64,000 bases of DNA from Rhodobacteraceae bacterium CCMM004 (GTDB lineage: Bacteria > Pseudomonadota > Alphaproteobacteria > Rhodobacterales > Rhodobacteraceae), in the NCBI GenBank assembly GCA_004005435.1, contig RZWH01000002.1, positions 682,001-746,000 on the forward strand, written 5' to 3'. The first letter of the stretch is position 1; every line of letters begins with the position of its first letter. The notes under the pieces are model-generated. The model saw nothing but the letters and a program-made list of their open reading frames with translations, had not been told where the DNA came from and ran no database searches. The position numbers and the translations under genes were made by a program. This document shows, in pieces, positions 1-64,000 of the stretch.

Positions 1-218
1 ATCACCAGGAACATCGCCGCGATGGTCCAGGGGGCGGGGTTCGAGAGCTGCGCCAGCGCCGCGTCGTAGGGCAACAGCCCCAGGACCAGCATCAGCGCGG
101 CGCCTGAGAGCGCCACCACCTCGGTGGGATAGGTCTCGCGCGCGAACAGAACGAACATCCCGATCACCACGGCGACACTCAGGATCGCCTGGGTGGTGGG
201 ATCGAAGGCGGGCACCAT
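1..218 (-). CDS. SLC13-family permease (N-terminal part, runs off window)
   Basis: Only the first 72 codons are in the window; the gene continues past base 1. The ATG at 216-218 opens a protein with hydrophobic stretches at about residues 10-26 and 33-50, separated by a short RETYPTE loop, then the conserved-looking NPAPWTIAAMF segment. This resembles the start of divalent anion:Na+ symporters of the SLC13/CitT/ArsB type, which import di- and tricarboxylates or sulfate across the inner membrane. The assignment rests on a short N-terminus, so substrate and subfamily are open. Confidence 0.7.
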   Translation of the reverse strand, partial: MVPAFDPTTQAILSVAVVIGMFVLFARETYPTEVVALSGAALMLVLGLLPYDAALAQLSNPAPWTIAAMFLV

Positions 219-292
219 GGCGTCACTCCGGTCGGGCAGGCGCACTCTAGCCGCTGCGCGCCGCACGGCAAGCCGCCGCAGCGCGGCAGCGG

Positions 293-814
293 TCAAGGCA
301 TGGCGATCTCGGGGCGGGCATAGGAGCCCGCGGCGATGCTCAGATCGTCGAAGGTCACCTGCACCTCGACCCGCTCCACCGATCCGGGCGGGAACGCCAC
401 GTAGGGCAGCACCCCCTCCAGCCGCAGCGCGTTGGGCGTGGCGGTGTCGAGATGGCAGGGCTCGGTGTCGAGCACCTGCATCGCGCCGCCGTTGACGGCA
501 TAGGCGATCTGCGCGAGTCCGCAGCGCCAGGCCAGAAGGTTGGTGAAATAGACCAGGTCCTGCCCGCCGTAGCTGCGCACGCCCACCCATTGCGGGCGGG
601 TCGCCATCAGGATCGGCCGCACCTCGCCTGCGGTGGTGAAGCGTCCCGTCGGCGTCTGGTCTTCGGCCGCCGGCAGGCTGGCCGCGGGGGTGCCGCCGGG
701 GACGTCGGGCACGGGCGCGGCCGCGTCGGCGGGTGCCGCGGTCTCGGCCTGGGGCGCCGGAATGGCGTGGCCGAAGGCGAGCCAGATCGCGACGATGGCC
801 AGGATCGCGTCCAT
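293..814 (-). CDS. Hypothetical protein with N-terminal membrane anchor
   Basis: 173 aa. The start is supported by a GGGAAAGGG ribosome site 6 bases before ATG. Residues 1-20 form a hydrophobic signal or anchor, followed by an Ala/Pro-rich linker (about 20-60) and a compact domain of about 110 residues with two cysteines (CGLAQ and CHLDT), which could form a disulfide outside the cytoplasm. I do not recognise a named family. It lies 75 bases from the SLC13 gene on the same strand and is divergent from the gene at 881. Confidence 0.75.
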   Translation of the reverse strand: MDAILAIVAIWLAFGHAIPAPQAETAAPADAAAPVPDVPGGTPAASLPAAEDQTPTGRFTTAGEVRPILMATRPQWVGVRSYGGQDLVYFTNLLAWRCGLAQIAYAVNGGAMQVLDTEPCHLDTATPNALRLEGVLPYVAFPPGSVERVEVQVTFDDLSIAAGSYARPEIAMP

Positions 815-880
815 GTTTTCCCTTTCCCCGCGGGCCGGGCCGGGCGATAACCCGGCGACGCCCCTATCGACGCCCAGAGA

Positions 881-1903
881 ATGCCCGACGCGCCGACCGC
901 CACCAAACCCCAGACGCCGCCGCGGTTCAACGTCTTCGTCGTCGGGCAGCGTGGGCGCATCGGCTACGAGGCGGCGCTGTTCGCGGCGTCCCTGCGATTA
1001 AGCGACCCCGACTTCGCCGGCCGCCTGATCGTGGGCGAGCCCCAGCCCGGTCCGCTCTGGCCCGAGGATCCGCGGATCGCCAACGCCGATCTGCGCAGCC
1101 TCCTGACCGACGAGTTCGGCGCCGAGATCGTGCCGTTCGAGAGCCGCGACTTCGGCGCCGCCTATCCCCACGGCAACAAGATCGAGGGGCTGGAGGCGCT
1201 GCCCGAGGGCGAGCCGTTCGTGTTCTTCGACAGCGACACGCTGATCACCGGGGCGCTGAGCGCGGTGCCCTTCGACTTCGACCGCCCCTCGGCCTCTCTG
1301 CGGCGCGAGGGCACCTGGCCGACCATCGAGCTCTACGGGCCGGGCTATGCCACGATCTGGAAGAGCCTCTACGACAAGTTCGGCCTGGACTTCGCCACTT
1401 CGCTCGACATGACCGAGCCCGAGAAGGTGTGGCGGCGGTATCTCTACTTCAACGCCGGGTGGTTCTTCTATCGCTGTCCGCGGGTCTTCGGCGCGCGGTT
1501 CCGCGCCTACGCCACCGCGATCCGCGACGACCCGCCCGAGGCGCTCTGGGGGCAGTCGCTGACGCCGTGGCTGGATCAGGTGGCGCTGCCTTTGGTGATC
1601 CATGCGTTGGGCGGGGGGCGGCAGACGCTCCCGCCGGACCTGTTGGATGGGACGGTGAGCTGCCATTGGCGGCTGATGCCGCTGCTCTACGCGCGCGAGA
1701 GCGACCGGGCGGTCGAGGTGCTGGAGACGCTGTTTGCCCGCAACCGGATCAAACGGGTGCTCAAGGCGCACCGCCCGATGCAGAAGTTCGTGTTGCAGGG
1801 CGCGGGGGCGCAGGCCCGGGCGCTGTTCGACCGCGCCGCGCTCCCCCGCAAGGAACAGGCGATCCGCAATCGCCTCCGCCGCGAAGGGCTGTGGATGCGG
1901 TAG
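881..1903 (+). CDS. GT-A-like glycosyltransferase-fold protein, function unknown
   Basis: 340 aa, cytosolic by composition. The N-terminal NVFVVGQRGRIGYEAALFAASL segment looks like the first beta-alpha unit of a nucleotide-sugar transferase fold. FVFFDSDTL at about residues 108-116 resembles a DxD metal/nucleotide-sugar motif. The middle carries an aromatic-rich NAGWFFYRCP stretch and a WLDQVALPL helix. The GT-A reading is inference from the DSD motif and flanking strands; a donor sugar cannot be named. It stands alone, and its 3' end faces the repeat array that separates it from folA. Confidence 0.7.
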   Translation: MPDAPTATKPQTPPRFNVFVVGQRGRIGYEAALFAASLRLSDPDFAGRLIVGEPQPGPLWPEDPRIANADLRSLLTDEFGAEIVPFESRDFGAAYPHGNKIEGLEALPEGEPFVFFDSDTLITGALSAVPFDFDRPSASLRREGTWPTIELYGPGYATIWKSLYDKFGLDFATSLDMTEPEKVWRRYLYFNAGWFFYRCPRVFGARFRAYATAIRDDPPEALWGQSLTPWLDQVALPLVIHALGGGRQTLPPDLLDGTVSCHWRLMPLLYARESDRAVEVLETLFARNRIKRVLKAHRPMQKFVLQGAGAQARALFDRAALPRKEQAIRNRLRREGLWMR

Positions 1904-1935
1904 GCGGGGTCCTGCGCGCATCCGTGCTCCGCGCG

Positions 1936-2076
1936 GGGGCGGCGCCGTCTCGCCGGGGCGCGGTCGAGCGGCGCGGGGCGGTGATGGAAGCATCGACGTC
2001 GCGGCGGCCGCACCGTCCTCGCCAAAGCGCCGCCCCGGGGGGGGCGGGACGGCGCTGCCCGGCGTATCCGCCGGGC
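1936..2076. repeat. GC-rich inverted-end repeat element, copy 1
   Basis: First and most diverged of three copies between two convergent genes. Its left end reads GGCGCCGTCTCGCCGGGG instead of the GGGCAGCGCCGTCCCGCC seen elsewhere. The right end GGCGGGACGGCGCTGCCC (2043-2060) is intact and is followed by a hairpin GCCCGGCG-TATC-CGCCGGGC. The interior carries the AAGCATCGACG core shared by the family. Confidence 0.75.
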
Positions 2077-2143
2077 GGGACGGGGAGGCTGGGACGATGA
2101 CATGAAGACCAGATCGCCGCCACCGTTGCCGCACCCGCGCAGA

Positions 2144-2290
2144 GGGCAGCGCCGTCCCGCCGGGGTGGCTGGAGCGGCGCGCGGTGGTCCCAAAAGCATC
2201 GACGCGCCGGCTGCCGCACCTCCCTCGCCAAAAGCGCCGCCCCGGGGGGGCGGGCGGGACGGCGCTGCCCGGCGTGGCCGCCGGGCGGGG
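2144..2290. repeat. GC-rich inverted-end repeat element, copy 2
   Basis: Left end GGGCAGCGCCGTCCCGCC starts at 2144; its exact reverse complement ends near 2270, giving an 18-bp perfect inverted repeat around about 90 bases. The interior shows the AAGCATCGACG core and the CTCGCCAAAAGCGCCGCC block. The right arm runs into hairpin GCCCGGCG-TGGC-CGCCGGGC. It lies about 208 bases from copy 1 and 218 from copy 3. Confidence 0.85.
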
Positions 2291-2361
2291 CATGGAGGCG
2301 AAGCGCAGCGCTTAGATGGCTACGACTACGGCTCGCCCTCAACGCCCAAGCGCAGAGCGGA

Positions 2362-2505
2362 GGGCAGCGCCGTCCCGCCGGGGCTCGGTCGTGCGGCGCG
2401 CGGTAGAGACACAAGCATCGGCGTTCCGGCGGCCGCACCGCCTTCGCCAAAGCGCCGCCCCGGGGGGGCGGGACGGCGCTGCCCGGCGGTGCCCGCCGGG
2501 CGGGG
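2362..2505. repeat. GC-rich inverted-end repeat element, copy 3
   Basis: Same architecture as copy 2, ending 21 bases before the folA stop. The distal hairpin here has stem GCCCGGCGG paired with CCGCCGGGC around a TGC loop. The stem is one pair longer than in copy 2 although the loop sequence differs, so structure rather than sequence seems kept. Confidence 0.85.
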
Positions 2506-2526
2506 CGTGGGGGCTGGCGGGGCGCC

Positions 2527-3036
2527 CTACCCGCCGCCGGGCACCGCGGGCGGCGCGGACCGCAGCCATTCGGTGAGCACGCAGCGGGGGCCATCGGCGC
2601 GCAGGACGGCCCCGCCCGCGCGGCGCCACTGGTTCCACGCCACGGGCGGGAAGAACGTGTCGGCCCCCGGCACGTCCACCTCCACCTCGGTCAACAGGAG
2701 CCGGTCCGCGCGGTTCATCAGTGCGGCATAGACCCCGGCCCCGCCCGCGCCGTAGACCCGCCGGTGTGGCACCGCCTCGGCATGGGCCACCGCGGCGTCG
2801 ACGTCGGCAAAGACGTGCTCGGCCAGCCCCGTCTCCCGCGACACCACCAGGTTCAGCCGCCCCGGCAGCGGCTGCGCACGTTCCGGCAGGCTCTCCCACG
2901 TGCGCCGCCCCATGATCACCGCGCCGCCGCGGGTCTCGCGCTGGAAAAACGCCAGATCCTCGGGCGCGTGCCAGGGGATCGTGCCGTCCCGGCCGATGGC
3001 GCCGTCGCGGGCGCAGGCGGCGATCAGGGTCAGCAC
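2527..3036 (-). CDS. folA: Dihydrofolate reductase
   Basis: 169 aa, usual length for bacterial FolA. It reduces dihydrofolate to tetrahydrofolate with NADPH in the cytosol, recycling the folate oxidised by thymidylate synthase. Visible motifs are GAIGRDGTIPWH (residues 12-23, Met20-loop region), catalytic-type acid D27 in PEDLAFF, MGRRTWESLP (42-51) and the NADPH-binding VYGAGGAGVY (94-103). The start is GTG at 3034-3036, directly after the thyA stop (TGA then GTG), so the two are translationally coupled. Confidence 0.96.
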   Translation of the reverse strand: MLTLIAACARDGAIGRDGTIPWHAPEDLAFFQRETRGGAVIMGRRTWESLPERAQPLPGRLNLVVSRETGLAEHVFADVDAAVAHAEAVPHRRVYGAGGAGVYAALMNRADRLLLTEVEVDVPGADTFFPPVAWNQWRRAGGAVLRADGPRCVLTEWLRSAPPAVPGGG

Positions 3037-3855
3037 TCAGACGGCCACGGGCGCGCGGATCGCAGGATGCGGGTCGTAGCCGTCGAAGGCGAAATCCTCG
3101 AACCGGAAGTCGAAGATCGATCCCACCTCGCGGGTCAGCCGCAGCCGCGGCAGAGGACGCGGATCGCGGGCCAGAAGCGTCTCGACCTGGTCCATGTGGT
3201 TGGCGTAGATATGCGCGTCGCCGATGGCGTGGACGAAGTCGCCGGGCTCGTATCCCGTCACATGGGCCAGCATGTGCAGGAGCAGCGCGTAGGATGCGAT
3301 GTTGAACGGCACGCCCAGGAACATGTCCGCCGACCGCTGGTAGAGTTGCAGATTAAGCCGCCCGTCCAGGACCCGGACTTGCCAGAGCGTGTGGCAGGGC
3401 GGCAGCGCCATCGCGTCAACCTCGCCAGGATTCCAGGCCGACACGATCAAGCGGCGGCTGTCGGGGGTGGCGGCGATGGCCTCGACCAGCCGCGCGATCT
3501 GATCCACCGCGCCCGCCACGATCTGCCCGTCCGGCCCCCTCTCGACCGTCGGAAACCGTCTCCACTGCGCCCCGTAGACCGGGCCCAGCTCGCCCTCGGC
3601 GTCGGCCCATTCGTCCCAGATGCTGACGCCGTTTTCTTTCAGATAGCGGATGTTGGTGTCGCCGGAGAGAAACCACAAAAGTTCGTGCACGATCGAGCGC
3701 AGGTGCAGTTTCTTGGTGGTCACGAGGGGAAAGCCATCGGCCATGGAATAGCGGCACTGCACCCCGAAATAGGACAGCGTCCCGGTGCCGGTGCGGTCGC
3801 CGGACCGCACGCCCCGCTCCAGAACCGTTCTCAACGCGTCGTGATACTGCTGCAT
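3037..3855 (-). CDS. thyA: Thymidylate synthase
   Basis: 272 aa from MQQYHDAL. It converts dUMP plus 5,10-methylenetetrahydrofolate to dTMP and dihydrofolate. Motifs are DRTGTGT (20-26), SRR at 133-135 for phosphate binding, catalytic Cys154 in LPPCHTLWQ, and the FNIASYALL / GDAHIYANH dUMP-site blocks. An upstream in-frame start exists, but MQQYH matches the family N-terminus. It forms a two-gene operon with folA, which regenerates its folate product. Confidence 0.97.
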
Positions 3856-3968
3856 CGCCTGGGGCCCCTTTTGCCTCACCCTGCCGCAGCCGCCGGGGGG
3901 CCGCAAGCGGACTGTCCCTCGCCGCGCGGGGCGCTATGGTCTGCACCGAAAACACCGAGGAGGCGACG

Positions 3969-4397
3969 ATGGCACTCACCTATCTGCACACCATGGTCCG
4001 GGTTCTGGATCTGGAAAAATCCAAGGCGTTCTACGAGCTGTTGGGCCTGGAAGAGACCCGCCGCAGCGACAACGACAAGGGGCGCTTCACCCTCGTCTTC
4101 ATGTCGCCGCCGGGGCAGGAGAACGCGGCGGTCGAACTGACCTACAACTGGGACGGCGACGAGGGGCTGCCGTCGGACAGCCGCCACTTCGGCCACCTCG
4201 CCTACAGGGTCGATAACATCTACGAGATGTGCCAGCATTTGATGGACAATGGGGTTACGATCAACCGGCCGCCGCGAGACGGGCGCATGGCCTTTGTGCG
4301 GTCGCCGGACAACATCTCGGTCGAGTTGTTGCAGGCGGGGGACGCATTGGAGCCGCAAGAGCCGTGGGCGAGCATGGAAAACACCGGACACTGGTAG
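3969..4397 (+). CDS. gloA: Glyoxalase I (lactoylglutathione lyase)
   Basis: 142 aa VOC-fold protein. It isomerises the methylglyoxal-glutathione hemithioacetal to S-lactoylglutathione in the cytosol. Metal-ligand candidates sit at the expected places: H7 (YLHTMVRVLD), E56 (VELTYNW), H76 (FGHLAYRVD) and E119 (SVELLQ). LELTYN-like and GRMAFVRSPD blocks are typical of GloA. The ATG at 3969 is preceded by GAGGAGGCG. The 3' end overlaps the next gene by 34 bases. Confidence 0.92.
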   Translation: MALTYLHTMVRVLDLEKSKAFYELLGLEETRRSDNDKGRFTLVFMSPPGQENAAVELTYNWDGDEGLPSDSRHFGHLAYRVDNIYEMCQHLMDNGVTINRPPRDGRMAFVRSPDNISVELLQAGDALEPQEPWASMENTGHW

Positions 4398-5068
4398 GAC
4401 CGCTGATCGCGCTCGCCCTGTGGGCGGGCGCGGTCCCGGCCGCGGCGCAATGCCGGCTGGCCCTGGTCCTGGGCATGGACATCTCATCGTCGGTCGATCC
4501 CGACGAGGACCGCCTGCAACGCCAGGGGTTGGCGCGGGCGCTGATGGCGCCGGAGGTGCAGCGCGCGGCCTTCGCCCTGCCCGACTCGCCGGTGGCGCTC
4601 GCGATCTACGAATGGTCGGGGCGCTATCAGCAAAAGCTAATCGTCGACTGGACGATCCTGAACGGGCAGGAGGATCTGGCCCGCGCCGCCCGCGCCGTCG
4701 CCACGTCCGAACGCAGCTATGCCGAGTTTCCCACCGCGCTGGGGTTCGCCATCGGCTATGCCGCCAGTATCTTCGAGCGGGGGCCGCCGTGCCTGTTCAA
4801 GACGCTGGACATCTCGGGCGACGGGTCGAACAACGACGGCTTCGGCCCGGACCGGGCCTACGAGCACTTTCCTCTGGCCGAAGTGACGGTGAACGGTCTG
4901 TCCATCGGCGGCCACGACAAGGAGGTCGCCGACTACTACCGCCGCGAGCTGTTGCGCGGACCGGGCGCGTTTCTGGAGCAGGCGACGGGGTTCGAGGACT
5001 TCGAGCGGGCCATGCGCAAGAAGCTGGAGCGCGAGATGGGCGTGCGGGTGCTGGGCGCGGTGCGGTGA
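4364..5068 (+). CDS. DUF1194 protein, secreted von Willebrand A-like
   Basis: About 234 aa from a GTG at 4364. The N-terminus (GKHR then a hydrophobic run ending AVPAAAQ) is a Sec signal peptide. LALVLGMDISSSVDPDE begins the mature protein and carries a DxSxS metal-ion-dependent adhesion site. ALAIYEWSG and TLDISGDGSNNDG are the other family landmarks. DUF1194 members are periplasmic or extracellular proteins of unknown role. The start is a choice: the signal peptide requires a start inside the 3' end of gloA, implying coupling. Confidence 0.82.
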   Translation: MGEHGKHRTLVGPLIALALWAGAVPAAAQCRLALVLGMDISSSVDPDEDRLQRQGLARALMAPEVQRAAFALPDSPVALAIYEWSGRYQQKLIVDWTILNGQEDLARAARAVATSERSYAEFPTALGFAIGYAASIFERGPPCLFKTLDISGDGSNNDGFGPDRAYEHFPLAEVTVNGLSIGGHDKEVADYYRRELLRGPGAFLEQATGFEDFERAMRKKLEREMGVRVLGAVR

Positions 5069-5166
5069 GGGGCTCGGCGGGACATCCCTCGACGCGCCCG
5101 ACCTCCGGTCCCCGCCTCGGGTAGAGAGACATCCGCCTGTAGCGAAACGCCCTCGCTGGCAAAGAA

Positions 5167-5308
5167 GGGCAGCGCGGTCCCGCCGGGGCGGCGTTGCACG
5201 GGGCGCGACAGTTCCAGAAGCATCCACGCCGCGGCGGCTAAACCACCTTCGCGAAAAGCGCCGCCCCGGGGGGGCGGGACGGCGCTGCCCGGCGTGGCCG
5301 CCGGGCCG
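5167..5308. repeat. GC-rich inverted-end repeat element, copy 4
   Basis: First copy of the second array, between the convergent DUF1194 and ldtR genes. The left end has one change (AGCGCGGTCCC). The interior reads AAGCATCCACG, and the right end GGCGGGACGGCGCTGCCC is intact and followed by the GCCCGGCG-TGGC-CGCCGGGC hairpin. A 70-base spacer containing AAGAACGGCACAATGCCC leads to copy 5. Confidence 0.85.
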
Positions 5309-5380
5309 GACGGGGAGGCTAAGAACGGCACAATGCCCGGATCGGCCTAAACTGCCGCTGGCCTCTCCCCTTCGCGCGGA

Positions 5381-5523
5381 GGGCAGCGCCGTCCCGCCGG
5401 GGCTGGGTCAAGCGGCGCGGGACCGTCCTACAAGCATCCACGCCCCAGCGGCTGCACCGCCTTCGCCAAAAGCGCCGCCCCGGGGGGGCGGGACGGCGCT
5501 GCCCGGCGTGGCCGCCGGGCCGG
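5381..5523. repeat. GC-rich inverted-end repeat element, copy 5
   Basis: Perfect 18-bp ends (GGGCAGCGCCGTCCCGCC and its complement), core AAGCATCCACG, CTTCGCCAAAAGCGCCGCC block and distal TGGC-loop hairpin. The spacer after it is nearly identical to the one after copy 4, so the repeated unit is element plus spacer with a period of 213-214 bases. Confidence 0.88.
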
Positions 5524-5593
5524 ATGGGGAGGCTAAGAACCGCACAATGCCCGGATCGGCCTAAACTGCCGCTGGCGCCTTCTCTTCCCGCGG

Positions 5594-5739
5594 AAGGCTG
5601 CGCCGTCCCGCCGGGGCTGGGTAGAGCGGCGCGGGGCATTGCCGGAAGCATCGACTTCGCAGCGGCCTTACTGCCCTCGCAGAAAGCGCCGCCCCGGGGG
5701 GGCGGGACGGCGGTGCCCGGCGGTGCCCGCCGGGCGGGG
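5594..5739. repeat. GC-rich inverted-end repeat element, copy 6
   Basis: The left end has drifted (AAGGCTGCGCCGTCCCGCC) and the right arm reads GGCGGGACGGCGGTGCCC. The distal hairpin is the GCCCGGCGG-TGC-CCGCCGGGC form, as in copy 3. It ends about 130 bases before the ldtR stop. Bases 5740-5869 show nothing else I recognise. Confidence 0.8.
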
Positions 5740-5869
5740 CGGGATTGCGGGGCGGAGCGCCCGTATCGTCGCCGCTGCGCAGTCGTTTTCCTGGCGAGCG
5801 TTCCAGGACTCCCGCAGAGCTCCCCCATCTGGCCTTCCGGACCGCGCCCGACCCCTCTTCCCATCCCGC

Positions 5870-6370
5870 TCAGTAGATATAGCGGATCTGGTCGGTCCAG
5901 TAGCGCTCCAGCCGTTTCAGCGCCCCGTTCACCCGGTCGAGCGTGTCGGCGTCCAGCACGCCGCGGGACTGGAGCCCCTCGGCGTGACGGGCATAGAGCC
6001 GGTCGACCATCTGGTGGATATGGCGGCCCTGCGCCGTCAGCCGGACCCGCACCGCCCGGCGATCCACCTCGCAGCGCTGGTGGTGCATATATCCCAACTC
6101 CACCAGCTTCTTGAGGTTGTAGGAGACGTTCGAGCCCTGGTAGTAGCCCCGCGATTTCAGCTCGCCCGCCGTGACCTCGTTGTCGCCGATGTTGAACAGC
6201 AGAAGCGCCTGGACCGGGTTGATCTCCAGGATCCCCACACGCTCGAACTCGTCCTTGATGACATCCAGCATCAGCCGATGCAGACGCTCGATCATCGCCA
6301 GACTGTCCAGATACACCGCCATATAGGCGGACCCGGGCATGGTCCGGTCGACCTTTTCCAATACCGTCAT
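5870..6370 (-). CDS. ldtR: MarR-type winged-helix regulator, LdtR-like
   Basis: 166 aa. The pattern AVYLDSLAMIERLHRL...VIKDEFER, then NPVQALLLFNIGDNEVTAGELKSRGYYQGSNVSYNLKKLVELGY, is the LdtR subgroup of MarR regulators known from Rhizobiales, where it controls an L,D-transpeptidase and osmotic tolerance. The winged helix spans about residues 50-125. No L,D-transpeptidase gene is adjacent, so the target is not shown here. Family assignment is firm; the gene symbol is by homology of pattern. Confidence 0.85.
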   Translation of the reverse strand: MTVLEKVDRTMPGSAYMAVYLDSLAMIERLHRLMLDVIKDEFERVGILEINPVQALLLFNIGDNEVTAGELKSRGYYQGSNVSYNLKKLVELGYMHHQRCEVDRRAVRVRLTAQGRHIHQMVDRLYARHAEGLQSRGVLDADTLDRVNGALKRLERYWTDQIRYIY

Positions 6371-6439
6371 CTGTGCCTCCGACCCGTTGCGTCGGCGACC
6401 TTTCTGCGGCGCAAGTCCTAATTTTTCGTCAAAACCCGC

Positions 6440-6706
6440 TCAAGGCCGCACGAGATCGGTGTGAGCGGCGATGTCCTGGATCAGGGGGGCGAGCGCGGCG
6501 GGCGGCACCGCCTGGCCGGTCACCCAGGCATAGAGATCCTGGTCGTTTTCGTCGAGGAGCGCCTCGTAGAGGTCCAGTTCGGCCGGCGTCATCGCGTCGA
6601 GGCGGCCGCGGCCATAGGCGCCCAGGATCAGGTCCATCTCCTTGATCCCGCGGCGCGACGAGCGCATGGCCAGACGTTTCAGCCGGGTCTCCCGCGTCTC
6701 GCTCAT
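6440..6706 (-). CDS. sdhE: Succinate dehydrogenase flavinylation factor SdhE
   Basis: 88 aa, typical of SdhE/SDHAF2. It binds the succinate dehydrogenase flavoprotein and promotes covalent FAD attachment. The diagnostic RGIKEMD (RGxxExD) lies at residues 19-25, followed by LILGAY and the acidic YEALLDENDQDLYAWVTG helix. The ATG overlaps the TGA of the upstream XRE gene (ATGA), indicating one transcript. Confidence 0.93.
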   Translation of the reverse strand: MSETRETRLKRLAMRSSRRGIKEMDLILGAYGRGRLDAMTPAELDLYEALLDENDQDLYAWVTGQAVPPAALAPLIQDIAAHTDLVRP

Positions 6707-7110
6707 TCGGCCGCCGCCAGCGCCAGCTTGAGCCGCTTTTCCAGGTGGCCGACGCGGTCCGCGGTCTGCACGAGCTGTCCCTGGAGGTGGCGCAGCTCGG
6801 TCAGGATCTCGTGGACCTCGGGCGTCGCCTTTGGGGCCTCGAACGGGCCTTGGAGCCCCTCGCCCTCACCCGTCAGCAGCCAGCGGAACGAGACGTTCAA
6901 GAGCCCCGCCAGCATGTTCAGCCGGTTCGCCCGCGGCTCGGAGAGGTCGTTCTCCCAGGCGGTGAGCGTCTTCAACTTGATGCCCAGGCGCCGGGCCAGA
7001 TCCTCCTGCGACATCCCCACCGCCTGCCGTGCGTCGGCCAGGCGGTCGCCGAAGGTGGCGGTGTCGTTGGAATACCAATCGTCGTCCGTGGTCCTGCCAT
7101 CGGAGGTCAT
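6703..7110 (-). CDS. XRE-family helix-turn-helix regulator
   Basis: 135 aa from MTSDGRTTDDDW; GAGAAAGGA lies just upstream of this ATG. A Cro/CI-type HTH spans about residues 20-80 (FGDRLADARQAVGMSQEDLARRLGIKLKTLTAWEND). FRWLLTGEGEG is typical of phage-repressor-like regulators of Rhodobacterales, followed by a short C-terminal helix (about 105-130) that may dimerise. It is coupled to sdhE and divergent from the aspartate transaminase gene. Target unknown. Confidence 0.9.
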   Translation of the reverse strand: MTSDGRTTDDDWYSNDTATFGDRLADARQAVGMSQEDLARRLGIKLKTLTAWENDLSEPRANRLNMLAGLLNVSFRWLLTGEGEGLQGPFEAPKATPEVHEILTELRHLQGQLVQTADRVGHLEKRLKLALAAAE

Positions 7111-7160
7111 GCGAGCTGTCCTTTCTCCCCGGACCGGCGGGGCCCGAGGCTTGATCGTAA

Positions 7161-8425
<1,265 letters not shown>

Positions 8426-8426
<1 letters not shown>

Positions 8427-8827
8427 TGGCCGACCTGCCCGACTATTACTTCCGCGTCCGCGAGAACGGCGCGTTCGTCTTTCGCCTGGACGCCGCGACC
8501 CGGCAGCGGCGGATCGAGATGGACCAGATCGCCGCGGTGAACATCCGCAACGGCGAGATCAAGCCCCATGGTGGGCGCGAGTTGGACGCCGACGACCTGG
8601 CTGCGATCCGCGGCTGGATGGCCGAGCGCGAGGCCGTGCTGGCGGCGCGCGAGATCGACGACATCCTGCGCACGGTCGAGCACCTGAACCTGACCGCCCA
8701 TTGGGTCCAGACCCGCGCCAGCGATGCAGCGCTGGACCAGGTGACCGAGGGGCTGCTGATGGCGATGCACGACCTGCGCAGCGTGCTCGTGCGCAAACGC
8801 GCCGACCGTCTCGGCCGGGACGGGTGA
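8426..8827 (+). CDS. Conserved hypothetical protein downstream of aatA
   Basis: 133 aa, charged, no signal peptide or membrane segment. The ATG at 8426 shares its A with the aatA TGA, so translation is probably coupled. An N-terminal half of short beta-like segments (YYFRVRENGAFVFRLDAATRQRRIEMDQ) precedes an amphipathic helical C-terminus (about 75-130). I do not recognise a family. Confidence 0.78.
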
Positions 8828-8900
8828 TCGGCCGCCCGGGGCGCGATTTTCCCCTTGCAGCCGTCCGGCCCGATGGCTATGTCACGCCCACCCAAAGGAT

Positions 8901-8975
8901 GCGGGCGTAGCTCAGGGGTAGAGCATTACCTTGCCAAGGTAAGGGTCGTGAGTTCGAATCTCATCGCCCGCTCCA
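8901..8975 (+). tRNA. tRNA-Gly (GCC)
   Basis: 75 nt with encoded CCA. The acceptor stem GCGGGCG pairs with CGCCCGC. The D arm is AGCTCAGGGGTAGAGC. The anticodon stem-loop TTACC-TTGCCAA-GGTAA shows anticodon GCC, and the T arm has GTGAG-TTCGAAT-CTCAT. It follows the aatA gene pair by 73 bases. Confidence 0.98.
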
Positions 8976-9009
8976 ATTCAAGCCAGGCAGGCTTGACCGG
9001 TGTGACAGG

Positions 9010-9025
9010 GCCGCCCTCGGGCGGC
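9010..9025 (+). terminator. Hairpin terminator after tRNA-Gly
   Basis: GCCGCCCTCGGGCGGC forms a 6-7 bp GC stem, followed by the T-rich TCTTCTCGTT. It lies 35 bases past the tRNA 3' end and probably ends its transcript. Confidence 0.65.
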
Positions 9026-9282
9026 TCTTCTCGTTGGTGGGGACGGTGTTTGCCAAAGACATGCCCCCCCACCGAAGACGATGCTTCCCGCGTTCCCTCC
9101 CAGACCGAATACCGGCAGAGCAACGGCGGCCAGCGCTTGCAGCGTCTCTGCTGAGCCGGCCGCTGCGCTTGGCCGTCAACGGTTGTCGGCCCGTCGGGCC
9201 TCCATGTCCGTCATGATCACGGCGCCGATTGCTCTGGACAGGGGGACTGGTGCGTGGGGCCGAGCACAAACACCGGCGGTCC

Positions 9283-9322
9283 GGCCTCACGTCGCCCGAA
9301 GGGCGGTAGGTTAAGTGAGAAG
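9283..9322. repeat. 40-bp hairpin repeat, copy A
   Basis: Matches copy B (9361-9400) at 37 of 40 positions, spaced 78 bases apart. CTCAC near the left pairs with GTGAG near the right, and CGCCC-GAA-GGGCG forms an inner stem. Translated on the minus strand it gives SHLTYRPSGDVRP. Apart from these repeats and the terminator I see no gene in 8976-9400. Confidence 0.75.
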
Positions 9323-9360
9323 CGGGCGGGGTAAACGGAGCAATCCAGAACCCGCACGCT

Positions 9361-9400
9361 GGCCTCACGTCACCCGAAGGGCGGTAGGCCAAGTGAGAAG
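9361..9400. repeat. 40-bp hairpin repeat, copy B
   Basis: Second copy, directly abutting the CCA end of tRNA-Leu. It differs from copy A by one G-to-A change and a TT-to-CC change. The outer CTCAC/GTGAG stem is kept. Its position suggests it is transcribed as the 3' tail of tRNA-Leu and may help terminate it. Confidence 0.75.
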
Positions 9401-9487
9401 TGGTGCGGTCGAGAAGACTCGAACTTCCACGGGTGTTACCCCACAGCGACCTCAACGCTGCGCGTCTACCAATTCCGCCACGACCGC
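9401..9487 (-). tRNA. tRNA-Leu (GAG)
   Basis: 87 nt including CCA. The acceptor stem GCGGTCG pairs with CGACCGC, with discriminator A. The anticodon loop TTGAGGT between CAGCG and CGCTG gives GAG. A long variable arm (TGGGGTAACACCCG), as expected for leucine tRNAs, precedes the GTTCGAGTC T loop. Confidence 0.97.
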
Positions 9488-9535
9488 ACTGTCATTGGCT
9501 CGGTGACGGCGCTCTACCGAAACCGCCCCGCCATC

Positions 9536-10033
9536 TCAAGGGGAAAATCGGGCCGCAGCCGTCTTGCGGCGGTCCCTCATGGCGACGAGGAGCAACAGCG
9601 CGATGCCCATGGCGATGACGCCCACGCCCGCCATCTCGGCCTCGCCGAAGACCAGCACGTTCAGCCGCCGCCCCGGCAGCAGGGTCAACATCCCCGCAAC
9701 GCAGAGGCCGTATAGGTAGAGGCCGCGCATCTCGCTGCGGTGCCGGGCCAGGTCGCGCGACCGCGCCGCCTGCACACCCACCCAGAGCGTGTAGAGCACC
9801 CAGACCGAGAGCAGGTGGATCGGCCCGGCCCCCCAGATCCCAAAGACCGAGCGGACGAAGAACGAACTCACCGCCGTCGCGACCATCGCGATCACCCAGA
9901 GATAGCCAAGCGTCCGGTGCACGGCGTCGCGGCGGCGCCGGAAGAGCGCAAAGGGCCCTATCAGCAGCGCCAGCACCGCGGCGGCGAGGTGCGCCTGCAC
10001 GGCGAGCGGTGCAGAATGGAGAAGCTCGGGCAT
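9536..10033 (-). CDS. DUF2306 membrane protein
   Basis: 165 aa from MPELLHSAP, with AAGAAAGG upstream of the ATG. Four to five transmembrane helices (about 12-30, 43-60, 70-92, 105-125, 130-150) carry the family signature of a His-containing first helix and RRRDAVHRTLGYLWV. Members are uncharacterised integral membrane proteins. It is divergent from the membrane-bound LytTR regulator with only 90 bases between them, suggesting a functional or regulatory pairing. Confidence 0.88.
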   Translation of the reverse strand: MPELLHSAPLAVQAHLAAAVLALLIGPFALFRRRRDAVHRTLGYLWVIAMVATAVSSFFVRSVFGIWGAGPIHLLSVWVLYTLWVGVQAARSRDLARHRSEMRGLYLYGLCVAGMLTLLPGRRLNVLVFGEAEMAGVGVIAMGIALLLLVAMRDRRKTAAARFSP

Positions 10034-10123
10034 GGGCGGGACCTTTCTTGGCAAGGGGTTGCGATCTGTGCCACCCTCCTGCCCGGACCGGCCGGACGCC
10101 GCCACGCAGGATCCGTGACTGAC

Positions 10124-10903
10124 ATGCAGAACCGCGCGAACGACACCGCGGCGCAGTCCGCGCTTCGCGAGTTGCGGAGGGATTTCGCCTCGCCGAAATC
10201 GCTGGTGGCGATGGCCGGGCTGTCGGTGATCCTCGCCTTCGTCGGGCCGTTCGGCACCGATGCATTGCTGGGGTTCGCGCCGCGGCTGATCTACTGGGCG
10301 GTGCTGGTGGTCGGCTGCTACGGCGCCGGGGCGCTGATCGGTCCGATCCTCGGGCCGCGGCTGCCGCGGTCCTGGCCCTGGACGTTGCGGCTGACGGCGG
10401 TGGGCCTCGTCATCGGGGTGGCGGCGTGTGCGGTGGTGCTGGCGGTCAACCTGACGGTGTTCCGGTGGTGGCCCGAACCGGCGGAGCTGGCGGAACTCGC
10501 CGCTGCGATCCTGCCCATCGCGGTGGTGGTGAGCTTCATGCTCGACATCCTCTTGCCGGCCCCCGCGGCGGCGCCCGCGCCCCTGCCCCCGCCGCTTCTC
10601 GACCGACTGCCGGTGGCCAAGCGCGGCCCGCTCCTGGCGCTCACGGCCGAGGATCACTACACCCGCGTGCGCACGGCGGCGGGAGAGGAGCTGGTGCTCC
10701 TGCGCCTGTCGGACGCGATGCGGGAGGTCGGCGACACGCCGGGCGCGCAGGTCCACCGCTCGCACTGGGTGGCCTGGGACGCGGTGCGGGCCGCGCGGCG
10801 CGAGGGCGACCGCGCGGTCCTAAGCCTCAGCCACGGCGGCGACATCCCCGTCAGCCGCACCTATGTCCCGACGATCAAGGACGCCGGCCTGCTGCCGAAG
10901 TGA
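10124..10903 (+). CDS. Membrane-anchored LytTR-type DNA-binding regulator
   Basis: 259 aa from ATG 10124; a GTG nine bases upstream is the alternative. Four predicted membrane helices (about 26-44, 55-75, 88-110, 125-142) are followed by a Pro/Ala linker and a LytTR domain (about 160-258) with ALTAEDHYTRVRTA, QVHRSHWVAW and GGDIPVSRTYVPTIK. There is no receiver domain, so the membrane part would be the sensor. Known membrane LytTR regulators are often controlled by a neighbouring membrane protein; the divergent DUF2306 gene is the candidate. Confidence 0.9.
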   Translation: MQNRANDTAAQSALRELRRDFASPKSLVAMAGLSVILAFVGPFGTDALLGFAPRLIYWAVLVVGCYGAGALIGPILGPRLPRSWPWTLRLTAVGLVIGVAACAVVLAVNLTVFRWWPEPAELAELAAAILPIAVVVSFMLDILLPAPAAAPAPLPPPLLDRLPVAKRGPLLALTAEDHYTRVRTAAGEELVLLRLSDAMREVGDTPGAQVHRSHWVAWDAVRAARREGDRAVLSLSHGGDIPVSRTYVPTIKDAGLLPK

Positions 10904-11080
10904 GGGCGGCGCCCAGGGTGACCGCTCACGGCCCAAGGGGGACCGCGGCCGCGCAAGTCCGCTGCGGGTGACGGACGGAGAGGGGTGGCTGGCGCCTCTC
11001 AGGCGCGGTCCGCCTGCCCGCGCAGGTCCGCCGCCCCCCGGTTTGGGGTGAGTTGCCGTTGGCATGGGGGGCGCCGCCCT

Positions 11081-11103
11081 CCCCCGGGGCCCGGCCCCGG
11101 GGG
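11081..11103. terminator. Strong GC hairpin between convergent genes
   Basis: CCCCCGGGGC-CCG-GCCCCGGGGG is a perfect 10-bp stem with a 3-nt loop. It lies between the LytTR gene and the convergent secreted-protein gene. A second small palindrome (CGGCCGG-CGC-CCGGCCG) follows. There is no clear T tract, so terminator activity is inferred from position. Confidence 0.45.
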
Positions 11104-11128
11104 TGCTGAGCGGCCGGCGCCCGGCCGG

Positions 11129-12811
11129 TCAGTCGCTCAGAGCGAAGGTCGGCAGGCCCGCGGCCGGTGCGGCCGCCGGGATCGGCGCGGCCACGGCGCC
11201 GCCGCCCGCCACTGCGGCCACCGCCGCCTGCAACAGCCCCAGCCGCTCGGGCTGACCGGGGGCGAAGGCGGGTTCGGCGCCACTCTCCAGCGCGCTCAAC
11301 CCCTTGGCATACCAGGTCATGGCCGCGTCGGTCCGCTGTGCCGTGCCGATCCCCTCGTGCAGGTGGTGGCCCAGGATCTCGCCATAGACCTCTTGCCCCA
11401 GTGCATAGAGCAACAGGCTCGACGCCAGCGCCACGTCCATGTCGTCGGTGCGGTAGCCGACCCCGAGGCAGATGCGCGCCGTCCCTTTCAACTGCGCCGG
11501 CGACATCCCCGCCGACAGGATAAAGGCCGCCACCTCGCGCGTGACCTCGTCCTGCCCCTTCAGCGACAGGGCCGCCACCTGGGTCTGCATCGCCGGGGCC
11601 AGGCCGCGGCACTGCTGGGCGATCTGGTCCGAGGTGAAGCCCTGGATCGACGCGATCATCTCTTCGCTGGTCTCGATGGCATAGGTCCGCGCCAGGCAGA
11701 ACTGCTCGGACAGCGCGAAGTCGGGATCGCTCATCGACGCCACACGGGTAAAGCCGCCGTTGCTGTTCGTGACCAGCGACACCTTGTTGCAGTGCGAGGC
11801 CAGCGAGGTCTCGGCCCCACCCCCGCCGAGGAAGGTGGGCAGCGCCGGGGCGGCGGCCACTGCCGCCTGCGGGTTGGCGACGACGGGCTGGGCCGAGGGC
11901 ACCGGCATGGCGGGCGCTGCGGCCTCGATCACCTGGGGCAGGCCCGGCGCCGGGGCCGGAGCCACATGCACCGCGGCGAGCTGGGTGCCGCCCTCGGTCT
12001 TGGTGCAGTTGCCGCGCACGCAGGCAAACATCGCCGGCGTCACGTTGAACGCCTGGAAGTCGTTGCGCTGATACCCCTCGGGGGTGGAGGCAAAGACGCG
12101 CACCGCGCAGGACTGGGCGTTGCACCAGAAGGCGCTGCCGGTGACGGAGGTGTCGATGACATAGTCGGTCTGCCCGTCGCCGTTGATGTCGGAGAGCTGG
12201 ATGAAGCCCGAGCGCTGCACCAGTTGCTCGGCGGAGGGGTCGGAACTCTTGGCGATCTCGTTGACCGACGCGGCGATGACGGCAGGCAGGCCGTAGTGCC
12301 CGGCGATGGCCGTGGTGCCGCCGGTGAGGTCGTCGCGGTAGACCAGCAAGAGGCCCTTGGCCCCATGCGGCGACTGGGCGATCAGACTGGCGGTGACGGC
12401 GCTGTTTGCGGTGGCCTTGTAGTAGGAGTCGAAGAGGAAATCCTTTTCGAAATCGGTCAGTTGCCCGGTCACGGGATAGTTCATGAACGCCTGATAGGCC
12501 GATACCGCGGCCTTTGACTTGCGCCCGAGCTGTCCATCGACCGAGCCGGCGTTGAAGCCGAAGTAGTTCAGCGAGGTCTGGATCTGCCGCCCCTCTTGGG
12601 TGGCCGGGATGCTGGGGCGATAGGTCTTCTTCTTCGCCACATAGGTCTTTTTCTTATAGACGCGGCGGGGCTGCTGCTTGGCGCTGTGGTTCACGATCGC
12701 GCCGACGATGGCGCCGGCGATGAAGTCCCCCGCATCGGCGCGCACCGGCGCGGTCTGGGCGGTCAGAAGGGCGGCCGAAACGAGGCCGGTGAGGGTCAGG
12801 CGCAAAATCAC
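11129..12811 (-). CDS. Secreted peptidoglycan-binding-domain-like protein
   Basis: About 560 aa from the second GTG, which has an ATAGGAGAC ribosome site. Residues 1-25 are a signal peptide (ILRLTLTGLVSAALLTAQTAPVRA). A Lys/Tyr-rich basic stretch (about 48-62) precedes a PG_binding_1-like motif (IQTSLNYFGFNAGSVDGQLGRKSKAAVSAYQAF region). An FG-GAP-like DINGDGQTDYVIDTS block and a long Ala/Pro linker follow, then a helical Cys-containing C-terminal half. It probably acts at the cell wall; no catalytic residues are evident. Confidence 0.85.
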   Translation of the reverse strand: MILRLTLTGLVSAALLTAQTAPVRADAGDFIAGAIVGAIVNHSAKQQPRRVYKKKTYVAKKKTYRPSIPATQEGRQIQTSLNYFGFNAGSVDGQLGRKSKAAVSAYQAFMNYPVTGQLTDFEKDFLFDSYYKATANSAVTASLIAQSPHGAKGLLLVYRDDLTGGTTAIAGHYGLPAVIAASVNEIAKSSDPSAEQLVQRSGFIQLSDINGDGQTDYVIDTSVTGSAFWCNAQSCAVRVFASTPEGYQRNDFQAFNVTPAMFACVRGNCTKTEGGTQLAAVHVAPAPAPGLPQVIEAAAPAMPVPSAQPVVANPQAAVAAAPALPTFLGGGGAETSLASHCNKVSLVTNSNGGFTRVASMSDPDFALSEQFCLARTYAIETSEEMIASIQGFTSDQIAQQCRGLAPAMQTQVAALSLKGQDEVTREVAAFILSAGMSPAQLKGTARICLGVGYRTDDMDVALASSLLLYALGQEVYGEILGHHLHEGIGTAQRTDAAMTWYAKGLSALESGAEPAFAPGQPERLGLLQAAVAAVAGGGAVAAPIPAAAPAAGLPTFALSD

Positions 12812-12965
12812 GGGGTCGTCTCCTATCACTTGGGTCTACTGCAAGGGAGCCTAACACCGGCCCAACCGCCCTGTGTCAAAAAATGTGTCGGATCCGCACG
12901 AATTCTGCGCCCGGAACCCAACCGGCGCCTTGCGCGTCCGGCGCCCGGGGGACAGATAGACCGGC

Positions 12966-13658
12966 ATGGTTGAGTGGATCCTGTCCGACGCTCCGGTGGA
13001 CTATGCCGAGGCGGTCGCGTGGATGGAGGCGCGCGCGGCGGCGATTCGCGACGGCGCCGCGGAAGAGGCGGTGTGGTTGCTGGAGCACCCGCCGCTCTAC
13101 ACCGCCGGAACCTCGGCGCGGCGCGAGGATCTGCGCGACCCCGACCGCTTTCCCGTGCACGACACCCGGCGCGGCGGGCAATACACGTATCACGGGCCGG
13201 GGCAACGCGTGGCCTACGTGATGCTGGACGTCGCCGCGCGGGGCCGCGACGTGCGCGCCTTCGTCCGCGGGATGGAGAGCTGGACGATCGCCGCCCTGGC
13301 CGAGTTCGGGCTGAGGGGCGAGGTGCGGCCTGGGCGCGTCGGCGTCTGGATCGCCCGCCCGGACAAGGCCCCCCTGCCCGACGGCACCCCGCGCGAGGAC
13401 AAGATCGCGGCCATTGGCGTCCGGCTCAAACGCTGGGTCAGCTTTCACGGCCTATCGATCAACGTCGAGCCGGACCTGAGCCATTTCGACGGGATCGTGC
13501 CCTGCGGCATCACCGGCCACGGGGTGACGAGCCTCGTGGACCTCGGGCTACCAGTGACGTTGGACGACGTGGACGCCGCCCTGCGCCGGACCTTCGACGC
13601 GGCCTTTCCCGCACCTCGGAGGAGGACAGAAGCTCCTGCGGAAAGTCGCAGAAACTAG
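12966..13658 (+). CDS. lipB: Octanoyl-(acyl carrier protein):protein octanoyltransferase
   Basis: 230 aa. LipB transfers octanoate from ACP to lipoyl domains, the first step of lipoate synthesis. [12 protein letters not shown] at 69-80, catalytic pair Lys146 ([11 protein letters not shown]) and Cys180 ([14 protein letters not shown]), and [13 protein letters not shown] are all present. The last 15 residues ([13 protein letters not shown]) are not family-like and coincide with the beginning of the lower-GC island, so the natural 3' end may have been altered there. Confidence 0.96.
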
Positions 13659-13749
13659 ACCGACCAGACGGCGGCTCGTCGGGGCGGGGCTGACATCCGA
13701 CGGACGGCAGCACTCAGCAATGGACAGGAGCGGTCGATTCCGCGAGTAA

Positions 13750-13768
13750 CAGAAACGGTTAAGTTTTT
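13750..13768. repeat. CAGAAACG motif at left side of island
   Basis: CAGAAACGGTTAAGTTTTT. The same motif recurs at 14305-14323 and, inverted, at 14282-14298 and 16565-16581. These copies bracket the lower-GC segment. No open reading frame crosses this site. Confidence 0.5.
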
Positions 13769-13807
13769 GGCACATCCTGCGATACGGGGCGTCCGGAACG
13801 CGCCCGG

Positions 13808-14173
13808 TTAGGACCGAGCAAAGGCGCGGCTCGAGACCTGAATGGAGTTCTTTGAAGGGTCTTTAGCGTTGGCGAACGCGTACCCTTCGACGTGATGCAC
13901 CTTGCCGAAGTCGAGCCCCCCCGCTCGTGCAGAGGTGCAGAAGGCGTCGACATCTTCCACATCGAACACCAACTTCACGAGCACCTGGCCTTCTCGTTGC
14001 TTCGAAGCCGCGGGATGCAGGAGGATCGTCAGGCCCGCGACGCGCGGCTTGAGTTCGACTATTCGGTCCGTCTCGGAGCGCACGATCGAAAATCCGAAGT
14101 GGCGAGAGTAGAACTCTGCCATCTCGTCGATCTTTCCGGTGTAGATTACGACTCGCCCAAGGACCGGCGCCAT
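13808..14173 (-). CDS. VOC/glyoxalase-fold protein
   Basis: 121 aa single VOC domain: VLGRVVIYTGKIDEMAEFYSRHFGFSIV forms the first beta-alpha-beta unit and VKLVFDVEDVDAFCTSARAGG the second. The usual His/Glu metal ligands are not clearly present, so it may be a binding protein (for example bleomycin-resistance-like) rather than a metalloenzyme. Base composition is clearly lower in GC than flanking genes, consistent with transfer. Confidence 0.85.
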   Translation of the reverse strand: MAPVLGRVVIYTGKIDEMAEFYSRHFGFSIVRSETDRIVELKPRVAGLTILLHPAASKQREGQVLVKLVFDVEDVDAFCTSARAGGLDFGKVHHVEGYAFANAKDPSKNSIQVSSRAFARS

Positions 14174-14281
14174 TGCTCTGCCCTCAACAACGTGTGCACA
14201 CGCTCGCTATAGCACAGGTCGCCTGTCGCAGGCACGCTGCGTCCCCACATCGGACATAAACCTCGTGCCAACCTATGCTTC

Positions 14282-14323
14282 AAAAACGGTTGTTTCTGCC
14301 GGTGACAGAAACGTTTGAGTTTT
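14282..14323. repeat. Inverted pair of the AAAACGG...TTTCTG motif
   Basis: AAAAACGGTTGTTTCTG and CAGAAACGTTTGAGTTTT face each other across CCGGTGA. GTTTCTG/CAGAAAC is a perfect 7-bp inner stem, and AAAAC/GTTTT pairs outside. It lies in the 174-base gap between the VOC and pentapeptide genes and could be a terminator or a recombination-related site. Confidence 0.55.
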
Positions 14324-14347
14324 GACCGAGAACATTGGGTAGTCATG

Positions 14348-14746
14348 TTACGGAAGCTGGGGGAATGTTCTTTCCAGATTGGTCCCGGAGAAGGTAAGCC
14401 CTTCAACCTGTGCATCTATACAAGTTGCTCTGAACCAGCTACCCCCGATGACCTTTGTGTTGGTGAGCACCGCATAGTCGAGGTTTGATTTGATGAACTG
14501 TACGTTCTTGAGGGTGGCTCCCGTAAAGTTTGCGCTCGCAAGGTTCGAAACACTGAGGTCGACGTTTTCTAAATCCATGCCACTGAAGTTGGCACCGGGT
14601 ATAATTGAGTCTGATAGATTTAGACCGTTCAAATCGACGCCTCGGAAATCGGTATCGACGAGGGTGAGTTGGCTGCCTTGTTTGCCCAGGCTAGCAAGCC
14701 ACCGTGCGTGTTGGCCCAAAAGAGATTTCAGATGTGAAGTTGTCAT
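14348..14746 (-). CDS. Pentapeptide-repeat protein, candidate immunity protein
   Basis: 132 aa. After a helical N-terminus (1-30) come tandem five-residue repeats of the A(D/N)LXX type from about residue 35: TDFRG, VDLNG, LNLSD, ANFSG, MDLEN, VDLSV, SNLAS, ANFTG, ATLKN, SNLDY. These form a right-handed quadrilateral beta-helix. The ATG overlaps the toxin-like gene's stop (ATGA). In polymorphic toxin loci the gene directly downstream usually encodes the specific immunity protein, and pentapeptide proteins are among known immunity folds. The immunity role is inference from position. Confidence 0.85.
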   Translation of the reverse strand: MTTSHLKSLLGQHARWLASLGKQGSQLTLVDTDFRGVDLNGLNLSDSIIPGANFSGMDLENVDLSVSNLASANFTGATLKNVQFIKSNLDYAVLTNTKVIGGSWFRATCIDAQVEGLTFSGTNLERTFPQLP

Positions 14747-15180
14747 GGCCAATACACCACCCTGTCCGAATAACCCCGTCGTTCGATTTCCGTCCGCAGC
14801 TCTTCCAAGTGTTCCACACTGAGATGGCCTGTGTCGATGATGACGTTGTGACCCGAGCGAAGTTCCTTCTCTACATTGTTCATCGCTTGTTCGATCCCAA
14901 AGCCACCACTTGAGACAGGAAAGTCGCTCCTGAACCCTTTGACGTCCCATGCTTGCCCATCAGAGTCGATGAACTCGGCGGCACCGGATGGGTCACGGAC
15001 AATTGGACCATTGACGAGACCTGCTTGCTCGGCACCCAAACCAATTGTCCGTTCTCGTTCACCGCCGGGTGTTATTGCACCGCCACGTGCCGGATCAGCA
15101 GCGAGTGCGTCGAATTCTTCCGGTGTGCGCTCAGACGTTACAATGTTCGGTCCCGTCTCTTCCGGGATCGGGGTTGACAT
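14743..15180 (-). CDS. C-terminal toxin domain of a MuF polymorphic toxin (PD-(D/E)xK-like)
   Basis: 145 aa as a free-standing frame, but in-frame sequence upstream of the ATG (FPIPDDPTGNIM) continues the preceding fragment, so it is better read as the C-terminus of a longer protein. The last 100 residues follow a nuclease-like layout: a helix Glu (GLGAEQAGL), then FIDSDGQAWDVKGF giving a D-x-K core, then NVIIDTGHLSVEHLEELRTEIERRG and a terminal VVYWP. Similar tails occur on CdiA/Rhs-type toxins acting on tRNA or DNA. Activity and target are unproven. Confidence 0.7.
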   Translation of the reverse strand: MSTPIPEETGPNIVTSERTPEEFDALAADPARGGAITPGGERERTIGLGAEQAGLVNGPIVRDPSGAAEFIDSDGQAWDVKGFRSDFPVSSGGFGIEQAMNNVEKELRSGHNVIIDTGHLSVEHLEELRTEIERRGYSDRVVYWP

Positions 15181-15209
15181 GATGTTGCCAGTTGGATCAT
15201 CGGGAATGG

Positions 15210-15545
15210 GGAACCGGTGGTGTTTGGCAGGCCCAGTTCTTCAATCGAGTAGGTTTCAAGCCATTGCTCGATCCGTTCCGGCGTGAAGCCGGGTAACTCT
15301 CCCAATCGGCGCTCACTCTCCGTCAGTTCTGGGAAGACTTCGACCCAACCTTGTGCCAGTTCGCCGTCCTGAATTTGCAAATCTCCGCGCGCGAACGCTT
15401 CACCAGCGGCTTCGATGAAATCCTGTAAGGCGCGCTGTTTCGCGGGATCGCCGCCCGCGCCTGTTTCCAGAATGGTGCCGGGGTTCAGCAACTCGTAAAG
15501 CGCCGCTGCCTCAGCCCCGATGCGCGCGAGCTCGGGGTCCTTGGG
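15210..15545 (-). pseudogene. Middle fragment of the frameshifted MuF-toxin gene
   Basis: This frame reads KDPELARIGAEAAALYELLNPG and then DFIEAAGEAFARGDLQ...ELPGFTPERIEQWLETYSIEELGLPNT. It continues the MuF protein if one base is re-read near 15545 and joins the toxin domain if another is re-read near 15212. It has no good start of its own. The acidic, helical composition suits a linker between capsid-associated and toxin domains. Both breaks fall in short homopolymer runs. Confidence 0.65.
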
Positions 15546-16450
15546 AAAACTGGATACCGACCGCTACTGATCCCCTCCTGTATGAGGGCATAGGCGGTCG
15601 CAGCCAATCGACCCTCAACGGTAGCCATATCGACCCCTAGTCGCTGACCGGCAACATCAACACGCCGATCACGCATGGCCTGCGTCCAGTCTTGTAGGGC
15701 ATCAGACGCTAGAAGCGCCGCACCCACACCAGTCAGAGCGCGCAAGCCACGTATCGCGTCAGTTGGATCGAGAGCGGGGACGCCGCCTGCCGGAGGCGCA
15801 AAATCAACAAGCACTACATTGCTTTGGACGCCGGGCAAAACAGGCTCGGCGAAGCAACGGCAATTATGTGCTTCGCCTGGATGCCCGCCTTCTGGCGGAT
15901 CATCCCAACGAAAAACGCGGTTATCATAAGCAGCATGGCTTTCGCGGACTTTGGCATCGTCCCGCGAGCGCCAGATGTACCGCACAATCCCGAGGTCTTC
16001 CTGTCGAAGCTGGTTGATCAGTCCTGCGAAAGCCCGCAAAAGGCGTTCTTCCATCGCGGTTCGAAGGGGCCGCAATCGCTGTTGGTGATTTTGGTATTGG
16101 CTGAAAATACTCTCAAGGCGCACGTCCCATGCATCAAGCGCCTCGGCCTTTGCGTGCGACACATCCCGCAAATCGGCTTTGGTAATCGCTGGAACCGTGT
16201 CCGGCGGAGTCAGTGCATTCAGCAGCAGCCGGGTGTTCTCGGAGATCACCTCATCGAGGCGTTCGCTGAAATCAGCCCTCAAAGCAAAATAGATTGGGAA
16301 AGTCGATTTAAGTGACAATCCCAGACGATGACCAACAATGCGACCATCGCGCCGTGCAATAACATACTGGCCGTTACCACCATGTCTGAGGAAGTCGCTG
16401 AAATGTGTTGCATGGAACCTCCGCGCACGTGCGGAACAGGTTCTATTCAT
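15485..16450 (-). CDS. Phage Mu F-like (MuF) minor head domain protein, N-terminal part of split toxin
   Basis: 321 aa from ATG 16450. A helical region (about 60-150) leads into the MuF domain: IVRYIWRSRDDAKVRESHAAYDNRVF, WDDPPEGGHPGE and the HNCRCFAEPV zinc-like knuckle. MuF proteins associate with phage portal/capsid, and fusions to toxin domains form a recognised polymorphic toxin class carried by prophages. No other phage genes are nearby. The frame ends in GLRQRRFTSC, an out-of-frame tail: the true continuation is one frame back from about 15545. Confidence 0.8.
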   Translation of the reverse strand: MNRTCSARARRFHATHFSDFLRHGGNGQYVIARRDGRIVGHRLGLSLKSTFPIYFALRADFSERLDEVISENTRLLLNALTPPDTVPAITKADLRDVSHAKAEALDAWDVRLESIFSQYQNHQQRLRPLRTAMEERLLRAFAGLINQLRQEDLGIVRYIWRSRDDAKVRESHAAYDNRVFRWDDPPEGGHPGEAHNCRCFAEPVLPGVQSNVVLVDFAPPAGGVPALDPTDAIRGLRALTGVGAALLASDALQDWTQAMRDRRVDVAGQRLGVDMATVEGRLAATAYALIQEGISSGRYPVFPRTPSSRASGLRQRRFTSC

Positions 16451-16564
16451 CAATGGTAAAGCAAGCCCAAGACCACCGTTCGCTGCGCACTCACAGAGTG
16501 CAACAGGGAAATAGGCGTCTATGACGTAGGATTGCCAAAAACCCTATGCCAATACCTACAAGCC

Positions 16565-16581
16565 AAAAACGGTCGTTTCTG
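16565..16581. repeat. AAAAACGG motif at right side of island
   Basis: AAAAACGGTCGTTTCTG differs at one position from 14282-14298 and is inverted relative to the copy at 13750. GC content rises sharply just beyond it. The rest of 16454-16942 has no gene I can support; overlapping frames in 16600-16940 look like noise. Confidence 0.5.
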
Positions 16582-16942
16582 GCCGACTCAGGCTCTGGGT
16601 CCCCGTCAGTCGCTTAGACCGGACAGAACCCCCGGGCAGATCCGACGGTGGTCTGTCATGTTTGTGGCTGACCCCGGGGGCGGCCGTTCGCTGCACCGGG
16701 ACGAACCGGCAGGAGGGGCTCGGAGCGGACAGTCCAGTCCGCGCCTCGGCGCCGCTCATCCGCATCAGATGTGCATGTCCGGGTGCTGACCCGGCCTCCG
16801 GTCCATCGGCCATCGGCACGGACCGCGACATTGCCGGAAGGGCCGCGGCGCAAGCGGATGCGCTCCAGAGGCCGCCCTCACGTAGGGTCGCATCGGCCGA
16901 GGCGGCGGGCCGGATCCGTTCGGGACCGCCGCTGCCCCGCGG

Positions 16943-17221
16943 TCAGAGCGTGATGGCGGTGTCGATGACGCCGAAGACCTGACCCGATTCGTCGGCCGAG
17001 CAGGAGAACGGGCTGGACCGTCCCGGCACGCTGACGAAGACGACGATGTTGGGGTCGGCCACGTCGGTGCGGAACACGCTGGCGCCGGTGGTGCCGGTGC
17101 GCGCCTCGACGGCCTGGATGCAGGCGGCCTCGGCCGTGGCGGGGTCGAGCGGCTGGGGCCCGGGATCGGCCACGCAGGCCGCGGCGAGCGGCAGGGCGGC
17201 GAGGGGCAGGACGAAACGCAT
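16943..17221 (-). CDS. Small lipoprotein, function unknown
   Basis: 92 aa from MRFVLPLAAL. The lipobox LAAAC at residues 12-16 predicts a lipidated Cys. The mature part has helix ATAEAACIQAVEARTGTTGASV, then beta segments FRTDVADPNIVVFVSVPG and SPFSCSADESGQVFGV, with a second and third cysteine that could pair. The fold is reminiscent of small periplasmic domains of unknown function. It is the last gene before the island on this side. Confidence 0.82.
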   Translation of the reverse strand: MRFVLPLAALPLAAACVADPGPQPLDPATAEAACIQAVEARTGTTGASVFRTDVADPNIVVFVSVPGRSSPFSCSADESGQVFGVIDTAITL

Positions 17222-17312
17222 CTTTGAAAACCCTTGTGTTCGGAAACCGGAAAACGACCGCCCCATTTGGCCGCGGCCCCGCCCGCCGGTCAACCCGCCC
17301 CCTGGTGCGCGT

Positions 17313-18071
17313 TCAGGGCTGCGGGTCGGGGTTCACCGTGTGGCCGTCGACTGCGATCACCTGACCGGAGATCATGCGCCCGCCGTCCGAGGCTAGGAAC
17401 GCCGCCATCGCCGCCACGTCGTGGGCGGTCACGAAGGCGCCCAGCGAGGTGCCCGCGGCATAGCCGCGATAGACGTCCTCGGGCGCCATCCCCTTGGCCG
17501 CAGCCTCGCGCGCGATCACCCGGGCCATGCGCGGCCCCTCGACCGCGCCGGGGCAGAGCGCGTTGGCGCGGATGCCGTAGGGGCCCAGCTCCATCGCCAC
17601 GGTCTTCATCAGCCCGATCACGCCCCACTTGGCCGCGGCATACGGGGCGCGGTTGGGATAGCCGTGCTGCCCCGCGGTGGAGGAGGTAAAGATCATCGCC
17701 CCCGCCCCCTGCCGTTTCATCATCGGCGCGGCGAGCTTGGCGCTCAGGAACGCGCCCTCCAGGTTGACCGCCAGGCAGGCGCGCCAGGCGTCGAGCGACA
17801 CCGCCTCGACCGGCGCCGTGGGTCCGGCGCTGCCGGCATTGGCGCAGAGCACATCCAGCCCGTCCCACACCGTGTCGATCTCGGCGAAGAGGGCGGTCAT
17901 GGCGCGTTCGTCGGCGACATCGAGATAGGACCGCCGCCAGCGCGACGGGACAGTGTCGAGCGCGGCGTCGTCGATGTCGGTGATCCAGACCTCGTCGCCC
18001 CGGCGCACGAACTCAGCCGCCATGGCCCGACCGATCCCGGCCGCCCCGCCGGTGATCAACACCCGGCTCAC
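17313..18071 (-). CDS. SDR-family oxidoreductase
   Basis: 252 aa from GTG at 18071 (VSRVLITGG). TGGAAGIG near residue 7 is the NAD(P)-binding glycine motif. Asp-rich ITDIDD follows the second strand, favouring NAD. CANAG and the catalytic Ser-Tyr-Lys (SSTAGQHGYPNRAPYAAAKWG) are present. NALCPGAVEGPRM and the C-terminal SGQVIAVDGHTV fit classical SDRs. The physiological substrate is unknown; the gene stands alone next to the lipocalin gene. Confidence 0.92.
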   Translation of the reverse strand: MSRVLITGGAAGIGRAMAAEFVRRGDEVWITDIDDAALDTVPSRWRRSYLDVADERAMTALFAEIDTVWDGLDVLCANAGSAGPTAPVEAVSLDAWRACLAVNLEGAFLSAKLAAPMMKRQGAGAMIFTSSTAGQHGYPNRAPYAAAKWGVIGLMKTVAMELGPYGIRANALCPGAVEGPRMARVIAREAAAKGMAPEDVYRGYAAGTSLGAFVTAHDVAAMAAFLASDGGRMISGQVIAVDGHTVNPDPQP

Positions 18072-18144
18072 CGCTCTGCCCTCGCCCCCCACAGCATGGC
18101 CGCCGGTTTGGCGCAAATCCCGCCCCGGGTGCAAGCCCCGGCGG

Positions 18145-18687
18145 CTATTGCGTGTGCTGCGTCGGGACCAGGCGGGACAGATCGTAGCCGTTGAAGGCCA
18201 GGATCTCGCGGGCGGCGGCCAGGCGGTCGGCCGGGATCTGGGGGTCGCGGTTGAGGATCCACCCCGCCCGCCCGGACGGCACGCCGACCACCGCTGTGCG
18301 ATAGCCCTCGTCGACCCAGAGCACCCAGTAGGGCGCGCTGAGAAACGGCACCGCGCCGAACCGGACGCTCAGCCGCCCCGGCCCGTCCGGCACCGCCCGC
18401 CCCTCGATGCGCACCTGGCGGCCGTCGCGCAGGCAGGTGTTCACGACCCCGAGCGATCCGTCCGGGCGCAGCGTATAGTTCGCCCGCGTGTCGGTGCAGC
18501 CGCGCTGGAACGGCACGGGATAGGCGGCGATCTCGTACCAGGTGCCCTGATACCGCGCGGGATCGAACAGCGCGATGGAGCCCATGGCGACGTCGGTGTC
18601 GCGGTAGGTCGGCACCGGCAGCGGCAGCGGCGCCTCGGTCGAGCAGGCGCCGAGCAGCAGGAGCGCCAGAGCGGCGCGGCGGATCAT
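18145..18687 (-). CDS. Lipocalin-family lipoprotein (Blc-like)
   Basis: 180 aa. The lipobox is in LLLLGACST. The lipocalin signature GTWYEIAAYPVPFQRGC is at about residues 47-63, and the third conserved region GYRTAVVGVPSGRAGWILNRDP is followed by FNGYDLSRLV. Bacterial lipocalins of this type are outer-membrane lipoproteins binding lysophospholipids or other hydrophobic ligands. The ATG overlaps the upstream TGA (ATGA); another ATG nine bases earlier with GGAGGG is possible. Confidence 0.9.
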   Translation of the reverse strand: MIRRAALALLLLGACSTEAPLPLPVPTYRDTDVAMGSIALFDPARYQGTWYEIAAYPVPFQRGCTDTRANYTLRPDGSLGVVNTCLRDGRQVRIEGRAVPDGPGRLSVRFGAVPFLSAPYWVLWVDEGYRTAVVGVPSGRAGWILNRDPQIPADRLAAAREILAFNGYDLSRLVPTQHTQ

Positions 18688-19043
18688 TCCAGGCATTGCG
18701 TCACCCTCCGCCCCGCTGCCGTCAGCACCTCCTGGCAGCCGAACAGCGGGGTCAACGGCGCGCAGGTGCGCGACCGGGCCAGGCAGACGGAGGTGCAGTC
18801 GGTCTCGGCGGTGCAGGATTTTCCCGCGTCGGGGGTGGTGCGATAGCAGGTGAGGCTGCCGGGAAAGCGGCCCTCGGCCCAGCGCCCGCCGGACGAGACG
18901 CACGCAGCCTCGGCCGCGGCCATAGCCTCGGCCGCGGCCATGGCCTCGGGCGATCCCGGCAGGGCGGCGGCGGCCGGATCGGGCGCCGGCGCCCCGCGGC
19001 ACGCCGCCAGGGCCACGAGCAGCACCAGCGCCCCCGCCCTCAT
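18684..19043 (-). CDS. Cys-rich small lipoprotein
   Basis: 119 aa. Signal and lipobox LVALAAC, an Ala-rich linker with a repeated EAMAAA, then a domain with eight cysteines (CVSSGGRW, LTCYRTT, CTAETDCTSVCLARSRTC, GCQEV, QCLE), probably disulfide-bonded in the periplasm. It overlaps both neighbours by ATGA junctions, so it is co-expressed with the GDSL hydrolase and the lipocalin. I do not recognise the domain. Confidence 0.8.
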   Translation of the reverse strand: MRAGALVLLVALAACRGAPAPDPAAAALPGSPEAMAAAEAMAAAEAACVSSGGRWAEGRFPGSLTCYRTTPDAGKSCTAETDCTSVCLARSRTCAPLTPLFGCQEVLTAAGRRVTQCLE

Positions 19044-19666
19044 GCCAGCGCCTCCCGGATCGCGGGGGCCAGGACGGCGCCCAGGGCGGCGTGGGCCTCG
19101 GGCCCGTAGTGGACGCCGTCGAGGGGGTCCGGCGCCACCGCCTGGGCCGTGTCGACCACCGCTGCGCCCTCGGCCGCCGCCGCCGCGGCGATCGCCGCGG
19201 AGAGCCCGGCGCAGCGGCGCTCGGACCCCGCGAAGGTCTCGGCCAGACACCCCCTGCCGGTCACCACCGGCGGCGCCGCGATCAGCACGCGCGCGCCGAT
19301 CTCCTGCCGCCGGACCTCGCGCGCCAGCCGCGCGCACCCCGCGGCGATGTCGCCCGCGTTGAGGCCGAAGCGGTTCTTTTGATCGTTGGTGCCAAGCAGG
19401 ATCACCACGAGATCCAAGGGCTTGTGACTGTGAAGGAGCGCGGGCAGCGTCCGCAGACCGTTGCGCCAGGTCCCCTCCACCGGATCGTCGAACACGGTGG
19501 TGCGGCCGGGCAGCCCTTCGGCCACCAGCCGCCAGTCGCCGCCCAGGGCCGCCGCGGCGTGGGCCGTCCAGCGCCGCTCGGCCGGCAGGCGCGCCCCCGT
19601 GCCCATCCGCGCCATCGGCGGCGTCCCGTGAGTGTTGCTGTCGCCGAAGAGCAGAACGTCTGGCAT
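19040..19666 (-). CDS. SGNH/GDSL hydrolase
   Basis: 208 aa. Block I GDSNT at residues 8-12 with nucleophile Ser10, block III GTNDQ and block V DGVHYGP with the catalytic Asp and His define the family, which deacylates esters such as acylated sugars or lipids. AGGAGG lies 9 bases before ATG. It has no signal peptide, so it acts in the cytosol. It is first of a three-gene coupled set with two lipoproteins. Confidence 0.92.
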   Translation of the reverse strand: MPDVLLFGDSNTHGTPPMARMGTGARLPAERRWTAHAAAALGGDWRLVAEGLPGRTTVFDDPVEGTWRNGLRTLPALLHSHKPLDLVVILLGTNDQKNRFGLNAGDIAAGCARLAREVRRQEIGARVLIAAPPVVTGRGCLAETFAGSERRCAGLSAAIAAAAAAEGAAVVDTAQAVAPDPLDGVHYGPEAHAALGAVLAPAIREALA

Positions 19667-19728
19667 CGGCGGTCCTCCTGCGCGCGTCCGGCGATCAAAC
19701 GGCAGAACGCCGCGGCCCGCAAGGCCGC

Positions 19729-20772
19729 TCAGTAGGGCATGGGATGCGCGCGGTGGGCCGCGCCGATGTCGTCCAGCACCTCCTGGCTCAGGGTCAGATC
19801 GGCGGCGCCCAGCGCCCGCTCGACATGTTCGGGCCGGGTCGCGCCGAAGATCGGGATCGCGGGGAAGGGCCGCGTCCGCACCCAGGCCAGCGCCATCTGC
19901 ACCGGGTCGTGCCCGTGGCGCTGGGCAACCTCGTGATAGGCATCGACGGCGATGAAGGCGCGGTCGGTCCGCCGCCCGCCCAAGGTCTCGTTCAGCGCCA
20001 TGCGGCTGCCCTCGGGGACCGCACCGGCCTGATATTTTCCCGTCACGAGACCCGCGGCCAGGGGAGAGAACGCCAACAGCGTCATCCCCTCGTGCACCGC
20101 CGTCTCGGCCAGATCGCTGTCGTAGTGGCGGCAGAGGAGCGAGTATTCGTTCTGCATCGTCGCCACCCGCGGGCCGCCGATGGCGTCGGCCGCCGCATTC
20201 CACTTTAGCGTGCCCCAGGCGCTCTCGTTCGACAGGCCGAAGGCGCGGATCTTGCCCTCGGCCACGCAGGACTTCAGCACCTCCATCACCTCGGCCATGT
20301 TGTCCAGAACCTCGGCGGTGTCCTGCTCCGACGGATCGTAGTCCCAGATCTTGCGGAAATGATACGAGCCGCGGTTCGGCCAGTGGAACTGGTAGAGGTC
20401 GATCACATCGGTCTGGAGCCGCTTGAGCGACCCCTCCAGCGCCGCGCGCACCGTGTCGGCATGGATGCCGCGGCCGTCCCGGACGAAGCCGCCGTTGCTG
20501 CCCGAACACTTGGTGGCGATGGTCAAATCCCCACGCCGGCCGGTGCGCGCGATCCAGGTGCCTACGATCTCTTCGGTGCGGCCCACGGTCTCGGCGCGGA
20601 CCGGGTTCACCGGATACATCTCGGCGGTGTCGACAAAGAAGCAGCCGGCGTCGAGCGCCCGGTCGAGTTGCGCGTGGCCCTCGGCCTCGGTGTTCTGGCT
20701 GCCCCAGGTCATCGTGCCGAGGCACAGGGCGGAGACGGCGATATCGGTGCCGGGGAGGGTCGTGCGGTCCAT
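19729..20772 (-). CDS. tas: Aldo/keto reductase (Tas-like)
   Basis: 347 aa. It reduces carbonyl compounds with NADPH. The TIM-barrel tetrad is visible: Asp in FVDTAEMYPV (with Tyr), Lys in IATKCSG and His in YQFHWPNRG. The DTAEMYPVNP...ETVGRTEEIVG pattern is that of Tas-type reductases. FGATRPEHVERAL is the C-terminal cofactor-phosphate region. It is divergent from the MFS gene. Confidence 0.92.
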   Translation of the reverse strand: MDRTTLPGTDIAVSALCLGTMTWGSQNTEAEGHAQLDRALDAGCFFVDTAEMYPVNPVRAETVGRTEEIVGTWIARTGRRGDLTIATKCSGSNGGFVRDGRGIHADTVRAALEGSLKRLQTDVIDLYQFHWPNRGSYHFRKIWDYDPSEQDTAEVLDNMAEVMEVLKSCVAEGKIRAFGLSNESAWGTLKWNAAADAIGGPRVATMQNEYSLLCRHYDSDLAETAVHEGMTLLAFSPLAAGLVTGKYQAGAVPEGSRMALNETLGGRRTDRAFIAVDAYHEVAQRHGHDPVQMALAWVRTRPFPAIPIFGATRPEHVERALGAADLTLSQEVLDDIGAAHRAHPMPY

Positions 20773-20908
20773 GGGCGCTCCTGCTGCTTGCGCCCTGAGG
20801 GGTAGCGGGCCGCGCGCGATTGGCAAGCCTTTGCCGGAAAACGACATCGCCTCTGTCGGGATCGGCGGCGCTGCGCCCCTCCGCCGCGGCCGATAAGCGA
20901 ACCCGACC

Positions 20909-22135
20909 ATGCGCCTGCTGATCTCCTTTGCCGCCCTGTTCCTGTCAGTCGTGCTGTTGCAGCTCGGCGCCGGAGGAATTGCACCCCTCGACGCGATCTC
21001 CGGCCTCGCCGCCGGGTTCACCCGCGCCGAGGTGGGGCTCCTCGGCTCGGCCCATTTCCTGGGCTTCTTCATCGGCTGCTGGTGGGCGCCGCGGCTGATG
21101 GGCGCCATCGGCCATTCCCGCGCCTTCGCCGCGTTCACCGCCATGGGCACCATCGGCATCCTGGCCCACGTGCTGATCGTCGGGCCCTGGGCCTGGGCGG
21201 GACTGCGGGTGATGTCGGGCCTCTGCGTCGCGGGGGCCTACACGGTGATCGAATCTTGGCTCCAGTCGAAGGTGACGAACGCCACCCGCGGCCGCGCCAT
21301 GGGCACCTACCGCATGGTCGATATGGCCGGGAGCCTGATGGCCCAGCTCCTGATCGGCGTGCTGGAGCCGGGCGCCTACGTCTCTTACGTGATCCTGTCG
21401 CTGTTCTGCTGCGCCGCGCTCCTGCCCCTGACCCTGACCCGGCTCAGCCAGCCCGAAACGCCGGAGGCACCGCGCCTGCGCCCGGGCCTGGCCTGGTCGC
21501 GCTCGCCCCTGGCGGTGGCGGGGGTGGTGGTGTCGGGCCTGACCGCGGCCGCGTTCCGCATGGTCGGCCCGGTCTACGGGGTCGAGGTGGGCCTCTCGCC
21601 CGACCGCATTGCGCTGTTCCTGGCCGCCTTCGTCGCCGGCGGCGCGCTCAGCCAGGTGCCCGCCGGGTGGCTCGCCGACCGCTACGACCGCCGCTGGGTG
21701 CTGATCGGCTTCTCCGCCGCCGGGATGGCCGCCTGCGCCGCCACCGTCGCGCTCAGCACCGGGGGCGTGGCGGCGGTGATGCTGGGCGCGGGGCTCTTCG
21801 GCCTCGCCACCTTCCCCGTCTACTCGATCTCGGCCGCGCACGCCCACGACTACGCCGACGCCTCCGAGCGGGTGGAGCTGTCGGCGGCGCTGATGTTCCT
21901 CTTCGCGCTCGGCGCCATCGCGTCTCCTTATGTCGTCTCCGGCCTGATCGAGCGCTACGGCCCCGCGGCCATGTTCGCCTTCGTCGCCGTGGCCCACGCC
22001 GTGCTGATCCTCATCGGCCTCTGGCGGATGCTGCGTCGCCCCTCGCGGCCGCCGCGCACGGCCTACGTCGCCACCCCCCGCACGTCGTTCCTGGTCGGCC
22101 GCCTGTTCGGACGCAACCGCGACCGCGCGCCCTAG
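20909..22135 (+). CDS. MFS transporter
   Basis: 408 aa with twelve predicted membrane helices. [18 protein letters not shown] and [13 protein letters not shown] are the two A-like loops between helices 2-3 and 8-9. The sequence resembles the small MFS group related to YcaD. The cytosolic tail (about 370-408) is basic. Substrate unknown; direction (uptake or efflux) cannot be read from sequence. It is followed by metG 55 bases on. Confidence 0.9.
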
Positions 22136-22190
22136 CCACCGGCAGGACCATCGGCTAAGTGCGGGGCAACGACCACGCGAAGGCGGCGAC

Positions 22191-23906
22191 ATGGCACGGA
22201 TCCTCATCACCTCGGCCATCCCGTATATCAACGGGATCAAGCACTTGGGAAATCTGGTGGGCAGTCAGCTCCCCGCCGATCTCTATGCCCGCTACGCCCG
22301 CGCACGCGGCCACGAGGTGCTGTTTCTCTGCGCCACGGACGAACACGGGACGCCCGCTGAACTGGCCGCCGCCAAGGCCGGGATGCCGGTCGCCGACTAC
22401 TGCGCCGAGATGTGGCAGGTGCAAAAGCGGCTGTCGGACGGATTCCGGCTGTCGTTCGACCACTTCGGCCGCTCGTCCAGCCCGCAGAACCACCGCCTGA
22501 CCCAACACTTCGCCGGGCGGCTGGCCGACAACGGCCTGATCGAAGAGCGGTCCGAGCGGCAGGTCTATTCCAACGCCGACGGGCGCTTCCTGCCGGACCG
22601 CTATATCGAGGGGACGTGCCCCAACTGCGGCTACGACCGCGCCCGCGGCGACCAGTGCGAGAACTGCACCAAACAGCTCGACCCCACCGACCTGATCGAG
22701 CCCCGCTCGGCAATCTCGGGGTCTACAGACCTGGAGGTGCGGGAGACTAAGCATCTCTATCTGCTGCAATCCCGGCTGCGCGACGACCTGCGGGACTGGA
22801 TCGACCGCCAGGAGGGCTGGCCGGTGCTGACCACCTCCATCGCGCGCAAGTGGCTGGACGACGGCGACGGGTTGCAGGACCGTGGCATCACCCGCGACCT
22901 CGACTGGGGCGTGCCGGTGCGCCGCGGCGACCGCGACTGGCCCGGCATGGAGGGTAAGGTCTTCTACGTCTGGTTCGACGCGCCCATCGAATACATCGCC
23001 TGCGCCGGTGAATGGGCCGACGCCCAGGAATTGTCGCAATCGGACTGGGAGCGCTGGTGGCGGACGGACAAGGGCGCTGAGAATGTTCGATATGTGCAGT
23101 TCATGGGCAAGGACAACGTGCCCTTCCACACCCTCAGCTTTCCCGCGACCCTCCTCGGATCGGGAGAGCCGTGGAAGCTTGTGGACTACATTAAATCGTT
23201 CAACTACCTGACCTATGACGGCGGCCAGTTCTCGACCAGCCAGGGGCGCGGGATCTTTATGGACCAGGCGCTGGAGCTGCTGCCGGCCGACTACTGGCGC
23301 TGGTGGCTCCTCAGTCATGCGCCCGAGACCTCCGACAGCGCCTTCACCTGGGAGGCGTTCCAGGCCGGGGTGAACAAGGATCTCGCCGACGTCCTGGGCA
23401 ACTTCGTCAGCCGGGTGACCAAGTTCTGCCGCTCCCGCTTTGGTGAGGTCGTGCCGGAGGGGGGAGAAGAGACCCCCGAAGATGCTGCGCTGATCGCCGA
23501 AATCTCGCAGAAAGTCGCGGCGTATCAAGATCATATGGACGCCATCCAGGTGCGCAAGGCGGCGGCGGAGCTGCGCGGCATCTGGGTCGCGGGCAACGAA
23601 TACCTGCAAGCGGCCGCACCCTGGGCCGCGTTCAAGTCGGACCCCGCCCGCGCCGCCGCCATCGTGCGGCTGTCGCTGAACCTCGTGGCGCTCTATGCCG
23701 GTCTGTCCAGGCCCTTCATCCCCGATGCGGCCGAGGCGATGGCCGAGGCCATGGGCGTGGCGCCGGAGTGGCCCGAGGACGTGGCCGCCGCGCTGCACCG
23801 CCTCCCGCCCGGTGCCGCGTTCCGCACGCCCGACAACCTCTTTCGAAAGGTCGCCGACGACGAGCGCGACGCCTGGCAGGCGCGCTTCTCGGGCGGCGCG
23901 GCGTAG
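22191..23906 (+). CDS. metG: Methionyl-tRNA synthetase
   Basis: 571 aa class I synthetase that charges tRNA-Met. [17 protein letters not shown] carries the HIGH-type HLGN motif. [17 protein letters not shown] is a single zinc knuckle. The KMSKS loop appears as QFSTSQGRG, the variant seen in the MetG1 type. VWFDAPIEY and [16 protein letters not shown] support the Rossmann and CP domains. It lacks the C-terminal tRNA-binding extension of longer MetG. Only one metG lies in the window. Confidence 0.97.
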
Positions 23907-23910
23907 CGGA

Positions 23911-24600
23911 TCAGCCGGCCAGCCACGCCTCCAGCGCCTCGGTCACCGCGCCGGGCTGCTCCAACGTCGGCAGGTGCCCCGCCCCCGCGACGACCCGCAG
24001 GTCGGCCTGGGGCATCAGCGCGGCCATTGCGGTGTGACGATGCAGCGGACACAGCCGGTCGGCCTCGCCGCAAAGGATCAACGCAGGGATCTGGGCGCCG
24101 CGCAGCGTGTCGCGCTGGTCGGGGCGGGTCATCAGCGCCCGCGACTGGCGGAGGAAGACCTCGGGTCCCTGCCACTCGGCCATCTCCATGCACAGGTCCA
24201 GGATCGCGTCGCGGTGAGGGCCGTCGGCCAGGTAGCGCGGCTTCATCTGGTCGCGCATGACGGCGCGCAGCCCGCCCTCGGCCACGGCCGCCATCTGCGG
24301 CCGTCGCGCCGCGGCCACCTCGGCGGTTTCGGCCTCGGCGTTGGTGTCCATGAGCGCGATCCGCGTCACCCGCTCCGGGGCCCGGCGCAGAATCTCCATG
24401 GCGACGATGCCGCCCATCGACAGCCCGGCGAGTGCGAAGCGCGGCGGCGCGTTGGCGAGGACGGCATCGGCGAGGGCTGCGACCCTATCGTGCCCGCCGA
24501 TCCACCCCACCTGAACCGCCCGCCGGGCGGACAGCGCGGCGATCTGCGGGGCGAACAGGCGCGCGTCGCACATCATCCCCGGCAAGAGAAGGACGGGCAT
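23911..24600 (-). CDS. Alpha/beta hydrolase
   Basis: 229 aa. The catalytic triad is readable: nucleophile Ser61 in GLSMGG, Asp181 in CGEADRLCPLH and His209 in GAGHLPTLEQP; LLPGMMCD near the N-terminus supplies the oxyanion region. It resembles enol-lactone and C-C bond hydrolases. The ATG overlaps the TGA of the MetE-like gene, so it is the last gene of the long catabolic operon. The substrate is presumably a pathway ester or lactone. Confidence 0.9.
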   Translation of the reverse strand: MPVLLLPGMMCDARLFAPQIAALSARRAVQVGWIGGHDRVAALADAVLANAPPRFALAGLSMGGIVAMEILRRAPERVTRIALMDTNAEAETAEVAAARRPQMAAVAEGGLRAVMRDQMKPRYLADGPHRDAILDLCMEMAEWQGPEVFLRQSRALMTRPDQRDTLRGAQIPALILCGEADRLCPLHRHTAMAALMPQADLRVVAGAGHLPTLEQPGAVTEALEAWLAG

Positions 24601-25724
24601 CACGCGACCCGCCCGGCCCCATCCGCCAGGGTCGCCAGCTTGGCATAGGCGATCTCGGGGTCGACTGCGCCGAACCCGGCAAATGTCCCAAAACCGCAAT
24701 CCGAGCCCGCAATGACGCGGTCTGCGCCCACGATTTGCACGAAACGGTCAAGCCTCTGGCGAACGACTTCGGGATGCTCGACGAAGTTGGTGGTGGTATC
24801 GACGACGCCCGGAACGAGGATCTTGTTCTCTGGGATCTCGGCCGCGCGGTCGCGGAACACGGTCCATTCGTGGGCGTGTCTGGGGTTCGAGGTCTCGAAG
24901 AGCACCTGCGCGGGTTTGGCGGCCATCAGGGTCGAAAAGACCTTGTCCATCTCGATGTCGCACACATGCGGACCCTCGTAGTTGCCCCAGCAGATATGGA
25001 TGCGCGCCCGCTCGGGCGGCACGTCGCGCAGGGCGTGGTTCAGTGCCTCCACATGGGCACCCGCGACCTTCACGAACGCCTCGTCGGACAGCTCGGAGAA
25101 CAGCATGTGTCGGCTGAGCGCCAAGTCAGGGCAGTCCAGTTGCAGGTCCAGACCCGCGGCGACAATGGTGTCGTACTCGTCCTTCATCGCGTCCGCCAAG
25201 GCGGCGAGATAGGCGTCTCGGGTGGCATAGTGCTGGTTCTGTAGGAAGAGAGAGATCACCCCCGGCGATGCCGCATTCATGAAACCGCGGGCGGCCCCAT
25301 GCCGCTTCATCGCGGCCTTGAGGTTCGATATGTCCTTTTCAAGCTCCCCCTGCCCCTTGGACCGCACCTCGCCGGTGCACATCGGCCGGGCGTATTTCGG
25401 GGTCCCGCCGTCGTTGGCCAGCCGCTGCAGGAAACTCGGAAACAGCTTGAGGTCCGCAGGCGCGTTGCGCGGGCTGTCGCCGGAGAAGCCGGTGTAGCGG
25501 TCCTTGACGTAGGTGGCATAGCTGATCTTGGACGTCTCCCCGTCCGAGACGATGTCGATCCCCGCCTCGACCTGGCGGCGCACGGTGTCGTCCACCGCCG
25601 CCGTCATCGCCGCGTCGAAGGCGGCGGGGTCGTAGTCCTCGCCGCGCTCTCGGGCAAAGATGTGGTCCACCACCTCCTGGCTGCGGGGGAGCGAGCCGAC
25701 ATGGGTGGTCTGAATGCGGGTCAT
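24600..25724 (-). CDS. MetE C-terminal-like zinc methyl/alkyl transferase
   Basis: 374 aa, a cobalamin-independent methionine synthase II-type barrel without the MetE N-terminal half. Zinc ligand candidates are His243 and Cys245 (HICWGNYEG), Glu277 (LFETSN) and Cys343 (GSDCGFGTF). THVGSLPRS at the N-terminus is typical. Stand-alone relatives include epoxyalkane:CoM transferases and uncharacterised thiol-alkyl transferases; homocysteine as substrate is not assured. Embedded in a catabolic operon, it probably transfers a methyl or alkyl group from an intermediate. Confidence 0.88.
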   Translation of the reverse strand: MTRIQTTHVGSLPRSQEVVDHIFARERGEDYDPAAFDAAMTAAVDDTVRRQVEAGIDIVSDGETSKISYATYVKDRYTGFSGDSPRNAPADLKLFPSFLQRLANDGGTPKYARPMCTGEVRSKGQGELEKDISNLKAAMKRHGAARGFMNAASPGVISLFLQNQHYATRDAYLAALADAMKDEYDTIVAAGLDLQLDCPDLALSRHMLFSELSDEAFVKVAGAHVEALNHALRDVPPERARIHICWGNYEGPHVCDIEMDKVFSTLMAAKPAQVLFETSNPRHAHEWTVFRDRAAEIPENKILVPGVVDTTTNFVEHPEVVRQRLDRFVQIVGADRVIAGSDCGFGTFAGFGAVDPEIAYAKLATLADGAGRVA

Positions 25725-25735
25725 GGGCGTCTCCT

Positions 25736-26701
25736 TCAGGTGCGGCGGGTCGGTCCGGCGGGGTCGTCTGTGCCGACCACGTGATAGAGCGCGGCCTCGC
25801 CCTCCATCGACGGCACGGCCCCGTGCGACAGGCCGGCAGGGACGGAGGCGGTATCGCCCGGGGCCAGCACCGTTTCGCCCCCCTCCCAGAAATAGCGCCA
25901 GTGGCCGGTGACGGGCATGAGAACCGAGGGGCGGTCGTGGCTGTGCATGTCGTCGCGGGCCGAGCCGCGGGTGATCAGGTCGATCTCGAACCCGGGGCGG
26001 TCGCGGATCACGCCCTTGGCGCCGATCACCTTGGCGGGCCGCTTGGCGGCGAGCGCCGTCAGGTCGTTGTAGCGGCGCACGCCGAAGCCCAGGACCTCTC
26101 CCGCCTCGGGCTCGGGGTAGTCGGCCAGCTGCGCCTCGGTCAGCTTGGGCATGGGCGCGACGCCGTCGGGCAGGCTCTGCCCCTTCTTGCTGTCGTAGAG
26201 CTTGCCGTTCTCCCCCAAGACCAGGCCATGATCCTGCGCGTCCTCGATCACCTGCGGCGCCCAGATCACGCCGCCGCCCGCGTCGTCGCCGCCGAGGATG
26301 GCCATGATCATGCCGTAGTCGGTGCCGACGTTCTCGAACCCGCGGAAGATGCCGGTGGGGATGTCGATGATGTCGCCCTTTTCCAGCACCACCGACCCGG
26401 CATCGCCCCAGCGCCCCCAGAAGAACCGCCAGCGCCCCGACAGGACGAAGAACACCTCGGCCGTGCGGTGCGAGTGCAGCGAGTTGCGGCAATAGGGCGG
26501 CTGCCCGGCGGCCCCGATGTTGAAGCCGTGGGGCTCGGTGATGTGGACGTGCTGGTCGGGGCTTTCGCTGACGCCGCCGCCGATGATGGTAAAGTTCTCC
26601 TTGCGGTCGCTGCCGGGCGTGTGGGCGTCGATGAAGGCGGTCTTGCAGGGCCTGAGCTCTCCATAGCGGACGATGCGGGGGGCCATCTCTTGCGGGGTCA
26701 T
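25736..26701 (-). CDS. Bicupin domain protein
   Basis: 321 aa. The first cupin (about 60-130) has CRNSLHSHRTAEVFFVLSGRWRFFWG with a His pair and Glu ligand set, and GDIIDIPTGIFRGFEN. The second (about 235-310) has DDMHSHDRPSVLMPVTGHWRYFWEGGETVLAPGDTASVPAGLSHG. Two metal-capable barrels suggest a gentisate-dioxygenase-like or isomerase-like enzyme. It lies eleven bases upstream of the MetE-like gene in the same operon. Exact reaction unknown. Confidence 0.87.
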   Translation of the reverse strand: MTPQEMAPRIVRYGELRPCKTAFIDAHTPGSDRKENFTIIGGGVSESPDQHVHITEPHGFNIGAAGQPPYCRNSLHSHRTAEVFFVLSGRWRFFWGRWGDAGSVVLEKGDIIDIPTGIFRGFENVGTDYGMIMAILGGDDAGGGVIWAPQVIEDAQDHGLVLGENGKLYDSKKGQSLPDGVAPMPKLTEAQLADYPEPEAGEVLGFGVRRYNDLTALAAKRPAKVIGAKGVIRDRPGFEIDLITRGSARDDMHSHDRPSVLMPVTGHWRYFWEGGETVLAPGDTASVPAGLSHGAVPSMEGEAALYHVVGTDDPAGPTRRT

Positions 26702-26717
26702 GTCGGGTCCTCGGGTG

Positions 26718-27686
26718 TCAGGATGTGGCCAGCAGGATCTGCTTCCACACGGCGGTTTCATCGTAGAGGGTCCATTCGCGGCGCAGGCCCCAGGGTCCGA
26801 ACTCGGCATGTGTGATGCCCAGCACGTAGACCTCGGCGCCGGTGGGCGGGCCGAAAACGCCCCAGCCGGTGTGCTGGCCGTGCAGGCTCCAGCGGATGGC
26901 GGCGCGCGGCGGCATGTCGGGGTCGGCGCGGCCGATGCGGTGGTCGATGTCGAAGGCGGCGTCGGGGAACGACGCGCGCAGGCCCATCCAGAAGCGGTCG
27001 ACAGCACCGTGGCCGTGGGCGGTGACGCCGCCCGGATACTCGGCCTGCACGGCGCGGTCGTATTCGCGGGGGATGGTCGCCATGTCGGCGGCCATGATGC
27101 GGCGCAGGATCTGTTCCAGTCGCTGACCGGTCTCGTGGTCGTTGCCGGTGCCGCGGTAGGGGCCGGCGCGGTCGGTGTGGGGGGTCAGCGGGCGCACGCA
27201 GGCGTCCGGGCCGCCCTCGCGCGCGATCAGGTCGGCGGCGTAGGCGCGCGGTTCCCACCCCATCTGGCGGACGATGGCGCCCTGGTCGCGGATCAGCCAT
27301 TCGTCGTCGATGCGGTTCTCCCGGGCGTGGCAGTCGGCCAGGATGCGGTACCTAAGTTGCGTGCCCGTGGCCGTGCCGTAGACCCCGTCGCCCGCGTGGG
27401 TGGCGGTCGAGAACAGGCGATGCGACGACAGCATCCCCGTCTCGGGGTCGCCGGACCAGATCACGTCTTCGCCCAGAAGCGTGCGGTCGGGGAACTCGTG
27501 CAGCGTGGCCATGGTGGCGGCGATGACGCCGCGGTTGCCGACCACCACAGACGACGGCGAACGCACCACGATCTCGGGCGCGTAATAGTCGTGCAGGGTG
27601 TGGATCCCGCGATCCTCCCAGATCTCGCGGGTGATGCCGATGATGTAGTCGGGAAAGTCGCGGAATTTGGGGTCGAAGCCCTTCAT
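26718..27686 (-). CDS. SnoaL/NTF2-fold two-domain protein (ester cyclase-like)
   Basis: 322 aa with two SnoaL-like alpha+beta barrels (about 10-150 and 180-320). FRDFPDYIIGITREIWEDRGIHTLHDYYAPEIVVRSP opens the first; FWMGLRASFPDAAFDIDHRIG and RAAIRWSLHGQHTGWGVFGPPTG lie in the second. SnoaL folds catalyse cyclisations, isomerisations and dehydrations, mostly through Asp/His/Trp pockets. The ATG overlaps the lacI-type TGA. One of four such proteins in this locus. Confidence 0.85.
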   Translation of the reverse strand: MKGFDPKFRDFPDYIIGITREIWEDRGIHTLHDYYAPEIVVRSPSSVVVGNRGVIAATMATLHEFPDRTLLGEDVIWSGDPETGMLSSHRLFSTATHAGDGVYGTATGTQLRYRILADCHARENRIDDEWLIRDQGAIVRQMGWEPRAYAADLIAREGGPDACVRPLTPHTDRAGPYRGTGNDHETGQRLEQILRRIMAADMATIPREYDRAVQAEYPGGVTAHGHGAVDRFWMGLRASFPDAAFDIDHRIGRADPDMPPRAAIRWSLHGQHTGWGVFGPPTGAEVYVLGITHAEFGPWGLRREWTLYDETAVWKQILLATS

Positions 27687-28702
27687 TTGGTCCATCCTGG
27701 GGGAATGCGGGCCGAGCGGCGCAGGATCAGCTCGGCCGGCAGGGTGATGTGTTGGGGCGCGCCGCCCGGCCCTTCGATCTGGGCCAGGAGCGTCTCGACC
27801 GTGGCGTCGATCATGGCGGCGGCGGGCTGGCGCACGGTGGTCAGGGCGTAGCCGCCCCAGGCCGCGGGCGGGATGTCGTCGTAGCCGACGACCGAGACGT
27901 CGTCCGGCACCGACAGCCCCAACTCGCCCCGCAGCACGTCCATGACGGCGATGGCCATGTGGTCGTTGGCGACGAAGATCGCGTCGGGCGGGTCGGGGCG
28001 GTCCATCAGCGTCCGGGTCGCCTCGGCCGCGCGGCCGGCGTGGAAGTCGCCGACGGCCCGGGCATGGAGGCCGCGGCCCGCGGCGGCCAGCCCGGCGCGG
28101 AACCCGGTTTCGCGGTCGCGCTGGGTCGAGGCGCCCTCCCACCCCGCGACATAGGCGATGCGCGCGTGGCCGCCGGCCAGCAGGACCTCGGCCGCCATCC
28201 GACCGCCGGCGCGGTTGTCGGACGTGACCGAAGCGGTGGCGGGGTCGTCCTGACGGCGGTTGAACAGCACCACGGGCACGCCCGCCGCCCGGCACCGCGC
28301 CGTCAGGTCCGAGCCCAGCGCAACCGACGCGGCGACGATCCCGTCCACCTGATAATCGAGGATCTCGGCCACCACGTCGTCGATATTGCCCGCGGTCTGG
28401 GACGCCATGAACATCAGCACGTGATAGCCCCGGGCCTGGAGCGCGTTCGACAGCTGCTCCAGCGCGGTGGGGTAGAAGTAGTTCTCCAGATACGCGACCA
28501 CGAGGCCGATCATCCGGCTGCGCCCAGTGATGAGCGAGCGGGCCAGGACGTTGGGGCGGTAGCCCAGTTCGGCCGCAGCGGCGCGCACCTTCTCGGCCGT
28601 GGCGGCCGAGGCCGAGGCGCCGGGGGTAAAGACGCGGCTGACCGCCGACTGGCTGACGCCTGCCCGCTCGGCCACGTCGGCCGCTGTGACGCGGGCCCCC
28701 AT
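27683..28702 (-). CDS. LacI-family transcriptional repressor
   Basis: 339 aa. N-terminal HTH VTAADVAERAGVSQSAVSRVF (about 5-25) with hinge helix region YRPNVLARSLITGRSRMIGLV. The periplasmic-binding-protein-like effector domain follows, with FVANDHMAIAVMDVLR and VSVVGYDDIPPA typical of the family. It is encoded inside the catabolic operon, between SDR and SnoaL genes, so expression is likely autoregulated. The candidate operator is CTTGCATACGATTGCAAG at 38367-38384. Effector presumably the imported substrate or an intermediate. Confidence 0.94.
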   Translation of the reverse strand: MGARVTAADVAERAGVSQSAVSRVFTPGASASAATAEKVRAAAAELGYRPNVLARSLITGRSRMIGLVVAYLENYFYPTALEQLSNALQARGYHVLMFMASQTAGNIDDVVAEILDYQVDGIVAASVALGSDLTARCRAAGVPVVLFNRRQDDPATASVTSDNRAGGRMAAEVLLAGGHARIAYVAGWEGASTQRDRETGFRAGLAAAGRGLHARAVGDFHAGRAAEATRTLMDRPDPPDAIFVANDHMAIAVMDVLRGELGLSVPDDVSVVGYDDIPPAAWGGYALTTVRQPAAAMIDATVETLLAQIEGPGGAPQHITLPAELILRRSARIPPGWTK

Positions 28703-29460
28703 CAGTCCGCCGTCCAGCCGCCGTCGACCATCAGCGGCGTGCCGGTGACCAGCGCCGCGGCGTCGGAGGCCAGGAACACCACGGCGCCCATGATGTCGGT
28801 CAGCTCGCCCACCCGGCCGAGCTTGATCTTGTCCTCCAGCCAGGCGCGGCGGTCGGGGTCGGCGAACGTCCCCTCGGTCAGGGGCGTGCGGATGAAGGTG
28901 GGGCAGAGCGTGGTGACGCGGATGCCGTGACGGCCCCATTCGATGGCCATCGCCTTGGTGAACCCCTCGACGGCGTGCTTGGAGGCGCAGTAGACGGCGC
29001 GATCGATGCCGCCCACATGCCCCATCTGGCTGGAGATCGTGATCAGGCTGCCGGGGCGGCCCGCCGCGATCAGCCCCCGCGCCACCGCCTGCGCCAGGAA
29101 GTAGGCGCCACGCACGTTCACGCCCATCACCGCGTCGAAGTCGGCGGGGTCGGTGTCGGCGGCCGGGGCGTGACGGGCGAGACCCGCCGAGTTCACCAGC
29201 ACGTCGAACGGCCCCTGCGCCGCCACCGCGTCCCGGGTCGCGCCGACGTCGGCCACGTCCAGGGGCAGCGCGTCGTGCCCCTGCCCCGGCAGCTCGGCCA
29301 GCACCGCCTCCAGCGCGTCGGGCCGCCGCGCCGCCGCCGTGACGGCCGCCCCCGCCCCGGCCAGCGCCAGCGCGCAGGCCCGCCCGATGCCCGACGACGC
29401 GCCTGCCACCAGCGCGCGCTTGCCGTCGAGGCGGAAGCTCGGCGTCACCGGCACCGTCAT
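28702..29460 (-). CDS. SDR-family oxidoreductase of catabolic operon
   Basis: 252 aa. GASSGIG (about 20-26) binds NAD(P). NSAG, the SSQMGHVGG serine and YCASK supply the catalytic Ser-Tyr-Lys. CPTFIRTPLTEGTF and the terminal GTPLMVDGGWTAD are classical SDR features. The first strand is followed by AAARRPDAL, whose Arg pair suggests NADP. Its start codon lies directly after a double-palindrome repeat carrying a GGAGAGGGTGG-like ribosome site. It overlaps lacI by one base. Confidence 0.92.
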   Translation of the reverse strand: MTVPVTPSFRLDGKRALVAGASSGIGRACALALAGAGAAVTAAARRPDALEAVLAELPGQGHDALPLDVADVGATRDAVAAQGPFDVLVNSAGLARHAPAADTDPADFDAVMGVNVRGAYFLAQAVARGLIAAGRPGSLITISSQMGHVGGIDRAVYCASKHAVEGFTKAMAIEWGRHGIRVTTLCPTFIRTPLTEGTFADPDRRAWLEDKIKLGRVGELTDIMGAVVFLASDAAALVTGTPLMVDGGWTAD

Positions 29461-29482
29461 CGCGCCACCCTCTCCGCCAGGG

Positions 29483-29527
29483 GCAAGGATTTTCGAAAAT
29501 CCTTGCAAAGGCGCTTCGAAGCGCCTT
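29483..29527. repeat. Double palindrome repeat, copy A (5' of the SDR gene)
   Basis: A perfect 24-bp palindrome centred on TTCGAA (29483-29506, arms GCAAGGATTTTC) is followed by a 20-bp palindrome AAGGCGCTTCGAAGCGCCTT (29508-29527). Similarity with copy B extends to about 29457-29538 and includes the ribosome site before the SDR ATG. Confidence 0.9.
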
Positions 29528-29590
29528 GCTCCGCCCCGCCGCTGTCGCCGCTCGCACAGTGGCGGCGGACAGAAGGGATCGGCGAAGGGC

Positions 29591-30238
29591 TCATGCGACG
29601 GTCCTCGCCGCCAGTTCGGAATAGTCGATCATCACGTGTGCGCGATAGGCCGGCCGCTCCGTCAGCCGCCGATACCAGTCTTCTATGCCGTCCGGCGGGC
29701 GCCGCTCGATCTCCATCGTGAAATAGCGATAGAGCACGTGGCCGGGCCAGATGTCGGCCAGGGTCGGCCCCGCCCCTGCAACCCACCCTGTGCGGACGAT
29801 CTGCGGGGCGATCAGCTCCAGCCCCGCCTCGAACCGGCGGACGGCGGCCGTGACCGCCGCCATGTCGCGGTCCTCCGCAGGGGTGCGGTAGCCGGCCCAG
29901 AACACGTCGAGGATAAAGCCGCGCGCCAGCGTCCCCTTGCCCCACTCGGCCCACATGTCGACCGCCGCGGCTGCCTTCGGGTCGCGCGGGAGGAGACCGC
30001 TGCGGGTGCGGGCGAGGTGCCGCAGGATCGCCGCGCTCTCGAACATCGTGACGTCCCCGTCCCGGAGGACCGGGATCAGGCCATGGGGGGTCATGGCGCG
30101 GAACGCAGGCGCGTCCAGTCCGCCGAACCGGCCGCCGACGTCGCGCCGGTCCACCGTCAGGCCCAGCTCGGCCGCGCCCCACATGACCGCCTGAACACTG
30201 GACGACGACGCCCGCCCCCAGACCACGATCTCGCTCAT
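29591..30238 (-). CDS. Glutathione S-transferase family protein
   Basis: 215 aa. The N-terminal thioredoxin-like half has VVWGRASSSSVQAVMW, where the Ser cluster occupies the position of the catalytic Ser/Cys. HGLIPVLRDGDVTMFESAAILRHLA is the glutathione gamma-Glu site (cis-Pro and ES). The C-terminal helical half has GAGPTLADIWPGHVLYRY. Within a catabolic operon a GST suggests thioether formation, ether cleavage or isomerisation. Unlike most neighbours it does not overlap adjacent genes and is flanked by two copies of the double palindrome. Confidence 0.93.
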   Translation of the reverse strand: MSEIVVWGRASSSSVQAVMWGAAELGLTVDRRDVGGRFGGLDAPAFRAMTPHGLIPVLRDGDVTMFESAAILRHLARTRSGLLPRDPKAAAAVDMWAEWGKGTLARGFILDVFWAGYRTPAEDRDMAAVTAAVRRFEAGLELIAPQIVRTGWVAGAGPTLADIWPGHVLYRYFTMEIERRPPDGIEDWYRRLTERPAYRAHVMIDYSELAARTVA

Positions 30239-30260
30239 CGCGCCGCCCTCCCCGCCGGGG

Positions 30261-30305
30261 GCAAGGATTTTCGAAAATCCTTGCCAAGGCGCTTCGAAGC
30301 GCCTT
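30261..30305. repeat. Double palindrome repeat, copy B (5' of the GST gene)
   Basis: Same 24-bp TTCGAA-centred palindrome (30261-30284), then AAGGCGCTTCGAAGCGCCTT (30286-30305), in the same orientation as copy A. The conserved flank on the GST side supplies GGGGAGGGCGGCGCG just before the ATG, so the repeat brings a ribosome-binding site with it. Confidence 0.9.
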
Positions 30306-30317
30306 GCCCCGCCCCGC

Positions 30318-31418
30318 TCATGCCGCGCTCCAGGGGTCGAGGTCGGGCGCGTCGTGCACTCCGCGGAACTTGGCCAGCTCCTGCATCCGGCCCAGCACGT
30401 CGACGCCGATCTGGTCCCACATGTGCAGCAGGTCCACCATCACCCAGTTCTCGCGGATGCGCCGGTCGTCCCCCTCCAGCCGCCAGAAATCGAGGCTGCG
30501 CATCTCGACCCTCCTGCCCGCCGGGGCGATGCCCAGCCAGCCGCCATCCGACAGCGTCTGGATCATGTCGGGCCACCCCGTGACGGCCACGTAGTCGCCC
30601 TCGGCGAAGAAGTGATAGTCGATCTCGTCCACATACCGCCCCCGGTCCGGCATGGCGTTGAGGAACGGGATCTGGTGCACATGCCGGAACCCCGCATAGC
30701 CGCGCCCCGTGCCGATGCCGCTCGGCCCGTACCACGTCATCCGCGGGTGCCAATAGCGCGCCATTTCCATCGACGCCGGGTCGGGATCGCCCGGGTGCCG
30801 CTTGAGCGCGGTCAGCATGTCGATCACGCGGCGGCAGGCGTCTGCGCTGCGCGCGCGGAACGCCGGCTGCCCCCAGGTCCCGGCCGAGGGCCTCACCCCG
30901 TCCTGCGTCGCCGGTCCCGGCACGTGCCATTCGCGGCCCAGGGACGGCCCCATCGGCCACACCCCGGCCTGCATCATCGCCTCTGGGAGGTCCCACAGCG
31001 CCTGGATCTCCACCACGCGGCCGCCCTCGAACCGATAGAACTCGTGGAACCGCACGTGCAGCACCTGGCCCGTCGGCGGGATGCCGAACCACGGTCGCCG
31101 GAACGTCCCCACATAGGCGCCGCCGCAACCGACCCAGGGCGCGGGATCGTCCCCCCCGGCCTCCGGACCGGCCATCACGATATGGTCGCGCCGCTCCAGA
31201 TCCGGCAGCGCGGCGTGGAGCGGCGCCCAGACCGCGGCATGGATCGCCTCGGCCCCCGCCACCGTCTCGACCGGATGAAAGAACCGCCCCACCGCGTCCG
31301 GCGCCAGCAGCGCGCCCAGGGCCGCGCGGCTGTCGTCGGCGGTGCCGTCGTAGAGCGCGGCGCGCAGCGGCCCCAGCGCGTCGCGGCAGGCGTCGTGGTC
31401 GTCCTCCCCGGCGGTCAT
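30318..31418 (-). CDS. SnoaL/NTF2-fold two-domain protein
   Basis: 366 aa with two SnoaL-like domains. The first (about 15-170) contains GRFFHPVETVAGAEAIHAAVWAPL and FHEFYRFEGGRVVEIQALWDLPE. The second (about 195-350) contains YWHPRMTWYGPSGIGTGRGYAGFRHVH, GDYVAVTGWPDM, then GIAPAGRRVEMRSLDFWRLEGDDRRIRENWVMVDLLHMW. The second domain matches in pattern the proteins at 32732 and 38458, so these are paralogues. It abuts the HisD-like stop. Probably a cyclase, isomerase or dehydratase; reaction unknown. Confidence 0.87.
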   Translation of the reverse strand: MTAGEDDHDACRDALGPLRAALYDGTADDSRAALGALLAPDAVGRFFHPVETVAGAEAIHAAVWAPLHAALPDLERRDHIVMAGPEAGGDDPAPWVGCGGAYVGTFRRPWFGIPPTGQVLHVRFHEFYRFEGGRVVEIQALWDLPEAMMQAGVWPMGPSLGREWHVPGPATQDGVRPSAGTWGQPAFRARSADACRRVIDMLTALKRHPGDPDPASMEMARYWHPRMTWYGPSGIGTGRGYAGFRHVHQIPFLNAMPDRGRYVDEIDYHFFAEGDYVAVTGWPDMIQTLSDGGWLGIAPAGRRVEMRSLDFWRLEGDDRRIRENWVMVDLLHMWDQIGVDVLGRMQELAKFRGVHDAPDLDPWSAA

Positions 31419-32750
31419 TCAGTCCGCCGCCTCCCCCGCCGGCAGCGCGGCCGCGCCATAGCCCACGTTGCGCCCGCCGTAGCGGCGCACGCGGACGTTG
31501 GCCTGCTCGGCATGGCCGACGAAGCCCTCTAGCATGCACAGGCGCGAGCAGTAGGCGCCGATCTCGGCCGCTGCCGCGTCGGTGGTGATCTTCTGATAGG
31601 AGTGCGTCTTGAGGAACTTGCCCACCCACAACCCGCCGGTGTAGCGCCCCGCCTTCTTGGTCGGCAGGGTGTGGTTTGTGCCGATCACCTTGTCGCCGTT
31701 GGCCACGTTGGTCCGCGGCCCCAGGAACAGCGCCCCGTAGGAGTGCATGTGGTCGAGATACCAGTCGTCGCGGTCGGTCATCACCTGCACATGCTCGGAC
31801 GCGATGTCGTTGGCGACGGCCAGCATCTCGTCATGGGTGTCGCAGAGGATCACCTCGCCGTAGTCGCGCCAGGAGGCGCCAGCGGTGTCGGCCGTCGGCA
31901 GGATCGCCAGCAGGCGGTCGATCTCGGCCAGCGTCCCCTCGGCCAGCTTGCGGCTGTTCGTGACCAGCACCGCGGGCGAGTTGTAGCCGTGCTCGGCCTG
32001 TCCCAAGAGGTCGGTCGCGCACATCTCGGCGTCCACGGTGTCGTCGGCGATCACCATTGTCTCGGTCGGCCCGGCAAAGAGGTCGATGCCCACCCGGCCG
32101 TAGAGCTGGCGCTTGGCCTCGGCGACATAGGCGTTGCCGGGTCCGACCAGCATGTGCACGGGGTCGATGGTCTCGGTCCCCAGCGCCATCGCGCCCACCG
32201 CCTGGATGCCGCCCAGGACGTATATCTCGTGCGCCCCGCCCAGATGCATGGCCGCGACCACCGCCGGGTTCGGCTTGCCCTGCCAGGGCGGCGTCGCGGC
32301 GACGATCCGCGGCACGCCCGCGACGCTGGCCGTGGCGACGCTCATATGCGCCGAGGCGACCATGGGGAACTTGCCGCCGGGCACGTAGCAGCCCACCGAC
32401 TGCACCGGGATGGTGCGGTGGCCAAGGATAACGCCCGGCAGCGGCTCCACCTCGATGTCGCGCAGCGAGTCGCGCTGCGCCTGGGCAAAGCCCCGCACCT
32501 GCGCCTGCGCAAACCGGATGTCGGCCATGTCGCGGTCCGACACCTCGCCCATCAGCGCGTCGATCTCGCCCGGGCTCAGACGAAAGCTCTCGGGCGCATA
32601 GCCGTCGAACCGCTCGCTCAGCTCCCGCACGGCGGCGTCGCCGCGCGTCTCGATGGCCCGCAGGGTCGCCTCCACGACCTGCCGCACCTTGGCGTCGTCC
32701 TCGGCCCGGTCGGCGTCCGACCTGGCGCTCTTCAGTCTCTCGATGGCCAT
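31419..32750 (-). CDS. Histidinol-dehydrogenase-family alcohol dehydrogenase
   Basis: 443 aa of the HisD fold: [27 protein letters not shown] (glycine-rich NAD region), [28 protein letters not shown], then [19 protein letters not shown] with the Gln/His zinc ligands. [25 protein letters not shown] follows. Family members oxidise primary alcohols in two steps to acids; besides HisD they include HpsN (sulfopropanediol dehydrogenase) of roseobacters. There are no histidine-pathway neighbours, so a catabolic polyol or hydroxymethyl substrate is likelier. The start overlaps the upstream SnoaL gene by 19 bases. Confidence 0.9.
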
Positions 32751-33289
32751 CTCAGTCCTTCTGTGTCGGGGCGCGGCGGGGCCCTCTCGCCGCAGTCGTA
32801 GCCCTCCCAGCCGTGCCCGTCGAAGACGTCGCGGCCGAGCTGCGCCAGAACGTGGGGGAAATCCACATGAACCCAGTTGTCGACGATGCGCCCGTCCAAG
32901 ACCTTCCAGAAATCCATGTAGCGGATCTCGACCCGCCGGCCGGTGGGCGCGATCCCCATGAACTCGCCCGAATGCGTCGCCTCCTGCCGACCGAAGGCCG
33001 CGGCCCACTCACCCATGAAGAGCCGCGCCTCGTCGATGCAGACCTTGTCGGAAAACGCCGCCTGAAAGGGCCGCTGCCAGTTGTCCTGGAACGCCCTCAG
33101 CCCCTCCTTGACGCCGCAACCGGCATTGCCGCGCCAGGTGAACCCCTCGGCAAAGAACGCGCCGATGTCGTCGATGCGATGGTCGTTCAGCCCGTCCACC
33201 ATGCCCTCGATGACCGCCCGCGTCGCCGCCGTCTTCGACAGATCGGTGTCGCGACTCAGCACCGCCTGCTCCGGCCGGCTGCCCCTCAT
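32732..33289 (-). CDS. SnoaL/NTF2-fold single-domain protein
   Basis: 185 aa, one SnoaL domain. [35 protein letters not shown] is the first half, and [37 protein letters not shown] the family core shared with the other three SnoaL genes here. CGGAGGCAGGC precedes the ATG, and a 21-bp inverted repeat begins 13 bases upstream of it. First enzyme gene after the transporter block. Confidence 0.88.
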
Positions 33290-33302
33290 GCCTGCCTCCG
33301 GT

Positions 33303-33371
33303 GAGTCGCGGCGGGGTCAAGGCCGCCGCAGGCGCCGGCGCAGCCGGGCAGCCTTGAGGCCGCCGCGACTC
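33303..33371. other. Long hairpin upstream of the SnoaL/HisD gene block
   Basis: Arms 33303-33323 and 33351-33371 match at 19 of 21 positions as an inverted repeat (outer GAGTCGCGGCGG with CCGCCGCGACTC, inner TCAAGGC with GCCTTGA), with a 27-nt loop. It sits right before the ribosome site of the gene at 33289 and could control translation or protect the 5' end of a processed mRNA. Confidence 0.7.
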
Positions 33372-33394
33372 GCCCCACACCATGGACAGGGCGC

Positions 33395-33420
33395 TCTGAG
33401 GGGCAGACCTGCCCCTCAGA
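33395..33420. other. 26-bp palindrome in transporter/enzyme spacer
   Basis: TCTGAGGGGCAG and CTGCCCCTCAGA form a perfect 12-bp stem with a 2-nt centre. There is no T tract. It could be a protein-binding palindrome or part of an mRNA-processing structure. Confidence 0.6.
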
Positions 33421-33472
33421 CGCCTCCCCAGCAATTCGCTGCCCCGCGACACCTTTTGCAACGCCGGCCGCA

Positions 33473-33525
33473 GGGCGGCCCCGGCGGGCGGGGGTGGGTG
33501 GGCGGGCCGCCCGCCGGGGCCGCCC
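33473..33525. terminator. 19-bp GC hairpin after the permease genes
   Basis: Arms 33473-33491 and 33507-33525 are perfectly complementary (GGGCGGCCCCGGCGGGCGG with its complement) around a 15-nt G-rich loop. A further 10-bp stem (GGATCGCTCC-ACC-GGAGCAATCC, 33587-33609, one mismatch) lies closer to the permease stop. It probably attenuates read-through from the transporter genes. No gene is visible in 33290-33650. Confidence 0.55.
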
Positions 33526-33650
33526 GGTCTCGCGTCGCGCCCGGGGCTCCGCCCGTTCGGGCCTCGAAAGGTCCACGTTCGGGCGCGGATCGCTCCACCG
33601 GAGCAATCCGGCATCGCCCTCACCCTTCGCCGTCTGTGACGGACCGGCCC

Positions 33651-34808
33651 TCACCCCTTGACCGCCCCAGCCGTCAGACCCGACACGATCTGCCGCTGGA
33701 ACACCATGACCAGCAGGAACAGGGGCGCCGTGATAGATACCGCCGCCGCGATGGCCTCCACCTGGTCGGTGGTCGTGGTCTCGCGGTTGAAGTAGCCCGC
33801 GATCGCCGGGACCATGGTCTGGTTCTGCGCGTCGAGCAGCAGCGAGGTGACGAGGAAGTCGTTGTAGCCCAGAAGGAACGAAAACAGCCCCGTGGTGATC
33901 ACCCCCGGCCACATCACCGGCATGATGACCAGCCGGAATGCCTGGAGGTGGGTGCAGCCGTCGACCCGTGCCGCCTCGTCCAGCTCCACCGGGATCGACT
34001 GGAAGAACGAGCGCAGCATCCAGATCGTGAAGGGCTGGTTGATCGCCACCAGCACCGCGATCACGGCCAGCGGCTGGCCGTAGAGCGTGGGCGCATTCTC
34101 GCCCAGGATCGGCGACAGGATCTCGGCGGAGTTGATGAACACCGGCAGATAGCCCGCCACCAGCACCGAATGCGGCAGGGCGCGGAACACCAGCGCGGCG
34201 ATCAGGATCCAGAAGGCCAGGTTCGACCCCGACCGCGCCAGGCCGTATCCCGCCAGCGTGCCCACGGTGAGCGACACCGTGACCACGCCGCCCGTGACCA
34301 GCATCGAGTTCAGGAAGTTGCGGTAGAACTCGTTCTCCACCCACACGGCCTTGTAGTGCTCGGTCGTCAGGCCCAGCACCGGCTCGCCCAGGGGGCCGAC
34401 GAGCGCGTTCAGCACGTTCAGCAGGATGGGCAGGAGGCCGAAGAACAACAGCACGAACACCACCGCAAACCCCACCGCGCCGATGGCCCATCCGGCGACG
34501 ATGTATCCCGGCGAGGTGAAGGCCCGCACCATCCGCGGCAGCCCGGTGAAGGCAAAGCGCACCGCGTAGATCAGCACCGCCAGCCCGACGACGATGTCGA
34601 CGATGGACAGGCCGTTGCCGTCGGACAGCGTCCGGGGGCCGAAGATCACCGCCAGGGGGTTGGCGTCGAAGGCGTCGACCGGCGACTTGAAGCTCATCAC
34701 CAGCACCCAGAACAGCGGGAACGCCGCCAAGAGGCACCAGAAGGTCAGGAACGCCGCCGATCCGGCACGTAACGCGACGGACTGGCGCAGGGCCTTGGGG
34801 GTCGCCAT
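33651..34808 (-). CDS. ABC sugar-type transporter permease (MalG-like, with extra membrane segment)
   Basis: 385 aa, about 100 longer than usual MalG-type permeases. The core is normal: FPLFWVLVMSFKSP near the N-terminus, NFLNSMLVTGG and the ATPase-contacting EAA loop ELDEAARVDGCTHLQAF. Residues about 59-145 are an insertion with two hydrophobic stretches (about 68-85 and 102-133) between the first helix and the usual periplasmic loop. It is co-operonic with the second permease, one base downstream. Inner-membrane importer subunit; substrate unknown. Confidence 0.92.
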   Translation of the reverse strand: MATPKALRQSVALRAGSAAFLTFWCLLAAFPLFWVLVMSFKSPVDAFDANPLAVIFGPRTLSDGNGLSIVDIVVGLAVLIYAVRFAFTGLPRMVRAFTSPGYIVAGWAIGAVGFAVVFVLLFFGLLPILLNVLNALVGPLGEPVLGLTTEHYKAVWVENEFYRNFLNSMLVTGGVVTVSLTVGTLAGYGLARSGSNLAFWILIAALVFRALPHSVLVAGYLPVFINSAEILSPILGENAPTLYGQPLAVIAVLVAINQPFTIWMLRSFFQSIPVELDEAARVDGCTHLQAFRLVIMPVMWPGVITTGLFSFLLGYNDFLVTSLLLDAQNQTMVPAIAGYFNRETTTTDQVEAIAAAVSITAPLFLLVMVFQRQIVSGLTAGAVKG

Positions 34809-34809
34809 C

Positions 34810-35832
34810 TCAGTGCCCTCCTCTGTGGTCGCGCCAGGTCTTGCGCAGAAGCGGCATGAGGATGACGACGATGCCGATCATGGTCAGCATGGCGCTGGCC
34901 GAGGCCCGGCTGATCGAGCGGTTGCCGGCGTCGTCGGGTTGCAGAAAGTCGTAGGTCAGCCATTGCAGCGTGATCCGCTGCGCCTGGGAGGAAAAGCCCA
35001 CGACCTCCTCGAACGCGCGGTAGGCGTCCATCAGGTGAATGAGCGCGATGAAGACGATCAGCGGCATCAGGTGCGGGATGATGACATAGCGCAGCCGCTC
35101 CCACCGCGAGGCGCCGTCGATGATGGCACTCTCCAGTGTGTCCTGGTTCACCGTCTGGAGGCCTGCGTAGAAGATCACGAAGGCGAAGGGCGCCACGTGC
35201 CAGACCCGGTAGAACATCATCAGGAACTCGACCGCCCAGCCGTTGGCGGCGACCGAGATGTCGGTGTTGAACAGCATCTCCAGCCACGCCGTCACGATCC
35301 CGTCGCCGTAGAACAGCCAGCGGATGCTGAGCGCGCCGATGACCGGTGTGATGATGAAGGGCAGCAGCGAGATGAAGATCACCTGCCCCCGGATCGACCG
35401 CGCGGCGTTGTTCACGGCCAGCGCGATCGCCAGGCCCAGCCCGATCACCAGCGGCAGCGTCAGCAGGGTAAAGGTCAGCGTGAACCTCAGCGCCTTCCAG
35501 AAGTCGATATTGCCGATCTGCGCGATGGCCCCGGACGAGATCGCGTCCCACACCCGGCCCATCTGCAGCACGTTGGCGTAGGATTCGAACCCGACCCAGC
35601 GGGTCTCGGTCTGGACGTTGCCGTTCTCGTCCAGCACCGGCTGCGACTTGACCTCGACGGTGCAGGTCTGGGTCAGAAAGCCCGGCGTGCAGGTCTCGAC
35701 CTCGACCATCTCGCGGATCGGCTGGGTCACCTGGAACGATTGCAGGAAGACGAAGATCAAGGGCAGCGCGATGAACACGATCATCATGAAGACCGAGGGG
35801 CCGACGAAGGCGGCGAAGGTGCGGAACTTCAT
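34810..35832 (-). CDS. ABC sugar-type transporter permease (MalF-like)
   Basis: 340 aa from MKFRTFAAF, with AGGAG 8 bases upstream of ATG. Six predicted helices. The EAA loop reads TLESAIIDGASRWERLRYVIIPHLMP. Between helix 1 and helix 2 is a periplasmic segment (about 42-90) with two cysteines (ETCTPGFLTQTCTVEV), likely a disulfide-bonded loop, reminiscent of the MalF P2 loop. It pairs with the 385-aa permease. Confidence 0.92.
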   Translation of the reverse strand: MKFRTFAAFVGPSVFMMIVFIALPLIFVFLQSFQVTQPIREMVEVETCTPGFLTQTCTVEVKSQPVLDENGNVQTETRWVGFESYANVLQMGRVWDAISSGAIAQIGNIDFWKALRFTLTFTLLTLPLVIGLGLAIALAVNNAARSIRGQVIFISLLPFIITPVIGALSIRWLFYGDGIVTAWLEMLFNTDISVAANGWAVEFLMMFYRVWHVAPFAFVIFYAGLQTVNQDTLESAIIDGASRWERLRYVIIPHLMPLIVFIALIHLMDAYRAFEEVVGFSSQAQRITLQWLTYDFLQPDDAGNRSISRASASAMLTMIGIVVILMPLLRKTWRDHRGGH

Positions 35833-35862
35833 GGGCGTCACTCCTGCGGGCGGGGGCGGTCT

Positions 35863-35892
35863 GCGCGGGGCGGGAGGGAAACCGCCCCGCGC
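35863..35892 (-). other. Hairpin between binding-protein and permease genes
   Basis: GCGCGGGGCGG and CCGCCCCGCGC form a perfect 11-bp stem around an 8-nt loop, 15 bases after the binding-protein stop. Such structures commonly stabilise or attenuate the transcript so that the binding protein is made in excess over the permeases. Confidence 0.65.
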
Positions 35893-35907
35893 AAGGTCGG
35901 GCCGGCG

Positions 35908-37128
35908 TCAGTCGAGGATGCCGGCCTCTTTCGCCGAGGTGACATAGGCCTCCTCGATGGCGGTCAGCGTCTCTTCGGCGCCGCGGTCGCCGGTCAGGAA
36001 GGCCGGGATCTCGTTGCCGAAGGCGGTGTGCAGCAGGCCCATTTCCGAGGTCGAGGGATAGGACGGCGGCGGCGGCGAGGCGGTCGCGGTGGCGATGGCG
36101 CCCATGGCCAGGCGGTTGGGCTCGTAGCCCGCGATCAGCCAGATCGCATCGTCGTTGTTGGCCTGGACCATCTCGGTGTCCATGCCCTCCATCACCACGC
36201 GGAAGGCGGCGTCGGCCTCCTCGTCGGTGATGTTCTGGGCAATGACGATGCCGTCCCACCACAGCGTGGTCGCGGGCGACCCGCCCTCCATCGCGCGGGG
36301 GGCTGCGGCGGCGTCCACCAGGCCCACGACCTGGCTTTCCTCTTCGTTGTCCATGGCGCCGCCGCGGCTGGCCCAGAGGTTGGCCATGGCGATCTTGCCC
36401 TGCTGGAACTGCTGCTGGACGTAGGTGGAATCCGAGATGGTGAACTCGGGGTCCATGTACTCGGTCAGCGCCTGCATCGTCTCCAGCGCCTGAACCCCGG
36501 CGTCGGTGTTGATGGTGGGCATCCCATCGTCGCCCAGGAACTGGCCGCCGTGGCCCTGGAACATGTTGACGAACTCCTGCGCCACGTTCCACCCGGACAT
36601 CATCGTCGCGCCGATGGGATAGTCGACGGCGCCGGCCTCGCGGATCTTCGCCGCGGTCTCCAGCATCTCGTCATAGGAGGTCGGGACCTCCAGCCCCAGC
36701 TCCTCGAAGATGTCGGAGCGGTACATCAGGTGCTGGGTGTTCACCATCATGGCGATGGCCATCACCTGTCCGTTCATCCGGATCAGCTGGTTCGGGGCCA
36801 GGTTCTGGCCGTACTTCTCGACCAGATCGTCCAGCGGCCGGATGGTGCCATCGTTCAGCAGCGGCGTGATGGTGCCGTTCGACACCCCGCCCACGTGATA
36901 GAGCGACGGGTTGGCGGCAAAGGCCGAGGGCTGCTTGGTGCGGAACTCCTGGTCCAGCTCGGCCTGCACGTTGCCGCACTCGGACATGGCGTCGGCGACG
37001 CTCTTCCACGCCTCGAAGCCGGCCGAGAGCATCTTGACCTCGGTTTCGTTCTCGAAGGCGCAGGCGGCGTAGCTTGCCGATCCCATCAGCGCCATGGTGC
37101 CCGCAAGGGCGAGGGTGCGCATCGTCAT
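35908..37128 (-). CDS. ABC transporter substrate-binding protein (family 1)
   Basis: 406 aa with a cleavable signal peptide (MRTLALAGTMALMGSASYA). It is a sugar/polyol-type extracellular binding protein: LYHVGGVSNGTITPLLNDGTIRPLDDLVEKYG at the N-lobe, FQQGKIAMANLWASRG and GSPATTLWWDGIVIAQN in the hinge and C-lobe. Aromatic residues in WASRG and LWWDG would line the pocket. It captures the substrate in the periplasm for the two adjacent permeases. Ligand not predictable by eye. Confidence 0.93.
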   Translation of the reverse strand: MTMRTLALAGTMALMGSASYAACAFENETEVKMLSAGFEAWKSVADAMSECGNVQAELDQEFRTKQPSAFAANPSLYHVGGVSNGTITPLLNDGTIRPLDDLVEKYGQNLAPNQLIRMNGQVMAIAMMVNTQHLMYRSDIFEELGLEVPTSYDEMLETAAKIREAGAVDYPIGATMMSGWNVAQEFVNMFQGHGGQFLGDDGMPTINTDAGVQALETMQALTEYMDPEFTISDSTYVQQQFQQGKIAMANLWASRGGAMDNEEESQVVGLVDAAAAPRAMEGGSPATTLWWDGIVIAQNITDEEADAAFRVVMEGMDTEMVQANNDDAIWLIAGYEPNRLAMGAIATATASPPPPSYPSTSEMGLLHTAFGNEIPAFLTGDRGAEETLTAIEEAYVTSAKEAGILD

Positions 37129-37202
37129 CTTTGGTCGTCTCCCTGTGGGTAGGTGGGTGCGCCTTGCAAGTCCGCACCCCCCGGTTTGGGCCAGGCTCTG
37201 GA

Positions 37203-38336
<1,134 letters not shown>

Positions 38337-38366
38337 GGGCGTCTCCCCGTCCCGGCTCGCGACCGG

Positions 38367-38384
38367 CTTGCATACGATTGCAAG
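38367..38384. promoter_or_regulatory. LacI-family operator in divergent promoter
   Basis: CTTGCATACGATTGCAAG: a near-palindrome with CTTGCA/TGCAAG arms and a central CG, the hallmark of LacI/GalR-family sites. It lies 31 bases upstream of the ABC ATPase start and 73 bases upstream of the divergent SnoaL gene at 38458, where one site could control both. The likely regulator is encoded in the same locus at 27683-28702. Confidence 0.75.
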
Positions 38385-38457
38385 AAGGCTAGACACAGGT
38401 GCGACATTTAGGCAAATCCTTTTTGACGCACCGTCACCTCCGACCGGGATCCCCGCC

Positions 38458-39444
38458 ATGACCGACTATCGCGCCGCTACCCAAGCGCTTCTTTCCGAGG
38501 CGCTTTTCGCCCCCGAGGCCCAACTCGGCCAGGCCGTCGACCGGGCCTATTCCCGCGACGCCGAGATGCATCTGTCGGCACCGGGGGGCCGACTCACCGG
38601 CCCCGAGGCCATCGCCGAGGGATTCTATCTGCCGCTCCGCCGCGCCCTGTCGCACGCCCGCCGCCGCGACGAGATCTTCATCGGCGGCGAGAACCGGCGC
38701 GACTATGGCGGCACATGGGTGGCCGCCGTGACGCACTACGTCGGCAACTTCACCGCGCCGTTCTGGGGGGTGCAGCCGTCCGACCGGCTGGCCTTCCTAC
38801 GCGCGGGCGAGTTCTACCGCATCGAGGGCGGCCGGATCGCGGAGGCGCGGATCATCCTAGACCTGCCCGACCTGATGCGGCAGACGGGGCGGTTCCCCCT
38901 GCCCGCGGAACTCGGCACCGAGATGCTGTTTCCCGGCCCCGCCACCCACGACGGCGTCCTGCCCGCACCCGACGGCGGCGCGGAGAGCCTCGACGTGGTC
39001 GAGGGGATGCTGGCGGCGCTGCACGGCTACGACCCCGACACCTTCGACAGCCCCGACCAGACCGGCAAGGACGGCTACTGGCACCCCGACATGCTGTGGT
39101 ACGGCCCCGCCGGGATCGGATCCAACTATCGCTGGTCGGGCTTCGTCAAGGACCACCGCGAGTCGTTCCTGCGCGCGTTCCCCGACCGCAAGGGCGGCGA
39201 CCACTACTGCCGCATCGGCGACGGCGACTATGCCGCGATCTCGGGCTGGCCGTCGATGACCATGACCCATCGGGGCGCGTATCTGGGGGTGCCACCCTCT
39301 GGCGAGGCGCTGACGCTCAGGGTCATGGACTTCTACCGCTGCGCGGGCGGCAGGATCATGGAGAACTGGGTCCTGCTGGACTACATGGACCTCTTTGCGC
39401 AGATGGGGCTGGACCTGGTCGAGCGGTCGAACGCGCTCGACTGA
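38458..39444 (+). CDS. SnoaL/NTF2-fold two-domain protein, divergent member
   Basis: 328 aa with two SnoaL domains. The first (about 15-150) has YSRDAEMHLSAPGGRLTGPEAIAEGFY and FYRIEGGRIAEARIILDLPD. The second (about 180-325) has YWHPDMLWYGPAGIGSNYRWSGFVKDHRESFLRAFPDRKGGDHY, GDYAAISGWPSM, GVPPSGEALTLRVMDFYRCAGGRIMENWVLLDY. It is a paralogue of the 366-aa protein. It is transcribed away from the transporter operon from the shared operator region, so it belongs to the same regulon. Confidence 0.88.
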   Translation: MTDYRAATQALLSEALFAPEAQLGQAVDRAYSRDAEMHLSAPGGRLTGPEAIAEGFYLPLRRALSHARRRDEIFIGGENRRDYGGTWVAAVTHYVGNFTAPFWGVQPSDRLAFLRAGEFYRIEGGRIAEARIILDLPDLMRQTGRFPLPAELGTEMLFPGPATHDGVLPAPDGGAESLDVVEGMLAALHGYDPDTFDSPDQTGKDGYWHPDMLWYGPAGIGSNYRWSGFVKDHRESFLRAFPDRKGGDHYCRIGDGDYAAISGWPSMTMTHRGAYLGVPPSGEALTLRVMDFYRCAGGRIMENWVLLDYMDLFAQMGLDLVERSNALD

Positions 39445-39948
39445 TCAGGTCGGGACCCTCTGGCCCGAGGCGCGCGCCGCCGCCCGGGCCACCATCTCGT
39501 CCACCTGATAGAGCTCGGCCGCGTAGCCGTTGCCGTCCACCGAATGCGGTCCGGTCCAATCGATGTCGGCGGTCTGGTGGGTGCTGTAGCCGTGGTCCAC
39601 CCCCGCCGAGGTGAACCATCCCGTCTGGTTGTAGCCGCCGATGGTGGTCGCGTTGATCGCGATGCAGGAATGCAGCGCCTGCTCGTTGCGCACGAAGATC
39701 AGCACCGAATGGGGCCTGAGCTGCGCCGCGCCATGGCCAGGACGGGTCAAGCGCTGGCCATGCGGGATCATCGACGCGATCACGCCGGTGGGGTTGGGAA
39801 ACGCGTCGAGATAGGCATTCATGGTGGTCAGGGGCGTGCCGAACTCGGCCTCGTAGAGCCGATAGCAGGTCGCCATGTGGCAGGTCGTCGGGATCTGGTT
39901 CCAACGCTGCCCCACCGCTCCGGGGAGCGCCGCACAGGTCAAGGTCAT
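39445..39948 (-). CDS. Small Cys/His/Asn protein, possibly papain-like fold
   Basis: 167 aa from MTLTCAALPG. I do not recognise a family. The order of conserved-looking residues, Cys in IPTTCHMATCYRLYE, His in EQALHSCIAIN and Asn in TIGGYNQTGWF, resembles the Cys-His-Asn arrangement of papain-like NlpC/effector-type hydrolases. No signal peptide or membrane helix. It ends two bases from the convergent SnoaL gene. Catalytic role is speculative. Confidence 0.72.
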   Translation of the reverse strand: MTLTCAALPGAVGQRWNQIPTTCHMATCYRLYEAEFGTPLTTMNAYLDAFPNPTGVIASMIPHGQRLTRPGHGAAQLRPHSVLIFVRNEQALHSCIAINATTIGGYNQTGWFTSAGVDHGYSTHQTADIDWTGPHSVDGNGYAAELYQVDEMVARAAARASGQRVPT

Positions 39949-40027
39949 GTCCGCAGTCCCCCTCGCCGGTCGGCGATAGCGTGGCGGGGGCACGGCGGCC
40001 GGTCAAGAGATTTGCCTCTGCCGGGGG

Positions 40028-41068
40028 TCAGATGATCTCGTCTTCGTCGAACATCGGGTCGTCGGCGATCTCGGTCGAGTGGCCGTCGAGCGCCTCGCCT
40101 GCCCGGCGCACCGAGTCGATGCGGCCGAGGTGGAACACCGAGTCGCCTTCGTTCACCACCGGCATCACGGCCCGGCCGACCACGATCCCGTCGAAGGGGG
40201 CGGCGATGGGATGCTCGACCTCGCCGAAGGGATCGGCGACCGTGCCCAGCACGTCGCCCTCTGCCACCGGGGCACCGTCCGGGCGGAACGCGCGGAACAG
40301 CCCCCCGGAGGGCGCGCGCAGCCATTTGCTCGACCGGCAGAACTGGGACGCCGTGCGCCGCCGCGCCACGCCCCGCGTGGGGATCATGTCGAGCGACCGC
40401 AGGACCCGCAGGATGCCGACCAGCCCCGTGCGCACCGAGTATTCGTCGAAGCGCAGCCCCTCGCCCGCCTCGTAGAGCAGAACGTCGGTCCCCATCGCCT
40501 GGGCCGCGTCGCGGAGCGATCCGCCGCGGATCTGCGACTGCACGATGATCGGCGCGCCGAAGGTCTCGGCCAGATCCCGTGCGCGGGGCGCCTCGGCGGA
40601 GATGCGGATCTGGGGATAGTTCGTGCGGTGGATCGCGGCCGAATGCAGATCGATCCCCAGATCGGCGCGGGCCACCACCTCGGTCAGAAAGATATGCGCC
40701 AGGCGCGCGGCCAGCGAGCCGCCCTCGCTGCCGGGAAAGGATCGGTTGAGATCGCGTCGGTCGGGCAGATAGCGCGAGCGGTTGATGAAGCCGAAGGTGT
40801 TGACGATGGGCACCGCGATCAGCGTGCCGCGCAGCCGCTTCAGCCCCGGCGCCTTCAGCAGGCGGCGGATGACCTCGATCCCGATGACCTCGTCGCCGTG
40901 GATCCCGGCGCTGACGAACAGCGTCGGTCCGGGCGCGCGGCCGTGGACCACATGCGCCGACATCGTCACCGGGGTGTGGTCGGACAGGATGCTGACGGGC
41001 ACCGCGACGGTGGCGCGGCTGCCCGCGGCCACCCGGTCGCCGCCGATCTCGAAGGCCGGCCGCGGCAT
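40028..41068 (-). CDS. Succinylglutamate desuccinylase/aspartoacylase-family zinc hydrolase
   Basis: 346 aa. Zinc ligands His57 and Glu60 (AGIHGDEVIG) and His142 (DLHSAA) fit the AstE/ASPA carboxypeptidase fold. RRDLNRSFPG is the substrate-binding Arg region. The C-terminal part (about 255-330) is a lipoyl-like beta barrel (GDVLGTVADPFGEVEHPIAAPFDGIVVG). It is encoded directly after rimK (start overlaps its stop by one base), suggesting it trims or releases an acyl or glutamyl group related to RimK activity. Confidence 0.9.
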   Translation of the reverse strand: MPRPAFEIGGDRVAAGSRATVAVPVSILSDHTPVTMSAHVVHGRAPGPTLFVSAGIHGDEVIGIEVIRRLLKAPGLKRLRGTLIAVPIVNTFGFINRSRYLPDRRDLNRSFPGSEGGSLAARLAHIFLTEVVARADLGIDLHSAAIHRTNYPQIRISAEAPRARDLAETFGAPIIVQSQIRGGSLRDAAQAMGTDVLLYEAGEGLRFDEYSVRTGLVGILRVLRSLDMIPTRGVARRRTASQFCRSSKWLRAPSGGLFRAFRPDGAPVAEGDVLGTVADPFGEVEHPIAAPFDGIVVGRAVMPVVNEGDSVFHLGRIDSVRRAGEALDGHSTEIADDPMFDEDEII

Positions 41069-41973
41069 CAGCCCTTGCCGCGGGTCTTGGTCGCGCCCGG
41101 CTTGGCGTGTTTTTCGATGTGCTCGATCATCTTGCCGGCGACGTCGAGGCCCGTCGCCCTTTCGATCCCTTCGAGGCCGGGGGACGAGTTCACCTCCATC
41201 ACCACGGGCCCGTGATTGGCGCGCAGCAAGTCGACGCCGCAGGCGTTCAGCCCCATGCACTTGGCCGCGCGCAGCGCCGTCGCGCGCTCTTCGGGCGAGA
41301 GCTTGACGATCTGGGCCGAGCCGCCGCGGTGCAGGTTCGAGCGGAACTCGCCCGCCGCGCCCGAGCGCTTCATCGCCGCGATCACCTTGCCGCCGACCAC
41401 CAGGGCGCGGATGTCGGTGCCGCCCGCCTCCTTGATGAACTCCTGGACCAGGATGTTGGTGTTGGTGGCGCGGAACGCCTCGATCACCGACTTGGCCGAG
41501 CGGTCGGTGTCGGCCAGCACCACGCCCAAACCTTGTGTGCCCTCCAACAGCTTGATGACCACCGGGGTGCCGCCCGCCAGCTCGATGACCTCCTCGGCCA
41601 CCTTGGGGTCGTGGGCAAAGGTGGTGACCGGCAGGCCGATGCCGTCGCGGGCCAAGAGCTGCATCGACCTGAGCTTGTCCCGCGACCGCCCGATGCCCAC
41701 GCTTTCGTTCAGGGGATAGACGCCCATCATCTCGAACTGGCGCAGGACCGCGGTGCCGTAGAAGGTCACCGAGGCGCCGATGCGGGGGATGACCGCGTCG
41801 TACCCTTCCAGCCGCTCGCCGTTGTAGTAGATCTCCGGCCGCCGCGACGCGATGTTCATGTAGCAGCGTAGGGTGTTGATGACGTCGATGCGGTGGCCGC
41901 GGGATTCGGCCGCCTCCACCAGGCGCCTGTGGGAATAGAGGTCGGGATTTCGGGCCAGCATAGCGATCTTCAT
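41068..41973 (-). CDS. rimK: RimK-family ATP-grasp glutamate ligase
   Basis: 301 aa ATP-grasp enzyme. [30 protein letters not shown] is the N-terminal family block. [18 protein letters not shown] is the ATP lysine/glycine loop, [28 protein letters not shown] follows, and [26 protein letters not shown] carries the metal-binding Glu and Asn. RimK adds glutamates to the C-terminus of ribosomal protein S6 or makes poly-glutamate. It overlaps rimB by four bases. Confidence 0.94.
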
Positions 41974-42422
41974 CGGGCGGTCCTTTCCTTGCGGCCCCCT
42001 TGGGCGGGGGCGGCGGTGAGGTGGCGGGCGCCGGGATCCACCAGAACGGATCGGCCCCTGAGGGCGCTGCGCCCGACGATCATGCGGAACGCCATTTCGG
42101 TGCGCTCCGCCAGAGATACGTCGATCTTCCACGCGCGCCGGGCGATGGCGAACTTGGTTCGGATCACATAGCGCAGCTCGGGCACGCCAGAGGTGTTGGT
42201 GATCTCGCGGCGGTCGTGGATCGGCGTTTCCACGTCGATGTCGCGGGTGTCGTCGTCGAAACGGCTGTGAAACCGCACCCAAGGCACGCCGTCGCGCTCG
42301 AACGGCGTGATATCGGTGGCGTGCAGCGCGGAGGTCCGCGCGCCGGTGTCGATCTTTGCATTCAGGCCGGTCAGACCCAGAAGCGGGAGCGAAACGCGCT
42401 CCTGCCAGCCAATCTTGAGCAT
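41970..42422 (-). CDS. rimB: RimB-type retropepsin-like zinc protease
   Basis: 150 aa. [13 protein letters not shown] has Asp25-Thr-Gly-Ala of the aspartic-protease-like RimB/DUF785 family, and [10 protein letters not shown] is the second signature. In pseudomonads RimB cleaves glutamate tails added by RimK, and the genes are co-transcribed as here. First gene of the rimB-rimK-astE-like operon. The basic tail (about 140-150) is variable. Confidence 0.92.
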
Positions 42423-42662
42423 CGCCGATACGTCCTATGGTCGGAAACTGGGCGGCATTGTGCGGGCGCGGGGCGCGGATCGCCAGGGCTCATTGCACCG
42501 CCCGCGGCGACACGCGAGGCAGAGGGCCGCAGGGGTGCGGCGGAACGTCGCCGCAGGCCCGGGACCGTCCCCGGCGGGCGTTCCGGCCTTCATCCCAGCG
42601 GCGGTTTCGTGCCAGCATGGCGCTCACACACGGGCCGCAGCGGTTGAGGCGCGGCAGCAGAG

Positions 42663-43802
42663 GTGCCGACCTTGCTCGACCAAGACCTCCGGTTCGACCC
42701 CGCCGCCCCCGCCGAGGGGGCCTCGTCCCTGCGGATCGCAGGGGCGGCCACGGTGGCCACGGTCGACCGGCTCCATGCCTGGCTGGATGGTCTCGGGACG
42801 GGCGCGGATCGCAGCATCGACATCGGCGAGGTCGCCCGGCTCGACACCGCCGGCGCATGGGCGCTCGTCACCTTCGAACGGCGGCTGACCGAGGCCGGAC
42901 GGCACCTCGACATCCGCAACGCCGCGGCCGAGGCGCGACTGGTCCTCGACACCGTCCGCGGCGCCATGCCCGCACCCGACGCCCCCGCGCCCTCCCCCCG
43001 TGGGCTGATCCCGCTGCTGGACGCGACGGGGCGGCGGGTGGCCGCGAGCACGGGCAAGGCCGCGGCGCTGACCGGGGTTCTGGGCCTGTTCCTGGCCCGT
43101 CTCGCACGAGTCCTGCGCCACCCGAGGGAGTTCCGCGCCATCGCCCTGGTGGCCCATTGCGACGACGTGGGGCTGAGGGCGGTGCCCATTGTCGCGCTCA
43201 TGGCCTTTCTCATCGGCGTGGTTCTGGCGTTCCAGGGGTCCGCCCAGCTCAGACAATTCGGGGCCGAGGTCTTCGTGGTCGATCTGATCGCCATCTCGGT
43301 GCTGCGCGAGCTGGGCATCCTGCTGACCGCGATCATCGTCGCCGGGCGGACCGCCTCGGCCTTCACCGCCGCCATCGGTGCGATGAAGATGCGCGAAGAG
43401 ATCGACGCCATGCGGACCCTCGGCCTCGACCCCGCAGTGGTGCTGTTCGTGCCGCGAATCCTGGCATTGCTCCTCATGCTGCCGATCCTGGGGCTGATCG
43501 CGAACGTCATGGGACTCGTGGGCGGGGCGCTGATGGCCTGGATCGAACTGGGGATCTCGCCGTCGATGTTCCGCACCCGGCTGATCGAAGGCACCGACAT
43601 CTCCCACGTGATCGTCGGGCTGGTCAAGGCGCCGGTCTTCGCCCTGATCATCGGCGTCGTCGGCTGCCATGCGGGGATGCAGGTCAGCGGCAACGCCGAG
43701 TCCCTCGGCCGGATGACGTCGAGCGCGGTGGTCACCGCGATCTTTTCGGTGATCGTGGCCGACGCGCTGTTTTCGATCTTCTTCGCACAGGTGGGGCTGT
43801 GA
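42663..43802 (+). CDS. mlaE: MlaE-family lipid ABC transporter permease with N-terminal STAS domain
   Basis: 379 aa from GTG. Residues about 5-105 form a STAS-like domain (ATVATVDRLHAWLDGL, SIDIGEVARLDTAGAWALVTFERRL), i.e. MlaB fused to MlaE. The permease core has GNAESLGRMTSSAVV, AGRTASAFTAAIGAMKMREEIDAMRTLGLDP and five to six helices. It exchanges phospholipids between membranes. The 3' end overlaps mlaF by four bases (GTGA). Confidence 0.93.
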   Translation: MPTLLDQDLRFDPAAPAEGASSLRIAGAATVATVDRLHAWLDGLGTGADRSIDIGEVARLDTAGAWALVTFERRLTEAGRHLDIRNAAAEARLVLDTVRGAMPAPDAPAPSPRGLIPLLDATGRRVAASTGKAAALTGVLGLFLARLARVLRHPREFRAIALVAHCDDVGLRAVPIVALMAFLIGVVLAFQGSAQLRQFGAEVFVVDLIAISVLRELGILLTAIIVAGRTASAFTAAIGAMKMREEIDAMRTLGLDPAVVLFVPRILALLLMLPILGLIANVMGLVGGALMAWIELGISPSMFRTRLIEGTDISHVIVGLVKAPVFALIIGVVGCHAGMQVSGNAESLGRMTSSAVVTAIFSVIVADALFSIFFAQVGL

Positions 43803-44605
43803 GCGGGGCGGAGCCGGAGGCGCCGGCGATCCGCGTCCGTGGCCTCGTCAACCGGTTCGGCAGCCACGTGGTGCACGACGGCCTGGATCTGGACGTGCGG
43901 CGAGGCGAAATTCTGGGCGTCGTTGGCGGCTCGGGGACGGGCAAGTCGGTGCTCCTGCGCTCGATCACCGGGCTCCTGCGCCCCGCCGCGGGACGGATCG
44001 AGGTCTTTGGCATCGACGTCCTGTCGGGGTCCGAAGAGGCCCGCGCCACCCTGGACGAGCGCTGGGGCGTGATGTTCCAGGACGGGGCGCTGTTTTCGTC
44101 GCTGACGGTGCGCGAGAACGTCGAGGTGCCGATGCGCAAGGTCGCAAGGCTGGACCCCGATCTGCGCCGCGCCCTGGCGGATCTGAAGATCTCGCTGGTC
44201 GGGCTGCCCTATCTGGCGGGGGACAAGTATCCCTCCGAGCTGTCTGGGGGGATGCGCAAGCGCGCGGGGCTCGCCCGGGCCCTTGCGCTCGACCCCGACA
44301 TCGTGTTTCTGGACGAGCCCACGGCGGGGCTCGACCCCATCGGTGCGGCAGCTTTCGACACCCTGATCCGCGATCTCAGCAGGGCCCTGGGGCTCACGGT
44401 CTTTCTCGTCACCCACGATCTCGATACCCTCTACGCAGTCTGCGACCGGATCGCGGTCCTGGCCGACCGCAAGGTCCTGATCACCGGCAGCTTGCAGGAC
44501 ATGCAGGCGGTCGATCACCCTTGGGTCCATGACTATTTCCACGGGCCGCGGGCACGCGCGGCGCTCGACGCGCCGTCCGCCGGCGCGCTCCAAGGAGGCC
44601 GATGA
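43799..44605 (+). CDS. mlaF: MlaF-family lipid ABC transporter ATPase
   Basis: 268 aa from GTG. Walker A GGSGTGKSVLL, signature ELSGGMRKRAGLARALALDPDIVFLDEPTAGLDP and the VTHDLDTLYAVCDRIAVLADRKV switch region match MlaF. The signature SGGM and the C-terminal HDYFHGPRARAA tail are characteristic. It is coupled by overlap to both mlaE and the MCE gene. Confidence 0.94.
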   Translation: MSGAEPEAPAIRVRGLVNRFGSHVVHDGLDLDVRRGEILGVVGGSGTGKSVLLRSITGLLRPAAGRIEVFGIDVLSGSEEARATLDERWGVMFQDGALFSSLTVRENVEVPMRKVARLDPDLRRALADLKISLVGLPYLAGDKYPSELSGGMRKRAGLARALALDPDIVFLDEPTAGLDPIGAAAFDTLIRDLSRALGLTVFLVTHDLDTLYAVCDRIAVLADRKVLITGSLQDMQAVDHPWVHDYFHGPRARAALDAPSAGALQGGR

Positions 44606-46347
44606 CGATGGAGACCCGCGCGAACTATGTCCTGGTCGGCGCCTTCGCCCTCGCCGGTTTTCTGGGCATTCTCGCCTTCGTGCTGTGGTTCGCGCGGCTG
44701 GAGGTCGACCGCCAGTTCGCCTACTACGACATCGACTTCGAGACGGTGTCGGGGCTGAGCAACGCCTCGGACGTGCGGTTCTCCGGGCTTCCGGTCGGGC
44801 AGGTCGTGGACGTGCGCCTGTCGCCCGAGAACGACGGCCGCGTCCGCGTGCGGGTCGAGATCGGCGCCGACACCCCTGTCCGCACCGACAGCGTCGCCAC
44901 CATCGAGGCGCAGGGCGTCACCGGGGTGTCCTTCGTCGGCATCTCGGCGGGGACGCCGGACGCGCCGCTGCTGGTCGCCGCCTCGGACGCCGACGTGCCC
45001 GAGATCGCGGCGGGCGCCTCGGTGCTTCAGTCGCTGTCCCAGGACGCGCCCGCGATCCTGGCCGAGACGCTGGAGGTGGTGCGCGGGCTGCGGCAGCTCA
45101 TCGGCGGCGACAACCAAGAGCGGATCGAGACGATCCTGGCCAATGTCGAGGGCTCGTCCGGCGCCTTCGCTGCGGCGCTGGAGGACTTCTCGGCCGTCAG
45201 CGGCACGGTCGCCACCTTCGTCCAGGAGATCGACCAGTTCAACGCCACGCTCGACACCCTGACGGGCGAGGCCACCGAGACGCTGGCGACGGCCGAGCGG
45301 GCGCTCGCCTCCATCGACCTGTTGTCTCAGGACGCTCGCGGGCTCCTGGCCGACGGGGCCGAGACCCTGTCCCGCGCCGACGAGACGCTGGAGGCGGGGG
45401 GCCGCTACATCGCCGACGACCTCGGCCCCGCGACCGCGCAACTGCGCCGGTCCGTGGCCGAGATCGAGGCCCGCGTCGCGGCCCTGAGCGACGAGGCGAC
45501 AGGGATGATCGCGGTCTATTCCGAGACCGGGCGCACGGCGACCGCGCGCCTGGTCGAGGCCGAGCGGACCCTCGCGGCCGCCGACGAGGTCCTTGGCCGG
45601 ATGGGCGGCAGCCTGGCCGGGCTCGACGCCGCCGTGGCCCGCCTCGACGCCCTGATGGAGGAGGGCGCCGCGCCGCTCATCGCCGAGCTGCGGGTGGCGA
45701 CGGCCGAGGCCACCGCCGTCCTGCGCAGTGTCGGCGAGACGGCCGACACCGACCTCGCCGCGGTCTTCGCCGACATCCGCGCCGCCACCGACCGCGCCGC
45801 CGCGGTCGTCGACAGCGTGGGCGCCGACCTGTCGTCGGCCTCGGGGCGGATCGACGGGCTGGCCGCCGCGGCCGAGGCGACGCTCACCGATGCGCGCGAA
45901 ACCTTCGCGGGCGCCAACGAGACCCTGAGCGCCATCAACGCCGCCCTGGCGACCGGGGACCGGGCGCTGTCGGCCGCCGAACGCGCCTTCGACGGCGCCG
46001 ACCGGGTGCTGAGCCAGGAGGCCGCGCCCATCGCCGCCGACCTGCGCGCCGCCATCGCCGATCTGGAGGCCCTGGTGGGCGCCGTCGCCGCCGAGATCCC
46101 CGCCACCGCCGAGAACCTGCGCGCCGCCAGCCGGTCGGCCCAGTCGGCCTTTGCCGAGGTGGAGGGCGCGGTGCGGGCGGGCGCGCCCGGCGTGCGCGAC
46201 TTCGCCACCACCGCGCTGCCGCAGTACGGCCGTCTGGCCGCCGAGACCCGGGCGCTGATCGAAAACCTCGACACCCTCGTCGAACAGATCCGACGCGACC
46301 CGGGCCGGTTCTTTCTCGACCCCCGTGCCCCGGAATACAGAAGGTGA
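44602..46347 (+). CDS. mlaD: MlaD/MCE-family protein with long coiled-coil tail
   Basis: 581 aa. A single N-terminal helix (about 8-30) anchors it in the inner membrane. One MCE domain (about 40-115) has YDIDFETVSGLSNASDVRFSGLPVGQVVDVRLSP and ATIEAQGVTGVSFVGI. The remaining 450 residues are Ala/Glu-rich heptad-like helices, far longer than E. coli MlaD. Long MCE tails form needles that bridge the periplasm, so this may be a self-contained conduit. Confidence 0.92.
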   Translation: MTMETRANYVLVGAFALAGFLGILAFVLWFARLEVDRQFAYYDIDFETVSGLSNASDVRFSGLPVGQVVDVRLSPENDGRVRVRVEIGADTPVRTDSVATIEAQGVTGVSFVGISAGTPDAPLLVAASDADVPEIAAGASVLQSLSQDAPAILAETLEVVRGLRQLIGGDNQERIETILANVEGSSGAFAAALEDFSAVSGTVATFVQEIDQFNATLDTLTGEATETLATAERALASIDLLSQDARGLLADGAETLSRADETLEAGGRYIADDLGPATAQLRRSVAEIEARVAALSDEATGMIAVYSETGRTATARLVEAERTLAAADEVLGRMGGSLAGLDAAVARLDALMEEGAAPLIAELRVATAEATAVLRSVGETADTDLAAVFADIRAATDRAAAVVDSVGADLSSASGRIDGLAAAAEATLTDARETFAGANETLSAINAALATGDRALSAAERAFDGADRVLSQEAAPIAADLRAAIADLEALVGAVAAEIPATAENLRAASRSAQSAFAEVEGAVRAGAPGVRDFATTALPQYGRLAAETRALIENLDTLVEQIRRDPGRFFLDPRAPEYRR

Positions 46348-46355
46348 CCGCCGCC

Positions 46356-46961
46356 ATGCGACCGATAGCCCTGTGCCTCCTCGCTCTCGCCCTCACCGCC
46401 TGCGGCGCCATCTCGGCGCTCGACGACGCCGCGCAGCCCCTGGAGATCTACGAGTTGCGGACGCCCGAGCCGGTCTCGGCCGGACCGCGCCGCGGCGTCG
46501 AAGTGGTGGTGGAAGAGCCCATCGCCAGCGGCGCGCTGACCACCGAGCGGATCATGATCCGCCCGGGGCCCCTCCAGGCGCAGTACATCCCCGGGGTCCG
46601 CTGGGCCGACCCCGCGCCCACCATGGTGCAGACGCTCCTGGTCCGCACCCTGTCGCAGAGCGGCGCCTTCGGCTCGGTCGGCCGCCGCCCGGTGGGCACC
46701 GTCGCCGACTATGCCGTCCTGGGCGAGCTGACCGATTTCCAGGCCGAGACCGCGGGCGCCGGTCCCGGCGCGACCGTCGCCATCCGCCTGACGCTGAGGG
46801 TGGTGCGCGAGCGCGATGCGCGGGTGGTGGCTAGCCGCGACTTCGCCGCGACCGAGAGCGCGGCCGACACCGACCCGGCGAGCCTCGTCGCCGCCTTCGA
46901 CCGCGCCGCTGGGGGTCTGTTGACCGAGATCGCGACCTGGCTGGCCGCGCGCACCTCGTGA
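46356..46961 (+). CDS. ABC-type transport auxiliary lipoprotein (PqiC/YmbA-like)
   Basis: 201 aa. The lipobox LALTAC makes it a lipoprotein. LEIYELRTPEPV, VVVEEPIASGALTTERIMIRPG and YIPGVRWADPAPTMVQTLLVRTLSQSGAF are the family pattern of ABC_trans_aux/PqiC, an outer-membrane partner for MCE proteins. A GTG at 46344 overlapping the mlaD stop is an alternative start. It closes the four-gene lipid transport operon, which has no MlaC. Confidence 0.9.
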   Translation: MRPIALCLLALALTACGAISALDDAAQPLEIYELRTPEPVSAGPRRGVEVVVEEPIASGALTTERIMIRPGPLQAQYIPGVRWADPAPTMVQTLLVRTLSQSGAFGSVGRRPVGTVADYAVLGELTDFQAETAGAGPGATVAIRLTLRVVRERDARVVASRDFAATESAADTDPASLVAAFDRAAGGLLTEIATWLAARTS

Positions 46962-46965
46962 CGCC

Positions 46966-47433
46966 TCAGCGGCGCGAGCTGATGACCCCGGTGGCGAACC
47001 CGCCCATGCGCAACTCGCCAAAGAGGCGCTGATACTCGATCTTGGGGCAGCGGTTCTCGATCACCGTGACGCCGCGGGCGCGGGCCCTCTCGGCCGCCTC
47101 CGGGTGGCGCACGCCGATCTGCATCCAGATCACGTCGAGCGCCGGGAACCGCTCCAGTGCCGCGTCGACGATGGGCGGGACATGCTCGGAGCGGCGAAAG
47201 ATGTCGACCATGTCGACCTCCACCGGCACCTCGGCCAGGTTGCGCGACACCGGCCGGCCCAAGAGCTCCTGACCCGCCAGACCGGGATTGACCGGCCAGA
47301 CCTCGAACCCCTTGAGCCCCAGATAGCGCGCCACGTAGTGGCTGGGCCGCACCGGATTGGCCGACACGCCCACGCAGGCGATGCGGCGAACGCGGGTCAG
47401 GATGCGGCGCAGATCGGCGTCGGTGGGCTCCAT
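46966..47433 (-). CDS. CoA-binding-domain protein (YccU-like)
   Basis: 155 aa from MEPTDADLRR; an ATG 18 bases upstream is possible. Rossmann-type CoA-binding fold: RIACVGVSANPVRPSHYVARYL, GFEVWPVNPGLAGQELLGRPV, VDMVDIFRRSEHVPPIVDAAL, VIWMQIGVRHPEAAERARARGVTVIENRCPKIE. The last His/Cys motif is family-specific. Members bind acyl-CoA; physiological role unclear. Convergent with the Mla operon, three bases apart. Confidence 0.92.
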   Translation of the reverse strand: MEPTDADLRRILTRVRRIACVGVSANPVRPSHYVARYLGLKGFEVWPVNPGLAGQELLGRPVSRNLAEVPVEVDMVDIFRRSEHVPPIVDAALERFPALDVIWMQIGVRHPEAAERARARGVTVIENRCPKIEYQRLFGELRMGGFATGVISSRR

Positions 47434-47627
47434 CCACGCACCCTGGGCCATCGCCGGGGTGGGGGCAAGCGCCACGAAAAAGACGCCCGAGCTGGCAGCG
47501 CGGGCGTCAGTGCGGAACGAGGGACAGTGAAGAAGTCGCGAGGTGTTCCAAACCCCACGATCACTCAAACATGGGGTCGGCGGTGTGGGAGCAAAGGGAT
47601 CATCGCGCAGTTGTGATCACGCCCCGC

Positions 47628-48083
47628 TCAGTCCAGAACGGCGGGCCAGTTGGCGTCGGCCGCCCGGATATGGCCGGGGATGTCGCGCGCCCAAATGCGC
47701 CGCACCCGGCGCGAGTAGTTCAGGTAGAGCTTGTCGTCGACCACGCTCCAGGCGTCGGGATCGGTGGTGGCGGTATAGCCCTGACTGACCGCGTAGGCGC
47801 AGTAGCCACCGTATTGCGGCGCCCAGCGGACCGGGTCGGACTCGAACAGCGCCCGGTTCTCGGCGCTGGCGAAGTGCCAGGTCGCCCCCCGCCACATCAG
47901 GCTGTGCGCCTTGTCGCCGCGGACCGGGGCGCCGTTGGCGAAATAGCCGATGGGATCGTAGCCGTTGATCGCCACGCCTCCTTCGGCATAGGTCTCGGGC
48001 GTTCCGGCACGGGCGGCCGTCCCCAGGGACAGGGCGGCCGGGGCGGTGGCCAGAAGGGCGAGGACGGAACGGCGGCTGGGCAT
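47628..48083 (-). CDS. YHS-domain protein with twin-Arg signal
   Basis: 151 aa. SRRSVLALLATAPAALSLGTAARA is a twin-arginine-like signal peptide, so the mature protein is periplasmic, perhaps folded with a metal. The YHS-like core is INGYDPIGYFANGAPVRGDKAHSLMWRGATWHFASAENRALFESDPVRWAPQYGGYCAYAV. YHS domains bind metals in some copper and heavy-metal proteins, but the usual YHS cysteine is shifted here (GGYCAY). Single gene; role unknown. Confidence 0.88.
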   Translation of the reverse strand: MPSRRSVLALLATAPAALSLGTAARAGTPETYAEGGVAINGYDPIGYFANGAPVRGDKAHSLMWRGATWHFASAENRALFESDPVRWAPQYGGYCAYAVSQGYTATTDPDAWSVVDDKLYLNYSRRVRRIWARDIPGHIRAADANWPAVLD

Positions 48084-48197
48084 GGGCGGTCTCCTATCGG
48101 GCTCGGTCGTGCTCGGCCCAAGATGCGCCGCCCGGGCGCCTTTGCCTATGCCCCTCCCCCAAGCGTGACCGCCGGACCCCGCGCCGTGAGGGATGTT

Positions 48198-48533
48198 TCA
48201 ATCGAAGAGGTCGTCGAACAGATCGAACGCCTCGGACAGAACCTTGCGGCCCAGCGATTTCCGCTTCTTCTTCCTTTTCGGCTTTGCCCGGCGCATCGCC
48301 CCCGCCGCCACCGCGGCCGCGCCCGCCGCCCCCGCGGGCAGGGCCATGGGATGGGGCGCCGATCTGCGCGTCGTCTGTCGCTTGCCCCCTGCGTCGCTCC
48401 GCAGCGCCTTCAACTCGTGGAGCGGCGCCCCGCAGGTCGCGCAGGCCAGTTCGTGCCGCACCGTCCCCGCCAGGATCAGAGCGGCCCGCGACCCGCAATA
48501 ACAGCATGTGGCGACTTTGGACTGATGGGGCAT
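48198..48533 (-). CDS. Zinc-ribbon protein with basic tail
   Basis: 111 aa. Two CxxC knuckles, CCYCGS at about 9-14 and CATCGAP at about 31-37, form a zinc ribbon. An Ala/Gly-rich hydrophobic stretch (about 65-80) and a Lys/Arg cluster (AKPKRKKKRKS) follow, and the protein ends with acidic LFDDLFD. It probably binds nucleic acid or is membrane-associated; no function known. It is encoded just downstream of rlmB. Confidence 0.85.
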   Translation of the reverse strand: MPHQSKVATCCYCGSRAALILAGTVRHELACATCGAPLHELKALRSDAGGKRQTTRRSAPHPMALPAGAAGAAAVAAGAMRRAKPKRKKKRKSLGRKVLSEAFDLFDDLFD

Positions 48534-48539
48534 GACACC

Positions 48540-49331
48540 TCAGCGCAGATGGGCTCTGGTGGCATATAAGGCGACGGCCGCGGCATTTGAGACGTTGAGC
48601 GAGCCGAACGCCCCCGCCGCCTCGATCCGCACGATCCGGTCGCAGCTGTCGCGCGTGAGTGCGCGCAGTCCCGGCCCCTCGGCCCCGAGGACCAGCGCGG
48701 TGGGCTGCGCCGGGCCTTGGCCCAGCGCCGCGTCCAACCCGACATCGCCGGTGCCGTCGAGCCCCAGGAGCCGCCAGCCCATGTCGCGCAGCGTGCCCAT
48801 CGCCTGGGCCAGGTTGCCGACCCGCAGATAGGGTTGCCGCTCCAGCGCCCCCGACGCGGTCTTGGCCAGTGCGCCGGTCTCGGGCGCGGAGTGGCGCGCC
48901 GGAGCGATCACCGCGCGGGCGCCGAACACCTCGGCCGAGCGCAGGATCGCCCCCACATTGTGGGGGTCGGTCACCCGGTCGAGGAGCACGGCCAAGGCCG
49001 GCGGCGCGTCCGGCGCGACGGCGCAGACCCCGTCGAGAGGGCCCCAGTCCAGGGGCCGCACCTCCAGCGCCGCGCCCTGGTGCACCGATCCGGGATCGAG
49101 CGGCGCGGGAAACCGGCGAGGATCGGCGATCTCGGGGGTCAGCCCCCCCGCCGCGACGGCCGCGCCCAGCCGGTCGGCGGCGTTGCGCGTCAGGACCAGG
49201 CGTAGCTTCTCCCGCCGCGGATTTTCCAGCGCGTCGCGCACCGCGTGGAGACCGAAGAGCCAGACCGTGGCCTGCGCCGCCTGGCGCCGCGCCTGCTCTT
49301 TCTCGACCACCCATTTGGGCTTTTTCGCCAT
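48540..49331 (-). CDS. rlmB: 23S rRNA 2'-O-ribose methyltransferase, SpoU/TrmH type
   Basis: 263 aa. N-terminal substrate domain with VWLFGLHAVRDALENPRREKLRLVLT. SPOUT knot motifs: DRVTDPHNVGAILRSAEVFGA (motif 1), LVLGAEGPGLRAL (motif 2) and AGAFGSLNVSNAAAVALYATR (motif 3). RlmB methylates G2251 of 23S rRNA. It is divergent from tRNA-Tyr, an arrangement common in Rhodobacteraceae. Confidence 0.94.
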   Translation of the reverse strand: MAKKPKWVVEKEQARRQAAQATVWLFGLHAVRDALENPRREKLRLVLTRNAADRLGAAVAAGGLTPEIADPRRFPAPLDPGSVHQGAALEVRPLDWGPLDGVCAVAPDAPPALAVLLDRVTDPHNVGAILRSAEVFGARAVIAPARHSAPETGALAKTASGALERQPYLRVGNLAQAMGTLRDMGWRLLGLDGTGDVGLDAALGQGPAQPTALVLGAEGPGLRALTRDSCDRIVRIEAAGAFGSLNVSNAAAVALYATRAHLR

Positions 49332-49440
49332 GGTCCCCCGCCCCCCGTCGACGCCCGCCTGCATGGGCGCACATGGCCCCGGGTGCAAGCGAATTTGAGG
49401 TTGACGCCTCCCCGGCGCGGCGATACCTCCACGCTCCAGT

Positions 49441-49524
49441 GGGCGACAGGCCGCAAGGTGTGGCAGGGGACTGTAACTCCCTCGCGGAGACGCACGCCTG
49501 GTTCGATTCCAGGGTCGCCCACCA
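49441..49524 (+). tRNA. tRNA-Tyr (GTA)
   Basis: 84 nt with CCA. The acceptor stem GGGCGAC pairs with GTCGCCC, discriminator A. The anticodon loop CTGTAAC gives GTA. The long variable arm CTCGCGGAGACGC is a class II feature expected of bacterial tRNA-Tyr, and the T arm has CCTGG-TTCGATT-CCAGG. The following bases 49525-49823 hold no gene I can support. Confidence 0.97.
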
Positions 49525-49823
49525 TCCTCCCCTGCGTTTCCCCTGCCCGGGCCGCCTGTACGGGTCCGGTCGGCGTGCACTCGGGAGAGAGCAAGTCGCA
49601 GGCAGCGGTTCTGCGGTGGGGCAACGGCAGCGCGGCCCGTGGGGGTGGCACCGGGCTGCCTGGCGTGGCGACGGGCGGGAGGTGGGGGCTGGGCGGGGCG
49701 GGGTGTGGCCAAGTCGATGCCGGGACACCGGACGCGGGATCGCACGCATCTCTGGTGAGTTGCAAAGCGCGCCCGATCCGCGACGGGCCGCAAAGGGCAG
49801 CGCGGACCGGACCGCGTGCGCCG

Positions 49824-51092
49824 TCAGGCGCCCGGAGCGTGGGTTGCGGTATGGTAGGTGTCGAGCACCCGGGCCGCGGCGGCGACGAGGAGGTCTTGGA
49901 CGTCCAGGGGCCCGCCCGCGTGCGCCTCGGCCCAGGGCAGGAACTGGGCGAGCACGGGCGCGGGGCACGGACGGTCCCGCAGCCGCTCGGCGACGCGCGT
50001 GACCGCGCGCTCGGCCGCGGGCTCGGGCCAGTAATAGCGGATCCGGTCCGACAGGCTGAAATGCCGCATCAGCCACTGCTCCTGCGCCGTGCCCCCATAG
50101 TGGCTGGTCCAGTGGCGCGGCGCCGCCTGCATCACCTGGTCCATTTCGGCCATCAGGCGGCCCTGGGGCGGCGTGCCGTTTAGGACGTCGGCGACCGCGT
50201 CGAGGGCGTAGAGCGCTTCGCGGAGGGCGAAGGTCAGCCACGGTCCGACCTTGAGGATCGCGAACCCGTCGCCGACCAGCGCGCGTAGGGCCTCGGGCGT
50301 CTGATAGTCCGTCGAGTGCGCCTCGAACACCGCGCCGGGCAGCCCGTCGAGCGCGGCGGACAGCGCCCGCGCCTTGGCCGCGTCGTAGCGGACGACGTCG
50401 GAATGGCCGAACTCCACCCCGGGCTGCACCACCAGGCCGATGACGCGGGAGAAGGCGGCCTCGAGCCCGGCGGCGCGAAACGCCTCGGCGTGGACCTGGT
50501 AGGTCGCCCCCGCGGCCTGGGGCGTGGTCACCGCCAGATCGCTCAGCGCGTGGGTCGCGCCGCCGGGAACCGGGACCTCGGTGCCGATGACGTAGACCGG
50601 GTCGGCCGCGCTCTCGGCCGCTTCGGCGACGCGGGCGAGGCGCGCGGCGCGGGCGGCGGTCTCGGCGTCGGCGAGGGCCGCGGGCTCTCCGGCGCAGCCC
50701 ATGGAGGTGTCGAGATGGAGCTTGGTGAACCCAGCCTCGGCATAGGCGGCGATCATCGTCTCGGCCTTGGCCATCGCCGCCTCTGCGGGCAGGTCCTTCC
50801 ACGGATTGGGGCCCAGATGATCGCCACCCAGGATCACCCGGCCGGGGTCGAGGCCCACCCGTCCTGCGATCTCCAGCACGAAGCGGCGAAAGTCGGCGGG
50901 CGTCATGCCGGTATAGCCGCCGTCCTGGTTCACCTGGTTGCAGGTCGCCTCGATCAGCACGGTCTCGCCGGTGCGGGCGCCCAGGCGCAGCGCAGCCTCG
51001 ATGACCGCCGGATGGGCCGAACAGACCGAGGTGATGCCGCGGCGGTCGCCCGCGCGGTGCCGGGCAACGAGGGTCTGCAAGGGGTGGGTCAT
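49824..51092 (-). CDS. gatZ: Tagatose-bisphosphate aldolase subunit GatZ/KbaZ-like protein
   Basis: 422 aa. ITSVCSAHPAVIEAAL, IEATCNQVNQDGGYTGMTPADF, LGGDHLGPNPWKDLPAEAAM and KLHLDTSMGCAG are GatZ/KbaZ signatures, as is TSHYGGTAQEQWLMRHFSLSDRIRYYW near the end. In enterics GatZ/KbaZ is a stabilising partner of the GatY/KbaY aldolase; no partner gene is nearby, so it may work alone or with one elsewhere. It follows dld on the same strand. Confidence 0.92.
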   Translation of the reverse strand: MTHPLQTLVARHRAGDRRGITSVCSAHPAVIEAALRLGARTGETVLIEATCNQVNQDGGYTGMTPADFRRFVLEIAGRVGLDPGRVILGGDHLGPNPWKDLPAEAAMAKAETMIAAYAEAGFTKLHLDTSMGCAGEPAALADAETAARAARLARVAEAAESAADPVYVIGTEVPVPGGATHALSDLAVTTPQAAGATYQVHAEAFRAAGLEAAFSRVIGLVVQPGVEFGHSDVVRYDAAKARALSAALDGLPGAVFEAHSTDYQTPEALRALVGDGFAILKVGPWLTFALREALYALDAVADVLNGTPPQGRLMAEMDQVMQAAPRHWTSHYGGTAQEQWLMRHFSLSDRIRYYWPEPAAERAVTRVAERLRDRPCPAPVLAQFLPWAEAHAGGPLDVQDLLVAAAARVLDTYHTATHAPGA

Positions 51093-51178
51093 GGACGGGC
51101 CTTTCGCGATCTGCACCGACCCTGCCGGTGCCATCGCCGCCGGCGAGGGTCAAGCGGATCGGCCCGCCGGTGGGCCGA

Positions 51179-52894
51179 CTACCCCGCCGCCGCCTCTCCC
51201 GCTCCGCCGCAACCGCAGCCGTAGGCGCGGGCGCGCGAGGTCTTGCCGATGCCGGGGTTGAAGCTGTTGGTGGGGTCGAGCGTCCGGTAATGCTCGGCCA
51301 GGGCCGGTTTCGCGGCATAGAGATGGCCCACGTTGTGCTCGGCGGGGTACTCGGCCCCGCGCGCGTCCAGCAGCGCCAGCATCCGCGCCTTGAGCGCCGC
51401 GACGTCCACCCCGGCCTTGACCACGTAGTCCTGATGCAGGACGTGGCAGAGGAAGTGGCCGTAGTAGAGCTTGACCGCGATCTGATCCTCCACGTCCGCG
51501 GGCAGCGTCTCGAACCAGTCGGGATCGTTGCGGCGCAGCGCGATGTCGAGGGCCAGGATGTCCTCGGCCTCGCCGGGATGGACGGCGGCATAGCGCACGG
51601 CGGCGCCCGCGGCGGCGAAGCGGTGGAGCATCGCCTTGTCCGCCTCGGCCGGGGTGCAGAGGAAGAAGCCGTCGCGCCCGACCGTTTCGGCCAGGATCGC
51701 CTCGGTCCGGGCGGCGGTGGCGGCCGACACCTTGAGAATCAGATGGTGCTCGTGGCGGTCGCGAAAGGCCAACATGCGCTTGGGCAGCGCCTCGGGCGCC
51801 AGCCGCGACAGCGCCTGCATCGCCCGGTCGGTGAGGTTCCGAGGCAGGATCCGCAGCTTGCGCGCCCGGGCGTCCACCGCCCCCTTCAGCGCAAAGAAGA
51901 AGGGCAGCCGGTCGGTCCCCAGCCAGTGGATCATCAGCACCGTGTCCTTGCCATAGCGGCGCGCGATGTCGAAGCAGTCGCGGTGGAGGTATTCGGCGCT
52001 GATCGGCACCTCGTCCAGCTCGGTCAAGAGCCGCCGGCGCAGGGCCGTCAAGGCCGCGGTGTCGTCGGTCCCCACATAGAAGACCTGGGCCCCCGTCTCG
52101 GCCGGGAAGGTGTCGAGGCGGACCGCGAAGACGGCGATCTTGCCCGCAGACCCCGACGCCTCGTAGAGCCCGCGGGGGTCGGCGTTGAACCGCGCGGGCG
52201 TGTCGGCGTCGACCTCGCGCACCCGCGCGACATAGCCGTCGTCCGAGGCGCGGCCGGTCTCGTGGCGGACTGCGGCGGGGTCGATCTCGCCCCGGTCGAG
52301 GCGGCCCAGGATCTCGTCCGGGGTGTCGCCCAAGTCGATGCCCAGGTGGTTGACCAGGCCGAGCCGCCCCTCGGCACCCACCTGCGCATAGAGGGACAGT
52401 TCGGTGTAGACCGGGCCGCGGCGCACCAGCGCCCCGCCCGAGTTGTTGCAGACCCCGCCGACGATGGAGGCGCCGATGCAAGAGGAGCCGATCACCGAAT
52501 GGGGCTGACGGCCGAGCGGGCGCAGCATCTTTTCCAAGGTAAAGAGGGTGCCGCCCGGCAGGCTCAGCACCTGCCGTCCGCCATCGAGGAGGTGCAGCCG
52601 GTCGAGCCGCAGGGTGGACACCACGATGACCGGGCGGTCGTAGCGGCCCTTGGGTGCCGAGCCTTCGGTCAGCCCGGTATTGGCCGCCTGCATGATGACG
52701 ATGCAGTCGGCCGCCACCGCCGCCTCCAGCACCCGCCACATCTCGATCAGGCTGCCCGGCGCGACCACCGCCAGCGCCTCGCCCTCACCCGAGCGAAACC
52801 CGCGGCGGTAGCGCTCGGTCTCAGCGGCTCCGGTCAGGCAGTGCCTCCGCCCGACGATGGCGGCGAGGTCGGCGACGAGGTCGGTGCGGGTCAT
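51179..52894 (-). CDS. dld: Quinone-dependent D-lactate dehydrogenase
   Basis: 571 aa from MTRTDLVADL; AGGAG lies 6 bases before the ATG. N-terminal FAD-binding PCMH domain (about 35-225) with IVIMQAANTGLTEGSAPKGRYDRPVIVVST and SSCIGASIVGGVCNNSGGALVRRGP. The C-terminal membrane-binding Dld domain has WLGTDRLPFFFALKG, YYGHFLCHVLHQDYVVKAG and EHNVGHLYAAKP. It oxidises D-lactate to pyruvate at the inner membrane. It sits next to a TRAP transporter and an FCD regulator, which fits lactate or 2-hydroxyacid use. Confidence 0.94.
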   Translation of the reverse strand: MTRTDLVADLAAIVGRRHCLTGAAETERYRRGFRSGEGEALAVVAPGSLIEMWRVLEAAVAADCIVIMQAANTGLTEGSAPKGRYDRPVIVVSTLRLDRLHLLDGGRQVLSLPGGTLFTLEKMLRPLGRQPHSVIGSSCIGASIVGGVCNNSGGALVRRGPVYTELSLYAQVGAEGRLGLVNHLGIDLGDTPDEILGRLDRGEIDPAAVRHETGRASDDGYVARVREVDADTPARFNADPRGLYEASGSAGKIAVFAVRLDTFPAETGAQVFYVGTDDTAALTALRRRLLTELDEVPISAEYLHRDCFDIARRYGKDTVLMIHWLGTDRLPFFFALKGAVDARARKLRILPRNLTDRAMQALSRLAPEALPKRMLAFRDRHEHHLILKVSAATAARTEAILAETVGRDGFFLCTPAEADKAMLHRFAAAGAAVRYAAVHPGEAEDILALDIALRRNDPDWFETLPADVEDQIAVKLYYGHFLCHVLHQDYVVKAGVDVAALKARMLALLDARGAEYPAEHNVGHLYAAKPALAEHYRTLDPTNSFNPGIGKTSRARAYGCGCGGAGEAAAG

Positions 52895-52958
52895 CTGCAA
52901 CTCCTGGATCCGGGCGAGGCGGAGAGGCGCGGGCCGCCGAAACGGCCCGCGCGGCGGC

Positions 52959-55022
52959 TCAGTAGGCGACCGATGGCAGCCACGTCGTCAGCGCGGGCCA
53001 GAGGAACACCAGCGTCAGGCCCAAGAGCTGCAACAGCACGAAGGGCACGATACCCTTGTAGATGTCGGTCAGGCGCACGCCTTCGGGACAGACCCCTTTG
53101 AGGTAGAACAGCGAGAACCCCACCGGCGGTGTCAGGAACGAGGTCTGGAGCGTCACCGCCACCAGGATGACGAACCAGATCAGCGCCGGTTCGTCGACTT
53201 CGCCGAACCCCGGCACGTCCAGCCCCAGGCCGTTGACGATGGGCCGCATGAGCGGCAGCACGATCAGCGTGATCTCGATCCAGTCGAGGACGAAGCCCAA
53301 CAGGAATACGATCCCGAGGATGAAGATCACCGTGCCCTGGGGCCCGAGGCCGGTGGAGGTCACCATGCTCTCGATCAGCTCGTCTCCGCCCAGTTCGCGC
53401 AAGACGAAGGAGAACAGCGTCGCGCCGAGGAAAATGGCGAAGATATACGCGGTGGTGTTGAAGGTCGCCTTCATCACGTTCCACGTCTTGGCCCAGGTCA
53501 GCTTGCCATACCCCAGCGCCAGGAGCGTCGCCCCGGCCGCGCCGATGCCCGATGCCTCGGTCGGCGTGCAGATGCCTGCAAAGATCGAGCCGAGGACCGC
53601 CAGGATCAGGCCCAGGGGCGGCAGCACGGCGACGATCACGTCGCGGATCACCGCCCAATCGGGCCGCCGCGCGTCGTCGGGCGCAGGTGCCGCCGAGGGC
53701 CGCAGGAGCGCCAGGGCGAAGATGTAGAGCAGGTAGATGACCCCGAGGAGCATCCCCGGCAGCGCTGCGGCCATGAACAGATCGCCCACCGACAGGGCCA
53801 TCTGGTCGGCCATGATCACCAGCATGATCGACGGCGGGATCAGGATGCCCAGCGTCCCCGAGGCGGCAACGACGCCGGTGGCCAAGGTCTTGGAATACCG
53901 GTGCTGCAACATCGCCGGCAGGGACAGAACGCCCAGCAGGACGACCGAGGCGCCGACGATCCCGGTCGAGGCCGCCAGGATGATGCCGATCAGCGTGACG
54001 GTGATCGCCAGGCCCCCGCGGACGGTGCCGAAGAGCCGGGTCATCGCCGTCATCAGCCGCTCGGCCACGCCGGATTCGTCCAGCATGAGCCCCATGAAGA
54101 TAAACATCGGCAGGGCCACCAGGACCGCGTTCGACATCGTCGCATAGACCCGGTTCACCACCGCGCCCAGGGTCAGGTAGTCGAGGCCGGTAAAGGTGTC
54201 CTCCAGCCCCGTCCAAGCCATGTTCCCCATGTCGAAATGATAGGCGAGAAAGGCAAAGACCATGCCGGTCCCGGCCAGGGTCCAGGCGACGGGGAAGCCG
54301 GTGAAGAGCAGGCCGATGAAGGTCAGGAACATCGAGATGACCAGCATCTCTTCGGTGGTCTCGACCAGGGTGCAGAGGCCCGCGGCCACGACCGCCGCGA
54401 CCGCCAGCACGGCCAGGACGATCCACGCCCCCCGCCCTTCGCCGCCGTCCCGCGCAGTCGTCAGCGCGTGAATGTCGTGCATCAGCCGGGCCAGCGCCGC
54501 GACGCCCAAAAGGACGAAGGACACCGGGATCACCGCCTTGAACGCCCAGAGCCAGGGCAGGCCCGTGGCCGAGGACGAGCGTTCGTTGACCCGGTAGCTC
54601 TCGGCGAAATAGTCCCATCCCTGGTCGATCATCAGCCAGATGAAGGGCGCCAGCAGGAACAGGATCCCGGCGATCTCGATCACCCGCTTGACCCGGCCCG
54701 AAAGCTGCATGTGCACCAGATCGACCCGCACGTGGCTGTCGGTGGTCAGGGCGTAGGACACGCCGACCATGGTGACGAGCCCGTAGAGGTGCCACTGAAG
54801 CTCGTCCAGCTTTGGGAAATTGAGGTTGAAGGCATAGCGCAGGACCACCTGGGTCAGGATTGCGGCGACCAGGATCAGGTTCGCCCACATGACCACATGG
54901 CCGATGGACTTGATGGCTGCGTCGAGCGCCCGCGCGGGGCCGAAGGCGTCGGCGTCCGGGTGCTCGGTCAGGGCCTCATAGGTTTCGGCGAGATCGCCAC
55001 GATAGTCAGGCTGCTGAGCCAT
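52959..55022 (-). CDS. dctQM: Fused TRAP transporter permease (DctQ-DctM)
   Basis: 687 aa from MAQQPDYRG, GGAGGAGG upstream. Residues about 40-200 are the four-helix small subunit (LRYAFNLNFPKLDELQWHLYGLV, DSHVRVDLVH). About 225-680 is the large DctM subunit with GFPVAWTLAGTGMVFAF, STGIVGASVVLLGVLSLPAML and LTPPVGFSLFYLKG. Such fused permeases import organic acids using the Na+ gradient together with a periplasmic DctP protein, encoded upstream at 55125. Confidence 0.94.
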   Translation of the reverse strand: MAQQPDYRGDLAETYEALTEHPDADAFGPARALDAAIKSIGHVVMWANLILVAAILTQVVLRYAFNLNFPKLDELQWHLYGLVTMVGVSYALTTDSHVRVDLVHMQLSGRVKRVIEIAGILFLLAPFIWLMIDQGWDYFAESYRVNERSSSATGLPWLWAFKAVIPVSFVLLGVAALARLMHDIHALTTARDGGEGRGAWIVLAVLAVAAVVAAGLCTLVETTEEMLVISMFLTFIGLLFTGFPVAWTLAGTGMVFAFLAYHFDMGNMAWTGLEDTFTGLDYLTLGAVVNRVYATMSNAVLVALPMFIFMGLMLDESGVAERLMTAMTRLFGTVRGGLAITVTLIGIILAASTGIVGASVVLLGVLSLPAMLQHRYSKTLATGVVAASGTLGILIPPSIMLVIMADQMALSVGDLFMAAALPGMLLGVIYLLYIFALALLRPSAAPAPDDARRPDWAVIRDVIVAVLPPLGLILAVLGSIFAGICTPTEASGIGAAGATLLALGYGKLTWAKTWNVMKATFNTTAYIFAIFLGATLFSFVLRELGGDELIESMVTSTGLGPQGTVIFILGIVFLLGFVLDWIEITLIVLPLMRPIVNGLGLDVPGFGEVDEPALIWFVILVAVTLQTSFLTPPVGFSLFYLKGVCPEGVRLTDIYKGIVPFVLLQLLGLTLVFLWPALTTWLPSVAY

Positions 55023-55043
55023 GTCCGTCCTCCTCCAGTCGTG

Positions 55044-55119
55044 CCCGGCGCGCGGCGCCGGGACACGGGACGTCGATGTGGGAAAAGACGGCGCGCCGGG
55101 CCTCGGCACGCCGCCGTCT
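55044..55119 (-). other. Two hairpins between dctP and dctQM genes
   Basis: CCCGGCGC-GCG-GCGCCGGG (55044-55062) and AGACGGCG/CGCCGTCT (55086-55093 with 55112-55119) lie in the 102-base gap after the binding-protein stop. They are placed to stabilise the dctP mRNA or reduce read-through into the permease gene. Confidence 0.55.
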
Positions 55120-55124
55120 GGGGA

Positions 55125-56174
55125 TCAGAACCGGGGGAGAAACGCGTTTTCTTCCCACAGGTCGTATTGGCTGCGGAACGCGGACATGTTCTCGTAGACC
55201 TCGGCGAAGAAGGCGTCGTTGGCGCTCTCTTCGGCGGCGACATCGTTCCACGTGTCGCGGAAGAGTTGCAGCATCTCGGGGCTCCACTTGCGCAACTCGA
55301 CGCCGTTCTCCTCGACGTTTTCCTTGAGCGCGGTGAACTGGAGCGCCTCGCCCTCGGCAAAGCTGTCGGCCATGGACGCCTTGCACGCCTCCGACAGGAT
55401 CGCCTGGTGCTGTTCCGAGGCGTCGTTCCAGACGTCCTTGTTGATCAGCAACTCGAACACCGTCGCCTGCTGGTGCCAGCCGGGAAAGTAGTTGTATTTC
55501 GCGACTTTGTAGAAGCCCAAGCGCTGGTCGATGGCGGGCATGGAGAACTCGGTGGCGTCGATCGCGCCCTTCTCCAGCGCCGGGAAGATCTCACCGCCGG
55601 GCAGCAGAGACGTGGCGACGCCGAGCTTTTCCATCACCTTGCCGCCCAGGCCGAAGAACCGCATCTTGAGACCCTTGAGGTCTTCGGGCCCGTTGATCTC
55701 CTTGGAAAACCAGCCAGAGGTTTCGGGTGCGATCACCGCGCAAGGCAGCACCTTCACGTTGTAGCCGCCCTCGTCGTACATCCGCTGATACAGGTCCAGC
55801 CCGCCGCCGTAGTAGAGCCAGGCCATGTACTCCCCGGCCTCGGGGCCGAAGGGCACCGCCGAGAACAGCGGCGCGGCCGGGATCTTGCCCGCCCAATAGC
55901 CGGCGGTGGTGTAGCCTGCGTTGATCTTGCCCGAGGACACCGCGTCGAGGATCTCGAACGGCGGGACCAGCTTGCCCGGCTCGTAGACCTTCATGCGGAT
56001 GGTGCCGCCGGACATGACCGACACCTCTTCGGCCACGCGCGGGATCGGCGTGCCAAGGCTGGGCAGTTCCGTGGAGAAGGCGACCGGCACCTTCAGCAAG
56101 AGCTTGTCGGCGGCGAGCGCGGGCTGCGCGATGAGGGCGCCTGCGAGACACAGGCCGGTGAGCGTCGACTTCAT
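55125..56174 (-). CDS. dctP: TRAP transporter substrate-binding protein (DctP family)
   Basis: 349 aa with signal peptide (MKSTLTGLCLAGALIAQPALA). DctP features are VMSGGTIRMKVYEPGKLVPPFEILDAVSSGKINAG, LKGLKMRFFGLGGKVMEKLG with the carboxylate-clamping Arg, and GAIDATEFSMPAIDQRLGFYKVAKYNYFPGWHQQA. The EFS/PGWHQ pattern is that of the DctP group binding alpha-keto acids or lactate-like acids, which suits the neighbouring dld. Periplasmic. Confidence 0.93.
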   Translation of the reverse strand: MKSTLTGLCLAGALIAQPALAADKLLLKVPVAFSTELPSLGTPIPRVAEEVSVMSGGTIRMKVYEPGKLVPPFEILDAVSSGKINAGYTTAGYWAGKIPAAPLFSAVPFGPEAGEYMAWLYYGGGLDLYQRMYDEGGYNVKVLPCAVIAPETSGWFSKEINGPEDLKGLKMRFFGLGGKVMEKLGVATSLLPGGEIFPALEKGAIDATEFSMPAIDQRLGFYKVAKYNYFPGWHQQATVFELLINKDVWNDASEQHQAILSEACKASMADSFAEGEALQFTALKENVEENGVELRKWSPEMLQLFRDTWNDVAAEESANDAFFAEVYENMSAFRSQYDLWEENAFLPRF

Positions 56175-56213
56175 GGATGTCCTCCTCCGGGATCATGCGA
56201 CCGCCGGGGGGCG

Positions 56214-56234
56214 GCCATGCAAAAATTGCATGGC
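56214..56234. promoter_or_regulatory. 21-bp palindrome upstream of dctP
   Basis: GCCATGCAA-AAA-TTGCATGGC is a perfect dyad 40 bases upstream of the dctP start. It may be an operator or a 5'-UTR hairpin. Confidence 0.6.
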
Positions 56235-56268
56235 GGTCAATAATGTTGACCACTGATCTAGGTCAACA
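56235..56268. promoter_or_regulatory. Triple TTGACC/GGTCAA half-site cluster
   Basis: GGTCAA (56235-56240), TTGACC (56246-56251) and GGTCAA (56261-56266) alternate in orientation, giving two overlapping inverted repeats; TGTTGACC/GGTCAACA is the longer. Read on the minus strand, the distal half-site could double as a -35 (TTGACC, 17 bases, TTATTG) for dctP, so a bound regulator would block it. Confidence 0.65.
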
Positions 56269-56330
56269 ACTTTATTTACCACTCGCGGTCGCGGTCCTGC
56301 CGGTTGCACAGCGAACTCCAGGCGAACGAT

Positions 56331-56354
56331 CCCGGTATACCGATATATACCGGG
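56331..56354. promoter_or_regulatory. GGTATACC-type palindrome upstream of the FCD regulator
   Basis: CCCGGTATA-CCGATA-TATACCGGG is a perfect 9-bp inverted repeat with a 6-nt spacer. GGTATACC-like sites are common for FCD-type GntR regulators. It lies upstream of a plausible promoter (TTGACG 56369, 16 bases, TAATGT 56391) for the regulator gene. Confidence 0.65.
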
Positions 56355-56418
56355 GATTTGGGGCCCTCTTGACGGAGCTGAGAGGAAAACTAATGTTACC
56401 TCTAACAGGAGACTTGCC

Positions 56419-57228
56419 ATGCCCGCGCTCGACACTTTGTTCGACCCCATCGCCTCCGAATCCGTGGTCGATCTCGTGGCCGCCCAGATCGAGGGCATGA
56501 TCGTCCAGGGGATTCTCAAGGAGGGGATGCGCCTGCCCTCCGAGCGGGACCTGTCCGAACGCTTCGACGTCTCGCGGCCCAAGGTGCGCGACGCGCTCAA
56601 GCGGCTGGAGGGCCAGGGGCTCCTGCATGTGCGCCACGGCGAGGGCACGTTCATCGCCCGGCTGACGGGCGAGGCGATGGCGCCCGCACTGATCGACCTC
56701 TATGCCCGCCACGGTCAGGCGTTCTACGACTATCTGGAATACCGCCGCGAGCAGGAGGCATTCGCCGCGCGCATGGCCGCCCAGCGCGCCACCCCGTCGG
56801 ACCGCGCCGCCATCGAGGCGCTGGTGGACGAGCTGGAGGCGGCTCAGGCCGACAACGATCCCGCCCGGTCCGAGGTCGCCGACGTGACCTTTCACGGGGC
56901 GATCGTGAACGCCAGTCACAACGCCATGCTGATCCACATGATGCGGTCGATCTACGACCTCACCCGCCGCGGGGTGTTCTACAATCGCCGCTACCTGCGC
57001 ACCATCGACGGCACTGGCGAGATGCTTTTGGACCAGCACCGGCAGATCGCCCGCGCGGTGCTGGACGGCGATCCGGCCGAGGCGGAACGGGCCGCGCGCG
57101 ACCATCTGGACTTCGTCGAGCAGTCGTTCCGCGCGGGCCAGGTCCGCGAAGAGCGCGAGGCCTTCGCCCGCAAGCGCAAGCTCGCCGGGACCGCCGCTGT
57201 CGGCCGCGGCGGGTCCACGCGCGGCTGA
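56419..57228 (+). CDS. FCD-type GntR regulator (FadR/LldR-like)
   Basis: 269 aa. N-terminal winged helix (about 20-85): VDLVAAQIEGMIVQGILKEGMRLPSERDLSERFDVSRPKVRDALKRLEGQGLLHVRHGEGTFI. The C-terminal FCD domain has metal ligands in DVTFHGAIVNASHN (Asp, His) and DQHRQIARAVLDGD (His), and later RAARDHLDF (His). Such proteins sense lactate, pyruvate or other organic acids. It is divergent from dctP-dctQM-dld-gatZ and very likely controls them. AGGAG lies before the ATG. Confidence 0.94.
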   Translation: MPALDTLFDPIASESVVDLVAAQIEGMIVQGILKEGMRLPSERDLSERFDVSRPKVRDALKRLEGQGLLHVRHGEGTFIARLTGEAMAPALIDLYARHGQAFYDYLEYRREQEAFAARMAAQRATPSDRAAIEALVDELEAAQADNDPARSEVADVTFHGAIVNASHNAMLIHMMRSIYDLTRRGVFYNRRYLRTIDGTGEMLLDQHRQIARAVLDGDPAEAERAARDHLDFVEQSFRAGQVREEREAFARKRKLAGTAAVGRGGSTRG

Positions 57229-57283
57229 GCGCCGTTGGCGCGGGGGACTTGACGCACGGCCGCGACGCGCCGATGCAAGGGGC

Positions 57284-57745
57284 ATGACGCCTCGCTGGTC
57301 CAGACGCTTCGTCCTGGCCGGGCTGGCGGCGCTGGCGGCGCCGACGGTCCGGGCAGAGGGGCGCGCCATCGTCTCGGCCGCCGAGGCCGCCGCCGGGCTG
57401 GCCGCGGACGACATGGTGGTGATCGACATCCGCGCCCCGCAGGAATGGGCCGAGACCGGAGTGGCCCAGGGGGCTTGGCCGGTGTCGATGCACACCCCCG
57501 ACTTCGCCCCCCGCCTGCGTGCCGCGCTGGACCTGGCGGGCGGCCGCACCGTCGCGCTGATCTGCGCCACCGGAGGGCGCACGGCGTATGTCCAGGACAT
57601 CCTGACCCGCAACGGAGTGCCGGGGGTGGCGGACGTGTCCGAGGGGATGCTGGGCTCGGGCCGCGGCCCGGGCTGGATCGCCGCGGGCCTGCCGGTGGTC
57701 GACGCCGACGCGGCGGTGGAGGCGTTGCCGCAAGAGTTGCGATGA
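57284..57745 (+). CDS. Exported rhodanese-like protein
   Basis: 153 aa. The twin-Arg N-terminus RRFVLAGLAALAAPTVRAEG predicts export. One rhodanese domain with VVIDIRAPQEWAETGVAQGAWPV (CDC25/rhodanese first motif) and active-site loop ICATGGRTAY with Cys, then GVADVSEGM. Periplasmic rhodaneses handle sulfur transfer or phospho-like ligands. It lies just upstream of the copper module; a link is possible but the CueR promoter begins after it. Confidence 0.9.
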   Translation: MTPRWSRRFVLAGLAALAAPTVRAEGRAIVSAAEAAAGLAADDMVVIDIRAPQEWAETGVAQGAWPVSMHTPDFAPRLRAALDLAGGRTVALICATGGRTAYVQDILTRNGVPGVADVSEGMLGSGRGPGWIAAGLPVVDADAAVEALPQELR

Positions 57746-57749
57746 CCCC

Positions 57750-57780
57750 TTGACCCTCCAGTGACTGGAAGGCTTATGTG
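57750..57780 (+). promoter_or_regulatory. CueR-type copper-responsive promoter
   Basis: -35 TTGACC (57750-57755) and -10 near TATGTG (57775-57780) are separated by 19 bases, the long spacer of MerR-family promoters. Between them CCCTCCAGT-G-ACTGGAAGG is a 19-bp dyad with one mismatch, close to CueR sites. It drives copA and, by read-through, cueR. Confidence 0.85.
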
Positions 57781-57807
57781 CCTCTCCGACCGATGACGGA
57801 GGGCACC

Positions 57808-60294
<2,487 letters not shown>

Positions 60295-60304
60295 GGAGGC
60301 CGTC

Positions 60305-60694
60305 ATGAACATCGGAGACGTCGCCGCCCGGTCCGGCCTGCCGCCCAAGACCATCCGCTATTACGAGGAGATCGGCCTCGTCACCCCGGCCCGCGGCGCC
60401 AACGGCTATCGCACCTTCCGCGATGCGGACGTGCACAAGCTGGCCTTCCTCGGCCGGGCGCGGGCCTTAGGCTTCTCCATCGAGGACTGTCGCGCGCTCC
60501 TGCATCTCTGGGAGGATCAGAGCCGCGCCTCGGCCGAGGTCAAGGAGATCGCGCAGCACCATCTGGGCGAGATCGAGCGCAAGATCGCGGGCCTCCAGGA
60601 GATGCGCGCGACCCTGTCGGATCTCGTCCGCTCCTGCGCCGGGGACGACCGCCCCGACTGCCCCATCCTGGAATCGCTCGCCCAACCGAAGTGA
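60305..60694 (+). CDS. cueR: Copper-responsive MerR-family regulator CueR
   Basis: 129 aa. HTH MNIGDVAARSGLPPKTIRYYEEIGL, then the wing and coiled-coil. Cu(I) ligands Cys111 and Cys119 sit in the C-terminal loop SCAGDDRPDCPI, and Ser76 is at the position distinguishing monovalent-metal sensors. It activates copA from the 57750 promoter. Confidence 0.95.
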   Translation: MNIGDVAARSGLPPKTIRYYEEIGLVTPARGANGYRTFRDADVHKLAFLGRARALGFSIEDCRALLHLWEDQSRASAEVKEIAQHHLGEIERKIAGLQEMRATLSDLVRSCAGDDRPDCPILESLAQPK

Positions 60695-60752
60695 GGCGCC
60701 GGAACCCTCCCCCGCGGGAGCCGCGTTTCCGCCCGGAGCGAAGGAGACCCCG

Positions 60753-61508
60753 ATGCCCAAGGACACCGCCGCCCGCACCGCCACGCTCTACCGCATGGCC
60801 ATGGACGACCACCTCTGCCCCTACGGGCTGAAGTCCAAGGACCTGCTGGAGCGCGAGGGCTATACCGTCGACGACCGCCTGCTAACCAGCCGGGAACAGA
60901 CCGACGCCTTCAAGGCCGAGCACGGGGTCGAGACGACGCCCCAGACCTGGATCGGCGACGACCGCATCGGCGGCTACGACGACCTGCGCGTGCACTTCGG
61001 CAAGGACGCGCCGGACGAGGACGACACCACCTATCAGCCGGTGATCGCGCTGTTCTCGGTCGCGGCGCTGATGGCCGTGGCGGTGACGTGGCTGGTGCAG
61101 GGAACGGTCCTGACCGGCCGGACGGTCGAGTGGTTCATCGCCGTCTCGATGGTCCTCCTGGGCCTGCAAAAGCTGAAGGACATCGAGAGTTTCTCGACCA
61201 TGTTCCTCAACTACGACCTGCTGGCGCGACGCTGGGTGCGCTACGGCTATGTCTATCCCTTTGCCGAGACCGGCGCGGGCCTGTTGATGCTGGCCGGGGT
61301 GCTGACCTGGCTGTCGGCGCCGGTCGCGCTGGTCATCGGCACCATCGGCGCGGTGAGCGTGTTCAAGGCCGTCTATATCGACAAGCGCGAGCTGAAATGC
61401 GCCTGCGTCGGCGGCGACTCGAATGTGCCCCTCGGCTTCGTCTCGCTGACCGAGAACGTGATGATGGTGGGCATGGCCCTGTGGATGCTGGGCAAGCTCC
61501 TCACCTGA
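60753..61508 (+). CDS. Glutaredoxin-MauE fusion membrane protein
   Basis: 251 aa. Residues about 8-85 are a glutaredoxin-like fold with CPYG (Cys22) instead of CPYC, plus a TTPQTWIGDDRIGGYDDL GSH-site region. Then four membrane helices (about 95-120, 125-145, 165-200, 225-250) of the MauE/DoxX redox type, with KCACVGGDSNVPLGF before the last helix, a Cys-x-Cys that could bind copper or take part in thiol exchange. Downstream of cueR with a GGAG ribosome site, so probably part of the copper response. Confidence 0.88.
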   Translation: MPKDTAARTATLYRMAMDDHLCPYGLKSKDLLEREGYTVDDRLLTSREQTDAFKAEHGVETTPQTWIGDDRIGGYDDLRVHFGKDAPDEDDTTYQPVIALFSVAALMAVAVTWLVQGTVLTGRTVEWFIAVSMVLLGLQKLKDIESFSTMFLNYDLLARRWVRYGYVYPFAETGAGLLMLAGVLTWLSAPVALVIGTIGAVSVFKAVYIDKRELKCACVGGDSNVPLGFVSLTENVMMVGMALWMLGKLLT

Positions 61509-61518
61509 GGCCGGGGGA

Positions 61519-62547
61519 TCAGTCCCCCTGGCCCCAAATCAGCGTCTGATTGCCCCCGAGCTTGGAATGGCGGAGCGGGCGCCAGTCCTCGGCCAGGGCC
61601 GCCACGCGGGCATCGCCGGTCATCGCCAGCCACGGCTCGAACCACGCCAGGTTGAAGCTCTCCAACTGGTCGCTGCCGTCGAAGTAGCTCTGGACTTCGC
61701 CGGTGATGGCCTCGGTCGCGGCGCCCGTCTCCATATCGGCGACGGTGAAGTCCACGATCCGCCCGAGCGCGCCGTCGCAGCGTTCGGCCACGCGGTATCC
61801 GTGCCGGTCGAGCAGCGCCACGGCCGTCACCAGCGGCGCCACTGCGTGGAGCTGATAGTGATAGGCCAGCCGCCCGCGCGCCATCTCCTGCGGCAGGGCG
61901 CCCTCGGGGGTGGCAGTGCAGAGAATGTATTGCACCGACCAGGCCGACCAGCCGCGCAGCACGGGGTCGCCGGTCAGGTCGGCCACCGCCGCCCCTGCCA
62001 GCGCCGACCAGGCGCGCAGGTTGCCCTGTCGGGCGCCGTCGGGCGCCGTCTCCCAAAACGCCATCTGGCCCAACATGAGCCGGCCCAGCCAGTCGGCCAC
62101 CTCACGCTTGTCCCGGCGCAGGGTGCTGTGCGGCGCGACCTGCCGCATCACCATGCCGAACGACGCCAGCCGCGAGCCCACGGTCAGGTTGGCGGTGCGG
62201 CTCTTGAGGTCCGCAATCGCGTCGGCCCGGGCCCAAGTGACCAGCTGCGCCACGACGCAGTCCGAGACGGCGCGGCGGTCGGTGCCCTCTTCGAAGACCG
62301 TGTTCGCCAGGTCCGCCAGGTCGCGAAGGAAGTCGTCGAGCGGCTCCAGCGCCTCGTCGACCTCGGCGTTGGCATCGGCGTCGATGTCGGACCGGGTCGC
62401 GCTGTCGTCGGCATAGCGGCTGCCGTAGGCGAGGCTGTAGACCGGCTCGGGCGCCGGGGGGCAGATCATGTCATCGGCGCTGGCCAGGGCCGGCGCCACC
62501 GCGGCGAGGCTCAGGGCACCGGCGGCCATCGCGCGCCAGCGCCTCAC
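61519..62547 (-). CDS. algL: Alginate lyase-like protein (AlgL, PL5 type)
   Basis: 342 aa from a GTG overlapping the upstream stop (GTGA). Signal peptide VRRWRAMAAGALSLAAVAPALA, so periplasmic. An alpha-toroid lyase pattern: TANLTVGSRLASFGMVMRQVA, GRLMLGQMAFWET, NLRAWSALAGAAVADLTGD, LAYHYQLHAVAPLVTAVALLDRHG and FNLAWFEPWLAM. AlgL degrades alginate that escapes the secretion complex. The pairing with an AlgK-like gene supports an alginate-type polymer. Confidence 0.85.
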   Translation of the reverse strand: MRRWRAMAAGALSLAAVAPALASADDMICPPAPEPVYSLAYGSRYADDSATRSDIDADANAEVDEALEPLDDFLRDLADLANTVFEEGTDRRAVSDCVVAQLVTWARADAIADLKSRTANLTVGSRLASFGMVMRQVAPHSTLRRDKREVADWLGRLMLGQMAFWETAPDGARQGNLRAWSALAGAAVADLTGDPVLRGWSAWSVQYILCTATPEGALPQEMARGRLAYHYQLHAVAPLVTAVALLDRHGYRVAERCDGALGRIVDFTVADMETGAATEAITGEVQSYFDGSDQLESFNLAWFEPWLAMTGDARVAALAEDWRPLRHSKLGGNQTLIWGQGD

Positions 62548-64000
62548 TGGGTCACCGTGAGGCGCAAGAGTCGCGCCAGGCGGTCGGCCTCGGCCGATCC
62601 GGCCTCGCTCGCCTGATCGAGCCACGCCAGCGCGCGGCCCATGTCCGGCGCGATGCCGATGCCGTAGGCCAAAGCGTGGCCGAACTCGGCCATCCCGCGA
62701 CGGTCGCCCGCCTCGGCCGCCTGCTCCAACCAGCGGGCCGAGTTCAAGAGATCGGCCGGCGTCTCTGCCGTGTCGCGCAGCAAGAGGCCCAGCTCTCGCG
62801 CCGCCGTCACGTCGCCTGCGTCGGCCGCCTGGGCATAGAGGCGGTGGACGTCGAAGCGGTCGGACACCGCCGCCTGCACCTCGGGCGCGGCCCGCCGATA
62901 GGCTGCGAGGATCCAGCCCAGATCGTCGTAGGCCGCCCCCTGCACCGCCGCCAGCAGATGCTCGGCCGCGGCCTCGGGCGCCCAGGTTTCGAGATCGGGA
63001 TTGGCCGTCAGCAGGAACAGACGCTGCCGGGCCGCCGCGTCGCCCTCGGCCAGGGACCGTTCCAGCACCTGCATCTCGGTCGGGACCGCGCCGGTGTCGA
63101 AGGCCGCAAGCTGGCGGTCCTTGAGCCGCAGCTTGCTGAGCGCGTGGCCGCCCTCGATCGCCAGGCCGATCCGCCGCCAGTGATAGGACTGCGCCGCCTC
63201 GCCGCGCTTGGCATGGGCCTCGCCCAGTTCGGCCACGTCCTTGGTCGTGCAGCGCATCAGCGACACGGCCCGGTCGACATAGTCCGCCGCCGTTTCGGGA
63301 TCGACGTAGGGAATCGCGAACACCAGCGCCAGGAAATCGCCGCGGTCCTCGATCTCGGCTGCGAACTCGTCGTAGACCGCGCGCTCGCCCTGCACCTTGG
63401 CCAGGAGCCGCGACTTGAGCCGCATCGCCGCGCCCTCGCCCCGCTTGCCCGCCATGGTCAGCAGGTCGATCACCTCGTCGGCGATGTCGACGTCGCGGCC
63501 GTTGTCGTCGGTCAGGGCGATGGCCAGGTCCAGCGCCGTCTTGACGCCGTTGTTGAGGTAGATGCGGCGGAACAGCTCGACCGCCAAACGCCGCTCGGCG
63601 GGGTTGGTGGCCAGCTCGAACTCCAGCTTGGCAAACGCTTCGAGCGCCTGGTCGGAGCGGTCCAGACGTTCGGCCCAGAGGCGGTGCGCCCGTCCGGTGG
63701 CGCCCGGATCGACCTGCACCCGCTGGACGAAGTTGGCCAGGCTCTCGGTCCGGCCCATCAGCGCCTGCGACTGGATGCGGGCGATGATCTCGGGCTCCTT
63801 GTAGGGGTCGAGGGCAATGAGATCGGTCGCCGACACGCTGACCGAGCCGTGTTCGGTGGCGGCATAACTTGCGGCCCAGGCGCCGGCGGCGCGCATCCGC
63901 GGGGCGTCGTTGACCTGACAGCGATAGAGCCCGTCGAGATACTCCATGGAGCTCTCCATGCCCCAGCGGCTCACGGTCTCATGGAACAGGTCGATGGACC
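62544..64000 (-). CDS. algK: Sel1/TPR-repeat protein, AlgK-like (partial, runs off window)
   Basis: At least 485 codons; the frame stays open to the window edge (SIDLFHETVSRW). C-terminal Sel1-like repeats are clear: RLYAQAADAGDVTAARELGLLLRD, SARWLEQAAEAGDRRGMAEFGHALAYG, RALAWLDQASEAGSAEADRLARLL. Upstream helical repeats are more diverged. AlgK is a Sel1-repeat outer-membrane lipoprotein that links the alginate export porin AlgE; whether this one is lipidated cannot be seen. Confidence 0.8.
   Translation of the reverse strand, partial: SIDLFHETVSRWGMESSMEYLDGLYRCQVNDAPRMRAAGAWAASYAATEHGSVSVSATDLIALDPYKEPEIIARIQSQALMGRTESLANFVQRVQVDPGATGRAHRLWAERLDRSDQALEAFAKLEFELATNPAERRLAVELFRRIYLNNGVKTALDLAIALTDDNGRDVDIADEVIDLLTMAGKRGEGAAMRLKSRLLAKVQGERAVYDEFAAEIEDRGDFLALVFAIPYVDPETAADYVDRAVSLMRCTTKDVAELGEAHAKRGEAAQSYHWRRIGLAIEGGHALSKLRLKDRQLAAFDTGAVPTEMQVLERSLAEGDAAARQRLFLLTANPDLETWAPEAAAEHLLAAVQGAAYDDLGWILAAYRRAAPEVQAAVSDRFDVHRLYAQAADAGDVTAARELGLLLRDTAETPADLLNSARWLEQAAEAGDRRGMAEFGHALAYGIGIAPDMGRALAWLDQASEAGSAEADRLARLLRLTVTQ

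What the first reader, a model, noticed from the sequence alone, without database searches (positions are those of the whole stretch)
1936..5739. Two tandem arrays of a novel-looking inverted-end element at convergent gene ends
Six copies (three at 1936-2505, three at 5167-5739) share 18-bp ends GGGCAGCGCCGTCCCGCC / complement, an AAGCATC(G/C)ACG core and a CCTTCGCCAAAAGCGCCGCC block, period about 208-218. Both arrays occupy spaces between convergent genes. No coding capacity is convincing. They could be REP/BIME-like or MITE-like elements, bidirectional terminators, or nucleoid-protein or gyrase sites.
Basis: partly seen in the sequence, partly recalled or inferred. Interest (0 to 1): 0.68.

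Follow-up and report, generated by a model that had tools for sequence, protein, structure and literature searches.

The report
Repeated folding DNA behind bacterial genes
The six repeats are copies of a small folding DNA element that has spread to dozens of places between genes in this genome and has shorter cousins across its family of bacteria; it behaves like known jumping palindromes, but no enzyme that would move it was found.

Summary
Six copies of a ~158-bp element stand in two same-orientation arrays (1937-2517, 5166-5741), each between convergent genes. The genome holds at least 85 copies in at least 48 places. Of 44 clusters whose surroundings I read, none overlaps a predicted gene; 20 of 43 are convergent against 16% expected. 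It is a long-loop form of a shorter (~90 bp) two-hairpin element found in 66 of 120 sampled genomes of the same family, with strong covariation. Mobility is supported by a hot spot (cysS-cimA) filled in either orientation or empty, no array at the LdtR site in 16 relatives, and spacers shared between loci. The strand that keeps its pairs through G-U is the element's own plus strand, whichever way the neighbouring gene points, as expected if a single-stranded form is what moves. REP/REPIN is the closest known kind, but no Y1/RAYT gene was found here, GTAG and CGTC tags are absent and arrays are head-to-tail. Best filed as a new REP-like family with unknown mobiliser; a terminator role is not excluded.

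The parts
1937..2093 (+). long-form element, array 1 copy 1
2142..2299 (+). long-form element, array 1 copy 2
   Evidence: also matched by compact-form model R1, E=0.0037
2300..2358 (+). spacer between copies 2 and 3, similar to the spacer of an array at C11:267 kb in the same genome
2359..2517 (+). long-form element, array 1 copy 3
   Evidence: model R1 E=0.0053
5166..5320 (+). long-form element, array 2 copy 1
5378..5534 (+). long-form element, array 2 copy 2
   Evidence: matched by compact-form model R1, built without any copy of this genome, E=4.4e-5
5592..5741 (+). long-form element, array 2 copy 3
   Evidence: model R1 E=0.052
881..1903 (+). left neighbour of array 1: 340-aa ORF, no Pfam or NCBIfam match
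2527..3036 (-). right neighbour of array 1: dihydrofolate reductase folA
4364..5068 (+). left neighbour of array 2: DUF1194 protein
5870..6370 (-). right neighbour of array 2: LdtR-like MarR regulator (below the NCBIfam cut-off for LdtR)

Best explanation
The repeats are a long-loop, tandemly amplified member of a Rhodobacteraceae-wide family of small non-autonomous dispersed elements that work like REP/REPIN elements. Shown: a conserved two-hairpin fold; many extragenic copies; positions that differ between related genomes, in either orientation; in this genome a bias to the space behind gene 3' ends; direct tandem duplication of some units and sharing of spacers between arrays at different loci. 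Inferred: the element is moved in a single-stranded form whose plus strand must fold (single-stranded DNA more likely than RNA), by an enzyme that is not a Y1/RAYT transposase of this genome; inserted copies survive where they harm least, behind genes; arrays grow by slippage or unequal recombination and are copied between loci by transposition or gene conversion. Any present use, such as a 3' mRNA stabiliser, would be secondary.
For: At least 85 long copies in 48 places (79 in 44 clusters; 6 more in 4 places seen only). 0 of 44 clusters overlap a predicted gene, 20 of 43 convergent, 16 of 18 tandem-gap clusters nearer the upstream gene's stop, 10 sense and 8 antisense, 0 of 26 arrays of mixed orientation. 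Compact cousins in 66 of 120 family genomes, this one included. Covariation on 102 matches (100 distinct): 24 of 31 pairs with double changes, 94.8% of cells paired against 81.5% shuffled and at most 45.2% with slid partners. The model built only from other genera finds four of the window's six long copies at E below 0.1. cysS-cimA gap: element in 10 of 26 genera with cysS called next to cimA, 4 sense, 5 antisense, 1 with one of each; 16 without, of which 3 have overlapping genes (gene names). LdtR site: no match in 16 family relatives within 1.5 kb; of the two with a DUF1194-like gene called next to LdtR, one overlaps it and one has a 167-bp gap. Spacers alike between loci in 3 pairs of arrays, two clear and one just above the best of 4000 shuffles. 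G-U against A-C on the plus strand: 14:2 in stem 1 of 15 BLAST-found copies; stem 1 22:5 in antisense and 20:7 in sense copies; 24:9 in long copies aligned by sequence only.
Against: No mobilising enzyme identified; no target-site duplication signal (44 clusters); no filled/empty pair at base level: the one within-genus case (Phaeobacter rfbB-rfbD) looks like internal deletion of the hairpin, not clean excision. One of five Oceanicola loci with the long form has a right-hand neighbour (ABC transporter ATPase, 51% identical) like that of the G000 array at C16:549 kb, in the same convergent arrangement; the other neighbours differ and this protein family is large, but an inherited site is not excluded. 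All six copies found by sucD/sucA are sense, so some sites may be kept or inherited. In the compact set only 34 of 62 tandem-gap copies lie nearer the upstream stop and 3 of 97 lie inside a predicted gene. Covariation was counted on an alignment fitted to the structure, and quasi-palindrome correction (recalled) can mimic it. G-U counts are not independent across relatives and the covariance model favours G-U; in the 8 long copies at divergent gaps the ratio is reversed (2:4). Gene conversion between arrays could explain shared spacers.
Confidence: 0.7

Rival explanations
1. Bidirectional transcription terminator or 3'-end mRNA stabiliser selected at the ends of genes; copies spread because they are useful there.
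For: Strong hairpins on both strands; convergent and 3'-end bias; positions inside operons such as rfbB-rfbD, paaC-paaD and sucD-sucA. The terminator scan of 1850-5900 gave 6 sites against 2.2 (sd 1.7) by chance, 3 of them touching copies on the minus strand.
Against: The consensus has at most 4 T in the 8 bases after the local minus-strand hairpin and no T-run after the plus-strand stem. Structural constraint follows the element's plus strand, not the strand transcribed with the neighbour. The same distribution is reported for REPs (PMC3733652 section 15) and is also what selection against harmful insertions would give. At cysS-cimA the element is absent in 16 of 26 genera.
Confidence: 0.17
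2. A multi-copy small RNA gene family in tandem arrays, each copy transcribed from its own promoter.
For: Plus-strand fold is the conserved one; arrays are of one orientation.
Against: No Rfam match at gathering level; no sigma-70-type promoter in 1850-5900 (0 found, 0.2 expected; other promoter types not covered); spacers and 5' flanks mostly unlike between loci.
Confidence: 0.07
3. Sites for a DNA-binding protein (gyrase, nucleoid or chromosome-organising protein) acting on double-stranded DNA.
For: Copy number, extragenic position and lack of bias to gene strand would fit; REPs and BIMEs are described as binding sites for several proteins (abstract start of PMC2817692 in a search listing).
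Against: Double-stranded binding does not predict plus-strand-only wobble pairing or compensatory changes at many pairs.
Confidence: 0.06

Closest known systems
REPINs / REP doublets with RAYT (Pseudomonas, E. coli)
   Same: Extragenic palindromic elements forming long hairpins, many copies, some clusters as tandem repeats with flanking sequence (PMC3116915, passages); strand-specific recognition of the folded single strand by the transposase (PMC8266576, passages)
   Different: No Y1/RAYT gene found in this genome and no association seen in the family; no GTAG; one asymmetric two-hairpin unit rather than two inverted REPs; long-form arrays head-to-tail only
CGTC-tagged REPs, mostly of Alphaproteobacteria
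   Same: Alphaproteobacterial palindromic repeats, apparently without a dedicated transposase, bias to gene 3' ends and convergent gaps (PMC3733652, abstract and sections 6 and 15)
   Different: Those have 8-9 bp stems, 4-5 nt loops, a terminal CGTC-type tag, mostly a CCA tail and head-to-head dimers; here stem 1 is 17-18 bp with an inner hairpin or a long loop, no such tag, and no mixed-orientation long-form cluster among 44. The paper's text names no Rhodobacter, Roseobacter, Paracoccus or Ruegeria; its figures and supplements were not seen
MITEs
   Same: Small, non-coding, inverted arms, dispersed
   Different: Arms are not the outer ends (about 32 bp follow the 3' arm), no target-site duplication signal, no partner transposon found

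Membership tests
REP/REPIN (RAYT-mobilised) | Cognate Y1_Tnp/RAYT gene in the genome | tested here: not met
   PF01797: 0 matches in G000; the same search rings in 5 of 14 control genomes
REP/REPIN (RAYT-mobilised) | GTAG-type tetranucleotide at the hairpin foot | tested here: not met
   Compact consensus reads AAGGGC, long consensus GGAGGGC, at the 5' foot of the stem
REP/REPIN (RAYT-mobilised) | High-copy extragenic palindromes, gene-3'-end bias | tested here: met
   for the long form; the 3'-end bias is not clear for compact copies in tandem gaps (34 of 62)
REP/REPIN (RAYT-mobilised) | Inverted REP doublets as the unit | tested here: not met
   0 of 44 long-form clusters have mixed orientation; one inverted compact pair seen at cysS-cimA
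CGTC REP | CGTC-type unpaired end tag, 8-9 bp stem, CCA tail | tested here: not met
   Consensus against the description read
MITE | Terminal inverted repeats at the outer ends | tested here: not met
   conserved tail beyond the 3' arm
MITE | Target-site duplication | tested here: not met
   mean longest shared flank word 5.43 versus 5.59 in shuffled pairing, 44 clusters; element borders are fuzzy
Intrinsic terminator | Hairpin followed directly by a U-rich tract | tested here: inconclusive
   6 sites in 1850-5900 against 2.2 by chance, 3 touching copies, but the scan allows loops of 3-8 only and cannot see the long-loop stem; consensus tail has at most 4 T in 8
Known structured RNA | Match to an Rfam 15 family | tested here: not met
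   the only hit on a copy is a 20-base CRISPR-DR9 match at 2267-2286, 18.4 bits against a gathering score of 45, E=2.2
Single-strand-moved element | Movement through folded single-stranded DNA | not testable with these tools
   only indirect: plus-strand G-U bias independent of gene direction

The most novel reading that the evidence does not exclude
A family-wide class of mobile palindromes in Rhodobacteraceae that moves through a strand-specific folded single strand with an enzyme other than a Y1/RAYT transposase, active recently enough in this lineage to have made a long-loop form that spreads as whole tandem blocks.
Probability: 0.3. Interest if true: 0.72.

Novelty: new variant of a known kind. 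Interest (0 to 1): 0.5.

Why it matters
CGTC REPs, the main alphaproteobacterial kind, apparently lack a dedicated transposase (PMC3733652 abstract). This family poses the same question in culturable marine bacteria: plasmids of Phaeobacter, Leisingera and Ruegeria sp. TM1040 carry it. It has a hot spot with filled and empty states and a strand-specific structural signature, so the question of what moves RAYT-less palindromes becomes testable.

Tried and rejected
RAYT partner: PF01797 in G000 and in 120 family genomes, not found or not associated. Autonomous copy flanked by element ends: a lone 5' half at C16:203149 beside a gene was looked at; the gene's 646-aa protein has no NCBIfam match at 1e-20 and reads to me as a secreted phosphoesterase, not a transposase; dropped. 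Coding: unlikely. Terminator: not shown, left open. Host-mRNA-level selection of the fold: predicted the opposite wobble bias in antisense copies; not seen. Target-site duplications: no signal. folA locus as empty-site test for array 1: uninformative, 1 of 18 other family relatives has a folA match and its neighbours differ. Congeners of an element-rich genome for empty sites: the genus search returned that one genome only. Phaeobacter rfbB-rfbD as empty-site test: strain P10 and a Leisingera copy look like internal hairpin deletion, not excision. A 50-kb stretch of a Leisingera plasmid was fetched and not used further. An early script set the element's orientation by a short word that also occurs in the other arm; orientations were redone from the covariance-model strand. 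Pattern scan of genome contigs: 5 of 10 hits (two Streptomyces, a Caulobacteraceae MAG, a Methylobacterium, a Clostridia MAG) match the profile over at most 44 positions and look like chance. Literature: the listings showed no paper on this family; the library holds open-licence papers only.

Limits of counts: each genome search scores only part of its candidates, so copy numbers and 66 of 120 are lower bounds. Clusters were first found with a window copy as query, which favours close relatives; weak or partial profile hits were dropped before the context test (44 of 51 clusters kept, score 45 or more over 105 or more positions), and of the 44 one at a stretch edge was left out (43 used). The spacer test used the spacers of 45-75 bases (31 of 35, as 465 pairs). 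The 30 cysS-cimA loci are those best matching one query protein among 77 genomes with a match; 4 of the 30 were dropped for lack of a called cysS, one of which (L232) has an element upstream of cimA; L243's genes also overlap if the start is taken from the protein match. Compact contexts are 97 best-scoring matches, some at the same site in different genera. Genes were called by my own codon-usage script, not a standard annotator. lepA and sucA beside other loci are named from my reading or by similarity to L011.

Full report
What is there. Six copies of one element stand in two arrays, 1937-2517 and 5166-5741, all on the plus strand, steps 205-218. The consensus of 69 full copies has 160 columns: a GGAG lead, an 18-bp arm GGGCAGCGCCGTCCCGCC, an ~88-base middle that varies but keeps the words AAGC and AAAAGCGCCGCCCC, the other arm GGCGGGACGGCGCTGCCC, a second hairpin GGCG-CGCC and a G-rich tail. 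Both arrays fill gaps between convergent genes.

Genome-wide. Three searches with different queries and a profile run over fetched stretches give at least 79 copies of 105 or more profile positions in 44 clusters, 18 with one such copy and 26 arrays of two to four with median step 215, plus 6 copies in 4 places known only. No cluster overlaps a gene called by my script. Against a sample of 464 kb (the window and 20 hand-placed stretches), 20 of 43 clusters are convergent where 15.8% of intergenic bases are (p=2e-6; 13.5% of gaps, 9.6% of gaps of 60 bp or more). In gaps between genes of one direction 16 of 18 clusters lie nearer the upstream gene's stop; 10 are sense and 8 antisense.

The wider family. 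BLAST of a window copy against 40 relatives found only the 3' half, in 13 of the 24 other family genomes, and nothing in 16 from outside the family. Reading those places showed a compact element of about 90 bases: the same arm, a 10-bp inner hairpin in place of the long middle, the same second arm and second hairpin. A covariance model from 15 such copies matches 66 of 120 genomes of the family and 3 of 190 drawn from the class, all three of this family. G000 itself also has compact copies (12 at E 1.2e-4 or better among 27 matches listed, one of which is a long copy). The model, made without any copy of G000, finds four of the window's six copies at E below 0.1, so the two forms are related. 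The long form also occurs in Oceanicola granulosus HTCC2516: six near-full copies at five loci, two of them in tandem. Among plasmids, 68 records match the compact form: Phaeobacter 35, Leisingera 27, Tritonibacter 2, one each of Ruegeria, Sulfitobacter, Pseudosulfitobacter, and one Sinorhizobium, outside the family.

Context of compact copies. Of 97 matches 34 are antisense and 28 sense in tandem gaps, 23 convergent, 7 divergent, 3 inside a predicted gene and 2 at an edge; in tandem gaps 34 of 62 lie nearer the upstream stop. So the lack of gene-strand bias holds for both forms, but the strong 3'-end bias is shown for the long form only.

Structure. On 102 compact matches (100 distinct) 24 of 31 pairs show changes on both sides, 311 cells, against 75 in shuffles and at most 41 with slid partners; the alignment was fitted to the model, which favours this. 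On the 15 copies found by BLAST alone the trend is the same (15 double-change cells against 4.3 shuffled). In the long form the arms hardly vary, but one pair of hairpin 2 is swapped from G-C to C-G in 6 of 69 copies.

Which strand folds. Pairs kept by G-U on the plus strand outnumber A-C (which would be G-U on the minus strand) 14:2 in stem 1 of the 15 BLAST-found copies, 214:24 over all pairs of the 100 distinct matches and 24:9 in long copies aligned by sequence only. In stem 1 the bias is alike whether the element is sense (20:7) or antisense (22:5) to its neighbours. In long copies two kinds of change in the 5' arm make it, C to U (12) and A to G (10), so it is not simply cytosine deamination. 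Long copies at divergent gaps go the other way (2:4, 8 copies). I read this as constraint on a single-stranded form of the element itself, not on the mRNA of its host gene.

Mobility. At cysS-cimA (names), 26 of 30 fetched loci have cysS called next to cimA; 10 of the 26 hold the element (4 sense, 5 antisense, and the window's own genome with one of each), 13 have a gap without it and 3 have overlapping genes. At LdtR, 16 family relatives show no element within the 1.5 kb held; two have a DUF1194-like gene called next to LdtR, one overlapping and one 167 bp away. Of the five Oceanicola loci, four share no adjacent neighbour with the 44 G000 clusters compared; the fifth (L118) has an ABC-transporter ATPase on its right, 51% identical to the right-hand neighbour of the array at C16:549 kb and in the same arrangement, with the other neighbours different; this could be chance in a large protein family or an inherited site. 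Spacers are alike within an array in 3 of 9 pairs (tandem duplication) and between arrays at different loci in 3 pairs, two clear and one marginal; one of the clear ones links the window's copies 2-3 with C11:267 kb. Copies in arrays resemble a copy elsewhere best in 46 of 61 cases. Against simple jumping: no target-site duplication signal, sucD/sucA copies all sense (6 of 6), and repeated use of neighbours such as lepA could be inheritance.

Mechanism offered. A REP-like non-autonomous element moved in a folded single-stranded form. Steps shown: fold, dispersal, position bias, array growth. Steps inferred: single-stranded DNA intermediate, the unknown enzyme, and selection against harmful sites as the cause of the gene-end bias. 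That bias alone cannot separate this from use as a 3'-end hairpin; the strand test argues against that as the main constraint, and the terminator scan leaves it open.

Known kinds. The distribution matches that reported for REPs (PMC3733652 section 15), and tandem clusters with flanks are reported for REPINs (PMC3116915, passages). Defining features of RAYT-linked REPs (Y1 gene, GTAG) and of CGTC REPs (tag, short stem, CCA tail) were tested and not met. Hence: works like a REP, not filed as a member of those families. Passages of PMC12306157, PMC8266576, PMC4809877 and PMC5107571 were seen, and term counts of zero in PMC2267715; none describes it in what I saw.

Noticed in passing
window 2527-3906: The genome has folA next to thymidylate synthase thyA; a folA match was found in only 1 of 18 other family relatives searched, so most of them may make thymidylate another way.
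   Followed up: partly
L234 2968-3274 (G000:C16 near 588.1 kb): The window's genome carries two compact elements in opposite orientation between cysS and cimA, a gap filled in 10 of 26 genera.
   Followed up: partly
L266 2569-2754 and L267 2609-3082: In Phaeobacter inhibens P66 a short hypothetical protein is annotated starting inside the element's second hairpin, where strain 2.10 has a metal-dependent hydrolase gene; it may be a gene remnant.
   Followed up: no
L087, L108, L131, L133, L135, L148, L164, L170: In eight genera the compact element lies about 0.7-1.5 kb from the 3' end of what I read as lepA.
   Followed up: no
L091, L102, L107, L116, L154, L175: Copies by sucD or sucA in six genera are all in the sense direction, unlike at cysS-cimA.
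   Followed up: partly
L274 1374-1438: A Leisingera plasmid keeps only the foot of the element between rfbB and rfbD, as if the hairpin had been deleted.
   Followed up: no
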